Part shown: positions 1 through 64,000 of the stretch, in pieces
How positions within the stretch are numbered: the stretch's first letter is position 1
Layout: each line of letters begins with the position of its first letter
Assembly: GCA_001599715.1 (NCBI GenBank)
Contig: BCHU01000014.1
Coordinates: 558,001-622,000, forward strand
Source of the DNA: Phaeotremella fagi
Lineage: Eukaryota > Basidiomycota > Tremellomycetes > Tremellales > Phaeotremellaceae
Direction: 5' to 3'
Length of the DNA: 64,000 nucleotides
The notes under the pieces: generated by a model
Told to the model about the DNA's origin: nothing
The model's input: only the letters and a program-made list of their open reading frames with translations
Databases searched by the model: none
Position numbers and translations under genes: made by a program

Positions 1-692
1 TGTAATCAGCGTCCGAGGTATGGGTAGCAGTATAAGCTGCGTAGGCGGATGATGACATGTTATTGAGATATTCGTTGACTGCTGATTGGTAGGTTGAATA
101 TCCGACGATTCTGAAGTAAATTAATTAACATTCGTTTGAGTTGATGTTTTGGGCGACTCACGATCCGGAAGCTACTATGTGAGTTGCTGTTGCTGGTGCT
201 TGTGTTCTATATTTATGGATCAGTGTTCATGTAATTTCGTTGTTTTTGTTTCTAGGTGTTGGGTGAAATCCATCACTTACACGGTGTTACTTGCCGAAGC
301 AGAATTTGAAGTTGAAGTAGTTTTAGATTTAGTCGTTGTAGTAGTCAAAGTTGATCTAATATTGCAATCAATAAATAAATAAAATCGAATCACAGTAACC
401 TCCAACAAACAGATCTCTCCGTTCAACCAGTCCGAAACAGAATCCAGAATTCACCAAAGTATTATAGAACACGAGCACTCACAAGGTAGTAGTAGTGATC
501 ACCCCCTTAGTGGTATAAGCTGAAACGACGACTGTATCACCATCCTAAAACATGAATCAGTATTTCAACATCAAGTTGGCTGGTTGAAACGCGTCGACAA
601 GAATGACTTACATCATCGATTATCGTTGATTTCTGTGCTGAACAGAAGATAATGCCGAGGAATATGGATATTAGAATGAATAGTTTGTTCAT
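1..692 (-). CDS. secreted Ser/Thr-rich protein, 3' part outside the window
   Basis: The first exon (612-692) begins with ATG at 692 and encodes a clear signal peptide (MNKLFILISIFLGIIFCSAQ), followed by a GTAAGT donor. The next exon (about 484-543) reads in frame and is followed by a Thr/Ser-rich exon (about 286-350) with runs of T, K and S. The exon nearest the window edge (1 to about 125) has a long open frame with sequence like VGYSTYQSAVNEYLNNMSSS. The boundaries of the small exon around 160-180 are uncertain because I could not find a join that keeps every frame open. The pattern of signal peptide plus S/T-rich linker fits an extracellular or cell-wall protein. No catalytic domain is visible and the C terminus lies beyond position 1. 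Confidence 0.55.
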
Positions 693-1487
693 TATCTTTT
701 TATGATTTCGATTTATAGATAATAATTTTGATGTGTAGTTGAAATTGGTGGTTGGTGGTCAACACTAATGGTGGACGCGTTAAAATCATTCGCGTACCTG
801 TACTCGTACTCAGCTGCCACTGTTCTCTCGTCACTCAAAGGATGCAAAGTGCCACGTTTATGGTGCCGAGTAAGTGCGGGCTATTTTGGCTGCTATTTTT
901 AAGTAATTTCAGGAACGAGGGTAGGGTATGACTCGGAGTAGTTCAAGTGTAGTCTAGTCCAGTGTAGCGGTGAGCGCAGTGAGAAGGAGATGAGTGTTGC
1001 TCAGTAGAAGCTGATGTCGCATTGGTGAAGTCCAGGTGTCAAATGGTACGGTGTATGGTGTGCTGACTCCCTCTGCTGTGCATGTAGCTGACTCAAACAC
1101 ACAGTACGAGTGACACACTCCGCTGTTTGTATGTTGTATGACGACATGTGAAGTGACCTTGTTACCCCTGGATTGTACGTTGAAGGACGCCGACAGATCC
1201 ACCATATTCTAGAACTTAGCTTTTCGTTTCATCTTGTATTCTTATTGTGTAGTATGAAATTCCTCAGGCGGTATGCCTTGATTCACACTTGCACTACACC
1301 GCTATTAACTTAACCGTTACAGCACTAACAGGTTAGGTTACAGGTTACTACAGTACACGGTTCACCTATGAGTACTATATATAGTTCAATAGATCCAACA
1401 TTCATCTCTCTTTCTCTCTTTTCTACTTCTTCAATTAAAACGTTTATTTCTTAACTCAACTACTACTTAACCACACAATCAATTAAA
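693..1487. other. intergenic, divergent promoter region
   Basis: This separates the left-edge secreted gene (minus) from the CipC-like gene (plus). It holds TGCCAC near 850 and a TATATATA stretch at about 1376 followed by a pyrimidine-rich leader before the ATG at 1488, typical of a highly expressed fungal gene. Open frames here have no splice support or recognisable sequence, so I call no gene. Confidence 0.5.
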
Positions 1488-2308
1488 ATGGGTAAGTCCT
1501 CTTCATCCTCGTCCCATCCCACCTCACCTCACCACCACCATCCCATCCCAATCTATTCATCACCCTCACCTCTCTCCCGCAGTCCTTGACAACGGGTCCC
1601 ACCATAAACTAACATCCCCAGGTCTCTTCGATTTCTTCAACAACGACGCCTCAGGACGTGACCAAGTCTAGTGAGTGCCGTCTTCATCACCCAACCTCCT
1701 CATCTTCCCCTTTCCACACCCACACCCACCTCCCAACACAACTGCGCACCGTCACCAACGGCTCCACAGCACAGACCCACTAACCTCTTGATTAACAGCA
1801 ACATCGACCCAAACAACGAAGGTCACAAATCAAGTCTCTCCCACGAACTTATCGGGTAAGTCAAGGTTCCTACTTCATCTCGTACCTCCTACCATCACTA
1901 ACAGAATTGTCATAACAGTGGTGCAGCCGGATTCGAAGCTATGAAAGCTTACGAAGCCCACGTTGCCAAGAACGGTAAACCACCAAGTGTAAGTCTACTC
2001 CCTCCCACTCCCACTGTTCCACATATTAACCCAAAAAACAGCACCAACTCGCCAAAGAGTTACTTGCCGGTTTCGCAGCTGCCGAAGTTGACAAATTGTT
2101 CGAGACCAAGGGTAAGCCTTTATCACCCCACTTAACCTCACAGTTGATACTGATAATATCGGATAGGTCTTGACGCTTACGACCGTGAAGAAGCCAAGAG
2201 ACACGCCAAACAACAAGCTACCCAAGCTTTGGACCAATCTGGTAAGTCCGTCACTGTCGTCTGTAGGATTTGATACTGATGCTTCTCATATCTATAGGTC
2301 AATACTAG
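1488..2308 (+). CDS. CipC-like small protein (DUF3759)
   Basis: The gene has seven exons: 1488-1491, 1622-1670, 1799-1855, 1919-1988, 2042-2111, 2167-2241 and 2298-2308. The spliced protein is about 110 residues and starts MGLFDFFNN. It contains the family landmarks N-D-P-N-N-E-G-H-K-S-S-L-S-H-E-L-I near residue 20, then GAAGFEAMKAYE, AGFAAAEVDKLFETKG and DREEAKRHAKQQA. These are the hallmarks of the CipC/DUF3759 family, first noted as concanamycin-induced in Aspergillus and often stress- or hypha-associated. The biochemical function is unknown. The first exon is only ATGG, so a start chosen without splicing would be wrong. Introns are dense for such a small protein, and every join keeps the frame. 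Confidence 0.9.
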
Positions 2309-2601
2309 ATCATGTCTTTTTGATTAGTCATTTGGACTGTTTACTCTGAATTGAATGGGTGGAAATGATGGATGAAAAGAATTGAATTGCCGTAGTTGAA
2401 AGAAGCTTATGAATGAATTTGATGATGACTTGTTGCGTATCGCATCTCGAGCCACACAACAAAGCCATCAACCAATTTTTGAGAGTACATCATGATAACA
2501 CTTTGAGTCATTCATCTCATCACCTACATCCCATGTAGTCCCAACGACTACAAGTTAACGCTTTCTCTGTGACAGACAATACATTCCACTATCTACACCA
2601 A

Positions 2602-4042
2602 CTACCTCCTCTCCTGCTGCGCCGGAGCAGGACTAGCAGATCTACTCCCCGTCTTAGCGCGTTTCCCAAACTGACCATTGGAACCACCTTCAAAAGGTCT
2701 CTTCGGTAATCCAGGAGTGCCCCCAGCACCAGGTCCAGGGGGAACAGACTGCCGCTGCAAAGGCGTCCCAACCACCCGTCCACCACTCCCAGGGACATAT
2801 CCACCTCTCCCTCTAGGTGTCCCACTCCCACCCCCAGGCGTGGGTGTACCCCGATGAAACGGTAATCCACGTCTCGAAGCGTTATTAATCGGGAACGGCG
2901 ATTTACCTCTTGGCGTGTTGAATCGATTCGAGTTTGGTGTGGAGTATGGGAGGGGGAGTGGGGGTGGGACGTTTGGTAATGGGGTTTGGTAGGTTGGGGA
3001 ATTGGGTTGGATTTCGAGGGGTTCTTGGTCTGGTGGTTGGGATAATCTGGCTGCTCGTTTTTTCTGTTGAACGTGGAATTAGTTATTTTTCATTGATTAG
3101 ATAGAAGGAATGGTTCTTACCTGTCTCTTAAGTTCTGCTGCTCTTACACCGATTTTCTCGCCTTGGAGGTACTGTCACACATTTGATTAGTTATAGCGTT
3201 TTGGAAGTTGGGATCGAAGTTAGACTTACACCTTCAACTTTATGTCCTGAATCTAATTTAGCTATTAAGAACTGTTGTTTTTCTAGTAGTTCTATAGGTT
3301 CATTCCAGATTTTGGAGGGTAACACAGGATGAGAAGTGTATTCAGGAATCAACGGGAGAAGTGATTGGAATTGAGGATTCGGTTTGGTACCTAACGGAGT
3401 GGGATCTAGAGTCGTGAGACTTAATTCAGTATGAAGTCTTTAAGACGTTCAAGATAGAAGAATGATAACTTACCTATACAATCTTCTAACAGATGTTCAT
3501 AACCTTTCTCAAGTCGTTTCTTTTTCAGAGATTTCGATTTCTTGTTCTTCTCCTCCTTGATCTTCTCATTGGTAGAGTGACCGTTACTATTACCAATACC
3601 CAACCCCATCCCAGAATGATTATTCCCCTCTTCATCATCTTTATGAACCGTCCCACTAGTCTCATCATCATGAACGATGGGATCAGCGAAAGGTCGAACA
3701 TAAGTGTTATACAAAGAATCCAGATGGAGGAGGGATATCAAATCCAAACTTGAATGCAGGGCTTTAGGTTGTGGGACTACATTTACGTTTAAGCACTCTG
3801 GAAGAGGGTTGGTGGATGGACTTACCGTCCCAAGTTGGTAAGATCAATCTCGATATCTCGTTAGATCTGGAACCGGAACTGAAATTGGAACCCTTGGTTT
3901 CTGGATCAAAATCTTTATCCTCTGCCATCTCGATCTCTTTCGTGATAGTTTCTTGATGACCGTTCGTCATTGGAACGTTGTGGGTTTGTGGTGGGACTGG
4001 GGAAGGTGATTTACTACTTTCACCATATTGAATGAGGTCCAT
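2602..4042 (-). CDS. Mediator subunit Med19-like protein
   Basis: Five exons (3826-4042, 3474-3776, 3230-3405, 3121-3171, 2602-3063) join in frame to about 402 residues. The N terminus is polar. Residues about 80-105 read DLISLLHLDSLYNTYVRPFAD, followed by a Lys-rich stretch and LEKGYEHLLEDCIDPTPLG. Next come a conserved-looking LLPLIPEY segment, a basic helix (GVRAAELKRQKKRAARL) and a long Pro/Gly/Arg-rich tail. The order of a Y-x-x-Y-V-R-P block, a basic linker, G-Y-x-H-L and a downstream charged helix resembles fungal Med19/Rox3, a head-module Mediator subunit acting in RNA polymerase II initiation. That assignment is from remembered family features, not a search. It is convergent with the CipC-like gene. 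Confidence 0.5.
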
Positions 4043-4204
4043 TGTTATGGTGAAATAGAAACTGAGTATAAGAGAGTCAAATTGTCAATTGAGTAACGCT
4101 TTTAAAGACGAAGGCATTTGCTTCCGTCCTCGAACAATAAACATCAACCTTGGTTACAGTCTCACCTCAATTTCAACCTCTAACAATCCATTCTACAACA
4201 AAAG

Positions 4205-4826
4205 ATGTCATCATGTAAGCAAATAACTGTCATTATCAAACCGACACCTAACTATTGAACAGATCTACCATCTTCGAAAGGTTTACTTCCTTATTGGATG
4301 TTGATAACAGCCGCCGCGTCAATCTACAACGCCGGTCAAAACTATTTCATCATTTGGCAAAGTAAAGAGATTTATTCGTTGAAGGCTCATGAGAGTGAGT
4401 TAAGGTTCTTCTGCTCCATTCAAAATGTAATTTAACCTGATGATATCTCAGTGACACATTTGGCTGGAAGGATTTTCGCTGCCTGGACTGGAATCACAGC
4501 TGTTCTTAGAGCTACTGCCGCTTATAAGATTAACGATCCTATGTTAGTTGAAACGTTTTTATACGACAAGTGGACGCCATTTTTGACATTGTGTTTTAGA
4601 ATCTACAATCTAGCTTTATCAACATACCTCCTTGCTGGTTGGCATTTCACCTCTGAATGGTTGATCTTCAAAACTGTCAAAGTCAACCGTGCGTCCATCG
4701 GACCACTTATTGTTGCTTGTGAGTTTAATTCACTCTGATGGGTTTTTATGACTAGAATATTAACTTTGATTGATAGGGTCAAGTGTCACTTGGATGTTAC
4801 TCCAGAAGGACTATTACCTTAAATAG
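4205..4826 (+). CDS. ERG28: Erg28, ER scaffold of ergosterol biosynthesis
   Basis: The exons 4205-4214, 4263-4394, 4451-4718 and 4777-4826 give about 150 residues. The protein has the Erg28 pattern: LPSSKGLLPYWMLITAAASI near the N terminus, RIFAAWTGITAVLRATAAY, then WHFTSEWLIFKTV and a final SSVTWMLLQ. Erg28 is a small ER membrane protein with about four transmembrane segments. It tethers the C-4 demethylase enzymes (Erg25, Erg26, Erg27) and Erg6. All expected segments are present and length matches the family. The first exon carries only three codons and one base. Confidence 0.93.
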
Positions 4827-5847
4827 TCGACGCGGTCATGGACACTTTCTTCACCCATTTTACCGTAGATGTTTGGGAATGAATCAATGATTTATCATCA
4901 ATCTTATCAGGTTCATATGAATTGTCGGAAACGGTCTATGATTATGTCGAACAGCGGGGAAGATTTGAATAACCGTCTACTGAACGTCAACTAAGAGACC
5001 AAGCAATATCCGGAATTCATAAGTCATTGTTCAATTTCTCAATATGACGTGAATCTTCAAGACATTTCGTCGATTCACCGACCCATTGTCTGATTGGAAG
5101 CGTTAATAAGACGCGATGAACGTGCCTTGAGAGTAGAGTGGCGGACTGAGCTTCGAATAGTGAATTTTGAATGGATCCCATGTGAACCAGGATGTGGAAT
5201 TGATCCACGACGTTATTTCTTTTAGTAAAGCCTCATGGATGTAGAGTATCTGAATAACATTAGGTTCGGATTTCCAGAAATATGGAAAAGGAAACGATAC
5301 ACTACAATCGAAGAGTTTCTAATTCAAAATTACGTAAAGACTAGGAGAGAAGATAGGATCTTCCAACACCTCTAACACAACAATTTAGAAGAGGGTATTT
5401 GGACCGATTCACACGACGGAAATATCTGATGATGATGACTGGATAAATATTCAACGAAATGAGTACAGACTCTTTTAGGTACTGAACCAAAACAACATTT
5501 CTACAGAAGAACCCTGTATTCTTGAGTCTCGGATGCTCTTTTTCCGGATTTCGTTTGAGCCCATGAGAGGATTGTCTTTTGAAGATCTGAATTGGCTGGC
5601 TGATAGTTGCAAATCTGAGAATCGTCAAGCCAGAAGTCGACTTGTTGAAGTACTTAAAGAGGGATAGTCATGAGAAGTTGAGGGTGGAATGCCACTGCCT
5701 CTGATGATGAGCCTCGTTCGGTTGTTTGATAACCGTACTTTCAGTAGATACTAGGAATTTGAAAGCATTTCGATGTGAACTTCCTATCTTATTCTGTGCA
5801 AAATAGTGATAACTCCTAGAATATACAAGAAACAACACCGAGGTGAG
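4827..5847. other. intergenic, contains a probable gene remnant
   Basis: This lies between ERG28 and the ABC transporter, both on plus. The minus strand between about 5017 and 5660 holds protein-like fragments that do not join (listed separately). I see no complete gene. The last ~100 bases serve as leader for the transporter start at 5848. Confidence 0.4.
5017..5655 (-). pseudogene. possible decayed minus-strand gene
   Basis: Two minus-strand fragments look like protein. One reads FWLDDSQICNYQPANSDLQK and continues about 45 codons to a stop near 5507. The other, ending at 5017, contains HRVLLTLPIRQWVGEST and ends LEKLNNDL-like (IEKLNNDL). Between them all three frames have stops and no convincing donor/acceptor pair restores continuity. 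Upstream there is no clear ATG exon. This may be a degenerate copy of a lineage-specific gene, or a real gene with exons I could not resolve. The family is not recognised. Confidence 0.25.
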
Positions 5848-8806
5848 ATGTCTAATCAACTCCCACCTCTCAGAAACCTCCCCAAAGCCAAGATAGCCCA
5901 GATTCAAACCCAACTCAAATCAATTCTCAACGGTTATCTTCGTCATCGTCCGATATTTCAAAGACTCCTTACAGCTGCATTCGTGTTCTATTGTTTGGGA
6001 ACTACTTATCAATCGCTTACTGGTAAAGGTGCTAAAGGTGGAACGAGGGAACGTGGAGCTGGTGGTAGAAGAGGTAAAGGGAAAGGTGGGTTTTATGACT
6101 TTTGTTCTCAGCTAATCTGTGGTAGATGCTAGTAAAACCAAGGCTAGCGTTAATGATCCTCTTTTTCATATTCGATTGAAGAGGTTGTTGAGGATTGTCA
6201 TACCATCTCTGAAATCTAGGGAAGCTGTTATGTTAGCTCTACACTCAGCTTTTCTAGTTGCTCGAACTGGTTTAAGTCTATATGTTGCAGATTTAGACGG
6301 ACGGTAAGCTCCAAATTAACTTACATGAATGGAAGCTGAATGCAATAATCAGGATAGTATCTTCTTTAGTCACTGCTCAACCTCATCTGTTCCTCCTGAA
6401 TCTCGCTCGATGGATCCTGATAGCAATTCCAGCTACATACACCAACTCCATGCTTGAATATCTGCAAAACGAATTAGGTTTAGCTTACAGAACAAGATTG
6501 ACTAAATATGCTTTGGGGACATATTTGGATCCACTGCCCTCGACCTTGGATAATAGAAATACAGCTGGAGAGAAAGATGGGGAACAACTTTTCTATAAAT
6601 TAGCTAATCTGGATGATAGGATAAAGAACGCTGATCAGGTATGTTGAAATTCACGTGGATATCGTTAATGTGTTACAGTATATGACCGTGGACATCCAGC
6701 AATTCAGTAATAAATTGGCAGAGATATATTCGAATATTGCGAAACCTGTTTTAGATGTAATGTAGGTTTGAAATTTGATATATAGCTCATCACAGATTGT
6801 ATAATTATCAACTGTCGCGAAACGTTGGAGCGGAAGGTTTGGTAGTTTTGACAGTTCTTGTCCAACTAAGTGCTGGACTTTGTAAGTCCTCAGCACATAA
6901 TCTTACTGATATATAGTACGAGCTATCACACCACCATTCGGTCAATACGCCGCTCACGAAGGTAAATAATTCTCCGTATCACAAAAGTCAGGGCTGACTG
7001 GGAATAGCGACACTGGAAGGTGAACTCCGATTCACACATTCTCGACTCCTAGAGTCAGCCGAAGAAGTAGCCCTCTACCATGGTGAAGAGTTCGAGAAGA
7101 ACGTCATTGAAAGAGGATATTTCGCTTTGGTCAAGCATGCCAATAGAGTTTTGAGGATTAGAGTCTGGCACGGGATGGCAGGTACGTGGGATTTTGGTTT
7201 TCACTCGATTGGTCTGTATTCTGACAACCGTTACAGAGGAAGGAGTGGTTAAATGGCTATGGGGCTCTTTGGGTTTAGGTATATGTTCTATACCTGTGTT
7301 TGGTGGTGGACTTTTGGGTATGGGAACAGGAACTTTGGGTAGTAGAACTGAAGGTAAGCGTTTTGATGTTGATCAAGAAGACATGACAGGTTAACGGAGA
7401 TTTTTAGGTTTCGTTACCAACCGAAGATTGCTTTTATCTGCAAGTGACGCTTTTGGGAGGGTCATGTATAGCTACAAAGTGGGTTTGTGGTACGATCTAA
7501 ACTGATAGATTTATAGGAACTAGCTGAACTTGCTGGTTACACTGCTAGAGTTTCGGATCTACTTGATACAATGGATGACGTTAAGAAAGGTCATTATCAA
7601 AAGAAACTGGTCAGTAGTGCCAGTACGGAGGACAACGAGAAAGGTGAGCTAAGAACCTAATTGACTGCTGCCTGAGACTCACTATGATCAGTCCTCATGG
7701 GCCGAGGCAAGATTATTGAATCTGAAGAAATTCGATTTGATCAAGTCCCACTCATCAGTCCTAACGGGGATGTCTTGATTAAATCGATGAGTTTCAATGT
7801 ACAACCTGGAGTAAGTGGCTTTGTTTTATGGAACTGATCGTTAGAAACATCTTCTGGTTGTTGGACCAAATGGCTGTGAGTGTTTTGAATTTTATTTCGA
7901 GGGCAACGAGACTTACACAGAATAGGTGGTAAAAGTAGTCTCTTCAGGATTTTAGGAGGATTATGGCCAGTTTACGGTATGTTCAACTAAAATTGGACCA
8001 CTGGTCTTCTAACACAATATTCATATTCTTCAGGCGGAACGGTGTACAAACCACCAGCGAAAGAATTCACCTACATCCCCCAAAGACCATATCTCTCAAT
8101 AGGAACATTACGAGATCAAATCATCTATCCCGATTCGTATGACGAAATGATCAAAAATGGGGTTACCGATGAAGATTTGATGAAAATATTAGCAGTTTTG
8201 GAAATGGAACATGTCGTTGAGAGGGAGGGTGGATGGGAGAGTTTCAGGGAATGGAGAGACGCTCTGTCGGGAGGTGATAAACAGCGAATCGCTATGGCTA
8301 GATTGTTTTATCATAGACCGAAGGTATGTTTTTTTTTTTGGTTGTTTTCGATTATTGCTGATGGTATTGATAGTACGCTATTCTTGATGAATGCACTTCT
8401 GCGGTTACTTTGGAAATTGAAAAAGTAATGTATGACCATGCGACGTGTAAGTCAAGTTGGTTCACGAAACGCGAATTTGTTATTGATAGACACCTTAGCG
8501 CTGGGAATCACTTTGATGACAGTAAGTCATCGACCGTCTTTATGGAAATACCATTCGATGGTTTTGCAATACGACGGAATGGGTGGATACGTTTTGTAAG
8601 TAATCTTCACTTTGAATTGTTTATTACATGTCTGAAGGTGATTTGTGGGTAGTACCGAATTAAACGCCGAAAAACGATTAGCGTTACAAGAAGAGAAACA
8701 GGAACTTGAACATCGTTTGTTGGAGGTTCCGAAACTTCGGGCTAGATTAGAAGAATTGAAAGCTGTCAAGGAGGAACGTGAACGTGAAAGATCAAAGGTG
8801 GTTTAA
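5848..8806 (+). CDS. PXA2: peroxisomal ABCD-family half ABC transporter (Pxa2-like)
   Basis: This multi-exon gene encodes one transmembrane domain followed by one nucleotide-binding domain, the ABCD/ALDP half-transporter layout. The membrane part carries the family block around [11 protein letters not shown] followed by TVDIQQFS (exons near 6450-6780), and a FGGGLLG segment. The ATPase part shows Walker A GPNGCGKSSL (near 7870-7950), the Q-loop region [20 protein letters not shown] (about 8070-8130), the signature LSGGDKQR (family usually LSGGEKQR), Walker [12 protein letters not shown] and the switch region SHRPSLW. A coiled-coil tail ends in KVV and stop at 8804-8806. ABCD heterodimers (Pxa1/Pxa2) import long-chain acyl-CoA into peroxisomes for beta-oxidation. 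Which of the two this is I infer from general resemblance. The gene is convergent with the Phe-tRNA synthetase gene, stops about 140 nt apart. Confidence 0.88.
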
Positions 8807-8946
8807 GTGTGGTCGAATAGATTAAACATTTGTAGAACCATTCAATGAAATGTTTTGTAAAATCAACTCGAACCAACAAAAATGCATCAATCTCTCTCTA
8901 AAAACAATATACATTTCCCAACTCTCCAATCCGCAAAGGCAAAACC

Positions 8947-11387
8947 TTAGAGTAAAGGTTCAACGTCGAATTCCAAACTCGAACACGGTCTGTTCAATTC
9001 GAAGTTAGCCAAGACGGATGGATGCAGAATCCCCAAAGAACCAATGACGACGTCTCTAGCGTCTGGACCAGTTTTCAGAGCTTGTTTCAAATCTTTAGCG
9101 AGGGTGCTGAGAGGTGAAGTAGATGTTTGTGGGGTTGGGTCGGAGATTGGTTGATGGGGTTTGGGTCGGTAGATGATACTCGCTGCTCGACCTGGGAGGT
9201 ATGTTGGATCTAAAGAATTGTTAGTGGTTTAAAAGGGAAGGTTTAGGTTAGGACTTACCTTGAACTTCTTTGATGTAGTAACCATATTTACCCTCGTTAT
9301 CACTCGAACCCAAGAACGGAACTGCGAGAATCTGCATAATCCTATCCAACAATCCATGAACGACTTCGAATCCAGCTTGTCGATTCATATAAACCGCACC
9401 CAGTCTTCTGAAATTCCTAGCTTGTCTCTCTTCACTAAGATCTTGAATGGCTATATCGGAAACTTCGAAAATCTTCATTGGTAACGGTAAAGATTTATTT
9501 TCTCTGGCTGTTTTTAGTAAACCTGGGAGAAGGGAGGTTCGGATGATTTGATATTCGAGTGATTTGGGGTTGGCTAGTTTGACGGCGTATTTTCCTGGAT
9601 CGGGTCGATTTAGATGAGCGAAATTTTCATCGTGTGAACACTATGCATTTTGGTTTTTGGTTAGCTAATTTTGAGCATGACATAGGCTCTAGCTGACCTA
9701 CCAAGATCAATGGTAAACACTCTGTCCAACCTGCCATCGCACATTCCTTTCTAAGTATATCGCCAAGCTTGTTGACTGGATAAGCTTTAGCAACGGTATT
9801 AGTCGATGGCAAGATCTTGGGTAGATTGTTGAAACCGTATGCAATACCAGCATCCTCCATGATATCACATTCGTGCAAGATGTCAGGTCTAGTACATGGG
9901 ACTTGAACGTCTAATTCATCAAGTTCCAAAGCTGGTTTAGCGGATAATGACATTCTAGTCAAAAGTTTTGATACCTCTTCACGCGAAAGATCGAGACCTA
10001 ACGCTGCGTTGATATATGAATGCGAAGCTTTGGTTGGTCTGGGTGAAATGTTTGGTGAGAGATGGGAAGATCCGTCTGGCATGTGGATTTTGACTGGTTC
10101 GATGGTGTAAGGGATTTCACTGTACTCGGCGAACATGGTTGAAACCATGTTGACTACGATGTCACTGTCATGGGTTAGTATCACGTTGTATTGTGAACTG
10201 GAAAAAGAATTACAGTTTGGTTTGATCAGTCGCCGTGACATCAATGAAGATGTTTTTAGTTCTGCCTTGGACAATCTTGGAATCTAAAGAGGGAGTTAGT
10301 CAAGTCAATCATTTCAAGAAATTTTCGACTTACGTTGAGAATTGATGATAGGAGGCATTGACAGAACACGATCTTTGCTATCATAGATAATAGGATAGGC
10401 CGGTGCATCACGAATGATATGAAGGTATTTATTGAGATGACGATCGGTCTAAAATATCATTAGTAACCCTCGTTCAAATGAATACCTCAGAACTCACTTC
10501 ATAAATAGTCATCAACTCTTCAGCGGTAGATTCGACATCTTTGTTCAAAGGAGCGAATTTGATTTCCTTTGGATCTTTACACATATATCTGAGAGTCTAT
10601 CAGCATCAAATGGTTGAAAAGAACAACTTGTTGAACCCACCTGAAAGGTCCTTCGATAGTGTCCAAATCATGTGTACCGATAGCAACGAATCTTCTCATC
10701 CTACACAAATTCTGATGAAGCTTATCTTGTAAATCGATGAAACTATCGTATTCAAGTTGGTTCATTGGTCTAGCCAATCTCAAGACTGCAGAGGCGAAAT
10801 ACGGTCGTAACGGTGATGTCTAAATTCCTCTTTCAGTAAAATTGCAAGATTCAAAATTGGACGAAGGAGGACATACGGATGCTTCAACATAGACTTCCTG
10901 TAATTTTTCTGGGGTTGATAGAGAGAAAATTGGTGGTGTGTCTTTATCCAAGAAGATTCTTAGGGCTCTAGCGACTCCTTCTAAACATAAGAGATCGTAT
11001 CTTAAAATTCGAATCAGCTATAACAATCTCTTTTAATGATAACGGTAGCTAACCTATTAGCTGGAATTTCAATCTTCAATTGAGGTGGTGGTGTGGGTAA
11101 TCCTTTAGCTAAAGCAGCTTCCACATCCTCGGTTGTCTATCATGTTCAATCAGCTAATCAAAATTTCATATCACCAGCTAACTCACATCTTCATCTAATT
11201 CTATACCGAAATCGAAACATAATTCATCAAACTCATGAGTAGCTAACAAGGATCAGTTGACAAGGAGATATCAAAGACTTACTGTACTCTCTACCTAAAC
11301 GTCTGTAGAGATCTGCTTTGTCTACTGTGATTGTTGGCTGTAGTGGTGAGCTTTATGTGATGGCTATAGGGGGTTTTGACTCACCAT
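8947..11387 (-). CDS. FRS1: cytosolic phenylalanyl-tRNA synthetase beta subunit
   Basis: The protein starts [19 protein letters not shown], with the ATG at 11385-11387 standing alone as exon 1. A 47-nt intron (11338-11384) precedes the Pro codon. Further exons give [60 protein letters not shown], the B5 region with [37 protein letters not shown] and the C-terminal [18 protein letters not shown]. These are landmarks of the eukaryotic cytosolic PheT chain, which with the alpha chain (Frs2) forms the alpha2-beta2 enzyme charging tRNA-Phe. The stop is at 8947-8949. It lies downstream of RPL5 on the same strand. Confidence 0.95.
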
Positions 11388-11689
11388 TTTGAGTGAATGT
11401 CTTTGCTAAAAGTAATGATTTATGCTTTCTTTTGAACGTTTAATTCAACTTGACAACTTCGACTCAAATCTGGAATAGATGCTGAAGTGCCACGTGGCGG
11501 AATTTCGCTATGAATATGACTTCTCTCAGCAGTCTTGTACTACTATCCAAGGTAGATGCTCATCAGTGTTGTCAACAGCAACAGCTGAGCAACGCAAATG
11601 CAAACAAAATCATACACCAACAAGCCAAAGAAAGAAAAGGTTACATAAACAATCGAATATATATTCAAACTCGAATAACCTATTCGTCG

Positions 11690-12791
11690 TCCTCCTCTTC
11701 CTCTTCGTCCTCCTCGGCATCTGCCTTTCCAGCTTTGTAAGCCTTGATCTTCTCGTCGACTCTCTCGCGTCTTTGCTCTCTGTTGAGCTTGGAGACCTTC
11801 CATTTACCAGATTCAGCCTTCCATTTAGCGACGTCTTTCTCGGTAGCCTTGAAGACTGGGTCTTCACGGATCTTCTCGTAAGCTGCGGTGTAGAGTTCTT
11901 CGATGTCGGCGGAACCGATGTCTGAAGCAAGGTAGGTTGAGAATTGTTTCTTGAATCTGGAGTGGAGTTGTTAGTTGGGTTATTTGAAATACGAGTCTCT
12001 GTAATGTTCCAACTTACCTTTCGTCATCTTCCTCTTCGAGGGATTCCATGTATTCAGCAACGTGACCACCTTGAATGTATTTTTGGAGGACCTCAGCATC
12101 AAGAGATTTAGATTCTGGGTCGTATCCTGGGTAACGTTTTTCGTTGTGGGGGATGAAGATACCACCATCTGATGCACCCTTCATGGCACCGAAGACACGG
12201 GAACCGGTCGAAGTACGACGGAGACCGACATCGAGGTAGGCCTTGAATGGACGTGGTTCATCATCACCAACTGTAGGGTTGTCAGCAATAGATCACTGTA
12301 ATTTAGCAGAAACGAAGATTAACTCACGAGCTTCAGTGAGAGTCAATTCTCCCGTTGGCTCAACTTCACCCTCGTATTTGTCAGCGAGGTTGAGGATGGT
12401 CAAAGCACGACGAGCGACAAGGAGACCGGTAGCGTAACAAGCGGTCCAGTTGGTGAGACCGTGTTCGATACCGTATTTTGGAAGTTCCTTGGATGAAGCT
12501 TGAGTAAGAATGATATCACCTTGGAGTTTGGAGTAAACGATTTGACAGATGACTTGTTTGTTGGTGATACGAACGACCTGGGGGTTTTATCAGCAAATGT
12601 TCTGTTCTTGTGGTCCCAATCAGAATGCGATAGCTCACCAATCTGTATTTAGCAGAAGCGTACTTGTTCTTAGCTTGAGAAACCAAACGTTTTCTTGCAT
12701 AGTAATCGGTCTTTCCTTCTCTTCTTCTTCTTGGTTTGACTTGATACCTAGAGAAGTAGGCTGAGTTCTTTTGAAGCTTGACGAAAGGCAT
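11690..12791 (-). CDS. RPL5: 60S ribosomal protein uL18 (L5)
   Basis: The protein starts [19 protein letters not shown] at 12791 and continues [58 protein letters not shown] and [10 protein letters not shown], all diagnostic of eukaryotic L5. This protein binds 5S rRNA and sits in the central protuberance of the large subunit. Introns occur near 12598-12638, 12272-12330 and 11960-12020. The tail ends in an acidic run ([14 protein letters not shown]), longer in acid residues than I expect for yeast or human L5. The gene is divergent from the PDI gene over about 240 nt. Confidence 0.96.
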
Positions 12792-13031
12792 TTTGGTGAT
12801 GTCGTCTTTTGGTGATGATAGAGAAGAAAAAGGAGGAGAGAGAAAGTTTTGACTATAGTGAATTTCGCCACGAGGGACGGGGTTTCGAGGGGAGTTCGGC
12901 GTTTACTCAAAAAATGAATGTGGCACTGAGACTCCGTGCCTGACTCATACACCTCCACGTTGCGCGTCCGCTGAATAAGTCAAAGGTCAAAGGTCCATCT
13001 TTCAATTTCATCCAGCTACTACACCACCAAA

Positions 13032-14441
13032 ATGATCTACCTATTATCAACATTACTCCTGCTCTTCCTATCATCACCTCTCACTCAAGCTGGTACATTC
13101 AACGGTCAAGTCATAAATTTAGATGCAAAATCATTCAAACAAGTGATGGCAGACGAGCACGCCTCTGTAAGTCCTCCACTCCCAATCTCCAACTAACCTC
13201 TCAGATGGTAGTCTTCTATGCGCCATGGTCAGTATCACCTCTCTGCAAATAGTGAAAACATCATTAACATCAACAGGTGTGGTCACTGCAAAAATCTCTC
13301 ACCGCATTGGGAAGCAGCTGCCGCTTCCCTCTCACCCCTGATTCCATTCTACGCTGTCGACTGTGATACCCAACCCAACAAACCCCTCTGTGCGGAATAC
13401 CAAATCAAAGGTTTCCCAACTATCAAAGCTTTTCCTAAAGGCTCCAAAGGCGCGGCGAAGGACTATAACGGTGAAAGAGAAAAAGGTCCTCTAATTGAAT
13501 ATGCCAAGAATTTGGTCCCTGATAGAGTAAAGAAGTTACGGGCTGATGGAGATGTTTCGAAGGTGTTGGACAAATTTTTGAAAGATGTATGTTGGAACTA
13601 TCAGGATGGAGATGGATCTGATTATCATTAGAAATCTGCTCTACCTCATGCTTTGTTGATTCATCCTTCGGCCCCTTCAATCCCATTCTTATGGAAAGTT
13701 TTAGCTCACAGATTTTCCGGAAAGGTAGGTTAACATTCTCTTTGTGTTAGATTAAAAACGACTACTGACCGAAAACACATTCAAACAGATTCATACAGGA
13801 TACATACGTGATACAAATTCTCATTCTGTTCTTTCGACACTCGGAATATATGATGCAGCGGACACGACTCGAGATGCCACCCGAGCAGTAATTTGGCAAA
13901 AAGGGTCGGGTATAGCTGAAATCGTTGAATATGATGGTAAGTAGCTAGTGACGATAGTAATCAGTCGATAGCTAATCAGTCGACAGGGACGATGAAATTC
14001 AACGGTTTGATGGATTGGCTTCAATCACAACTCGATGATCCATCTTCACCTTCGGATAAAAAAGTGACATCCGGTAGTTCAACAGCCACCACCACACCCA
14101 CAACTTCCCCAACCTCGACCCCCTCCTCAACAGAAGACGCAGCAGCGAAAAAAGCTAAAGCCCAAGCTAAACTCGACGAAGCCGAACGACGAGATCGAAT
14201 CCGAAGGGAGAAACTGGAGTTGGAAAAGGCGTTGAAAGGAGAAAGAATCGCTGATGAGGAATCAGGAGATATTGTCGAGGAAGCAAGTAAAGTTGATGCC
14301 CCAGCTGCTGTTCCTGAGAGCAGTGAGGAGGTGGTAGTTGAATCAAAGGGGGGCGCACCTGATCCAATACCTGAAGACATTTTGATTGAGGAGGAAACAG
14401 AAGTTCCTGAAGAAACTGCAAGGGTTCATGAGGAATTATGA
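13032..14441 (+). CDS. ER protein disulfide isomerase with HEEL retention signal
   Basis: A signal peptide (MIYLLSTLLLLFLSSPLTQA) leads into a thioredoxin domain with YAPWCGHCKNLSPHW as the CxxC active site and the cis-Pro loop IKGFPTIKAF. An intron splits the codon of the Trp just before CGHC. A second, inactive thioredoxin-like region follows (residues about 140-250). Then come a Ser/Thr-rich linker, a charged coiled coil (KAKAQAKLDEAERRDRIRRE) and an acidic tail. The last four residues are HEEL, a KDEL/HDEL-type ER retrieval signal. The layout of a single active thioredoxin domain resembles the Mpd1/PDIA6 group. It should oxidise or isomerise disulfides in the ER lumen. The gene is convergent with the next gene, stops about 120 nt apart. 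Confidence 0.88.
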
Positions 14442-14563
14442 TAGATTTCCATGCATTGTTTGGTTTGTTATTACTATTGGCTACGGTTTTCATGCTATTA
14501 TAGACTACATTGACTTTATCCTACATTCCTCCGACGATCCGTTTCGAAAGACGATCGGGTTGA

Positions 14564-15086
14564 TCATTCTTTAGCATGACTCTTGGCAGTGTTCAGAGGT
14601 TTTTCACCCTTCCCACCCTGTTGATCAGGAGATTTCGAGTAATCCTCTGAAGCAGGTGATTTCTGCGTGAAATCTTTACCGCTCTATTTGTCATTTCATC
14701 AGCTAACATCCATGGAAATTAGTGAGACAGCTCACCTCACGCTCGACATCTTTGGCAGCTGATTTAGGATTCGAATCTTTATTAAAAGCAGCATCGGTAT
14801 GGGCGACGTCGTCGATCTATATACCCTCATCAGTCATTACCCAGAAGAAATAAGGAGGGAGGGGGAGACATACACCAGCACCAGTACTTCCACTCTCATC
14901 ACTATAAAGCTCTTTACGTCCTTTATCACTAGCGTACCCTCTCGTACTCATTACTGAGAGGGTTCGACTGAAGGCTCGCGGACGTGAGGGACCTCCACCG
15001 GAGAAGGTTGTGAGTTCTACCATTTGAGGTCCGGGTGTTGGTGGGATTATAGGGGTGTGTAAGAGGATACGGAATGTTCTGAACAT
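14564..15086 (-). CDS. small predicted mitochondrial protein, conserved fungal type
   Basis: Exons 14874-15086, 14736-14816 and 14564-14683 join to about 137 residues. The N-terminal half is rich in R, S, P and T with few acids (RAFSRTLSVMSTRGYASDKG), typical of a mitochondrial targeting peptide with an RGYAS-like cleavage region. The mature part is hydrophilic: DDVAHTDAAFNKDSNPKSA, then DVERESGKDF and a Lys/Pro/Ser-rich tail. Similar AAF-K-D-x-x-P-K-S proteins occur widely in fungi as uncharacterised mitochondrial proteins, by my recollection. The function is unknown. Confidence 0.7.
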
Positions 15087-15837
15087 GATTATCTTTTATC
15101 GATTAGTGTTGTTGATGAAGATTTCAAGATATGGAGTGGTGGTCAGTTGTAAAAGAGGTCAGATCGAAACATATATACAAACAAAATTGAAACCTCTGAC
15201 GTCATAAACGATCTCAATCTCCGGTTAGTCAGCCTAACATTTTTGGATCTTGGAAACTTTTATGTCAGGGTCATCTGCCAAACTGAGCTTCAATTAGCTG
15301 AGGGTGGTTAACTGGGGATGGAGAGTGGACATTGTCAGTTGGACGTGGTAGATAGTCCTGATAAGAATGACTCTCTGACTGCATTAGATCGGTCTCGGCG
15401 GCCCACTTATGAATCAATCTTCAACAGTATTACCCGTTCGCTCGAGCGCGACGTGGTAGTTTACTTGATTCATCAAGAACCCAAAGAAAACTTCATAAGG
15501 ACTCAAAAAATCTCATCCTAAATACAGCTTATCCAAGCATCCTCTTACCTGGACCAACTCCCCAATCCCCCAAGTTCTCTTCATACCAAGCTGACATTTA
15601 GAAAGCTCTATGAAATGTTCAATGTGGCACCTCGATCCTTTCACCTGGTATGTTGTTTCGCCTTCAGGAGTTGAAAGGATCGTTGATGGCGTCATGAAAT
15701 CGACTCTATATTTTTGTGATATCAATGGAGGACTTAAGGTGATTAATTTTGAGGGTATATAAGGGGATTTTCATCCTCTTTTCTTTCTCTTTTCTACATC
15801 CAACTTTCACAATAAATACAAATTTCAACCATACAAC
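15087..15837. other. intergenic, promoter of the first tandem-array gene
   Basis: No gene is supported. It contains GTGGCA at 15624-15629, a TGATATCAATGGAGG element at 15717-15731, a TATATAA box at 15756-15762 and a pyrimidine-rich stretch before the ATG at 15838. A short open frame at 15318-15521 has no supporting features. Confidence 0.5.
15717..15731 (+). promoter_or_regulatory. array promoter element TGATATCAATGGAGG
   Basis: This 15-mer has close copies at 16853-16867 and 18087-18101 (TGAT[AC]TCAAAGGAGG type), each about 105-150 nt before the ATG of an array gene and followed by a TATA-like sequence. The conservation amid diverged flanks suggests a binding site. It could also be residual similarity from duplication. 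Confidence 0.45.
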
Positions 15838-16392
15838 ATGAGTAAATTTGAGTCTCACTTTTTATACTCGCTTTGGGATAAAAGCGAAATCCACCCTTTC
15901 GAACCAAATCCCTCATGTCAAGTCGCCCTCTACACCAACGACTACTCAATGGATTCTAAAACATTCACTCTCGCCAAGACCCATTTCCCGATTCCCAGTT
16001 TCGAACAAGAAGATCGTGAAAAGATCGAAATGGGTCATAGATCACACTACGGTACGGAGTATCAAAAACTTCAAAAGTTCTTCAAGAGGAACTCAAGATA
16101 CTCTATCGTCTCCGAAAACAACACCACTAAAATTCAACTCATTGAAGATGATACCGCCCAACCTGCGGTCGTTACTCATTTTACCGCCTTTGATTTCTGG
16201 GAGGATGAGGATTCTGGTTATACAAGGCTTACCAATTACAGATGTCGTCCAGAAGAAGACGGTAATAGATGTTTTGCTGGGTTTTTCAAAATGGAAGGGG
16301 ATGAGGGTGAGAAAAGGGTTGCTGAGGGCGAGACAAAGGTTGCTGAGGGTGAGACAAAGGTTGCCGGGGATAGAACTGAGGGAGGGGAGTAA
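15838..16392 (+). CDS. tandem-array family protein, copy 1 (unknown function)
   Basis: This intronless gene encodes 184 residues with no signal peptide or membrane segment. It shares with the next gene the block NPSCQV-LYT-DY...FTL near residues 27-50 and GNR-FAGFFKMEGDE near residues 140-155. It carries Y/F-rich middle segments such as YQKLQKFFKRNSRY and IQLIEDD. The C terminus ends in short repeats (VAEGETK twice), which look like recent slippage. I do not recognise the family. Alternating polar and aromatic residues suggest a small beta-rich soluble protein. The ATG is preceded by a TATA box and pyrimidine stretch. Absence of introns in an intron-dense genome is notable. Confidence 0.7.
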   Translation: MSKFESHFLYSLWDKSEIHPFEPNPSCQVALYTNDYSMDSKTFTLAKTHFPIPSFEQEDREKIEMGHRSHYGTEYQKLQKFFKRNSRYSIVSENNTTKIQLIEDDTAQPAVVTHFTAFDFWEDEDSGYTRLTNYRCRPEEDGNRCFAGFFKMEGDEGEKRVAEGETKVAEGETKVAGDRTEGGE

Positions 16393-16724
16393 TCCCTTCC
16401 TTCGTTACTTCCTAAAAGTATCAAGTAGTGAAAGGATTCATTTAGTTTCGTGTTAGTTTCTAGTCTGTACAGTAGTGTTTTTGAAGTTATGATGATGATG
16501 ATGATGATGAGATTTCTATGAGGTTGCACCTTTCTCATGCGAACCTTTGTTGTCATGGACGACATCGGGCACATAATGAATATCCGCATTGACTCACATG
16601 AAAATAAATGCACTGAGAGGGATTGTAAATTCCGTTCCTATAATCGGACTATCGTTTCATGGATCCTGTGGAATGAAATTTATACCACCTCGAAGGACTC
16701 CCAAGGTGGATCAAGAACTCACTC

Positions 16725-16747
16725 TGTGGCATGACGAAAATGCCACA
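16725..16747. promoter_or_regulatory. inverted repeat TGTGGCA - 9 nt - TGCCACA
   Basis: This perfect 7-bp inverted repeat has a 9-nt spacer ending in GAAAA. The same arms and spacer length recur at 17962-17984 before copy 3. The centre is about 240 nt before the start codon. It is operator-like in form, and the binding factor is unknown. Confidence 0.55.
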
Positions 16748-16852
16748 CAGCCAACTCCTTACCGATACACGTTCTTTCCTTTGCGTGTTTGACCCTTTCT
16801 CTCTGAACAAAAGAGTGAGAAAAAACTGAATACACCGACTCGAATTCTGACA

Positions 16853-16867
16853 TGATCTCAAAGGAGG
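16853..16867 (+). promoter_or_regulatory. array promoter element TGATCTCAAAGGAGG
   Basis: This is the second copy of the element described at 15717, 106 nt after the inverted repeat and about 110 nt before the ATG of copy 2. The same spacing holds at copy 3 (103 nt). Confidence 0.45.
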
Positions 16868-16978
16868 AAAAAAATGGTTGATCTTTGGGGTGTATACAGT
16901 ATACTGGGGCTTCCAGTCTCGTTTCTTTCTCTTTTCCATATTCCAACTTTTACGACAAATATATTTTGAACATACAAT

Positions 16979-17527
16979 ATGTCTCTCCTTTTGAACAAAG
17001 TTTGGGCAAAAAGCTCTTACAGCAGCGAAGAAGAAAACCCTTCATGTCAAGTCGTCCTCTACACCTCCGACTACGATTCCGGAACATTCACTCTCGACCA
17101 GATCGATCTACCGGATCCCGTTATCTCGAGTGTCGATCTACCGGATCCCGTTATCTCGAGTGTCGATCACCACTACTTTGGGGGAGGAGTTGGTCGCTAC
17201 TACAGTCAAGAGCGTTCAAAACTTGGAGGATTCTTCAAGATGGGTTCAAGGTACACTCATACTTCCGAAGGCGACCTCACCAAATTTCAACTCATTCAAG
17301 ATGTTGGTACCCCTCAGTCAATGAAGGCTGCTAATGCTACTCATTTAAGGATCTGTCACTGGTACAGATATAATGGTAAAGCAAAGGTCACCGACACTAT
17401 TTTCCTGGATGAACAAAGAAAGGGTAATAGAAGTTTTGCTGGTTTTTTCAAAATGGAAGGAGATGAGGTTGAGACCGAGGTTGAGGGATGTGAAACGACC
17501 AAGGGAGAGGAGCAAACCCTTCCTTAG
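16979..17527 (+). CDS. tandem-array family protein, copy 2 (unknown function)
   Basis: This intronless gene encodes 182 residues. It shares NPSCQVVLYTSDY near residue 23 and RKGNRSFAGFFKMEGDE near residue 145 with copy 1, as well as FQLIQD in the middle. A perfect 30-nt direct duplication (17105-17134 and 17135-17164) gives LPDPVISSVD twice, inserted between the N-terminal block and the Tyr-rich middle. The length difference from copy 1 is small, so the insertion is tolerated. The C-terminal tail is Glu-rich with short valine-glutamate repeats. No known domain was recognised. Confidence 0.7.
   Translation: MSLLLNKVWAKSSYSSEEENPSCQVVLYTSDYDSGTFTLDQIDLPDPVISSVDLPDPVISSVDHHYFGGGVGRYYSQERSKLGGFFKMGSRYTHTSEGDLTKFQLIQDVGTPQSMKAANATHLRICHWYRYNGKAKVTDTIFLDEQRKGNRSFAGFFKMEGDEVETEVEGCETTKGEEQTLP
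17105..17164. repeat. 30-bp perfect direct repeat inside copy 2
   Basis: The 30-bp unit GATCTACCGG...CGAGTGTC occurs twice back to back without mismatch. It keeps the reading frame and adds ten residues. Perfect identity suggests a recent event. Confidence 0.9.
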
Positions 17528-17961
17528 TTACGTCGCAGATTCCTACAGGTACTGTATAGGTAGTGAAAGGGTTCGTTTAGTGTTTTTGATTAGCTTTTAC
17601 GTCAGTACGGTGGTGCTTTTGATGTTATGATGTGCTTGAAATTCAATACGCTAGAAAGGGAAATATTGTGAATTGAATCAATAGCCGACCGATAATCGAA
17701 TCCATGCTTCATGGATGCTGTGGAAAGTTACACCACTCGAAAGCGTTAGGTGAACCGGTACTCGTGCTGAAGTGACTTGATTGTTGGGGCTAACTCTTCT
17801 TTCGGCCCCTTACTTTGGACGTCCATAGTCTAAGATAGACTTGGCTCTTGCCTGTTTTGATCTTTTCGTATATCAAGCTAAGAGTCACTATAGGTAAACT
17901 TCGTTATTGTGTTTGCTTGTTGAGTTAATCAATTTACCGTAGCCTAACATCAATCGTTCGA

Positions 17962-17984
17962 TGTGGCAGAATGAAAATGCCACA
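17962..17984. promoter_or_regulatory. inverted repeat TGTGGCA - 9 nt - TGCCACA
   Basis: This has identical arms and spacer length to the element at 16725-16747. The spacer again ends in GAAAA. It lies 250 nt before the ATG of copy 3. Confidence 0.55.
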
Positions 17985-18086
17985 CCACCTTTTACCGAAT
18001 AATCTTTCCATTACTTTGCATGTTTGACCTTCTCTATGAACAAAAGAACTAAAATTGCGTGGTGATATCGACTCGATTGTGTTTTT

Positions 18087-18101
18087 TGATATCAAAGGAG
18101 G
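18087..18101 (+). promoter_or_regulatory. array promoter element TGATATCAAAGGAGG
   Basis: This is the third copy of the element described at 15717, 103 nt after the inverted repeat and followed by a TATATAT box. Confidence 0.45.
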
Positions 18102-18233
18102 TTTATAATGGTTGACTTGGGGAGTGCAGTGTATCTATATATGGGGTCTTCTACCCTCGTTTCTTTCTCTCTTTTACATCCATCCATTACAACAACTGAT
18201 AACTTGTAATTTGAACACTCCAACGAATCAGCT

Positions 18234-18839
18234 ATGTCAACTGCTTTCCAAGATACTTTCAAATATTTTCCTGCAGATGGTACTTTCATGCGAAAGCCAT
18301 GTCCCGCCGCCGTCTATACCACTGATTTCAATCCCGAAACCAAAGAGTTTACCGTCAGCGACTTCAAATCATATCACGAAACATACATCTATCCCAAGTA
18401 CTCGGCAAATAGTTGCAAACACCTCAGCCTAAAGCTCACCGAAAACTTCGCCAAAGGTTCACGCTTCAAGGTCGGCGAAGAGTGGTGGGAGACTTTGATA
18501 AAATTGGATTCAAACTCCCAACCGATTATGGATGGAGAAAATCGTCCGGTCACCACCCAAATCTGTGAGGGTTTCAAACAGATGACTTGGGAGGGAGAAT
18601 TTTCAGAAGATAATTTGGTTTTGGTTGAGGAAGAAGGTGAAGTTAAGGCTACAGATGAAGAAGGTGAAGGTAAGCCTACAGACGAAGAAGAAGAAGAGAA
18701 AGAAAAACCATCATTCGGCAGAAGCTTGCTAAACAGACTCGAGTCCCTCAAGGAAATCACGTCCAGCTCCGAAGCCAGCTCTACGCCAAGTACAAGTACG
18801 GGTATCAATCGAGCCTTTGTTGGTTTCTTCGTTGGCTGA
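18234..18839 (+). CDS. tandem-array family protein, copy 3 (unknown function)
   Basis: This intronless gene encodes 201 residues and is more diverged than copies 1 and 2. It keeps the N-terminal pattern KPCPAAVYTTDFNPETKEFTV (compare PSCQVVLYTSDY...FTL) and the C-terminal NRAFVGFFVG (compare NRSFAGFFKM). Between them lies an acidic low-complexity stretch (about residues 130-160, repeats of ATDEEGEG and KPTDEEEEEK) and a Ser-rich region. It ends right after the FVGFF block, whereas copies 1 and 2 carry extra tails. The function is unknown. Membership of the family rests on the two end motifs, position and the shared promoter. Confidence 0.65.
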   Translation: MSTAFQDTFKYFPADGTFMRKPCPAAVYTTDFNPETKEFTVSDFKSYHETYIYPKYSANSCKHLSLKLTENFAKGSRFKVGEEWWETLIKLDSNSQPIMDGENRPVTTQICEGFKQMTWEGEFSEDNLVLVEEEGEVKATDEEGEGKPTDEEEEEKEKPSFGRSLLNRLESLKEITSSSEASSTPSTSTGINRAFVGFFVG

Positions 18840-19275
18840 TGTGATGGTTGAGAATCATGGTCGCGATAAGTGGAGGAGTCAGAAAAAGTTGAAGTAGAAG
18901 GAGTGGCGGAGTCAGAAATTTATGTGTTGAATATGTATTGATCAGTTTAGAATTATTTTCCAGTCTCGTGCTGTTAAGTGACTGATAGCATACAGCAGAG
19001 TTTGTTTCTACTGTTGTGAGTAGAGAGTCTGGATCATTCGAGCGCAGCTCAAAGACCACTCTCTCGGTCGATTTGCCTAAGAAAGTATTCTAAGCAGCCT
19101 TCCAGTAGAGCCTTCGGGTAATGTAGGCAGAATAGAGAAGCCCTCGTTGACGATAAAAGACCCGGGCAACAGAAATTAAAGGAGCTTGGAAGTCGATAGT
19201 GCCTATTGTCTCTCCTGTCTTCTCTTCACTTATTATACCTTCCGAAAAAATCTTACTAGCCATCAACTAAAGCAA
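18840..19275. other. intergenic within the tandem array
   Basis: No gene or RNA is recognised. Unlike the other three promoters, the segment before copy 4 lacks the inverted repeat and the AAAGGAGG element, although AAAGGAGC occurs near 19179. Confidence 0.45.
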
Positions 19276-19716
19276 ATGTCAACAGATACGGGATCAGAGC
19301 AAAACATATCAAGTACCGAGTTGCACGCAGGACTCGCCACCCATGATTGGGATGAAGAAACGCAAACTTTCTCTGTAGAAGAATTCCGATCCCTCAGCAA
19401 TCTAGAAGATCCAGACTATAAACGTCAATTTGAAGCTCTAGCAAGAGTTTTATCCGTCGGGTCAAAGATCAAACTGGTATCCAGAGGTGAAAACGAATAC
19501 GATACTTTTGTTCAAGAAAACGGGGAAGCGGGGACTATGGTTCAGGTTTTTGAAATGAAACATCTTGCTTTCGTTGATGATGATGAGGGAGAAGGAGTTA
19601 TAAGTGTTCGAATTCAAAAACACCTTAATGGTGATACGCAGAACCTCCATTCAGAACGAAGTGCTGAACGGTCTTTTACAGGATGGTTTGTTCTATCTCA
19701 GAGTACAGAATCATAG
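19276..19716 (+). CDS. tandem-array family protein, copy 4 (unknown function)
   Basis: I chose the ATG at 19276. The frame is open further upstream but without an ATG in a fitting context. The protein has 146 residues, the shortest and most diverged member. It keeps ELHAGLATHDWDEETQTFSV near residue 16 and ERSFTGWFVLS near the end, matching the two family blocks. The middle includes VGSKIKLVSRGENEYDTFV. There are no introns, signal peptide or membrane segment. The missing promoter elements suggest different control or the oldest copy. Confidence 0.6.
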   Translation: MSTDTGSEQNISSTELHAGLATHDWDEETQTFSVEEFRSLSNLEDPDYKRQFEALARVLSVGSKIKLVSRGENEYDTFVQENGEAGTMVQVFEMKHLAFVDDDEGEGVISVRIQKHLNGDTQNLHSERSAERSFTGWFVLSQSTES

Positions 19717-20021
19717 ACGTCAGCTGGGAGGAAGGTAGTCTAGTCTCTGTGATGTACTGTAATGTATGAGAGGAGGAGGATTCATAAGATTCCTCGATGA
19801 ATTTAACTTTTCACTGCCAATGGTAATACCAGCAACAACTGATCCATCTGACTCTGTTCAGTGCTCGTATGGTATGAACCCAAAGATCGTGCTACTAATA
19901 GGAACTGTATTATACCATCTCACACAATCTGAAAGCACCTGCATATACAGCATAGTGCCAAATGTATTCACATAACTAAAAGCCTTTCATATCTCATCAT
20001 TACCTCTCGCCCCCCTGTCCT
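19717..20021. other. convergent intergenic region
   Basis: This lies between copy 4 and the minus-strand orphan gene. Nothing beyond untranslated sequence is seen. Confidence 0.5.
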
Positions 20022-20615
20022 TCAATGATCTTGCCCTTCCCTAGACTGACGTAATTTCTCCAAAACCATTTGACGCATCTGGATAGCTCCTTTCAAATTG
20101 GTCACCCCCGGTTCCAATTTCCCCCCAACCCTCCTCTTCATGGTAGCAATAAGACTTAAACCCTCAACAGTGACACCGTTCACACCCCATTCAACACTGG
20201 CTTCGCCTCGATTTATATAGTAAAAGGCTTTCGCTAACCCACCCCCTATTCCTGGTCTACCTTCCCATCTCCTGTCATGAATTTCGCTTCTCCTTCGAAA
20301 GCAGTAGTATGGTATCTTACTTCTGTTCTCTTCCGATTCAAATGAAGGTTTGTCGGATGTTCTGATGAAAAGGGAATCTTTTAATGTTTTGTAAACGAAA
20401 AGATCCTCTGTTGGCCAGCAGGGGTCACAGAAACTGGCGTCTTCTCTCCAATTTGATCGATTCTCTCCTTCAACGATTGTGATGCTCTCTAAAGTGAAGG
20501 TAGGCTCTCTGATATTTTTAAGTCTTATTGAGGGTGGTGATGAAGAGATAGCGTTCGAAGTATTGCTGATGTTGCTGATTTGAGATTTAGTGTTCGATGA
20601 GCCTGAGGCTGACAT
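20022..20615 (-). CDS. hypothetical single-exon protein
   Basis: This uninterrupted frame of 197 residues starts MSASGSSNTKSQISNISN and has a Ser/Asn-rich N terminus. The remainder looks globular: ITIVEGENRSNWREDASFCD, IPYYCFRRRSEIHDRRWEG, a Gly-rich turn, VEWGVNGVTVEGLSLIATM and a basic C-terminal helix (IQMRQMVLEKLRQSREG). There is no signal peptide or membrane segment. I recognise no family. The length and amino-acid balance favour a real gene over a chance frame. Confidence 0.65.
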   Translation of the reverse strand: MSASGSSNTKSQISNISNTSNAISSSPPSIRLKNIREPTFTLESITIVEGENRSNWREDASFCDPCWPTEDLFVYKTLKDSLFIRTSDKPSFESEENRSKIPYYCFRRRSEIHDRRWEGRPGIGGGLAKAFYYINRGEASVEWGVNGVTVEGLSLIATMKRRVGGKLEPGVTNLKGAIQMRQMVLEKLRQSREGQDH

Positions 20616-21055
20616 GTTGCCACCGTTCGTTGCTTAATGGAAGAAGGGAAAAATTGGTGCAGCTATCCTGTCGTTTTTAGTGAAAGACTTATCGCCTTCG
20701 AAGTCTTCATTGTGGAGTTGTCATTTCGATAATTAGAAGTGTCGGGTATTCAATCCTTTGTGGAGAGACTTCGATGGAAGCAGATAGACGTGGAGTACTG
20801 TGTAAAGTATGTGCCGGGTGGTTGTGCTGCAATTGACTGATGCGTGAGACTTCCTCCTTCCGATCAGTGCATGTCTCATTGTCAGTTTTCAAGACGACAT
20901 TTGATTATGAGATATTCAATAAAGAAAGTTGATCGAAATCATTCTGATTTACGGTAGCCACTCTGCCACTTCAAAGCGCGTCACCATGTTCACTGTCGTG
21001 TCAAGTCCTCATTATTCCATTGTTCTGACGAAATCACAACCTAAAACATTCAACC
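20616..21055. other. divergent intergenic region
   Basis: This is the promoter space between the orphan gene (minus) and the zinc transporter (plus). TGCCAC occurs at about 20618 and 20964. No other feature is recognised. Confidence 0.45.
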
Positions 21056-22625
21056 ATGCAGTCCAACAATCGTCTGATATGGTGCACAGCTATCCTTTTG
21101 GTAGGAGCTGCAGCAGTATTAGCTAAGTCAGATCAGGTATGTCGGTGGAGACTTTTGACCTTCTGAGTAGTTCTAATCCATCTGCACAGACATTTTTCTC
21201 TGCTCCTAAATCTCAAGTTGTCGATGACAATGGAAACTCATTACGGAAACTGTTTGCTACCTTGTTCCCATTCGAGAGTCCAGCATACAACTCTAGTGGG
21301 TGTTCATAGAGCGTTGTAATAGCCATATAAACTGACTCACCTGTCTAGTCCTAGCAACGTTCTACATATCCTCGTGAGTATTATCCTGTGAAATGCAGAT
21401 TCGACATTTGACGTTTTACATTTTAGAGTACCCAACTTCATTCTACTAGCTGTACCAGCTACTTTAGATCCAGCATCACTTAACACCATGATAGCGTTCG
21501 CAACAGGTGGATTGCTTGGTGATGTGTTCCTACATCTTGTTCCGCATAGTTTCTTTGGAGAAGGTCAGGAAGGACATGGAGTGAGGGCCGTAGTCGTAGA
21601 GGAGAAACGTAACATTGTCATTGGGTAAGTGATCGAACTCAGCTGATCTACCCTTGGGGAAGCTAACGTCTGGCAATCAGTGGAGCCATCTTTCTAGGAT
21701 TCGCAGCGTTCTTCGTTCTCGACAAGACCATGCGAGTTCTCAATTCAGCAGCCGGAGACGAAGGACATTCACACGGACATTCCCACTCCCACTCACACGC
21801 TCATACTACAACATCGACAGGATCGTCCACCTCTGTAACCACGAAATCCGAAACAGAAGTCAAATCTCGTAAATCGCCAAAAGATGTCATCGAGACAATT
21901 CCCGAAGCCCCATCCCCAGCACCATCACCCAACCCTTCACTCAAACTTTCAGCTTATCTGAATCTATTCGGTGATTTCACTCATAACATCACAGATGGAC
22001 TCGCTATGGCTGCCAGTTTCTACTCCAGTCCGGCTTTGGGAGCCGTCACCACCATCGCAACTTTCTGTCATGAAATCCCTCATGAGGTGAGTGTTGCGTT
22101 TGAAGCATTATATGATAAATTGACAGCGAATAGATCGCAGATTACTCAATTCTGATCAAATCGGGATTCACCAAGCCACAAGCTATGGCCTCTCAATTCC
22201 TCACTGCGGTTGGAGCTTTCGTAGGCACGTTCTTGGGTATTTGGATTGCAGAAACCTCTGGTACGGGAAAAACCGAGAGTGTTGTCGAGATTGGAAAGGG
22301 GTTATTTGGAACTAGTGTTGGTGGAGGAGAATTAGTCATTCCAATGACTGCAGGTGGTAGGTCCTCTCAGAAACTTTTGAAGCTGATGAGGAGGTTTCTT
22401 GTATATCGCCAGTGTCAGTGTCATCCCCGAGCTTCTGGCAGAATCTAGATCTGCAAAACAAGCTCTTAAGGAGGTGAGTTTTAATTCACTTCCTCTCAGA
22501 TCATACTGATACCAGGATTTAGTACGCCGCAATGGCTTTCGGAGTCTTCTGCATGGTGAGTACTCAATCCATCCCGCTGTTATTTGCTGACATTATTTTA
22601 GGCTGTTATCGCATGGAATGAATGA
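21056..22625 (+). CDS. YKE4: ZIP-family zinc transporter, KE4/SLC39A7 type
   Basis: The gene has several exons. The N-terminal hydrophobic leader ([17 protein letters not shown]) is followed by a lumenal stretch. The first ZIP helices contain [21 protein letters not shown] His-rich cytosolic loop ([14 protein letters not shown]) precedes the two metal-site signatures: [16 protein letters not shown] in helix IV and [13 protein letters not shown] in helix V. The C terminus ends [17 protein letters not shown]. The HNxxDG and HEIPHE motifs are those of the LIV-1/KE4 subfamily. That subfamily moves zinc (or manganese) out of the ER or Golgi lumen into the cytosol. An intron falls inside the HEIPHE-EIADY region at about 22087-22137. 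Confidence 0.93.
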
Positions 22626-22882
22626 AGTAGAAATCCTTCTTAGATACTAAGTGGATCATCTTTATGCAAAGTTTATCGATGGCTGGGACAATTTTCACCA
22701 GAAGTTACATCAGATTGGATTACAGGCTATAAATACTGCAATATAAGATCACGCAACAGATTCTCATTCACACACAAATTGAAGTACTGTAGACAAACCT
22801 GTTTACAAGACATAGATGAAGTTAGGGTTCCTAAAAGCAAAGAATCAACATTATCATCCGACGCAGGAAGTAAAAACCCGAC

Positions 22883-24959
22883 TCACTCGAAATCAGTCAT
22901 GTCATCGAAAGCGTTTTCGAACAACTTGGTCTCATCGAATCCAGAAGCTCTGAGACGAGCGTTCAATTCATCCTTATAAGCAGCGGCTTCTTCTAACGTC
23001 ATGATAGACATATCTTTGAGATCACCAGGTAAACCTAGAGCTACTCTTCGAGCAGCTTGTTTCTTGTTTAACCGGTTGAGATGCCATCCCATGGTTAGGA
23101 TCAGGATACAGAGGATACCCCAACAGACAATATCGACTGTGAGACCCGTGGTATAAACAGGGGCTTCCCTCGTGAGATATACCTGAGGTCCTATGATCTT
23201 TGATTTATCAGCTTTAGGATGATGAGAATAATGTAAGAAAGATGAAAAACTCACATTGCCGACACATTGAGCAACAAACAACCTTTGGCATTATCAGCGA
23301 TCGTCTTTTTCACAAGTGCCACACTCACGTCGCGGTAGTAACTACACGCTTTGTAGTTCCTGCTGCGTTCAAATTTGCCCAAGCGTAAAGTAATGGTTGA
23401 AGACTTGAATAAGTGTAACAAACGTAGTAAGCAGCGATGAGACCTCCTGGTTGAGTTCTGTCGACCTTGAGTAAAGCTGCGGCACCAGCTATAGCGGGGA
23501 TGGTCATGGCGCTGAAGTGGGTGATCAGTTATGTGTCTCCTTTAGGATCGAGGAGGGTTGTATGACTTACGCAATGAATGGGAAACGAAGTTTGAATCTA
23601 TTGATTGCAAAGATATTTGCAAGGATACAGATGATACCGATAGCACCAGTTGGGATTTGCATGAGAATAGAGGTGAAACTGTCGAAACCGAAGCCTTTGG
23701 TGATTAATCCACCGAAAGTACCGATACCACCTGAAGGGAGGGAGACGCAGAGGAACATTCCAGCCCACATCCAAGTTTTGATATCGAGCATGGTCTCACG
23801 GAATTGTCCCTGGTCAAGAGTCAGTTAAAGGAAATCTTACAGTGGGAACGGTACCACTCACCCAGTTGAATTTGTTCGCTTTTGTACCAGTGTTGTTCTC
23901 TCTCAATCTCTCAAGTGCGATCAATCTATCATCACCGTTCTTTAAGAACTTTGCCGTGATCGGTGAGTTGGGTAGGAGATACCATACCAATGGAGCGATG
24001 AACAGGGTGAATGCACCCATGAAAAAGAAGATTCCTTGGTAGGCAAAGATTTTACCTCCGTCCAAAGACGCTTTACCTACATTCCTATTCTTAGCTTTTT
24101 TGCTTTTCAAATCGGGGATCGTTAACTTACCAACTCCATAAGCGATTAGTGGACCTAGGATTGCAGCGACGGAATTCGCAACTTGATAAGCGATCGTTCG
24201 GTAGGATTGTTCACGACGGGTATACCACATTTGGGTGATGAAGATAAAGGATGGGAGCACTGTTGCCTCGAATGCTCCGAGGAAGATTCTACAGATAATA
24301 AGACCGGTCTATAGGTGATGTCAGAAGACTTTTCTGTAAATCAACAAGAAAGACTGACAAAGTTCTTAGCGATTCCTGTACAGAGCGTTACGATACCCCA
24401 GGAAGTCAAGTTGAACATGACCCAATATTTGACTAAGCCGGTCAGTCATTCTGCCACTCTACCCAGTAACGCATCGACTAACCTGGGAAATAGTGGAGAG
24501 CATAAGAAGAAAGAGGTTGACATATAAGTTGGGCGACTAGTAACTGTTAGTAGCTGAAATTCTGAAACACATACCATAGACGCAACTCCTACAACCAAAA
24601 ATGATCAGTTTTTGTCCAATTTTTTTCGGGTTCACTCACGAAAGCCAGGAATATTCCGTTCCAACCAAACCTGTAGCTGTTTGTAAATCAAAGACAGCAG
24701 CCCAACTAACAGAGGATTTGTCCATTTGTTGGATGAAATAAACTAAGCACATGGGGATGCAAACGTAGATATCTATCATTCTGAGAAGTCTTTTACGATC
24801 TTTGACAGAGTAGTTGACTGGTGCACCAGCAGCTTCGAGGAGTTCGGCGGCGGCATCGACGACACCGTCTTTACCGTGTCGATGGATTTTGGTCAGACCT
24901 TCGGCATCGTAGGTTGACTCGACGTGTTCTAGATGACCTTTGTTATCTTCTGGTGTCAT
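22883..24959 (-). CDS. MFS permease, allantoate/Dal5-type anion:cation symporter
   Basis: The ATG at 24957-24959 opens a hydrophilic N terminus with LLRMIDIYVCIPMCLVYFIQ, a typical first helix of fungal Dal5-family permeases, then MDKSSVSWAAVFDL. Later exons contain CRIFLGAFEATVLPSFIF, MWYTRREQSYRTIAYQVAN, the long central loop (about residues 240-280), SLPSGGIGTFGGLITKGFGF and a C-terminal helix GILCILILTMGWHLNRLNKK. About twelve transmembrane segments are expected. The family carries organic anions such as allantoate, nicotinate or pantothenate. The substrate cannot be assigned from sequence alone. The protein ends DDMTDFE. Short introns lie near 23246-23330, 23508-23568 and 23813-23860, among others. 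Confidence 0.85.
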
Positions 24960-25599
24960 TGCTTAAGATGTGTGGGGGTCATGAAGAAAAGAAGTAAGAG
25001 GAGGGGCATTGATCGAAATGGTATAAATACTTATGTTACAACCTCCACCACGGCCCGGTTTGAATTTTTGGATGCTAAACTAACAGGTGATCCCCGTACG
25101 TGATTTACTCGTAATATCAATAAACCGCTTCGGTCGATATCTCTAGCTTACCCATGTGAAAGGTAACTGATCTAAATCTGTCCTGCACATTTGCTTGGCT
25201 GCGCACAAACATTGCCACTTTAAGATCTGACATACGAGTACGTAACAGTTTAGTCATAAAGACGTATGACTCCGCAGTGTAATTCTCCGGGCCGTCAGAG
25301 TTTAATGGACCTTTTTCGGGGTAAACTTGGTAAGATTAAGATTGTGGTGTAGGAAGTGAGGGGGGTGGTGAGGTGGTGAGTAAGGAGGGAAGGGAAACAT
25401 TTGAGTTATGATAGTTATCCTTGTTCTCACCGATAAGTTAACATTGTCTGGACTCTGCGATGCGATCTCAGTATGGAGTAGTAAACTGAACAGATGGGAT
25501 TTATTTGACGTTGACGTCATCTGCGCAATTCTTGGAATCAATCTCGAACGGACCGTTACGATAAAGTAATTTCGTTCAACTTACACGCCCGACTAGAAT
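24960..25599. other. divergent intergenic region
   Basis: This is promoter space for the MFS permease and the DUF3253 gene. It holds TGCCAC near 25213 and CGG-type triplets (for example near 25053 and 25120) that could bind Zn2Cys6 factors. No gene is supported. Confidence 0.4.
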
Positions 25600-26049
25600 A
25601 TGGTAACAACAAGACAATCATCTAAACATGAAAACAATACCATCCGCCCCTCAAATCTGGACTCGACCTCGCAATCCAAATCCAAGAAAAAACAGAAATC
25701 TCCATCCATCCCAAAACCAAATCCCCAAAAATTGAAGAAGGAAATAACAGAAACAACCTTCCGACTTTTAACCAAACTGAAATCTGAAAACTCCACCATC
25801 TGCCCTTCAGAGATCTCACGGTCGTTACATGCGACGGACCCTAGGTTGTATCCTGACTGGAGGGGGTTGATGGATGGAGTCCGAGAGGTTGTTTGGGGAT
25901 TTGCTGAGAAGGGTTGGGTCGATGTTACGCAAGGTGGGGAGGTTGTTGGGGTTGGTGAATGGGTGAAAGGACCTATTAGGGTTAGGAGGGGGGTGAATTG
26001 GGATCAGCGGAAAGACCGTTTGAATTCAATTGAGGATGACAGTGGTTGA
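25600..26049 (+). CDS. DUF3253 domain protein
   Basis: This single-exon gene encodes 149 residues. A basic, Lys/Ser/Pro-rich N terminus (residues 1-50) precedes the domain: ICPSEISRSLHATDP, DWRGLMDGVREVVWGFAEKG, WVDVTQGGEVV and GPIRVRRG. This matches the DUF3253 pattern (P-S-E-x-A-R, W-R-x-L-M, G-P-I-R-x-R), a winged-helix-like domain common in bacteria and fungi. The biochemical role is unknown. The stop is only about 85 nt from that of MRD1 on the other strand. Confidence 0.8.
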   Translation: MVTTRQSSKHENNTIRPSNLDSTSQSKSKKKQKSPSIPKPNPQKLKKEITETTFRLLTKLKSENSTICPSEISRSLHATDPRLYPDWRGLMDGVREVVWGFAEKGWVDVTQGGEVVGVGEWVKGPIRVRRGVNWDQRKDRLNSIEDDSG

Positions 26050-26132
26050 TTTTCAGGATTTGTTACATCTTGATACTACAAGACAGGGCAAAGCAACAAG
26101 GTTGCAAACGACTCTCATTACTCGACTGGACC

Positions 26133-28638
26133 TTACATTTCCAACCCATCCATCTCTTCAGCCGCACCACCATCCAACCCCAAATCCAACTTCCTCTTCT
26201 TCCTCGATTGGTCATCACCAGCTCTCCGATCTCTCGAAGCCTTCTCTCTCAAAGCTTCAACGTCGACCGTATCGCCCTCCTTAGCCCATTCCAGTACCAA
26301 ATGACGACCGAGTAAATGGGTATGTTTAAGTGCTTCCATTGCACGTAAAGCTTCTGCGTGAGTTGTGAATTCCAGGAAAGCGAAACCTCTAGTTGACGAT
26401 GATCCAGATACTGCCATTGCAGCTGCTTTTTTCGGTAGACGCAGGGATTTAAGTGAACCGTAGGCACTGTTTATCATGATCAGTATATGCAGATGATGTT
26501 GAATGTTTTGGACTCACCTGAATAACTCCCTGATATCCTTCTTCGTGGCCTCGAACGGTAAATTCTTAACCAGTACTTTGGTTCCTTTCGTCTTCCCAGC
26601 CAACTCTTTACCCCTAGAATCCTCCTTCTCAACCTCCTCAACCCCCCTACCAGCCCATTTAACTTCCAAAACTTTCCCATCAATCTCCAACCCTTCCAAC
26701 CCCTTCAACGCCTTCCCAGCTTCAACCTTAGTTTTGAATCCAACAAATCCATATCCCATTGATAACTTCTCACCAACTCTTTTGGGATCAGGTTTCATTT
26801 GAACTCTAGAGAATGAGTAACCGGGTAAGGAACCGAGTATCGACAACAGTCTTTCCGAGGTTGTAGAGAATGCAAGATTCTTGAGGAAGAGTGTGGATCC
26901 TTTTTCATCTGTTTCATCGGGTTCTTCTCTGACGTTAGCGACTTTTTCAGCCAATGCCCTTTTCTCCTCTTCCTCTTTCTCCTTCATCGATTTTAGCTTT
27001 TCTTCTGGTGTCTGTTTGAACATCCCGATAGGTCCCTTTTCCAGGTAAAGTACTGCATTACCTAGTCTTCGATATGCAAGTGCTTTGAATGCACGAGATG
27101 CTTCGATAGGATTGGCAAATTCGACAACACCAAGTGTACCAGCCGGAGGTAAGAGTATCCTAGTTGGGTCACCGTGTGGTGAAAAGAGATCTGTGAGAGT
27201 GTGTACCGTCGTTCCGTAAGGGATGTTCTTCACGAGGATAGTCGTTTGAGATCGAGGAACCTTGGGTGATAAAGATTCGATGACAATTCCTTCGTCCTCA
27301 AAGTATTTCTTTGTTTCCTGTATGACGTGGGTTTCTGCCAGTGCGAGTTTGACAGCAGCGTTCCCTTCGTCTCCATTGAGTAGATCGGATTTTGAAATTC
27401 CCATTCTATCAGCAACCGAAGCGGCGACAGCATCAGACTGAATTGTTAGAGGAGCTCAACAGTTATCACTCACGTTCATATACATTGAGGCCCAATTTAC
27501 ACCTTTACTACTCTCCTCCTTACGTCTCTCATCAACACCTTTCTTCACGTCGCCTCTTCCCTCATTAACCTTTCCTAAAACCTTTCCATCTACTACACTA
27601 ACGGTGTTTTCTGTACCAGGTCTAGCTCGTCCAGGTAAAACATGTAACAGTCGTCCTTGGAACGTGGTTTTGTCCAATCTCTTATAAGCTTCCAAAGCAT
27701 GGGCTGGTTCTGTGAACAGTATGAAAGCTGTACCCAGTGGTTCACCGGTAGTATGTGATGTTGGGAGATGAACACTGAGAATGGGTCCAAAAGTTGAGAA
27801 GTGTGTTTCGAGATCGGTGGAAGTTGTTATGAAGGCAAGATTTCGAACAAACAATCGTCCGGTGGATAAGATAAGCTGTTCATCCGGTGTTCCAGATGAC
27901 GGTTTCTGCTTTTATCAGCTAAACTCTTAACAATATCTCAATAGCTCACTGATGAAGTCTCGTCCACAATTTGAACCTCTCCGTCCAAAGCCGTTTGCCT
28001 CCTCTTCAACCATGCAGCATCGTCATCGACTTCTTCAACATCAGCCACAACCTCTCCCTCATCCTTCTCTTTACCCTTCTTGGTCTTCTCTTTCTTGGAT
28101 TGTTTCCCTTTCATCCCGTCAACCACCCATCCTTCCTCGCCAGGTACTGCGTTCTCGCCTGTCGATGTGAGAGCAGGGGCGGAAGGATCCACACCTTTCA
28201 TGACATCCATAAACTCTTGAAGTCGTTTCGAGGGTCCAGCAGTGGGTTGTGCGTTAGTCGAAGTAGCTGGAGTGGATGTTTTATTGGGCTTCGAGGATTC
28301 AGCTGCTAAAGGCTAAGAATTGTTCAGTCCAGATCCTCAACGGTCACGAATCAGAAACTCACCTCATCCCTAACGAAATCAACTTTTGCTTTCCCACCTC
28401 CGAAACTGAAACTACCATCGAACCACTCTTTGACCCTCGTAGCCTCATCTTCGGTTTTATATCCTACAAAAGCGAATCGTCTTTTGGGCACTAATTTGAT
28501 ATCGGTGATAGTCGTAGTTGAAGCTATTGAAGGTGGAGAGATTAAATGTGATTTGAATGAGTCGGGGGTAAGTGATGAAGGAAGATTACGGAAAATGAGA
28601 CGAGACCTAGAGGGTAGTATGTCAGTGTCACCTTTCAT
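26133..28638 (-). CDS. MRD1: Mrd1, multi-RRM pre-ribosome assembly factor
   Basis: Five RNA recognition motifs can be seen. RRM1 holds RLIFRNLPSSLTPDSF and RRFAFVGYKT. RRM2 holds GRLFVRNLAFITT and GTAFILFTEP. RRM3 holds TILVKNIPYGTT and LGVVEFANP. RRM4 holds STLFLKNLAFSTT and GYGFVGFKTK. RRM5 holds KVLVKNLPFEATKKDIRELF, with RGFAFLEFTT after an intron. A Lys/Glu-rich linker lies between RRM1 and RRM2. The C terminus is basic then acidic (RKKRKLDLGLDGGAAEEMDG). Mrd1 (human RBM19) binds the 35S pre-rRNA and U3 region and is needed for early 18S rRNA cleavage in the nucleolus. Domain number and order match. Introns lie near 26470-26518, 27435-27475, 27905-27950 and 28314-28362. Confidence 0.93.
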
Positions 28639-29012
28639 CGTTCTCTGTTGGATAGATTTCTTCTCTTACATTTTTATAGTATGAAATCAATAGTTGATAT
28701 CGAAATCAAATCTTGACCACCAAGTCAATAACCAAAAAAATGAAAACAAAATCTAGAGTGGCAAGTTCAATTCTCCCACGGTGGTAGAAACAGGGGAAGA
28801 GCTTCACTTTGTATGATCCTCCCTTTTTAACTGGTTACCCCAGTCGAAACTGTCGGCACTTGTTAACTCCGAAGAAAACCAAAGTGCCACACTCGTCTGA
28901 ATTCTACGGTTGCTGTGGTTGGTTCCCCTGGCTGCCAGTGCAGGAGGATCGTTAAATCTCTTGTTCAATTTTAGATTTTGTTCTCCTTCTCTCATCAAAA
29001 TCATTATTCAAT
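28639..29012. other. divergent promoter of MRD1 and RPS19
   Basis: Both flanking genes serve ribosome production. The region contains TGCCACA at about 28885. No gene is seen. Confidence 0.5.
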
Positions 29013-30150
29013 ATGCCAGGTGTTCGTGATATCAGGTGAGTTGTTGGTAGTCATACAACATCGTTCTCCCAGTGTACCGCTATCAATTTGGAATTGGAGG
29101 AAGAAACAGGAATTGAATGGTTCATTGTTGGATGTGAAGTTGAAGGAACGGGAAGATTTTGGTGATCGTCATCAATTGGATACAGGAATTTAAATGGAGA
29201 GATAAATGATATCGATGTGAGGATTACACCATCGATACTGTTCGTGAGGAAGATAGAACAAGGATAAACGAAGAAACGATCACTGGAACGCAACGAAGTC
29301 TACTCTGGTGACAAATAGCTAACACCTAAATAGCGCCGAGGCCTTCATCGTCGCTTACTCTTCCCATCTCAAAAGATCTGGTAAACTCGAAATCCCAACA
29401 TGGGTCGATATCGTTAAAACCGGTTCTCAAAAAGAATTAGCACCTTACGACCCAGATTGGTTCTACGTCAGAGCTGGTGAGTGGTTTTACTGCCTTTGGA
29501 TGGATCTTGGGATGGGGAATAGGAGATTAGACATTGGGGATTCAGGAGAATATCTATTTAGATGGATTGAATCAGATACTAGTGGAGAATTCGGTCATAC
29601 CAATTTCCACTACAATTCATCTCCAGATTCCCTACCACCCATATTTCCCGTATCGACCATCCCTCCTCAAACTCGTGAAATAACCACTAACAACTTATCT
29701 AGCCGCCATTGCCCGTCACATCTACCTCAGAAAACACGTCGGTGTTGGTGCCCTCGCCAAACTCCACGGTACAAAGAACAGACGTGGAGTTAGACTTTCC
29801 CACCACAGAGACTCATCAACCGGTGTCCAAAGAACCGTCGTTCAAGCTCTTGAGAAGATCGGTGTTTTGGAACAATCCCCAGAAGGTGGTAGAAAAATTT
29901 CCCAGGACGGCATGTAAGTGTTTATTTCCATTCCGTTGAGATTGTGATCGTCTTCACAGAGGATCTTAAATCCTCATCTATCGACTTGTAACGGACATTT
30001 ACTAATCCTACTCTTAGGCGTGATCTTGACCGTATCGCCACCGCCGTAACTGAAGCTGAGCGTGCTGATGCTGAGGAGGAGTCAGAAGAAGAGGAGGAAG
30101 AAGAGGAAGAGGAAGAAGAGGAGGAGGAAGAAGCTGAGGATGACGAGTAG
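29013..30150 (+). CDS. RPS19: 40S ribosomal protein eS19 with long acidic tail
   Basis: Exon 1 (29013-29035) encodes MPGVRDI. A 298-nt intron follows, long for this genome. The next exons give [97 protein letters not shown] and [11 protein letters not shown]. This is full-length eS19, a small-subunit head protein needed for 18S 3' processing. After the normal end, a tail of roughly 25 residues is almost entirely Glu (positions about 30058-30147), ending AEDDE. This tail is absent from yeast and human eS19 as I know them. Confidence 0.96.
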
Positions 30151-30503
30151 ACGTTTCCTTTCCTTTCTTTTTCACTGACTTTGGTCATTCATCGGTCGTA
30201 GTTTCTTTACCATTTGTAAAACAATGTGGGTTTTCACAATGGTGGTTATGCGAGATTATTTCACACACAGGAAGGATTTTTGAAATTACTGACTTATACC
30301 GCTGACATCATGTTTCGAGCACGTACAACCGGTGAAACTTGATCTTGTCAATGCGTAAAGGGGTTTTTGCCACCATGTTTAAGGAGATCAATTGGCTTTG
30401 CTAATCGTATTTACATTGACTTTTTTATTGACTTGAACTCTGGATCAACTTGATGATATCCAAACGGTGAAGAAAAAAGAACGACAGAACGAAACAATCA
30501 AAA
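30151..30503. other. intergenic
   Basis: This is the RPS19 3' region and the promoter of the arrestin-like gene. Nothing else is recognised. Confidence 0.5.
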
Positions 30504-33500
30504 ATGTCTCAAGCCCTACTTCCTCACACTATAACCACCCATCCCTCAGTCGCATTATCCCTCCAAATCCCATCCTTTCCTCAAGATCCAAATCAAGCAC
30601 AAGAAGAAGAAGTATATGTAGCTGGACAATCGACTATCACGGGGTTACTAACTTTGGAAGTACGGGTTGATGAAGGCATCTCGTTGGGTGTTTTAATGGT
30701 AGAACTCTTAGGTACAGAAGGTAACTCGACTTTCAAACTGCAACCTATAATGCCTTTTCCTAACATGCCCCAATTCACCTTCCTTCATATCCTTGACCCC
30801 TCTGATCGGAACTTTCAACTGATAACACAAATCTGTAGAGGCTACAACGAGAAATCAAGTCATCCAAAAAACATTCTTTCAGGTGGCGGTGCCATTTCAA
30901 GGTATGTAAATCCTGGTACATTTTTTTTGGGAAAATGAAGCTAAAACCGGTTGAAGGACCTGGATTACCACCTAGTAACGCGTGTAACCAAGAGAGAGAC
31001 ATAGGTGATGGAACTGGTAACCAATTGATCCCAAATTATTGGAGAGCTAAGAGGGGGTAAGTTAAATTGAAATGAACCTCCAATTTACATCTCCCACAGA
31101 AAAACTTCTTTTAACGTATCGATAAACCTGCCTTCTAATCTACCATCGTCATTCATCACTCCAACAGCTAAAATCTCATACTCATTAACAGGAACTCTAC
31201 ATTTCATCTCAAGAAACAATCGACAAGTCTTACAAACCCCGACAAAGAAGTTGACGATAGTTGAGAACCAGATCCAGTCGAGTTTGGAATTAGAGTTGAA
31301 CGCTGAGAAAAGGGATTATGGGGTTTTGAAGGTTGGACGAGGGAAGAAAGTTTCTTTAGAGGTTTGGGGGATTGGTTGGGTTGGTGCGGGTGGTTTTGGG
31401 AGGGTTGGGTTGGCTGTTTCGAATACTACTGATCATTTGGTTAGTGTGATTCTATGGTAAGGTATGGATCTGACTGACTGCCTTGATAGACTTCTTCGCC
31501 GGTTTTGAAGATTGTTCAGAAAGTTTTAATTTTCACAGATAATGTCGAGCATATCGTCAGTGAGAGAATATGTTCTGAGATTTCTTATTTGGGTATGTTT
31601 GAAGTCTCGTTTTCCGGGTTGGACATTTATTGAGTTACGATTAGACATGTCGACACCCCCTCGATCAGACATGACATTGTATCTGGATTACGAAGTTCCC
31701 GAGAAATTACATTCAGTCTCTCGACGAGATCTACCAATAACAGAAGAACGTACTTCTTTAGAAGTTCATTATGAGATTGTCATCTCCATGGAAGTATCTT
31801 TATCAGAGTACGTCCGTACCACGTACCCAAGCGACCCAGTCATCACTAAATGAAACTCAGAGTCAAAGTCTCGCTCCCCATCGCGATCTTTCATCCAAGT
31901 TCACTAACCCCAGACATGTGGCTTCAATCACAAGTTTTATATAACGAGGCTAAATCCAGACAAACCCAATTCCAACCACAACCACAACCCCCCACATCGG
32001 TTCAACCTTCGAGAAGATGGTCGATGCCACTTGAAACTGTCTCCAGTATTTTCAAAAATGAATTGACGAACGCTATCGATACGTTGACACAGGATTATCT
32101 GTATAGTGATTTATCGAGATATCCGACGACTACCACTAGCACTAGTAATGATATGGTAGGACATTCTAATTGGCAACCTAAACCTACACCTTATCATCCG
32201 CCACCTCGACCATTAGATCTTCCGATATTACCTTATAACTCTTATCAAATTCATCGAAATCGACCAACATCCATATCTGGTTTACCAATTTCAACGCCCG
32301 TTTCACATCCTTATTCGAAATATCATCCACCAACCAATTTGGTTTCACATTCATACACCCAACCAGGATTTATCGTTCATATGAATACGATTCCTGAAGA
32401 GAAAGTGGCGGAAAGAGTTAATCGACATTTACGAGAAACGAGTGAAAACCGAGGTAGAAGTTTGTCACCCCTTCCTCTGCTTGAGGACGAGGATGATATA
32501 CGAATCATCCAACCGTATAACAAACCGGTAACTCCAATTGGTCCCAGACCACTTCCTACACCTTTCACGCCCACTCCAAAAGAAACACAAATCATCTCAC
32601 CAAAACCCCAATCCCTCGAACCAACTTCATATTTCGATAAACCGGTCATCAGACGAAGTATCGATGGGGGATTGGAATCACCTTTAACAGCTTTAATCAG
32701 GGATTCATTAAGACTTTCGTCTGATGCTATCAAATCTCTTGAGGAGATTGTTTCTCGTGATCAAAATCAGATTGACATTGAGAACGATCTCGTTGGACAA
32801 TCGGATTTGGATAGTGGATTGGCAGGTGGATTGAGGATTGATAAAACTCTACCAGCAGTACCAATTTCATTTAATCGGCAAGGCCAAATCAAAGAAAATG
32901 GAACACCAACTCGGTCTGTCATGGATATTTTCAGGGCCCCGTCTTCGTCTCTACCTTTGATGAAAAACTCACTTCATCAAGAGAGTGTCAAAGAAGATAC
33001 TGACGAAAAAGATAACCACACTGGTGTGGGTAACAACGATGAAACGGTCCAAAGTCGATTATCGGAATCCCCAGCAAAAGACTATATTCCCCTTAGTCAC
33101 ATACGTGTAAACTCCCAATCTGCAGAAGTGGAAGCCTGGCTAGAAGCCGGACAACCTGATTCTAACGAATCGCCGGATATTCAGACCAAAAAACCAATCT
33201 CTACGGTGAAACCGCAACAAAATCAAGCGACTACCAACGTTACGCAGAAAGCGGTTGTCGAACTGCCACAATCTGATTTACGGGTTAACGTTCGTAGAGT
33301 TAGTACTGGTATGATTGGCAACTCTAGGGAGAACGAGGTATCGAGAGAGTTGAGAGAATTACAGGAATTGGCTAAAGTTCGTGTTGAGGTGAGTACATTG
33401 CGATTATGATTCAACGAGTGATTGATGGAGTCCGCTAGCGATGGTTGAATAACAACGGTAACCCACCAGTTCCTAAACCCATGAAACCCCGATCGAAAGT

Positions 33501-33972
33501 CTTAAAGTATGAGGAGAAGCAACTTGACCCCCAAGCCCAATCCCCAAAACCGATAGCTAGACCAAATTTGGTTGAACGATTTTTACCAAAGATCAAATCT
33601 AAATCCAAATCACCGGATCGAGATGACGAACCGCCATCCCGAATTTTCATCTCCAGCGATCCCAACAGATCAGCTAGGGGAGGTAAAGGTGGACAAGTGA
33701 CTTCTATCAAGGAGATATTTCAACATCAACAACAACCCCAACCCTCTTTTCATCATAAATCATCAATTTCATCTGCGATCTCGTCCAAACAATCCGATAA
33801 TGCCATCGTGGAGTCTACTGCTTCCCTCGTCAGACCTAGGTTCACCACTGGTAGTCCTAGTACTTCGCAGTTTAATCATGATTTAGGTCAGAGACGGTTC
33901 ATGAGACGACAGTCTGGAGAAGGGGTTGTTCAGGCTAGATTGAAAGATTTGATTTCAAAATATGAAAGATGA
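30504..33972 (+). CDS. arrestin-like trafficking adaptor (ART family)
   Basis: The gene starts MSQALLPHTITTHPSVALSL. The N-terminal half shows arrestin-fold beta strands: YVAGQSTITGLLTLEV, then (after introns at 30902-30975 and about 31059-31099) KTSFNVSINLPSNLPSSF and ISYSLTGTLHF. An arrestin-C-like half follows, with MTLYLDYEVPEKLHSV, LEVHYEIVISMEVSL and VKVSLPIAIFHP. The remainder, more than 600 residues from about 31900, is disordered, rich in P, S, T and Q, with many S/T-P sites. It has an intron at about 33389-33440 and ends LKDLISKYER. Fungal alpha-arrestins recruit a Rsp5-type ubiquitin ligase to plasma-membrane transporters. I did not find a clear PPxY motif in the parts I checked, so the ligase link is inference. 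Confidence 0.65.
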
Positions 33973-34088
33973 AGTTTTATTGTTCGGGGTATTATTTTTT
34001 AATTCAATTCCTTTCGTAGAAATAACAATAAGTCTGTAACGATAGACAAGATATCCCTCTTCTAGATCTAATATCTATGTAAATAGCA

Positions 34089-35443
34089 TTAATCCTTTGC
34101 TAATGCAGCTTTGACCTCTGGTAGATCTTTTTGTTGATTCCAAACTGGTCTAGGAAGTTCCATCGTCCTGGATCAATTTGTCAGCAAGTTTTTCAGGAAA
34201 TGACATCTCCATCGACTCACTGAGTAGTTCTGCCGTAGCTATAAGTAAGGATTAGCAACTGTATAAACACTAAATACCTGTACGTACGAAATACCTCCCA
34301 GTCTAGATACAGGTCTCAGTTTCTCACTCAGAACCAATAGTCCACTCTCGTCAAGTACCGATTCCCTCTGTAAGACGTAAGATTAATAACAAAATTAAGT
34401 TTCAAGATTACTTACAACGTGAAATCGTTTTACACGACCGATAACGACGGTATGTGTTGTAGTTCCATTATCAAGTTTGATATCATACCAATGCATAACT
34501 TCACATTCCATTGAGAAAGCTGACTCGGCGACATGGGGTGGTTTGATTGTACTTTTATAATTCAGGTGATTCGTTCCTTCATGCTGAATAGGTACTTACT
34601 CTGATGGACGAGGGGTTAAACCTGATAATTTCCATTCACTGATTTCAGGTGGTGCGTCGATGGAAGTGAAATTAGCTGCTTCGACAAAACTTTCTGAGAT
34701 TATCGAAACGCAAAACTCTTTTGTAGCTTTGATGTTATGGTTGGTATCTAGATCAATGATCAGTATTATGCATGTCCGATTGATCAGAAGATTTGAAGAA
34801 TTTACCTTTTAAACCATCTGCTAATTTACCGGCAGTGACTGAAATCATGATCGCTGGGGGATTATTTGAGACCATGTTGAAATAAGAGAACGGTGCAAGC
34901 TATCGATATGTGGGTAAGCTACTATCATCATAAGGAGAGCTTCCATACATTTGCACTACCGTCTTCTCCTAAGCTTGATACGAAGGCGATCGGACGTGGT
35001 GTCTACAGCGGAATTCAGATTCAAGTATTACCTAAAACATCATGTTTCACTTACGATAGCTGATATCATTAACTTCAGACATGTTAGTCAACATTACTTG
35101 TAATTGCGAATAAAGCTCACCTTGTATATATGCATTGGTTCCTCGGTTTTGGGATCGAAGACTTTGAAAGAACCTGAATTTGAATCATATTCTTTCGCAT
35201 AAGGCTGAACAGGTCCTGTCAGCAGAGGGTGATGATGTTGAAATTGAAGAAGGTCTTACCAAATCATTCAATCCGTCACCAGCTTTGAAAGATGGGTTTG
35301 GAACCTTGTAAGCAGTTGGTTTAAAGGCAGCATCGAAATCTGGTCGGGAAGCTTGAACCTCTGTGATCGATGTTAGTTTGGTGTGATGGCTTGTAATGCG
35401 CGGGTGTGCTGTACATACCTTCAAATGGTGGATGTGGTGACAT
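34089..35443 (-). CDS. flavin-reductase-like (FMN-binding split barrel) protein
   Basis: The protein starts MSPHPPFE at 35443. Later exons contain RPDFDAAFKPTAYKVPNPSF, the flavin-reductase block RPIAFVSSLGEDGSANLAPF and SYFNMVSNNPPAIMISVTAG. Then come FCVSIISESFVEAAN, PPEISEWKLSGLTP, SAFSMECEVMHWYDI and TVVIGRVKRFH. This is the PF01613-type fold that binds FMN and often uses NAD(P)H. The physiological substrate is unknown. An in-frame ATG upstream at 35528-35530 would add a basic, Ser/Thr/Leu-rich 29-residue leader with no acidic residue (FFKYPSNLTFILSSHLHRRL), a credible mitochondrial targeting peptide. The gene is divergent from the HIT gene. Confidence 0.8.
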
Positions 35444-35627
35444 TGTTATGATACTTGTTGTCAACCTTCTATGAAGATGCGATGAGAGTATAAATGTAAG
35501 ATTCGAGGGATATTTGAAGAACGATTTCATGGTTGTACCAAGTGGATCTGGACCAACTTGAAACAACCTCCACTTGGCTCTTACACCCAATCGTTGAGTT
35601 TTACATTCAACAAATCAATGGGCTATC

Positions 35628-36370
35628 ATGCCCAAATTCCTGAGTTGTTTCCCAACATCCTCCAAAGATAACGCCCAGCTACATCTCCTATCTCCAACGA
35701 CATCTCGGACACAAGAACGACTCGATAAAGACTACAAATTAAGTTGTGTATTTTGTGATGTCACCGTCGAGAATGGATTCAGGATAGTATATGAGGTAAG
35801 TAGCTCTTTATGAAAATTCCTGCATACGATCTGATATCTCAAACTAGGATGATGATTTGATAGCTTTTAAGGATAGGTCAGAACCTCATCGGATCTTTGG
35901 AGATTTTCCGCTGAATCTGACATATATAGATCTCCAGGAGCTGAGAGTCATATTTTGATAATCCCACGTAAACACGTCAGTAAGTCATCGATGATAGATC
36001 AGATATTTGGAAACAACAATTAAAATGAATTAGTCTCAACCGTGAAAGAACTATCGTCATCTAACATCCCACTACGTAAGCCAACAAATCAATCCAAACT
36101 AATTTGGAGACAGTAAGGAAAATGCATGAACTAGGAACAACTCTTGCCCCCTCACCTCCAAAGATGGGATATCACATTCCACCTTTCTCATCAGTCCATC
36201 ATTTACATCTCCATGTCTTATCCGGAAAACCAACTTGGATAGGTAGATTCAAATATGTCGAATCTAGATCTGATAGAAATAGTGGGAAAGGATTTGGATG
36301 GTTTGTCACTTCCCGGCAAGCTATTGAGATTGTGGAGAACGGGGGTAGGATAGGCTTGGGTCGTTCATGA
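35628..36370 (+). CDS. HIT-domain nucleotide-binding protein
   Basis: The gene has several short exons. The conserved parts are KLSCVFCDVTVENGFRIVYE, the strand DDLIAFKDR, the segment SHILIIPRKHV and the triad HHLHLHVLSG (H-x-H-x-H). They mark the HINT branch of the histidine-triad superfamily, which hydrolyses AMP-lysine or phosphoramidate bonds. The C terminus GFGWFVTSRQAIEIVENGGR is longer than in Hint1. An out-of-frame upstream ATG at 35618 opens an 17-codon reading frame overlapping the chosen start. It is divergent from the flavin-reductase-like gene with a short shared promoter. Confidence 0.82.
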
Positions 36371-36698
36371 TATTTTACTATTGACGGCATGTTGTTGAGG
36401 TCACCGTTGAGTTGTATGAGCTGCGTGTAGATTAAGACCACAATTCTGGGAATGGCAATCGTTACCCATCTTTTGTGGGATAGGTCAGAACTTGGACAAT
36501 GATGACATAGTATCGAATAGGATATTGGAAGAATCGGTGGCCGGTATAAAGATATAGCCAGATCCTCTAGAGTATACAAAACACTGACACAGTACAAAAA
36601 TCAACTAGAAACAATGAATCAAGAGAATCGACATGGTTCAACAAATTCCATAGCAAAGCCATAGATCCACTTCACTCGAGTGAATGATCACCATCTCT
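36371..36698. other. convergent intergenic region
   Basis: This contains the 3' ends of the HIT gene and the F-box-like gene. No feature is recognised. Confidence 0.5.
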
Positions 36699-39219
36699 TC
36701 ACCAAGTAATGAAAGTTTTTCTTTCATCAAATCTTCCAGCTCTCCTCTTCTGAATTCTTCCAGTAAGATACTCACTCTGTTGTTGCCGATAGATTTCCCT
36801 ACCAACGGATTCATCGTAATCATCATCGTTCTCGTCTTCAACCCGTTCCCCAGCCAACAATCTTGTTAATTCAAATCTCTCCTCTCTGCTTTTGTTCACA
36901 TATTCACGTCGTATGGGTTCGAAATAATCATTGACATTTTCTTCAAATCCTTCTTCGTTCCAGGGTATTTCATCGCACTCTGTGACGTCGATATCGTTTA
37001 TGTTTGTTTCGTTTGGGGATGTTGGGACTAAAACCAGATTTTGTAACTCTTCAAGATCATTGTCTTTGATTTTAACCTGTTTTTGGTCGCATCTTTTACA
37101 CCATGGCCGTCCATGTTCTACATCGTTACTGTGATAAAAAACAAACCTTGGATCAACACCCGAGGTACCTTGATCTGAATCGTCGACCAAGTCAGTGGAA
37201 CCTTTTCCGAAAATTACTACCTTCCTCATTTCCTTGGTCCCCTTGCCAAACGGACATCCAAAAACGATTGGTACAGTATCTTTCAAAGGTCGGTAATCAG
37301 GTATACTAGGATAATGGACTTCTTCATACCATCCTGTATATACATCTTCGTAGTACCCCATATAATGTTGTTGATTCGAAACGAATGAAGCAGCGTCTGA
37401 ATCGTCATCGTCGAAAGGTAATCGACCATAAATTCTATTATCGTATTCACGAGTATCTGTTCTAAGTCGATAGTGTTGTCTCTTCCTCTTGTCAATATTC
37501 TCCCAATCTGGATCGTCCAATCGTTCAATGACCCCCGAAGATCGAGATTTGATCTTCAAAGTATCAAACACCTCTAATACGTCCCTAGTGATATTGAACT
37601 CCTTGCCATTATCACCAAAAATAACGAACCGCAGATCTTCGATTTGATCTCGATACTTCCAACTTTCATCAACATCAACCAATCCCTGCAAATTATGAGC
37701 TATCCATTTGAATATAGTAGGAAGCGATCGAGTGAAATCATATTTAAGATCCTCGTCTTTGATTCCCATTCGGGTTGATGTCCGCCAAATGGTGATATAA
37801 TCAAGTAGAAGTTGACCATCATGAATGTTGATATAAACTTTCTCGAATTTGTATCTTCTAGCAAGGTCTGGTAATGGTTGTCTAAGGATCGAGCTGTAAT
37901 CTGCCGCAGAGAGGTCTATAGCGAACTCTTTCAGATTTGGCGTCCATTCTCCGAGTGAGTTGAGAACTTCGGGAAATTGACCCAAGGTGATCAGAGGTTC
38001 ACCGATAGGGAAGAGATGTATTTGCGGTTTCTTCTCTGAGTGTCTTGAATATCTAGGAATAGCTGAATTCTCGAAGTCGTTATTGAATCCTTCATCCGCA
38101 CCATCCTCGTCTTCATTATCATCGTCATCTTCCTCATTATCATTCCCAATGTTTTCACCATCCTCGCCGTCATGATTATCGCCGTGTTCATCATCGAGAC
38201 CATCTTGTTGTTCATGTTCTTGATCCTCTTGCTCCTGCTCCTGCCCCTCCCCATCATCATCATTTTCCAAACCCTGAGAGTTTCCTTGATGAGACTGGTT
38301 TTGGTGATCACCATCGTCATTCCAAAAAGTAACATCCCTAATATCCCAAATGTTGTTGCTTAATGGAAGATATTTAGGACCATTCAATAGATTGAGTCTA
38401 GTCAAAGATCTACCAGCAGCTCTGACCAAATCTTTGAACTCTGTTAAATCAAATGGCGGAGTGTAAAAATTAGCTATCGAAGTGACCGTACCGCCTGGTC
38501 GAGATTTACAAAATTCCGTGAGAAGATGTATATCGGCACCGACTGAGATATCTAATCCATTGATGATATCGTGTTCTTGACTATAACGATCTGAGATCCA
38601 TTCAATAAATCGTTCAGCTTGCAACGGATGACCACTGAGACAATCCATCGCTATCTCCACCCTAAATACGACTTGGTAATCCTCCGAACAGACTGCATGA
38701 CTATGTCCCCATAAACTTTCAGGATGGAGACACGGTATCCGTTCAAGGGAACTTTGTGAAATGTCAACCGTATATTGTTTGATGATAACTCTGTTTTCTG
38801 GATTTCGTAAAACTGTGAATTTGAATGGCTCAAAATCTAGACGTCGGACTTGAGGATATTGCTGGAAATATTGTTCGATGGTTTCCGGCTCTGGTCTGAA
38901 AAAATGACCATCTTCAGGAGAGTTGTTGACGGCGGTGATTCTTCGAATGGCGTTAACATAATGTTTTCGACGAGGCTATCAAGTCGTTTAACTGTAAGAC
39001 TAAAACTTATACACGAAACAAATTAAAAGAACCTACAGAACGGAATCTTATAAATATCAAGTGTCTTTCTTCTATGTTCGAATAGATATGTTTAACGAAG
39101 ATAAAGAAATGTTCTTTATTGAGAACACTAATCTTTCTAACCCAGTGAATAGGGGTGACAAAGCTTAGAATGTTGGTTCGAAGATCAACATCCTCCCATA
39201 CAGTTTGTGCTAGTCCCAT
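36699..39219 (-). CDS. large F-box-like protein with internal acidic stretch
   Basis: Exon 1 (about 39032-39219) encodes VWEDVDLRTNILSFVTPIHW followed by VRKISVLNKEHFFIFVKHIY. This looks like a degenerate F-box (I-L-x-F/L-x-x-P...L-x-x-V-N-K-x-F/W). A single intron (GTAGGT donor) leads to a very long second exon ending at 36699. The body holds leucine-rich-like segments (FDLTEFKDLVRAAGRSLTRL, PEVLNSLGEWTPNLKEFAID) interrupted by a long Asp/Glu/Asn/Gln-rich stretch (about 38080-38290). The C terminus has a C-x-x-C pair (WCKRCDQ). The protein is about 800 residues. F-box proteins deliver substrates to SCF ubiquitin ligases. The assignment is from pattern only. Large lineage-specific F-box-like families are usual in Tremellales. 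Confidence 0.5.
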
Positions 39220-39920
39220 AATGAGTACTAAGATGATGATTCAAGAAGTAGTGAAAGAGAAAGAGTATTCAATGTTCCAATTTCGTTTTATGCGAATCCC
39301 GGATGCGAAACGATAACGACAATAAGCTTACAATAATGTGAAGCTCCACAAGTAGTTCCTGAGCTACAGCCCTGAACGATTTTGAGCCAAGCTCTGGACT
39401 ACTATTCTGAGCTTTGGGCCGCAGAGGTACTGTAAGTTACAAGCTAAGACCTTTAAGAGAGAGCAAACGTTTCGATTTTCAATCGTGTATGTACAAGTAC
39501 AGAACTTTTCGCTAACAAATGCCACATTTCGACGATGTACAAGTACAGTAATCATACCTCGTAGCATGATGAATTGATGGATTGTTGTCAGTCACATTGG
39601 ATCCAATAAATTAATGGGAGGGCTCTACGCTGTGTGGGTAGACCAAACTATAACTGTACCACAGATAACAATGTCAGAAAAAGCTGAAGAACCTGACATG
39701 CTCATAAGTCACTTCATGCTCACGATATTCGTCAATCGGAGCACTTCCCTTAGATGAAACGATATCAAACCCGGCTGCTTGATGAAGCCCATCGCATCCT
39801 GACCAAGTATAGGGAACATGAATGCATGGTCCAATTGTAAAAAAAATCTACACATGAAATAATAAAACAACAGAAGAAAAAGGAATAAAGCCAAAACTCA
39901 ACGTATCAATGTGACTTTCC
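39220..39920. other. intergenic
   Basis: Two near-identical TGTACAAGTACAG words occur about 47 nt apart (near 39489 and 39536), with TGCCACA near 39520 between them. No gene is supported. Confidence 0.4.
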
Positions 39921-41303
39921 TTATCCGAGGACATGTTCGTTCTTGTTCTTCTTTGACTTCTTCTTGGTAGCGAACTCACGCCATCCTTGTATTCTGTCAT
40001 CGCGTCTTTCTGTATGAGGTTGAATGGGTTAGTAGATGTGGATGAAATGAGGAGGGGGCGAATCATTGTCAGCAACTGTACTTGTTTGATATGACAGGTG
40101 GCGAAGGAAAAGAAAAAGGCGCCTTTCTCCAATAGTGGTCAAGACACCATCGAATAATGGCTCTGTTCAAAACCCTAGCCATCCTGACACCCTCAACTTG
40201 AATCCCGATCTCAACCACTTCTCTCCTTGCCGTTTCAGTCGGTAATCTGTAAGAAAAACCGTAAGATACCACTCAAGGCTGATAGACCCAGATGGGATCG
40301 ACCATATTATCGTATGAGATATGGGAGTGGAGAATGGGTAATGGTAAAAGGAAAAGGAAAATGGCTCACCTTCCCATTTGACCTGTTCCTCGGCTTTTCG
40401 TTTTCTTGCAGCGACTTCCATTTCGGCTCGAGCTTTTTCAGCACCTTCGTTTGCGTATGTGAGTTTTTGTTTCCTATAGCGTCCAAGGTTAGCGGTACAG
40501 ATCTGATGTTAGAATGGCGTATTACCCACCTGCGTTTGGCGAGCTCGTCCTCCACTAAAACTTCTTTCGCCTTTGCTCGAATCTGAGCATCAAATGAAGG
40601 TCTGAGATTCGTCAATCGTGGGTCGTCATCTGTTATGCTGGTGGAGTATCCACTTCCTAGAAGACTGGAACCGATGAGTAGGTGAACTTCAATATCTTGA
40701 ACGAAAACGTGACCTACGTTTTCAAAATGAGAGTACGTGAATGTTTCATGATAGCGTCAATTTCAGCACGTTGGGCAGAATCAGAAAGAACTCCCTCAGC
40801 CTGGTTGAAAAGTCAGTCGACCTAAGCATTGTCATAAAGAAAAACAAACAAACCTTTTTAAGAAAGTCAAATGCCTAATTGAAACGAAAAGCAAAGTCAA
40901 CAAGTCTTCTACAGTCTAAAGCCAAATGAACTCACCTCTAAACCCTTCTCATGCTTATACTTATCAGGATGAATCATCAGTGACTTTTTACGGTATTGCT
41001 TTTTGATCTCTGCTTCGGTCGAAGAGAGTGGCAAGTCGAGAATATCATACGGACTATCAGGAAGAAGATTAGCATTTCGTTGTGTGACTAAAGGGAACAT
41101 ATTCACTTCAATTTAAACGCTCTCATGATTCTTTCAACCTGAAGGGAGAAGGTCAGTATATCTTTTACATTTGTAGATGAGAAGACACCTACTTCCATTT
41201 GCTTAGCTAAATCATTAGAGGTTCTTGATAATATTGCGTCAGTAGCACTTGAGGTTGAACTTGCTGAAGGTTTCGCTGAAGAGGAAGAAGCTTGAGCTGA
41301 CAT
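39921..41303 (-). CDS. J-domain protein, DNAJC8/Spf31-like splicing-associated
   Basis: An Ala/Ser-rich N terminus (MSAQASSSSAKPSASSTSSA) precedes VERIMRAFKLNPYDILDLPL, a J domain with AEIKKQYRKKSLMIHPDKYK (intact HPD) and a helix FLKKAEGVLSDSAQRAEIDA. A basic coiled-coil region follows (DDDPRLTNLRPSFDAQIRAK, ELAKRRKQKLTYANEGAEKA, ARKRKAEEQVKWE). The C terminus DRIQGWREFATKKKSKKNKN matches the W-R-x-F-x-K-K-x-K-K ending of DNAJC8/Spf31, which associates with the spliceosome and SR-protein kinase. The stop is at 39921. Introns are many and short. Confidence 0.85.
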
Positions 41304-41624
41304 TGTGGGTGAAGCTTGATTGTTTGAGCTAAAGTGTAGGTGGATATGAGAAACTAAAGGAGAGAAGGAGAGATGAAAAGAGATAAAAAGAGAGATAGAG
41401 AGATAGATCATCGAGCAACAACAGTGCACTCAAAGCGGTATTTTCGGAGATTCAACCACGTGGGTTCGAGTGGCGACTGTCTGTGGTGCTCCCTTTCCTT
41501 GGTTGTCTAATTGTCCAGCATCTAAATATCTAAGCATCTTTCTGTCTCTACATCCATCTAAAACACATTCTTACCTTCATCTTCACTCTCACCTATAATC
41601 TCATGGGTGAGAGATTAAGTCACC
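41304..41624. other. divergent promoter between the DNAJC8-like gene and TFIIF alpha
   Basis: This is a pyrimidine-rich leader before TFIIF alpha. An upstream ATG at 41603 opens a 17-codon frame that overlaps the main start out of frame. Nothing else is recognised. Confidence 0.5.
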
Positions 41625-44130
41625 ATGTTCATTCCAAAGAAAAATCAAAGAGGTAAAAATAGAATCGTTTCAAGACCAAACGCAACCACAAATCCAAATC
41701 AATCCTCATCGTCATCTTCTACTCAACCTCTTCGAAATGTCCCCTTTCCCAAGTCAAACTCCCATTCAGCCGCCCCCTCACCAAACCCACATCCATCATC
41801 TAACGTATCATCTCCCACGCCTAAAGTGAATTCCCAAATAACCATGGTGAAACTATTCTCGACAGCACCGAATTCAGGTTTGAGATACAACATTATGAAA
41901 ATGAATTCACAACGTGAAGTCAATCCGTCTTTGATCACCCCACCAATTTTGATGAATCGTAAACAACCTGGTGTGAAACAATCACCTCAATTCGCTTTCG
42001 ATGAGAATGGGAAATTAGTCGGTAGATTCATCTATGACGACAAAGGTTCACCAGTTCTCGATAACGATGGTAAACCAACTGTAGAAAGGAAAACTGAAAT
42101 GGACATGTCGTTGGTAGGAATGGCACCTGGTGAAAAATCAAAGAAAAATTCTTTCAAAAGAGGAACTAAAGAAGTTTTCCATCAGGATAAAGAGGTTATT
42201 AGACTAAGAAGAGAAGAAGCTCAACCTTGGGTATTGGAATCTGGTAATCCACCCGCTGAGAAACCTGCACAACCAGAACTTTGGGTGGGAAGGATGACGG
42301 AACCATCGACTCTACCAACTGTTCTATTCGTAAACAGAAATTCGGAACCTGCTGGATTCTCAGTTATCCCTTTAGGTAGAACTTATCGATTTGAACCAGA
42401 CAGACCGTTCAAGGTGTTAGACAGTGATGCCGCTCATAAATTAGTGAGTTTTGGGATCTTTCAAATATTGATCTTTGATAGTATGAGCAACAAGCAAAAT
42501 ATAAAGTGCAAGATCGATGGGGTCAGAGACAAGAGGGCCCCGTTGCCTCCACATCGTCAATCGCTTTACCGAATGGTTCCACTCCTGCAACTGGACGAAA
42601 CCCATCTATCAAACTTGAAATCAAACAAGAGGAGAGAGCTCTAAGGATGGAACACAGGATTCAAGCGAGGAAAGGTGTTAAGAGAGTTAACGTTAAGACT
42701 GAAAGATTTGAAGATGATTACAAAGTGGAGAAGAGGAATATCGGAAGGGTGAGTCAGACGGGGTAGTTCTCGACGATTAGCTGACTTGTGTTCGTGATAT
42801 AGGGCTTGGAAGGTGAAGCGGACGAAGAACTGGATTACGATGTCAATGAAGATTTCCAAGATGACGAAGATAACAATACGTTCTATCGTGACGAAAACGA
42901 GGAGGAGGAAGCGAAGCTACTTGAGGTGGGTATCAATTCACTAAGCACATTGGTGTATCACTAAATTATCTATTTCATAGGAACGATTGAAGAAAGAGTT
43001 CCGTTTAGCTAACGCCAATGTTGGAGACAAACCTCAAATTGAGGACGCCGAGCCTGACGATGACGATGATGATGATCTCTTCGGCGATCCTAAACTGAAT
43101 AAGGAGGGAAAGAAACTGAAGAAAATGATGAGAAAACGTAGGGAGGAAGGAGAGGATGAGGACGACCTTTCAAGTACTGATTCGGTAAATATTCGCTCAC
43201 CCCTAGCATTCGAAAACAGTAACTGACTTATGTCCACAGGATTCAAGTGATTCGGAAATGGAAGACACCAACGACAAGAAACCAGATGAAACCAAAGCTG
43301 AGAACAAAGACTCGAAATCGACACCAGGATCGGCAGAAAGACCTTCCAGACCACCATCGAGAGGATCAAATGGACGTGGAACATCATCACCAACGGGTAA
43401 AAGACCTAACGCACCTATACCAGGTAAAGCGGCAACTGCACCTCCTGGATCAGGAGCTGCTTTGTTAGCGCAAAGAGCTGCAAGTAGAGGTGCATCCCCG
43501 CATAGAAGTAGAGCTGGTAGTCCGTTAAATCCAAGATCCGGTAGTCCAGATGTCCAAGGACGATCTGGTAGTCCTATCGGTCGAGCTGGTAGTCCAGTCA
43601 CCCGAGAAGGTAGTCCTGCTCCAGGAGTTCTGAATTCGACTTCGACATCAACCTCTAATTCGAATTTCAATCTGAACCGACCTAAACAAAAGAGGAAAAC
43701 TACTGAGTCACCATTACATGATCCAAATCCTTCATCGTCATTTAACACCAGTTCACCGAATAAACGAAAGGCAGTCGAGGGATCACCAACACCTTCAATG
43801 ACGGGTTCCGTCGATGGAACCCCCAATTCCAATCAACAGAAGAAGAAAAAGAAGAAATCTTCATCAACGACACCAACTCCATCTACACCAACTACTATCA
43901 CGGAGATAGAACCTTTCGAAGGTATGATCACTTTAGAAGAGATTGTCAATTGGTTCAAGAAACAAAATGGGAAAGCTGTACCCATGGGTTCGGCCATTAC
44001 TGCTTTCAGAGATAGGATCGTTAGTGCCGGTGCGAGAAAATCGGATAACCAAGCGCTGTTTTTGAAATATGTTAAAGACGTTACGGAAAGCAAAGATAAG
44101 ATGTTGATTGTTAAACCGGAATATTCTTGA
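41625..44130 (+). CDS. TFG1: TFIIF alpha subunit (RAP74/Tfg1)
   Basis: The N-terminal part, after a Ser/Pro/Asn-rich leader, contains the TFIIF dimerisation barrel: YNIMKMNSQREVNPSLITPP, FAFDENGKLVGRFIYDDKGS, EAQPWVLESGNPPAE, LFVNRNSEPAGFSVIPLGRT and YRFEPDRPFKVLDSD. The middle is highly charged and holds an acidic cluster and many S-P repeats (GSP/AGSP around 43500-43620). The C terminus forms the winged helix ITLEEIVNWFKKQNGKAVPM and FLKYVKDVTESKDKMLIVKP. TFIIF accompanies RNA polymerase II during initiation. Domain order matches the family. Introns lie near 42445-42490, 42750-42803, 42928-42980 and 43185-43240. Confidence 0.93.
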
Positions 44131-44618
44131 TTCATCGCTATAGTTGGATTGACGTTCAATATTATTTTCTTTTCATTTCCCTTATCCTACTATTCATCGT
44201 GATCAGAATTCAATCTCTCAAATTGTTACCCATTAAAAATAAAATGAATTTATTTTGTATTCTTATGCATGAACAGATAAACATCTGATCTAAACCTGAA
44301 ATACTTGATTGAGCCATAAGAGGAACGGTTCACTTGTAGACTGCCACTCGTTTTTGGCTGTGTGGCAGTGGTGTTTCGCCTTCCTGTAGCAGCCTATGAA
44401 TGGGAGTACCTCCTTTTAGTGCGATCAATCCATTGTTTCTCTGAGTTTTTGGAAACGCCTTCCTGGTGGCGCTGATCAAGAAAGACACCCAAGATATTAA
44501 TTATTTTTTTTTCCATTTCTCTTTCTTACAATCATTTCGAATCCATCAAGACTTAACAAAATCCAAAACTAAATCGAATTCCTGCTCAAATCAATAAGTC
44601 CACACATACTAGTTCAAG
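44131..44618. other. intergenic, promoter of the second tandem family
   Basis: From about 44341 the sequence aligns closely with 45125-45399. It contains the inverted repeat CTGCCAC...GTGGCAG (44341-44368), then TTTCGCCTTCC, AGCAGCCTATGAATG, GCGATCAATCCATTG and TGATCAAG-AGACACCCAA. No other gene is seen. Confidence 0.6.
44341..44368. promoter_or_regulatory. inverted repeat CTGCCAC - 14 nt - GTGGCAG
   Basis: These 7-bp arms use the same TGCCAC/GTGGCA core as the array at 16.7 and 18.0 kb, but with the arms in the opposite order. The GTGGCAG arm is 251 nt before the ATG at 44619. Confidence 0.45.
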
Positions 44619-45041
44619 ATGTGGAGATCGTGTAACAGATCGTGGAACAGCCTCACGCCAGAAAAATTCGCATATAACGAGTACGTTTCGAAATGTGCCG
44701 ATATGACGCTTCAAATCACCTGGCCAACCTGTCGTGGAATAACAACGCCTGAGTACGAAATTCGCTGCCAAATCATCACTCATCCGACTTCTTCAACATA
44801 CAACGAACGTTTACAGAAGACGCTATCCACAGGAGATTTGGTTATCCGTTACGACCACAGTGGTAGAAATTCACAGCAGTATTCAATCCACACAGGTATT
44901 CATAATGATGTTCATCAGGTGCTCTCTTTTACAAGATACAGTCGGATCCGACCTCAGGAGCGAGAAAGAACTGATGGACCGTGTACGCTCATTCTCGAGG
45001 GTTTCATGAGTTGGTATCAGCGTGAGAAGCGTAGATATTAG
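44619..45041 (+). CDS. second tandem family, copy A (unknown function)
   Basis: This intronless gene encodes 140 residues with no signal peptide. It shares with its neighbour KCADMTLQITW, the block IITHPTSSTYNERLQKTLST, GDLVIRY, YSIHTG, DGPCTLILEG and FMSWYQREK. The pattern of short beta-strand-like segments suggests a compact soluble domain. The family is not recognised. Coding, 5' and 3' flanks all align with copy B, so the unit duplicated in tandem (about 0.85 kb). Confidence 0.65.
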   Translation: MWRSCNRSWNSLTPEKFAYNEYVSKCADMTLQITWPTCRGITTPEYEIRCQIITHPTSSTYNERLQKTLSTGDLVIRYDHSGRNSQQYSIHTGIHNDVHQVLSFTRYSRIRPQERERTDGPCTLILEGFMSWYQREKRRY

Positions 45042-45399
45042 AATCTTTTTTATACTGTATTGTACTGAACCTGTACATACTGTATCGTCTGTAGTCGTAT
45101 TAAATGAAAACTTTGTTGGTCGAAAATGTCCACTGTTTTTTCGCTGTGTGGCAGTCGAGTTTCGCCTTCCTTGTGGAGCAGCCTATGAATGGAGATAACT
45201 CCTTTCAGAGCGATCAATCCATTGTTCTGACTTTCTGGAAACGCTTTCTGGATGGAGCTGATCAAGAGAGACACCCAAAATAAAACCATCTCTTTTTCTT
45301 TTCTCTTTCTCTTTCTTACAATCATCCAGATTACACAAATCAAAACCAAAATCGAAATTCCCTGCTTTAAATCAATAACTCAACACAATCTAGTCCAAG
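45042..45399. other. intergenic between the two tandem copies
   Basis: The first part (TCGTCTGTAGTCGTATT-AATGAAA-CTTTGTTGGTCGAAAAT) recurs after copy B at about 45988-46030. The second part is the duplicated promoter with GTGGCAG at 45148-45154, 246 nt before the ATG. The partner arm of the inverted repeat has decayed to TGTCCAC. Confidence 0.65.
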
Positions 45400-45963
45400 A
45401 TGTCAGCAGAATCAACCGTCAATGAAAGTCTCTACGATCGAAAAAGTACCGACATCATGTCAACAGAATCAACAATTGAAGAAGGTCTCAACAATCAAAA
45501 AAGTACCGACATCTTGTCGACAGAATCAACAGTCGATGAAAATCACAACGATCAAAAAAGCACCAACATCATGTCGAAAAAATCAACAATCGATAAAAGT
45601 CTCTACAATTTCAAATGTACCGACATGACGGTTCAGATCACCTGGTCAGGAAACAGCAACAGAACAGAATTCGAGTCCAAAATCCCCTGCGAAATCGTCA
45701 TCACTCATCCGGCTACTGATACATACAGCGATCGTTTACGAGAAACACTATCCAGAGGGGGTTTGGTCGTCCGTTACTACAAGAGAGTCGGTGATTACGA
45801 CGCTTATTCAATCGGTACAGGTTCTCTTGATGGTGATGGTGAATGTCAGAAGTTAGATTTTATAAGTTCCCATTGGATTCAGCTTAATGAGGAAGGAATA
45901 GATGATGGACCGCGTACGGTTAGTCTCCCGGGTTGCATGAGCTGGTATGAGCTCAAAGGGTAG
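45400..45963 (+). CDS. second tandem family, copy B, with four N-terminal repeats
   Basis: This intronless gene encodes 187 residues. The first 77 residues are four imperfect tandem copies of a 19-residue unit (consensus S-T-E-S-T-(I/V)-x-E-x-L-x-x-x-K-S-T-D-I-M). The last unit merges into KCTDMTVQITW, the start of the conserved domain. The domain follows copy A: IVITHPATDTYSDRLRETLS, GGLVVRYY, YSIGTGS, DDGPRTVSLPG and CMSWYELKG. Copy A lacks the repeats, so they arose after duplication, apparently by expansion of the segment that precedes the domain. The function is unknown. Confidence 0.65.
   Translation: MSAESTVNESLYDRKSTDIMSTESTIEEGLNNQKSTDILSTESTVDENHNDQKSTNIMSKKSTIDKSLYNFKCTDMTVQITWSGNSNRTEFESKIPCEIVITHPATDTYSDRLRETLSRGGLVVRYYKRVGDYDAYSIGTGSLDGDGECQKLDFISSHWIQLNEEGIDDGPRTVSLPGCMSWYELKG
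45403..45630. repeat. four tandem 57-bp coding repeats
   Basis: Units begin at 45403, 45460, 45517 and 45574, each with the pattern (A/G)AATCAAC..., ...AAAAGTACCGACAT. The unit length is a multiple of three, so the frame is kept, and a second frame also stays open by chance. Confidence 0.85.
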
Positions 45964-46874
45964 TAGTCTTTTCTATACAATACTGCATCGTCTGTAGTCG
46001 TATTCAATGAAACTTTGTTGGTCGAAAATTCTTTCCTCTTGAACGTTTAAACCCATTTGCTGTACCGGCATACACCACACGACAAGTCAAATCCCAAGGA
46101 CATGAGGTATGGATGCTACTCTTGCAAGACAGAAGCGGGGTTTGGAAATCCTTTCTTATCCAATGTACTGGTCCCGGACTAATGACACAAAAGACGCTGC
46201 CACGAAAAGGCTCATTCAGTAAACAATTTTCAAGAACGGTCTATCGTTTTCATCGATTACTTGGCTGGTTCAACCTTCAACGGAACTGTTCATGTACTCG
46301 TAATGTACAATACCATGCTTTCATAAAGTCAATTCACTTCATGCCCAAACACTTCTCGTATCTGGTGTGTGGCCGTTGCACCAAATGAACTCCAAAACTC
46401 TGGTGTACGAAAACCAAAACTGTCGAGCAAATTCTTTTCATTCAGAAAAAACGAGAATTATGGAAAATTATTTAAACTAGACTAATAACTAACCTAACGA
46501 GCAAAGGGGAGAAAGAAAAAGCTTTTTTTTGGGGGTTGTTTTATATATTTATTTTACCTACTTCACACAACGAGTCAAAAGTTCATTTAGAGATCAAACG
46601 CAAACTGGAAAAACGAAAAAACACAACAATCGAAAGGGAAAAAAGAGGGACAGGGATAGAAGAGTAAAAAGAGAAGAATCACTTTGTTGAAGCCTTGATT
46701 GGATTAAGGATTTGAAAGTTTAATCGTCGGCTGGAAGAATCAAAAGGATCAGTAAATTGATAAAAAAAATCAAATATGAAAAAGGGAAAAGTGAAGAAAG
46801 CGAGGTGAGGTAGACGCAGGTAAAGGTGACAGGTTGGAGAAGAAAGTTGAAAGTTTAACGATTGATTATTATCA
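45964..46874. other. intergenic
   Basis: This is the 3' flank of copy B and an AT-rich stretch with poly-T and poly-G near 46520. An open frame at 46113-46388 lacks any gene-like property. The Slm1-like gene's 3' end lies just before 46875. Confidence 0.45.
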
Positions 46875-49059
46875 TTATTTCTTTGAACCAGTGATGTTCT
46901 CAGTGAATCGACTGAACAGTCCCTTCGAGGTTGGTGAAGCATTGGTATCCTGCGCAGGAGGAGCTTGAACGACTTCACCCAAAGAGATTGAAGGATCTTG
47001 TTGAACATGACCCTCGACTTGGCCTTCACCTGCGCCTGCGCCCTCACCCACGCCTACTACTGATGATGAGGGGATTGAATTTGCCTCACCAGTTGTTGGC
47101 TCTTCTTCACGAGCTGGAGCTTTTTCTTCCTTACGAGTTAAAGCAGGGATGTGACCTGTTTCGCTACTTGCTTCTGGAGCGAGAGATGGGGCCTTCTCCT
47201 TCTTCTCGAGCTGGGCGGTGTCAGTGGAATCCGTTGAGTGTAAATGATATACTTACGGCGTAACCGTTTGGTCCAACTTCGATTGGAGCGGCACCACCAT
47301 TAGTGTAAGCCGGAACTTCTTCTGAAGTGTCCAAAGCAGCACCACCGGCGTGTTCGTGCTCAGCTTCTTCCTCTTCTTCCTCTTCACCCTCAACGGATGA
47401 ACCTTCTTCCTCCTCTTCTTCCTCTTCCTCCTCGTCAGATCGGTATCTATGTACGGGTTAGTCACGAAGACAGTGTAAGCCAAACAATCAAACTTACCCA
47501 ACACTTCTAACAGCTTGAGCGACAGGTCCATCTCTCTCCATTTGTTCAGAAGCGACGAGGTATCTAGCGACGAGCATTCTCAAATCGTTCCAAACTTCCA
47601 TCATCTCTTCGTGAGATCTGGCACGGAAAGTGAAAGCGGTTTCAGAACCAGAGAAGAATTTACCACCTGGAGTTTTACCGTAAGCTGAAGTACCATCTTT
47701 ACGACCTTCGATATGGAACTTGTGAGATTTAGCGGTAGCAGCTGAAGATGGTGGACCGAGTGTACAAGCAGGAAGGAAGAGTGACCAAACTGGATGGGTA
47801 GCAGTGGTTGGATCGGATGAAGCGTACTCGTGGAGGTAACCAGATGGGGTGAGAACGTAGAAACCTTCTTTGTATGACTTGGTGAATCTCTTCTTACGTT
47901 CGAGTAAACCAGTATGAACTGGAGTAACGGAAGGATCGTTCTTGCCTGGGTAATCGATCATGTCAGGGTTTCTGAGTGGAGTCTCTGGATCAAGCAAGTG
48001 ATCTGATCTAGCGGCGAAAGAGATCCATTCACGATCTGGCATAAGTTGAGCCATGTTGACACCGAGTGTACGCCAAGTTTCTTGAACAGAAGTTGACATT
48101 CTTGATTGCCATTCGTCGAAAGTTTGCCATGCAGATTGGATGGATCTGACGATACCCTCTTCGAAGTGAGCAGAGTTTTGTTGCATGATAACGATAGATT
48201 TTTGAAGAGCGTTCTCTTCGTTAACCTAAAAGAATCAGGGTCAGTCTGAATGTGGAAACTGATAAGAAAACCACCCACCTGCTTTTGAAGTTGTCTGTGA
48301 ACAGCCATGTTAACAGCGAATGGATCTTCCTTGGCACCAACTTGCATAGGAGTGTTGGTAACGGCACCAATAGCTCTAGCAAGATCCGCAATAGCTTTGG
48401 TAGAAAGTTCACGTTCTCTGGCGACGGAAGCAGCAAGTTTACCGGTATCGTTTTGAACGTTCTTGATGTGGGCTTTGATTTCAGTACGAAGCTTTTGCAA
48501 GTGTTGAACGATTGATGATTCAATGGTTCTGGCTAAGGATGAATGTGAATCTGCGATTAAACGAGTTTTGTCACGGATGGTGTAGAAGACATCCTGGGTG
48601 GTTGTGAGTTGGGTTGTTCATTTGACGGATCTAGAAGAGGTAACTCACTTGCATACCACCTTCACCGAGGAATTGATTTCCTGGTCTGAATGGAACTTGG
48701 ATAACAGCACCAAGTTTAGTGAGTTCTTTAGAAGTGTTAGCTTCGATATCAGCGACACCTTCGAAGTAAGCTATAAAGGTTGGGGAGTCAGATTAGCCAG
48801 TGGTCCTATCTATCCTGAAAAGGATCCAGACGTACAGATAAGCATTTTAACGATTTGTTTCCATGCTGTGAATCTTTCTATCAAGATATCGGAAGGTTTG
48901 AGTTCATGGGGAGCGGTATTCTTTTTGATCTGGGAGTGGGGTGGGTTAGTATGAATGAATGGTTTATCTTCCAAACGGAGTACTAACTAAAGATTGATTT
49001 CTTGAGAGGGTTGAACCCGCTTTTGAGGTTGTCCTTGACAAGGTGTCAAAGTGTGACAT
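46875..49059 (-). CDS. SLM1: Slm1/Slm2-like PH-domain TORC2 effector
   Basis: Exon 1 starts MSHFDTLSRTTSKAGSTLSR at 49059. The following exons give an F-BAR-like helical region (PSDILIERFTAWKQIVKMLI, AYFEGVADIEANTSKELTKL, HLQKLRTEIKAHIKNVQNDT). The PH domain follows: PSVTPVHTGLLERKKRFTKS, YKEGFYVLTPSGYLHEYASS, PVWSLFLPACTLGPPS, KFHIEGRKDGT, TAFTFRARSHEEMMEVWNDL. The C-terminal part is acidic (Glu runs near 47390-47440), then Pro/Ala-rich, ending TENITGSKK. Slm1 and Slm2 bind PI(4,5)P2, sit in eisosome-related membrane domains and recruit substrates to TORC2. Domain order fits. The stop is at 46875-46877. Confidence 0.88.
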
Positions 49060-49640
49060 TGTGTTGTGTGTGTGTGGTGAGGGTGAGTAGATAATTGATT
49101 GATTGTGGTTAAAGATGGAAGTAGAAGTAGAAGTGATGGTATGAGAATAGAATAGAAGATGGCGGCAATCCAATGTAGCAATAGTAGGAGTAGAGTAGCA
49201 GTGAGGATCTAACTGGAGCGGGACACTCTATACAGAGCCTTTTCAGGGTTATTCATCGTTGCGTCACTATTCTTATACCTTTATTTCATCCCCCCTAAAA
49301 CCGTATCGGGTAAAAACTCATTAAAGTAAACCGATCACGGTTGGGCCAGACCCCGTTGGATGGTTTGTCATGACGTCAGTAATGTCTGTGCGTGGCGGTT
49401 GCACGGTTGGTTGAGACTGAGTTGCAAGTAGTAGACTATTATTGTATCTAGCCAACCACTAACCCTAGTGAATCTATCAATCGCATGCACATCATAGTCT
49501 AATAGCTACATTCCTCAATTCGTAAATTATAAGTATATATCACGTGTATAAATAGCTGTCTAAATCAATAACGATACAGTACTAAACAGCCTAGCACCTT
49601 TTCATCCAAGTCTCTTCCCTCACTCCTCTCCATCCCCAGC
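49060..49640. other. intergenic
   Basis: This is the promoter of the Slm1-like gene (minus) plus the 3' flank of the next minus-strand gene. A CACGTG motif occurs near 49541. No gene is recognised. Confidence 0.45.
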
Positions 49641-51025
49641 TCAAACTTGCCTCATAGGAGTCTGACTATCAGCAACACTAGGTCTCCCACTCTCCAAATA
49701 AGCTCCTTCGTTCCCATTAGTGTTCCTAGCCAACATATCATTTCTCAAAGCTTGTTCCCGACCACCTTCCCATCGATTAGGATATGCATCAAAAGCGCCA
49801 CGTCCAGTGAAATCGTCACCTTCATAATGTTGTTCCTGCCAGCGTGCCAATCTTCTCATGTATCTTGGACTTGATTTTCCAGCTGGCCATAGATCAGCGG
49901 CTAGGGTGAGGTAGTAGAAGAAGAGGATGAATGCTACTGTCCATTCTAGGGCGGCGGCTGTTGAGGTTATAGTGTTGCATGTTGCGGCGGAATGGGATTT
50001 GTAGGCTATAGCTTCTCCTCCGCACTACGTTGTAGTTGAGCTTTTTGATTCTTTGTGGTTTAGGATGGAGTGACTTACGATTCCGTATGTAACACCGAAG
50101 GCAATTGCACAAGCAACAGCTAAACCGACGACTAGAAGTTTGAGGATAGAATTACGTAGTAAAGACCGACGATCAGGATGATCTTTATGGAGTGACCACT
50201 GAGTGATTTACAGTATCAGCTTCTACCATTCTCTTCAAGAAAGGTAACATACCACCTCGGCAGATTGGAAAATAGCAGAAATAGCTACACCAACGATAAA
50301 AACCAAAGTCATACTCCAATGTATAGTCGAATGATTGAATGCATCAAACTAATTCAAACTTCAACATCGATCCTGAGAAGAAAAGAAAAAAGTACTTACG
50401 ATTGATAACAAAATCAAACCTGCAGCTCCAATAACTCCGAATACTATAGCGACCCAATCTAATCGTTGTTGTCAATAATGATCGTCCAATGAAGGTGGGG
50501 GACCTACCAAAGATGACTTCACGTTTTCGTAAATCCGTAGGAAGTCTATCAACATGACGTAACCATCTCTCAGCGAATAGACTGAGGACGTAGCAACTAA
50601 AAATAACGTTTGATCAATCACCGAAACCCAAGTGAAAAGGTAACCAAATTAAGAACGTACCCAGCAGAAACACAACAGATAATGATGAACAAAGTCTAAA
50701 GCAAATACCATTAATCCACTTATGATGTATGCTGAAACAGTTCGAGACATACCTTGTAAGTAGCCCCGACATCGGATATGAAGACGACAGTAGCCTCATC
50801 AGCCATATATCTAGGTTTCCCCGCATGAACCCATAAACCAAGTAACGCCAATAACCCCCCGAACCAAGTGAAAGCAGCCGTAAGAGGGAAGAAGATGTAC
50901 GGTCCGAACACTAAGTTAGCAAATTCTTTCATCAGTGATCTGTAGTCATTCTTAAACGGATGGAACATACTTAGATGGGAGGTTAGGGTCCGGGTGTTGA
51001 GATAAAGTGGTTTCTTCTCTGTCAT
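49641..51025 (-). CDS. Frag1/DRAM/Sfk1-family membrane protein
   Basis: The N terminus MTEKKPLYLNTRTLTSHL is followed, after an intron, by FGPYIFFPLTAAFTWFGGLL, then GKPRYMADEATVVFISDVGA. The phrase (A/F)-(Y/F)-I-S-D-(I/V)-G-A is the family hallmark. Later segments include the helix VIFGLDWVAIVFGVIGAAGL, FDAFNHSTIHWSMTLVFIVG, ILKLLVVGLAVACAIAFGVT and AALEWTVAFILFFYYLTLAA. About six transmembrane helices and a hydrophilic C-terminal tail are seen. Sfk1 in yeast sits in the plasma membrane and supports PI4-kinase Stt4 and lipid asymmetry. That role here is inferred from family. Confidence 0.75.
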
Positions 51026-51723
51026 CTTGGATGCTGTTTGATGAGTATGGGGAGTGTTACTTGAAAATGGTTAAAACGTTTTCTGTCTTCTACTTAAACA
51101 ATTTTCGGTGTATGACGTAGCAAGAGGGGAAAACGCCACGGCCGCCGATTCCAGTTTGGTCGCAGTGCGACACGACTGAACGTCATGGAATGGGATTACC
51201 AAATTCAAATTCAAACCGGCATGTTTTCGTGAGTAGAAGGAACGTTTACGAAGTAGAGTGGATAAGCATATTGCTTGAACACTCTGCGTTAACTTCCAGC
51301 TGGGTTGGTTCATAGTGGCGATCAGTCGTTATTCATCATATTTGTTGTGTTGGTCGTAGCTTTAGATGTGGCATTAAACATACCGACTCACATACAATCT
51401 TGTGCTTGTACGAGTACTTGATGAAAGGTCTTATACTACATACATGTATAGTAATAAACTGGAAATTTCATTCTCCGACATGCATATGAATTTCAACTTG
51501 GATTGACTTGCATCTACGCTACCTGGAAAGATAATTTCTGTCTGTCTTAGTCGCCAAAGTGTGTCAGATTTCAATAGACACGATCTGATATCCCAGTCCG
51601 AGTCGAAATGAGGTCTTACCACCAACCAACCAACCCACTTCCAACTGAAACCAGTAAGAGTAATACATATCATCAAAACATCCAAAACCAAATTCCACCA
51701 CCCCAATCCCAAAACCCATGCAA
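51026..51723. other. intergenic, promoter of the Sfk1-like gene
   Basis: It holds CGCCACGGCCGCCG near 51126 and GTGGCA near 51368. On the minus strand, the part next to dolichyldiphosphatase (51600-51742) carries an open hydrophobic frame, discussed as a finding. Confidence 0.45.
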
Positions 51724-52517
51724 TCAATCCCGTTTCCGCCAATCGTTCCTAATCACCTTCTCCCCCCAACCCCCCTCTCGACCACCAACAGTAAATCCAC
51801 CAACACCACCCAAGAATTCCCAATATTTCTCCAAGAAACTTCTAAATCTCCCGAATACAGATGAAGGATGGTAGAGCGGTAGATATTCTGTACAAATGAA
51901 ATAGATGGTTCCGGTCGATAGACCTATTAGATAACCTATAACGATTTGTTTGGGTGAATGATAATGCAGATGGTACCTAATTGGGTTTCCATTGTTAACG
52001 GGAAAAAAAAACAGTATTTTGTTGCAAGTGTGGTATGGACCTACCTGGAATAAGGAACTAAGAAGGACCAAAGAATCAAACCAAAAACATAAACCCTACT
52101 CCTCCATCTCCTCACAACCAAATATCTCTCCCCAACCCACCCCCCACCACCCCCATATCTCCGACCCAAAGACCAAAAATAACCCATACCCCAAGAAACC
52201 AAAAACCCCGCAAACTGCGAATGACTACTAGGCATCCCATACCCATCCCCAACCTCCCCAAACCCCAAATAAGGTCTATCACCTTTCAAGAACCTTTTCA
52301 ACACCAGATTAAACAGTTCATTACCCAATTGTCCAAGTGTTAAGATGGTGATGGAGAAGGAACGGGTGAAGATGATTAGGGTTGTGTAGGAGACGAAAAG
52401 GAATATTGGGGAGAGGGAGAGGAGGGTTAAGGGGATTGAGAGGGGGTGGGTGGGGTCGTAGAGGATATGTGTTAGGGTGAATGATTTTAGGGGTGGGAGG
52501 GGGTTTAGGATACCCAT
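51724..52517 (-). CDS. CAX4: dolichyldiphosphatase (Cwh8/Cax4, PAP2 fold)
   Basis: The first exon (about 52048-52517) starts MGILNPLPPLKSFTLTHILY. It holds the PAP2 signatures NLVLKRFLKGDRPYLGF (motif 1, K-x6-RP) and YGMPSSHSQFAGFLVSWGMG (motif 2, PSSHS). After one intron the third signature YSRYHLHYHSPKQIVIGYLI (SRx5H) appears. Four to five membrane helices are visible. The enzyme cleaves dolichyl diphosphate in the ER lumen to recycle the carrier for N-glycosylation. Length (about 240 residues) fits yeast and human enzymes. The stop follows NDWRKRD. An upstream GTG-initiated extension in frame is not needed. Confidence 0.92.
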
Positions 52518-52774
52518 TGGTGGGTGTGGTGTTGGTCGGTGATGGTTGAAATTAAACCTTCCTCCACCGCGATATTTTGCCACGTTGACAAAGGAGTGTT
52601 TATCAGTATTTATGACGTGTACTTATGAAGCCTGGTGGGTGCCACACAAACGGCGAAATTATAAACCTACATCGGCGTTATAATCCCAAACCCTTGCTTC
52701 AAATTATCACTTTGTGCAAATCAAAAGATAGGCTTTCTCTTCATCCATCAAAAGTAACAATCTAACGAGGTAAA

Positions 52775-53549
52775 ATGGTGAGTATCTCGAGATCATTAAT
52801 TTCATCCTTGTCAATATAGAAGATTAACTAACTCATCTATCTAGACTAAAGTGCGTATAAAGATTCTAAAACTACAAGGATAAAAGCTGACGGAAGGTCT
52901 CCTTCTTTAAAAAACTATTTTTTAATTAATTTTGACCTGGTCGCTATTCCTGTTTATAGGGTACACCTTCGTTGTGAGTATAAGATTATACATCAGAAAA
53001 TGTCTGTGGAAGTGGATACTAATTTATACCCATTCTTTAGCGGTAAACGTCACTCTAAAACCCACACTTTGTGTAGACGATGTGGTGATCGTTCATTCCA
53101 TCTCCAAAAGAAGAGTGAGTGTGGATTTGGTTCACTGGATTGGGTTGGGACCAGGGTTAGGGATAGAAGAGGATACCAGTTCACACGAGAGGATGAAGGA
53201 TTTTTTTCAGGATGAAGAATAGATTTTCGGGAGGATATTCTGGATATCTGGTCGTGTGGACATCCCAACCCAACCCCAAACCTCAGACCAGAAAACGCAA
53301 TCTAACACCCCCCGCAGCCTGTTCTCAATGTGGTTACCCAGCCGCCAAATTAAGATCCTACAACTGGGGTCTTAAAGCCAAGAGAAGAAAGACAACGTAA
53401 GTAACCTCCCCCCTCCACGTCTCACCAATACTAAACCAACACACAGCGGTACCGGTCGTATGGCTCACCTCAAAGATGTCAACAGAAGATTCAAGAACGG
53501 TTTCAGAGAAGGTTCATCTGCCGTCAAGAAGTCTAAGGCCAGTGCTTAA
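52775..53549 (+). CDS. RPL37: 60S ribosomal protein eL37 with micro-exons
   Basis: Six exons: 52775-52777 (ATG only), 52845-52850 (6 nt, Thr-Lys), 52960-52973 (14 nt), 53041-53114, 53318-53396 and 53457-53549. The joined protein starts [20 protein letters not shown] and continues [40 protein letters not shown] and [20 protein letters not shown]. It keeps the C-x2-C...C-x2-C zinc ribbon. It is a large-subunit protein near the polypeptide exit tunnel. The two tiny exons are required to restore the strictly conserved N terminus, which makes them convincing although minute. Confidence 0.95.
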
Positions 53550-54338
53550 AATTCCAACCCAACTTTTTTCAGGGGGGTTTTCATAGTTTCTAGTTTTATG
53601 ATGTATTCATTGAGTCTATCACGTTGGATTGGGTTCTACGACAGACATTATGCGTTTTGGATACGTTTTCATATGCTGGATCGTACCTCTCGATGGCTGC
53701 GTGTTGTTGGAAGCTCGAATACGATCAACATCTGGTTCAATGATTTATCGTTTCACTCAATGATCTCCCATTCAAGTTCAGTCTTTACACACATCACATA
53801 CGAACGATGACACCTTTTCTGCTGCATCTCCCATTAACCCATAATCATCTGCAAACAACATAAAACCGTAAATGCCTCTGGTTTGTGAGCATGTTCTCTC
53901 AAAATTTCTTGCGAAATATGTATTTGATTCATTTCTCCATCTAATTAAATTTAAGTAGCACAACATACAGGTATACAAAAGATAGAACAAAAGGTAAGAA
54001 CGAAAAGAACCTCTCATCTAGTATAAAACGAAGATAAATTCGAACCAGAACCAGAAAAAAAAAATAATCAATGAAATGAATCAAACCACAATATTGAATA
54101 ATCCTACTTTGGTATATGAATCTAAGAATCTATCTTTTGGGGGGTTTTAACCAGATGAGCGGGGGTATATCGTTTGAATGGAAAGGGGGGATGGTAATGG
54201 GAATGGGATACATGACAGTTTAATTGTCCTACAATGGAATTGATTGATGCTGCTTTGTTGAAAACGATTGATTGGCGGTATGAGTGCGGTTGTATTCGAA
54301 GTTGATTGATATACAGTATGATTGATAGTAACGCCAAC
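53550..54338. other. convergent intergenic region
   Basis: These are the 3' flanks of RPL37 and the AN1 gene, with A-rich stretches near 54050. No gene is supported. Confidence 0.45.
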
Positions 54339-54609
54339 CTAAGCCTGAGCAATCTTACTAGCAACCGTACGTTCCCTCTCCAAACGTTCCTTATTAGCCT
54401 GGAACGCAGCATCTCGACAAGCTTGTAAAGCGGTACTAAAAATCGATTCGTCAATAAAACTTAACAACTATATGGGAAAGGGGGGGGGGGACATACCAAT
54501 TATGCGTCTCTGGCATTCTATGAGTTTCACAGAACCATTTCTCACAATGTGGACAATCGCCTACTACCCTCATAGCAGCTTTAGGACATTGAGTGGGGTT
54601 CGCTGTCAT
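54339..54609 (-). CDS. small AN1-type zinc-finger protein
   Basis: Two exons (about 54497-54609 and 54339-54435) join to about 70 residues: MTANPTQCPKAAMRVVGDCP, HCEKWFCETHRMPETHNC, TALQACRDAAFQANKERLER, ERTVASKIAQA. The Cys/His spacing (C-P-x-C...F-C-x-x-H-R-x-P-E-x-H-x-C) is that of AN1 fingers. It resembles the small fungal Tmc1/Cuz1-like proteins that bind the proteasome or Cdc48 under stress. The role here is inferred. The intron contains a run of about ten G on plus near 54480. The frame stays open upstream for about 75 codons of Pro/Thr-rich sequence without a good start, so the N terminus may be longer. Confidence 0.72.
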
Positions 54610-56270
54610 TGTTGGTTTCTCTGCTGGGGTGGTGGAACTGGTACTGTTACCAGTGTCTTCTGTTGGTTTCTCGGTGGTAGGGGAGAGAGAGGGGATGTTG
54701 TAGACTACTCTGAATTGACATCTTCGTTTGGCTGGCCTATGGGTTTTTGGGGTTAGTTGGGTGGCAAGATGGTTTTGGTTTGGGGTTGGGTTGGGTTGGA
54801 TTGGATGGGATGGATATAGGAGGTGTTTGGTATGCATGGATGAAGGGGAATGGATTTACTTACATGATGAATAAGTTGTTTACTTTGGTTTAATTCGTTG
54901 ATTGATAATTGAGAATGAGGAATGAATGGAAGTTGTTGAAACGAAAACGCTGACTGACGCTGACGAATGCGTTTTGAGTGGTAGTGTGATAAGGGTTGAG
55001 AGTACTGTATCAAATGGTCTAGTCGATCTAAATCAATCTAATCTATAATGACAGTGTATGTATGTGTGTGAATGTGATGTACTATAGTGTATAAAGTAAT
55101 AAGTAAGAAGTAGAAAGTAGAAATGGAAAAGGAGATACGAGTACGGTCTGAATGTATATATAGGGGAATTGAATTGATACAAGAGTGAGTCGAGTGTTGG
55201 GGCGATTGACATTGATTACGCTTACGATTAGGGGAAACGGGACCCTCCTTATCTCGGTCGTGTGCGTGGACTTTAATCGGGTCTGGATCTGCGATCTATA
55301 ACTGGTGGGTCTATGCATCAAATCACCTCCATCTAGTCAGTCATCAACATACATAAACCTCTACACTACATACATGCCATACTAGATGAATGACCTTTCA
55401 AGAACAAAGAAAGTGACAGAAAGACTTTTATGGAATGTGGCAGAACAATCTACAACCTACAAAGCTGTGGAGTCATTTCCATCTTTAGTCATAACACGTC
55501 CAACGTAATCATGAGTAAGTCAACGATTCCAGTACTTAGCATTCGTCATTATATCATCGAAATCGCTGCAAGACAAATCAATCGCGTTTCAAAGATAAAC
55601 CCGTCGTTTTATGATTTAACTTCCATTTCCTTTTATTCACTGGTCAAGTACTGTTTCAAAAATGAGTTCAGGAATCACAACAACGATTCAACCTGCTAAG
55701 TGATAATTTGCCACTGCTCTGTCAAACCATTCTACATGAATCGACCACCCTAACAAATTCGTTTGCATTCATTTCGTCTTGTTTCCTTGCAAATTAATTG
55801 AAAAGAAATACTTTGAACAAGTACTGACTAGGGCTGCTTACAGAGTCTTCTTGAACGTGTTAATATCTTTGTTTCCTGTATTCTGAATCGAGAACTCATT
55901 AGTTTAAATAGTAACTGACTAGGCTAAATCAGTAAATATTTCTCTCAGTATCATTTCCTATCCTTTGTTGGATAACGATATCTCGATCGAGGCGATATCG
56001 ATCAGTATACCACAAATTGGTAATCCGCAATGAACACATGTAGAAGATCAAATTTCATTTTCTTACGAGGACCTGTATAAAAAACAATCTTGAGATTTTC
56101 ACAAACGAGGAATATTTGACAAAAGAAAGGAAAAGAGGTGAGAAAAGAGGATAAAGTATCTTTGTCTAACACTGATGAAGTTACATCAACATACTTTTCA
56201 ATTACCGATGAAAGGTTCAAGTGACTTACGAAGAAGACCCGTAAGAAATAATAATTTTATTATTCTCTAT
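54610..56270. other. long intergenic stretch (about 1.7 kb)
   Basis: No gene is found on either strand. Open frames at 55430-55699 (plus) and 54753-55321 (minus) are low-quality. The section next to the AN1 gene is its promoter and possible leader. The segment 56000-56270 is the 3' region of cofilin. Confidence 0.4.
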
Positions 56271-57081
56271 CTAACGACGACTGGCTTTGTCCATGACTAA
56301 CCCATGGGTTAGTCGGTTATTAAAATATAAGATAAAGTGGGATCAAGACATACCAGCGTCCTTTGAGATTTCGCTGTAATCGGTAGCTTGGATTTCGATG
56401 GCGATACCTGATGATTCAAATATGGTGAGGTAAAGGTAAAGAGTGGATGGAGTTGGATGATTTGGAAAAGAGATGGATAGTATGGATTCAACCATGATCA
56501 GCTTTGTGACACGGTCAGGAAATCGAGGGTTTGACGTACCATCGAGACGACGACGGATAGCGTCTTTTGAAGAAGCGAAGATCATTTTACCTCTAACATT
56601 GGCATCGTCTGGTGACCTAAAACCGTAGATGTTAGTTAAAATCAGGGAAAACAGTGATTCGATCAGGCAAAAGAATGACCAGAGTCAAAGTGAAAAGAAA
56701 GGATGTAAAGTGAAAAAAAGGTAAACATACCACATCATGAAACACAATTTATTTCTAATCCCTTCCCCAACGTTATACTCGAAATCATAAACAGCCCAAC
56801 GACATTCCTTCTCTGGTAACTCAGCGATGAATTTATCGTAATCCTTCTCTTCAGAGGTTTTGAGGACGACGATGGAACGTTTATCTTCTGATAAACCGTA
56901 GATGATGTAAACTAATTTTTTACCGGTTTTGAGTTCTTGATATTTCTCAAGACATTCTTGGGTCTGGTTTTGGTTAGTGATGGAGGAATGGATCTTTCAT
57001 TCAACCTCTGATTTGTGACTTACTGGCTGTACTCCGGATGACTTTATGTTAGTTCTGTACGATGTGTGATGAGCTTACCAT
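56271..57081 (-). CDS. COF1: cofilin, actin-depolymerising factor
   Basis: Exon 1 is the ATG alone (57079-57081). Exon 2 is 18 nt (57024-57041, SSGVQP). The body follows: TQECLEKYQELKTGKKLVYI, YGLSEDKRSIVVLKTSEEKD, CRWAVYDFEYNVGEGIRNKL, MMWSPDDANVRGKMIFASSK, DAIRRRLDG, IAIEIQATDYSEISKDAV. The last exon adds MDKASRR and the stop at 56271-56273. These are the standard ADF/cofilin features, including the WSPD and KM-x-(Y/F)-ASSK-D-A-x-RR actin-binding helix. Cofilin severs and recycles actin filaments. Length (about 139 residues) matches yeast cofilin. Confidence 0.95.
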
Positions 57082-57269
57082 GACGTGAATGAGATGAAGA
57101 GATGTAGGTAGATGATGTTGGTGTTATTGAATGATGTTAGAAGTAACTTGATAGATTCAATGGGGTAAGGGGGAGATAACAACGTAGGCGTAACAGAGTA
57201 GGCTGTGTCCCAACCCGTCATAGCGAGACGCCACGTTAATAAAATACACGTAATTAACACCATCTGCAT

Positions 57270-59729
57270 CTATTCAAGATTATAATCAAATTCAACATTC
57301 TCTACAGGTGGTACTATTCCAATCCCAATACCCAAGTCATATCCATTAACACCTGCCCCACCACCTGCCCCTCCAGCACTGTACCCATAACCTCCCAGAA
57401 AATCAAATGCATCACCCTGACCAAAATCGAATGGCCAATCCAAAAAGAGATCCTCTGGAAGTTGGTACTGCGTGTCTGAGCCTTCTAGCCAATCTGAATG
57501 GTTGTTACCGTTTGAAGGCATGTTCTCGAGTCCTGGGACTATGTCAGGTTGGAGATATTGAGTTGATGGATTGAAGATTGGGATTTCAGTTATCATCGTA
57601 TCAGGATGTTTGATAATGTCCTATCCAAATATCAGATTAAATTCACTTCGATCAAATCTTCTAAACTCACTATCTGATTTGAGATAGGTAACACACCCTC
57701 CCTCCAATCCAATTCACGTTTAACATCGACACTAGGATAAACGTCCTTCTCCACCAAAGGTCCAGAAGGAACCAAAGGTTTCGTAGCTTGCGTCATGAAT
57801 TCGTCGATCCTCGAAACCTGAGCTCGAAGTTTAACAGAGATAGTTGGGCCACTCTCCAAACTTGATTCCAAGTTGGCTAGTAAATCTGCGAAAGCGAGTA
57901 AAACACTTCTGACTCTGAAGAAAGTTGATTGGGAGAGTGGACGTTGGATCACACTGGCTAATAAGTGACCGACACCTGCTAGATGATGTAGCTAGATTTT
58001 GAGTTTTCAGTGATTGAAGTGGCCTTTGCGGTGGAATCTTACTCACCATTGGTGAACTGTTATAATGGACATATTGTTTTGGTATCGTTGAGAAAGCATC
58101 CAAAAGTTCTCCAGCTATCGTACATCTCTGTTCTACACTCGATTCTTCACTACTCGTCATGATCATCTTGACAGTCTGCATACTAACGATGATATTGGCG
58201 GCTAAATGAATAAGAGACAAATGGTCAACATTGAATGACCAAGTGTAAAAATCCAATCCGACCCACCTTGAAATCCATATCTATCATCCTTCAGTATCCC
58301 AGTCATATTCTTAGCCCCCTTAAAGATCCTAGGTAACTTCCCATAAAGACTATTAACCAATTCCAAAACCTCATCGGTAGAAGGTCCAACCTGTTTCACG
58401 AAAAGTGCAGTAACAGCCTTAGTAGTATCATCTTCACTGTGTAACCGTTTCGATCTAATCCCGTCCAAAGCGTGTTCCAAGATTCTATACAGATCCGAAA
58501 CGAAATTCCATCCTCTCATGAATGAGACGCCGTGGGTGTTTTGGGGATGTAGTTCGAAGCCATCTTTTGTTATGTCTTCGTCGTCGAACACTTCTGCTGG
58601 GTATAGGACTGTGGATTGGGATTCTCTGTGTCGGGCTACGCCACCCCAGGTGGCTGCACTGTAAACGTCTAGAGCGTAGGTTGACCAGAACTACATCAAA
58701 TCACGATTAGAATTCAGTCCTAATCAAACCAAACCACTCACCAACCTCCTTCGTTCCTGTAACTCAATCTCCGTCAAATCACCAGGCCACCTAGCCTCAT
58801 TATGAAACCCATCATTAGCGCACAAAGTGACATAATCACCCAAATGAGAAATCATCCCTCGAACCTGACCATAATTAATACAAACAATCGCTATCAAAGC
58901 TTTCGCCCTTTTATAATCGAATTCCCTGGCTTCGCTGAGATCATCAGGGAAAGCTTTCAGACATGCGAAATAGAAATCTTCTGATCGGGGACAATCGGGT
59001 GGAAGAGGTATTCGGGCACCGTCACGGATTCTGGCGACTGTTATGGCGCACATTGCCATTGTTGAGGCGAAGAATGATCTGTTGGTTTTGTAGAGATGGG
59101 TTTGGAGTTGGTGGGTGAACGTTGGCCAGTGGAATAGTGGTTGGCTATGAAGTTTTTTTTTTATGAATTTATATTGAGTTCATGAAATACAGTGAAATGA
59201 TGGACATACATTGGATAAACGATTCGATGATATCCCTCAGCAAGTTCTTGAATGACTTTGTCTGACGCAACGAAGATATAACGCCAATCATCGCCTGGAC
59301 TAGAAGATTCACTTCCAACAAAGGATAATCTATTCTTCTTGGAGTTACCAGATCGAGCTGCGGGCTACATTAACATAAACACCCAACACATCAGTACAGT
59401 GACAGAGAATAGAGGTTGAAGTGACTAACCCCTCGACGTTTGATTGGTCGGTCGTAAGTACAGACAGAACCGAAGGAAGCGCATGGATCACAAACTCGAG
59501 ATTCGGTGTTGGACGTGCACTGGTATAGAGGTAGTTAGTAGATGGTAGATGTTAGTTGACGTACTCTGATACCACCTCGATGACATCTATCACAAGCTCT
59601 CTACAAGATTTCAGTGGAGAGATCCGAACAGTCAGTTGGTGGGCTTACCGTTATCCTCCTTCTTTTTAACGGTACTGAGCCAGACCCAGACCCAGACCCA
59701 GACCTGGAACCCTCGCCTGCTTTATCCAT
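57270..59729 (-). CDS. Zn2Cys6 transcription factor with fungal-specific middle domain
   Basis: The N terminus (ATG at 59729) carries a Ser-Gly repeat encoded by TCTGGG units, then VPLKRRRIT. Across two introns the zinc cluster assembles as R-A-C-D-R-C-H-R-G-G-I-R-C...V-C-D-P-C-A-S-F-G-S-V-C, giving C-x2-C-x6-C-x8-C-x2-C-x6-C. The regulatory middle region includes QPLFHWPTFTHQLQTHLYKT, MCAITVARIRDGARIPLPPD, LIAIVCINYGQVRGMISHLG, FWSTYALDVYSAATWGGVAR and RIFKGAKNMTGILKDDRYGF. The C terminus is Gly/Asp/Asn-rich and may activate transcription. Such factors bind CGG-containing sites. The target genes are unknown. It resembles the group with xylanase-regulator-like middle domains. Confidence 0.85.
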
Positions 59730-61674
59730 CTCTGGATCTAACACGGTTGATACTTGACCTTGACAACGTTGTTAGTCGTCTTGAATCGTTCTTATTCTTC
59801 TTCCAAAATGTTAATGAGATCCGGCAGATATTACCGGTCAATTTGTGGTGTGGCAATTTAACAGATTAACAGTGAGTATTTCTGCGAATAATTTGGTAGG
59901 TAAACTGTGATCTTTATCTTTACTCTATGTTCAGTGGACAAATGCAGGCTTGAATCAAGTAATCGCAAGTACAGATCAAGAGTGTCTTTAGCGAACACCT
60001 GAAAGCGTTTGGCTGTAGTATTAAATATCCTTTCCCTCTTGGTCGTTAGAAAGACTTCTCAAACCCGGAAAAAAGATCCCTTCAACTCTAACCGTCGTTT
60101 TCATTGAAATTCAATATGCGAAACTTGCAGGCTCCTATCATCATCTTCACTACCGGATTTGTTAGTCTCCGAGAATAATTGCAATAACACTAAGATACTG
60201 GCCAATCAATCATTCTCGAATCCTGTTAGTCGAATGAAGGAATTTTTGATCTGAATCGAAAGAAATTCTTTCAAATGGATGAAGTGGTAATTAGCGGGGT
60301 ATGTTAATGAACCAGGTCCGAATTTGCTTGAATCCATATTCCTTTTCTCTTGCTCTTGACCATGCATCACGAGAATCTGCTTGAGTGTTCGATGTATACA
60401 CTAAAAAGTGCACCGACATTCGAGTTGGTGCTACCGGTCTATCAGATGAACGTTCATCTATACTGTAGGTCTGTAAGGTATCACTTTGACCATTGACTAT
60501 TAAAGCAGTATATTGTTGTCACTATGGATTTTTGGATTTAGATATTGGTTAATCAAAGAACGTAGACGATAAGCAAAATTTTCGTCCATGTCAATGACTA
60601 AATTTGATCGATTAGAACTAGTTGGTTCTAATGGCAACCGTTACAGAAAATTTTGATTTGAGCAGGTTCTGGATAGGCGACAAGAAACCGGGTTTTTAGT
60701 CAACCAATATGCTCAACTTCGAAATCGGTTGCCCTTGCACTGCCAGAAGTCTCGTTACGACATATACGTGTAATTTACAATTTTCAGCTCGTATAAATTG
60801 ACGTGATGCTTGACTTTTAATTTGTTTAATTTTTAGCTTCCACAACCTAACTTAAGTAAACTGTAAACTTCCCATCTAACGGATACTTCGTACTGTAACC
60901 TTACAACAAAGAATTTCCCTCGTTTCAAGATGTGCCTCCCATTCAACCGCCACATTCGATCGAAATGGGCTTTTTGTGCGAGTATCAGGACTGATTGATA
61001 ACTTTTATCTTCGGTATTCTTCTTCGTGGATAAGTTGCAATCTAGGACGATACCATGTAGTGACTCATACATTGGAACGATAACTTCTTTACTGATATCA
61101 TTCATCAATGTGTTCTTGCCTTCGCCACTGTTGAATGGCAAAACGAAGATTCGGCAATGACAAAACCGGAGTGACTCAATAACGAGAAACGCGACGTCAG
61201 TCACCTAGTCTAAAACTCAGTTACTGCACTAATCCATTTACGAAGTACTGACCTCTCCTCTGCTTTGCCCCCCTCGTAACGCAGCAATGTACACTTTGAG
61301 TTCCATTAGTGTGTTCTTGAAACGGGGTTATTCTTTGGATATCCCCCCAACCCCCCAATCATAGAATGGTAACTTAAATGCGTTAATGGGGTTCCAACTG
61401 CGGTTAGCTCCACTTTTCATATTGAACTTTACCCTCTTTTTCTAGAAAATAAGTTACAATGAAATAATAAAATGAGTGTTATCCTGTGATGTGATGCATG
61501 CGTGATCGTGATTACAAGGTACATAAGCTTTCGGGGGAAATTAGTACTTAACTAACTACTACCCACCACGTCCTTATTTATAACAGATTGTTGAGGTACT
61601 AATACTTTTTTCACCTTCACTATTCCTATTAACTCATAATAAACCTCATCTTTATCATTCAACAACACCAAATA
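59730..61674. other. long intergenic stretch (about 1.9 kb)
   Basis: This is upstream of both the Zn2Cys6 factor (minus) and the first small secreted peptide gene (plus). A minus-strand open frame at 60833-61204 has no ATG at its 5' end and no recognisable motif. TATA-like TATTTATAA occurs near 61575 before the peptide gene. A long regulatory region is usual for regulated fungal genes. Confidence 0.4.
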
Positions 61675-61878
61675 ATGAACCCAATCACAATTTTCACAGC
61701 TGTACTCGCCCTCGCCACTGGCGTTATTGCACTCCCAGCCCCAGCCCCAGCACCCGTTGCAGAAGGAGCTACTGCAGAAGGATTCGGTGGTGGTTTCGGT
61801 CGTGAGTCGAATACATATTTCCGTCTCGATTCAACGAATACTGATTTGTAAACAGAAAGTGGACCAGGCGCTTATTAA
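61675..61878 (+). CDS. 49-residue secreted peptide precursor 1 (Qsp1-like)
   Basis: Exon 1 (61675-61801) encodes a signal peptide (MNPITIFTAVLALATGVIA), an Ala-Pro stretch (LPAPAPAPVAEGATAE) and GFGGGFG. A GTGAGT intron (61802-61855) in phase 1 is followed by exon 2 encoding QSGPGAY and the stop. The product is 49 residues. The mature tail FGQSGPGAY is Gly-rich and ends G-A-Y. Length, intron phase and ending are the same in the second gene at 62911. The design (signal peptide, short spacer, Gly-rich C-terminal peptide) resembles the precursor of the Cryptococcus quorum-sensing peptide Qsp1, whose core is similarly FG...GGAY. That link is from memory and unproven. Confidence 0.75.
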
Positions 61879-62910
61879 ACAATTCACTCTCTTCTTCAAC
61901 AACTTCGTTTTATTCAAATGTAATCCAAACTCCAAACTCCAAACTCCAAACTCCAAACTCCAAACTCCAAACTCCAAACTCCAAACTCCAAACTCCAAAC
62001 TCCAAACTCCAAAATCCTCTCTCTATCTCGTTGATCGGACGCTATGATTGTATTTGATATGGTGGGGTTGGTGAACTGGTCGTGGTGGTGTCAAGATGCT
62101 TATCAGTGGCTATAGTATTGGTTGTCTGGTATGAATAATATCCTATCCTATTCACGGTGATCCGGCGATAATTGTTTTGAGTGGCCAGTGGGTTTTTATC
62201 AAAGGGGATTGGATCGAATATTACTTCCAATGCATCCATCCCCTTCCTATAACCGTGCACTGAACATCCAGTGAATAATTGTGTTCATACATGATGATAT
62301 GATGTTGTACGGGTGCGAAACATCAAAGGTACTCGTCATGGATTGATGTGGTGCCTCTTTTGGGTTGCACATGTGTCATGATAAAAATAGATTTCTTTTG
62401 TCAAATAAGTTAAATGTTGTAGCTAAGAAATTCGTTGGTCTCCACATGTCGATCCACAAGGTCATATTCGACTGATGTAACGTAACGCAAGTGAATGAGC
62501 CTAAGCAACAGTTGCCTGAAGACAAGGTAGAATATTGTAAATCCAGGTAAATTAACTTGAATCGTCAAGGAACGATCAAAAAAATCAAAGCTCAGACTGC
62601 AATTACGATACGATGACACTCAAAGGGATAGTTACTTTAGACAAGGTATCCTTTGGCCTTCCTTTCGAAACATTACAACCATCACAGAGACAGATTACGA
62701 TTCAGTCCGTAGTCACCGCCTCCCCTCCCCTCCCCAATTACCGCTGTCTTGTTTCAACGTATAAAAGATAAACATATCTGATAATCAATTTCATCTTCTC
62801 TTCTGAACATCTAACTGAACATTTAAACACCTTTACAATCAATCCTACAAACAGTAGTTGACTCAACCTCAAACACAAACACAACACACGACACCAGTTA
62901 ATTTGCCACA
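61879..62910. other. intergenic between the two peptide genes
   Basis: This contains the heptamer minisatellite at 61924-62014 in the 3' flank of the first peptide gene and a TATAAAA box at about 62760 before the second. No other gene is seen. Confidence 0.5.
61924..62014. repeat. heptanucleotide minisatellite (TCCAAAC)n
   Basis: Twelve perfect copies of TCCAAAC run from 61924 to 62007, followed by one variant unit TCCAAAA. It lies about 45 nt after the stop codon of peptide precursor 1, so probably in its 3' untranslated region. It is not a telomere-type repeat. Confidence 0.95.
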
Positions 62911-63171
62911 ATGAAATTCATCGCTTTGATCACTTCACTCGCTGTCGCTTTTATGGTCGTCGCTTCACCCGTCGCTGAAGCTGAAGCTAATGCTAGTCCT
63001 GATGGAGCTGAAGCAGCTTCATTCGGAGGATTCGGTGGAGGTGGTGAGTGCTTTCGTTCATCTTATACCCTACTTTCTCAATCGACATATGTTTTCATGA
63101 TTCCTTTGACATGGGTTCTTATCTTAACTTCTCACTGATTCTTGTTGATATTAGGTGCCGGTGCTTACTGA
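62911..63171 (+). CDS. 49-residue secreted peptide precursor 2 (Qsp1-like)
   Basis: Exon 1 (62911-63043) encodes a signal peptide (MKFIALITSLAVAFMVVAS), an acidic Ala-rich spacer (PVAEAEANASPDGAEAA) and SFGGFGGG. A phase-1 intron (63044-63154) is followed by exon 2 encoding GAGAY and the stop. The product is 49 residues, exactly as precursor 1, with the same intron phase and the same G-A-Y end. Here the tail is FGGFGGGGAGAY. A TATAAAA box lies about 150 nt upstream and the ATG context is CACAATG. The first exon read through the intron would give a longer frame, but the donor and acceptor are good and the paralogue supports splicing. Confidence 0.75.
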
Positions 63172-64000
63172 TTTCTCAGAAGTGTTTGGTCCACTATGAG
63201 ATGAGGTTTTCGGGTGAGTCTTGATTGCGTATTTACTACCTCTGTGAGAGTTTTGTAGCTGATAATTGATTCTTAGATTCATGTAACTCATTCGATTGAT
63301 TCGGATGTATTTTTGACATCCTTTACTACGATCCTTTCTTTCACAGTCTCGTTTCTCATCGTTATTCGTCATCATGACTCAAGATCTATCAATTCAAACG
63401 GTTGACTGATCATCCAACTCACTAGAATAGCACGATTCGTGCCACATCCATTTGAATTTACCTGCGCCATTCATTCAGTTGACCTTTACAGCAACCTTAG
63501 CCATAGATTTGGGAAGACCCAGAACGATCGATTAAAGGTTATGAAACATAACCCAATTCACGAGCCATGTAATTGAACTTTCCAGCCATTTGAAGTCAAC
63601 GTTGATCTCTCATCGGATGAGATGTTGGACCAAAACAAACCACAAACAAATGGTGGCTGGACAAAATAAGGGATAAACCAAAGTGCCTTTTCGTGTTTTT
63701 TAATTGCTGATTACGGCAAATGTTCGTCACCAAGTCGATCAATCAAGGTTTTCCTTTTAAACTTGCTCAGATGTCAAGGTTGAAAGATGTCTTAAACTTT
63801 GTTTTTTCGTTTGTGGAGTGGGTTAGTTGCTATGTTCAGTTTAACTTGATTGACGCTGCTTGTGAGATAAGATGTTTGGTAGTCAGTTGTCCTTTGTGCT
63901 TATTCGCGTCTTCGGTGGCAGATATGATATAGACGATTTTCCTCAGTACATCTCACCTGTTGAGGTTAATTACTCGGAACAAATTTGTTGATATAAGCAG
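63172..64000. other. intergenic to the window edge
   Basis: The 3' flank of peptide gene 2 is followed by sequence with TGCCACA near 63440. A short open frame at 63720-63932 shows no gene-like property. Confidence 0.4.

What the first reader, a model, noticed from the sequence alone, without database searches (positions are those of the whole stretch)
61675..63171. Two tandem 49-residue secreted precursors with a shared Gly-rich G-A-Y ending
Seen: two adjacent plus-strand genes each encode a signal peptide, a short Ala-rich spacer and a Gly/Phe-rich tail ending G-A-Y. Both have one phase-1 intron just before the last 5-7 residues and both are exactly 49 residues long. The spacers are quite different while length, architecture and tail are kept, which points to selection on the C-terminal peptide. 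Known: Cryptococcus neoformans secretes an 11-residue quorum-sensing peptide, Qsp1, cut from a small precursor by the protease Pqp1, with an FG...GGAY core. Inference: these could be divergent Qsp1-type signals, here ending at Y and present as a pair.
Basis: partly seen in the sequence, partly recalled or inferred. Interest (0 to 1): 0.85.

Follow-up and report, generated by a model that had tools for sequence, protein, structure and literature searches.

The report
Three Qsp1-like peptide precursors beside transporter
A relative of the yeast Cryptococcus appears to carry three small genes for secreted glycine-rich peptides around the gene of a peptide importer, which looks like an expanded version of the fungus's known peptide-based crowd-sensing system.

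Summary
Two plus-strand genes (61675-61878, 62911-63171) each encode a 49-residue precursor: signal peptide, Ala-rich spacer, tail ending G-A-Y, split by a canonical phase-1 intron. Of the 58 uninterrupted GAY-stop sites in the 22.6-Mb genome, only these two give a small Gly-rich secreted precursor.

Beyond the window's end lies more. A third, 48-residue precursor of the same build lies 11 kb on (C14:632134-632339). All three tails read GFG-x4-GA-(Y/W): GFGQSGPGAY, GFGGGGAGAY, GFGGGAPGAW. Between the second and third lies an OPT oligopeptide transporter gene, one of about six in the genome.

In C. neoformans, QSP1 (CNAG_03012) adjoins OPT1 (CNAG_03013), and CNAG_03014 is a dolichyldiphosphatase. 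A gene of that type, without a second match in this genome, lies 9 kb left of the first peptide.

Best reading: an expanded, diverged QSP1 locus with three candidate signals and an importer. Expression, processing, uptake and function are untested. New variant of a known kind.

The parts
61675..61801 (+). peptide gene 1, exon 1: signal peptide, AP-rich spacer, start of Gly-rich tail
   Evidence: no second match in the genome
61802..61855 (+). gene 1 intron, phase 1, GTGAGT..AG, CTGAT branch-like site
   Evidence: predicted, no RNA evidence
61856..61878 (+). peptide gene 1, exon 2, encodes (Q)SGPGAY-stop; full tail GFGQSGPGAY
62760..62767 (+). TATAAAAG, TATA-like box 151 nt before the gene 2 start codon
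62911..63043 (+). peptide gene 2, exon 1: signal peptide, SPVAEAEANASP spacer, start of Gly-rich tail
   Evidence: the only genome match of gene 3 besides itself (E 0.018)
63044..63154 (+). gene 2 intron, phase 1, GTGAGT..TTAG, CTGAT branch-like site
   Evidence: predicted, no RNA evidence
63155..63171 (+). peptide gene 2, exon 2, encodes (G)AGAY-stop; full tail GFGGGGAGAY
51724..52517 (-). PAP2 phosphatase gene of dolichyldiphosphatase type (type read from its sequence), 2-exon model chosen among six alternatives; synteny marker (CNAG_03014 in C. neoformans)
   Evidence: (PF01569 E 2.9e-13); CNAG_03014 from PMC9765290
57273..59534 (-). fungal-specific transcription factor gene (PF04082), ends approximate; candidate ASG1-type neighbour, orthology untested
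   Evidence: joined exons; single exons gave no hit; CNAG_03018 = ASG101 from PMC4430228

Best explanation
This is the QSP1-OPT1 locus of a Tremellales yeast related to Cryptococcus, in which the signal precursor is present as three diverged genes: two in tandem before the OPT gene and one beyond it, past a calponin-homology-domain gene. Shown from sequence: three short secreted-type precursors with one predicted phase-1 intron each and a fixed decapeptide ending GFG-x4-GA-(Y/W); an OPT transporter gene beside them; a dolichyldiphosphatase-like gene nearby. Inferred: each precursor is secreted; a wall- or medium-borne protease cuts it near the GFG to free a peptide of about 9-11 residues with a C-terminal aromatic residue; the OPT protein imports one or more of these peptides; and they act inside the cell on transcription as a density or self signal.
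For: Gene models and architecture. Only 2 of 58 uninterrupted GAY-stop sites genome-wide are small Gly-rich precursors, both here; the third member ends GAW and was the only positive among the 21 of 65 GAW-stop sites examined. Six of the last ten columns agree in all three (aromatics merged), reached in 16 of 300,000 shuffles of the last 15 residues and 3 of 300,000 of the last 20. Gene 3 searched against the whole genome finds only gene 2 besides itself, E 0.018. OPT (PF03169) gene at C14:624103-626437; the 26 matches form 6 loci in 22.6 Mb, a lower bound. C. neoformans, from passages: QSP1 = CNAG_03012 (named CQS1), next to CNAG_03013 on Chr3, OPT1 = 03013, dolichyldiphosphatase = 03014, and the route secreted proQsp1, Pqp1 cut, Opt1 import. 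In Qsp1, changing the G of G-A-Y to A gives the published inactive control peptide (PMC5959073); that G is kept in all three tails here.
Against: Sequence similarity to Qsp1 is not significant alone (gene 1: 2041 of 20,000 shuffles reach the score; gene 2: 1675; gene 3: 6455). The Qsp1 ending GAYPW is encoded nowhere uninterrupted in the genome. Gene order is not identical: the dolichyldiphosphatase-like gene lies on the far side of the peptides from the OPT gene. OPT orthology to OPT1 is untested. Exon 2 starts at different points of the tail (4, 6 or 7 full residues left). No RNA, peptide or functional data. No homologues in the protein database, though that database seems to hold few such fungi.
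Confidence: 0.7

Rival explanations
1. The three genes encode small structural or antimicrobial Gly-rich secreted peptides (cell-wall or medium proteins) with no signalling role; the OPT neighbour takes up peptides as food and its proximity is incidental.
For: Gly/Ala-rich tails resemble generic Gly-rich secreted proteins; no Pfam family above its cut-off; similarity to Qsp1 alone is weak.
Against: Tails are of fixed length and motif at the very C-terminus in three otherwise different precursors; with about 6 OPT loci in 22.6 Mb an OPT gene as the next gene is unlikely by chance (inference); the same kind of neighbour adjoins QSP1 in C. neoformans.
Confidence: 0.17
2. Pheromone-like maturation by dipeptidyl trimming: after signal peptidase, an X-Ala/X-Pro dipeptidyl peptidase (Ste13/DPP-IV type, recalled) removes the spacer two residues at a time, leaving a 19-20-residue peptide rather than a decapeptide.
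For: From the predicted cut, gene 2 runs SP-VA-EA-EA-NA-SP (6 in-register dipeptides, 164 of 100,000 shuffles) and gene 1 LP-AP-AP-AP-VA (5; 1657 of 100,000).
Against: Gene 3 has only one such dipeptide (50,097 of 100,000 shuffles reach that); the runs partly reflect A/P-rich composition; the cut sites are rule-based guesses.
Confidence: 0.08
3. The exons are chance open frames and splice sites and not genes.
For: No transcript evidence; no database homologues.
Against: Three loci with signal peptide, GTGAGT donors, CTGAY branch-like sites, phase-1 introns and the same tail lie within 12.7 kb. The same scan over every locus then held (296 kb, overlaps and part of the window included) plus the window gave no other two-exon hit, only two implausible one-exon frames.
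Confidence: 0.04

Closest known systems
Qsp1 (Cqs1) quorum-sensing peptide system of Cryptococcus neoformans: QSP1, PQP1, OPT1, LIV3, CQS2
   Same: Short secreted precursor; tail with F-G near its start and G-A-aromatic near its end, including the G whose change to A inactivates Qsp1; encoded next to an OPT transporter gene; dolichyldiphosphatase-type gene nearby; two loci of the Gti1_Pac2 family in the genome, which I recall as the WOPR family of Liv3/Wor1.
   Different: Three precursors, where the passages read speak of one QSP1 gene (one review, PMC6571750, writes 'QSP1-4' without explaining it); tails GFG-x4-GA-(Y/W) instead of NFG-x3-GAY-PW; no GAYPW; local gene order differs.
Yeast alpha-factor type precursors with Ste13 (X-Ala) spacers (recalled)
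   Same: Gene 2 spacer contains EAEA and an in-register run of X-Ala/X-Pro dipeptides.
   Different: No dibasic Kex2 sites, no repeats, and gene 3 lacks the dipeptide run.
Basidiomycete lipopeptide mating pheromones (CAAX; recalled)
   Same: Small precursors, often in several copies.
   Different: The genes here have a signal peptide and no C-terminal CAAX, so they are a different kind.

Membership tests
Qsp1 signal family | Small precursor with N-terminal signal peptide | tested here: met
   Rule-based hydropathy and cleavage-site test; SignalP not available
Qsp1 signal family | Mature sequence NFGAPGGAYPW or a close match | tested here: not met
   GAYPW absent; FGAPGG occurs once, inside a Q-rich frame; similarity to Qsp1 not above shuffles
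Qsp1 signal family | Gene adjacent to an OPT transporter gene | tested here: met
   OPT gene's first in-frame ATG at C14:622949, 1.8 kb after gene 2; QSP1 and OPT1 are CNAG_03012 and 03013
Qsp1 signal family | Further conserved neighbours (CNAG_03014 dolichyldiphosphatase, CNAG_03018 ASG1-type factor) | tested here: inconclusive
   A dolichyldiphosphatase-like PAP2 gene and a fungal transcription factor gene lie to the left, but order differs and orthology was not tested
Qsp1 signal family | Release from proQsp1 by Pqp1 | not testable with these tools
   Needs protease mutants or peptide mass spectrometry
Qsp1 signal family | Import by Opt1 and action inside the cell | not testable with these tools
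   Needs uptake and deletion assays
OPT transporter family (neighbour gene) | PF03169 match over most of the profile | tested here: met
   Exon matches span profile positions 2-599 of 623 at C14:624103-626437; orthology to OPT1 itself not tested

The most novel reading that the evidence does not exclude
A eukaryotic intracellular quorum-sensing system whose signal gene has multiplied into three distinct ligands (two ending in Tyr, one in Trp) around one importer, so that one OPT transporter reads a blend of peptides: a self-recognition or stage code like the peptide-import systems of Gram-positive bacteria, rather than one density signal.
Probability: 0.3. Interest if true: 0.8.

Novelty: new variant of a known kind. 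Interest (0 to 1): 0.62.

Why it matters
Qsp1 is described in the passages read as a secreted fungal signal that is imported and acts inside the cell. How such a signal evolves, and which residues the transporter and the receptor read, I take to be open. A relative with three natural variants that share a fixed frame (GFG-x4-GA-aromatic) beside the same kind of transporter would give a natural experiment on ligand specificity, and would show that the signal can diverge and multiply while the importer stays beside it.

Tried and rejected
Homologue searches in the 5.8-billion-protein database with gene 2 (4 candidates) and with the three-precursor alignment (818 candidates): none at E <= 10. This is uninformative, because a 519-aa protein of the same window found only two distant relatives at E <= 1e-5. 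Gene 1 or 3 alone was not searched there. Pfam: none for genes 1 and 3, DIM below cut-off for gene 2. Rfam: none in the window at gathering scores.

A hidden true Qsp1: GAYPW 0 hits; AYPW before TRR 1 hit, not a stop and in a frame full of stops; FGAPGG 1 hit in a Q-rich frame. An intron splitting the motif could still hide one.

A recent tandem copy: no alignable DNA among the three gene regions (from 800 nt upstream) beyond 10-12-base words, so any duplication is old.

Processing by Kex2: no dibasic sites in the three precursors (read). Dipeptidyl trimming: kept as a rival.

Flanks of the other five OPT loci: only the short flanks that came with the match loci were scanned, so pairing of peptides with other OPT genes is untested further out.

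The key papers on Qsp1 (Homer 2016, Tian 2018) are not held, so the proQsp1 sequence, its intron and its published species distribution were not seen.

In checking this report I mended one point: the inactive Qsp1 variant changes the G of GAY itself, which is kept in all three tails, so it now counts mildly for the reading, not against it.

Full report
Observation. Reading the DNA and splicing at GTGAGT...AG gives two 49-residue products at the stated coordinates: MNPITIFTAVLALATGVIALPAPAPAPVAEGATAEGFGGGFGQSGPGAY and MKFIALITSLAVAFMVVASPVAEAEANASPDGAEAASFGGFGGGGAGAY. Both introns are phase 1, with GTGAGT donors and a CTGAT branch-like site starting 15 or 20 nt before the end of the intron; gene 2 has TATAAAAG 151 nt before its ATG. 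Alternative acceptors exist but give other endings.

More than chance. The pattern GGNGCNTAYTRR occurs 79 times in the 22.6-Mb genome, below its reversed control of 129. Of these, 21 end in TGG and were dropped; all 58 with a true stop were examined for one- or two-exon models with a hydrophobic N-terminus. Three gave a model: these two and a 126-aa hydrophobic artefact. The two real ones have their stops 1.3 kb apart. Genes with an intron inside the last codons would be missed.

A third member. A scan of the window's last 19 kb plus the next 28 kb of the contig for small secreted precursors with Gly-rich ends found genes 1 and 2 (each with one alternative splicing), one implausible one-exon frame near 52241, and a third gene, C14:632134-632254 plus 632314-632339, 48 aa: MQFAAVFTALIAATVAVAAPLTKTAATAAASSSGAAGAGFGGGAPGAW, with a 59-nt phase-1 intron, GTGAGT donor, CTGAC branch-like site and TATATAAA 126 nt upstream. 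The end coordinate follows; one search ran three bases past the stop. The same kind of scan over all loci then held (296 kb, overlaps included, and partly within the window) plus the window gave only these three genes as two-exon hits, with alternative splicings of genes 1 and 2, and two implausible one-exon frames. Among GAW-stop sites, 95 match (reversed control 107), 65 have a true stop, 21 were examined with under 300 nt each for the 20 fetched ones, and gene 3 was the only one with a model; 44 remain unexamined.

Shared tail. Aligned from the C-terminus the tails are GFGQSGPGAY, GFGGGGAGAY, GFGGGAPGAW. GFG, GA and a final aromatic are kept in all three and the spacing is exact. With aromatics merged, 6 of 10 columns agree in all three; this is reached in 16 of 300,000 shuffles of the last 15 residues and in 3 of 300,000 shuffles of the last 20. 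A whole-genome search with gene 3 returns itself and gene 2 (E 0.018, 42% identity) and nothing else at E <= 10; genes 1 and 2 as queries return only themselves. That search scores only the best candidates of a first look. No DNA-level similarity is left beyond 10-12-base words, so the copies are old or strongly diverged.

Surroundings. The next gene downstream of gene 2 is an OPT oligopeptide transporter. PF03169 exon matches lie at C14:624103-626437 and span profile positions 2-599 of 623; the 26 matches in the genome fall into 6 loci, a lower bound. The open frame just before them carries the start of the TIGR00727 (OPT) profile (E 0.0024) and its first in-frame ATG is at C14:622949, 1.8 kb after gene 2; I did not build a full gene model. 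Beyond it is a gene with a calponin-homology-domain match that I take for an alpha-actinin (inference), and then gene 3. To the left on the minus strand are a fungal transcription factor gene (PF04082 E 4.4e-12 on exons joined by eye; single exons gave no hit), an AN1 zinc-finger gene and, 9 kb from gene 1, a PAP2 phosphatase (PF01569 E 2.9e-13 with the two-exon model; the exon alone is below the cut-off) that I read as of dolichyldiphosphatase type, with no other match in the genome at E <= 0.01.

Comparison with C. neoformans, from passages: CNAG_03012 is qsp1 (PMC6687208) and is listed as CQS1 (PMC8561399); [quoted passage not shown] CNAG_03013 is OPT1 (PMC8092302); CNAG_03014 encodes a dolichyldiphosphatase (PMC9765290); CNAG_03018 is ASG101, a zinc-finger factor (PMC4430228). 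So a peptide precursor gene next to an OPT gene, with a dolichyldiphosphatase gene close by, is shared; the exact order is not. The window's transcription factor might correspond to ASG101, which was not tested.

Mechanism. In C. neoformans Qsp1 is secreted as a pro-peptide, cut outside by the wall-associated serine protease Pqp1, and imported by Opt1 to act inside (PMC7537855, passages; PMC5959062; PMC6571750). By position and build I infer the same route here, with three peptides. In Qsp1 the control peptide NFGAPGAAYPW, in which the G of GAY is A, is inactive (PMC5959073); that G is kept in all three tails. The step from precursor to mature peptide is unknown: the shared decapeptide suggests a cut near GFG, while the in-register X-Ala/X-Pro runs after the predicted signal-peptide cut in gene 2 (164 of 100,000 shuffles) and gene 1 (1657 of 100,000) suggest dipeptidyl trimming, which gene 3 does not share. 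Two Gti1_Pac2 loci are present; I recall this as the WOPR family, and Liv3, whose level Qsp1 controls, is called a homologue of Wor1.

Against. By sequence alone the tails are not significantly like Qsp1 (2041, 1675 and 6455 of 20,000 shuffles reach the score). GAYPW is absent. OPT orthology, expression, processing, import and function are untested. The protein database gave nothing but seems to cover such fungi poorly.

Organism. Not named. The genome has 22.6 Mb in 24 contigs; C1-C14 are each 0.96 Mb or longer and C15 is 0.42 Mb (lengths). This fits Cryptococcus or a 14-chromosome Kwoniella as described in PMC11185503 (passages: average sizes 19.2 and 22.9 Mb); window G+C is 42%. This is inference.

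Novelty. PMC9790007 (passages) states that key components of the Qsp1 system are distributed in the same taxonomic group as CUA1, Cryptococcaceae, so an orthologous locus in a relative is expected. I saw no report of several Qsp1-like precursors or of GA-Y/W tails in searches of the held library; these are listings, cut short (20 of 42; 40 of 43; 4 of 6; 15 of 517; 15 of 573), and the main Qsp1 papers are not held. One review passage writes 'QSP1-4' without explanation. I file it as a new variant of a known kind: it likely works like Qsp1; as a strict Qsp1 the sequence feature is not met.

Noticed in passing
61924-62017: A tandem array of 13.4 copies of a 7-base unit (TCCAAAC, 98% match) lies just after gene 1, perhaps in its 3' untranslated region.
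   Followed up: no
L005:2135-2340 (C14:632134-632339): Third precursor gene of the same family, outside the window, ending GAW.
   Followed up: yes
L004:2950-6650 approx. (C14:622949-626650 approx.): OPT oligopeptide transporter gene with a long, low-complexity N-terminal stretch of about 345 residues before the first OPT-profile match.
   Followed up: partly
15838-18839: Three nearby open frames of 182-201 aa with related-looking beginnings (NPSCQVALYT, NPSCQVVLYT, PCPAAVYTTDF), perhaps a local gene family.
   Followed up: no
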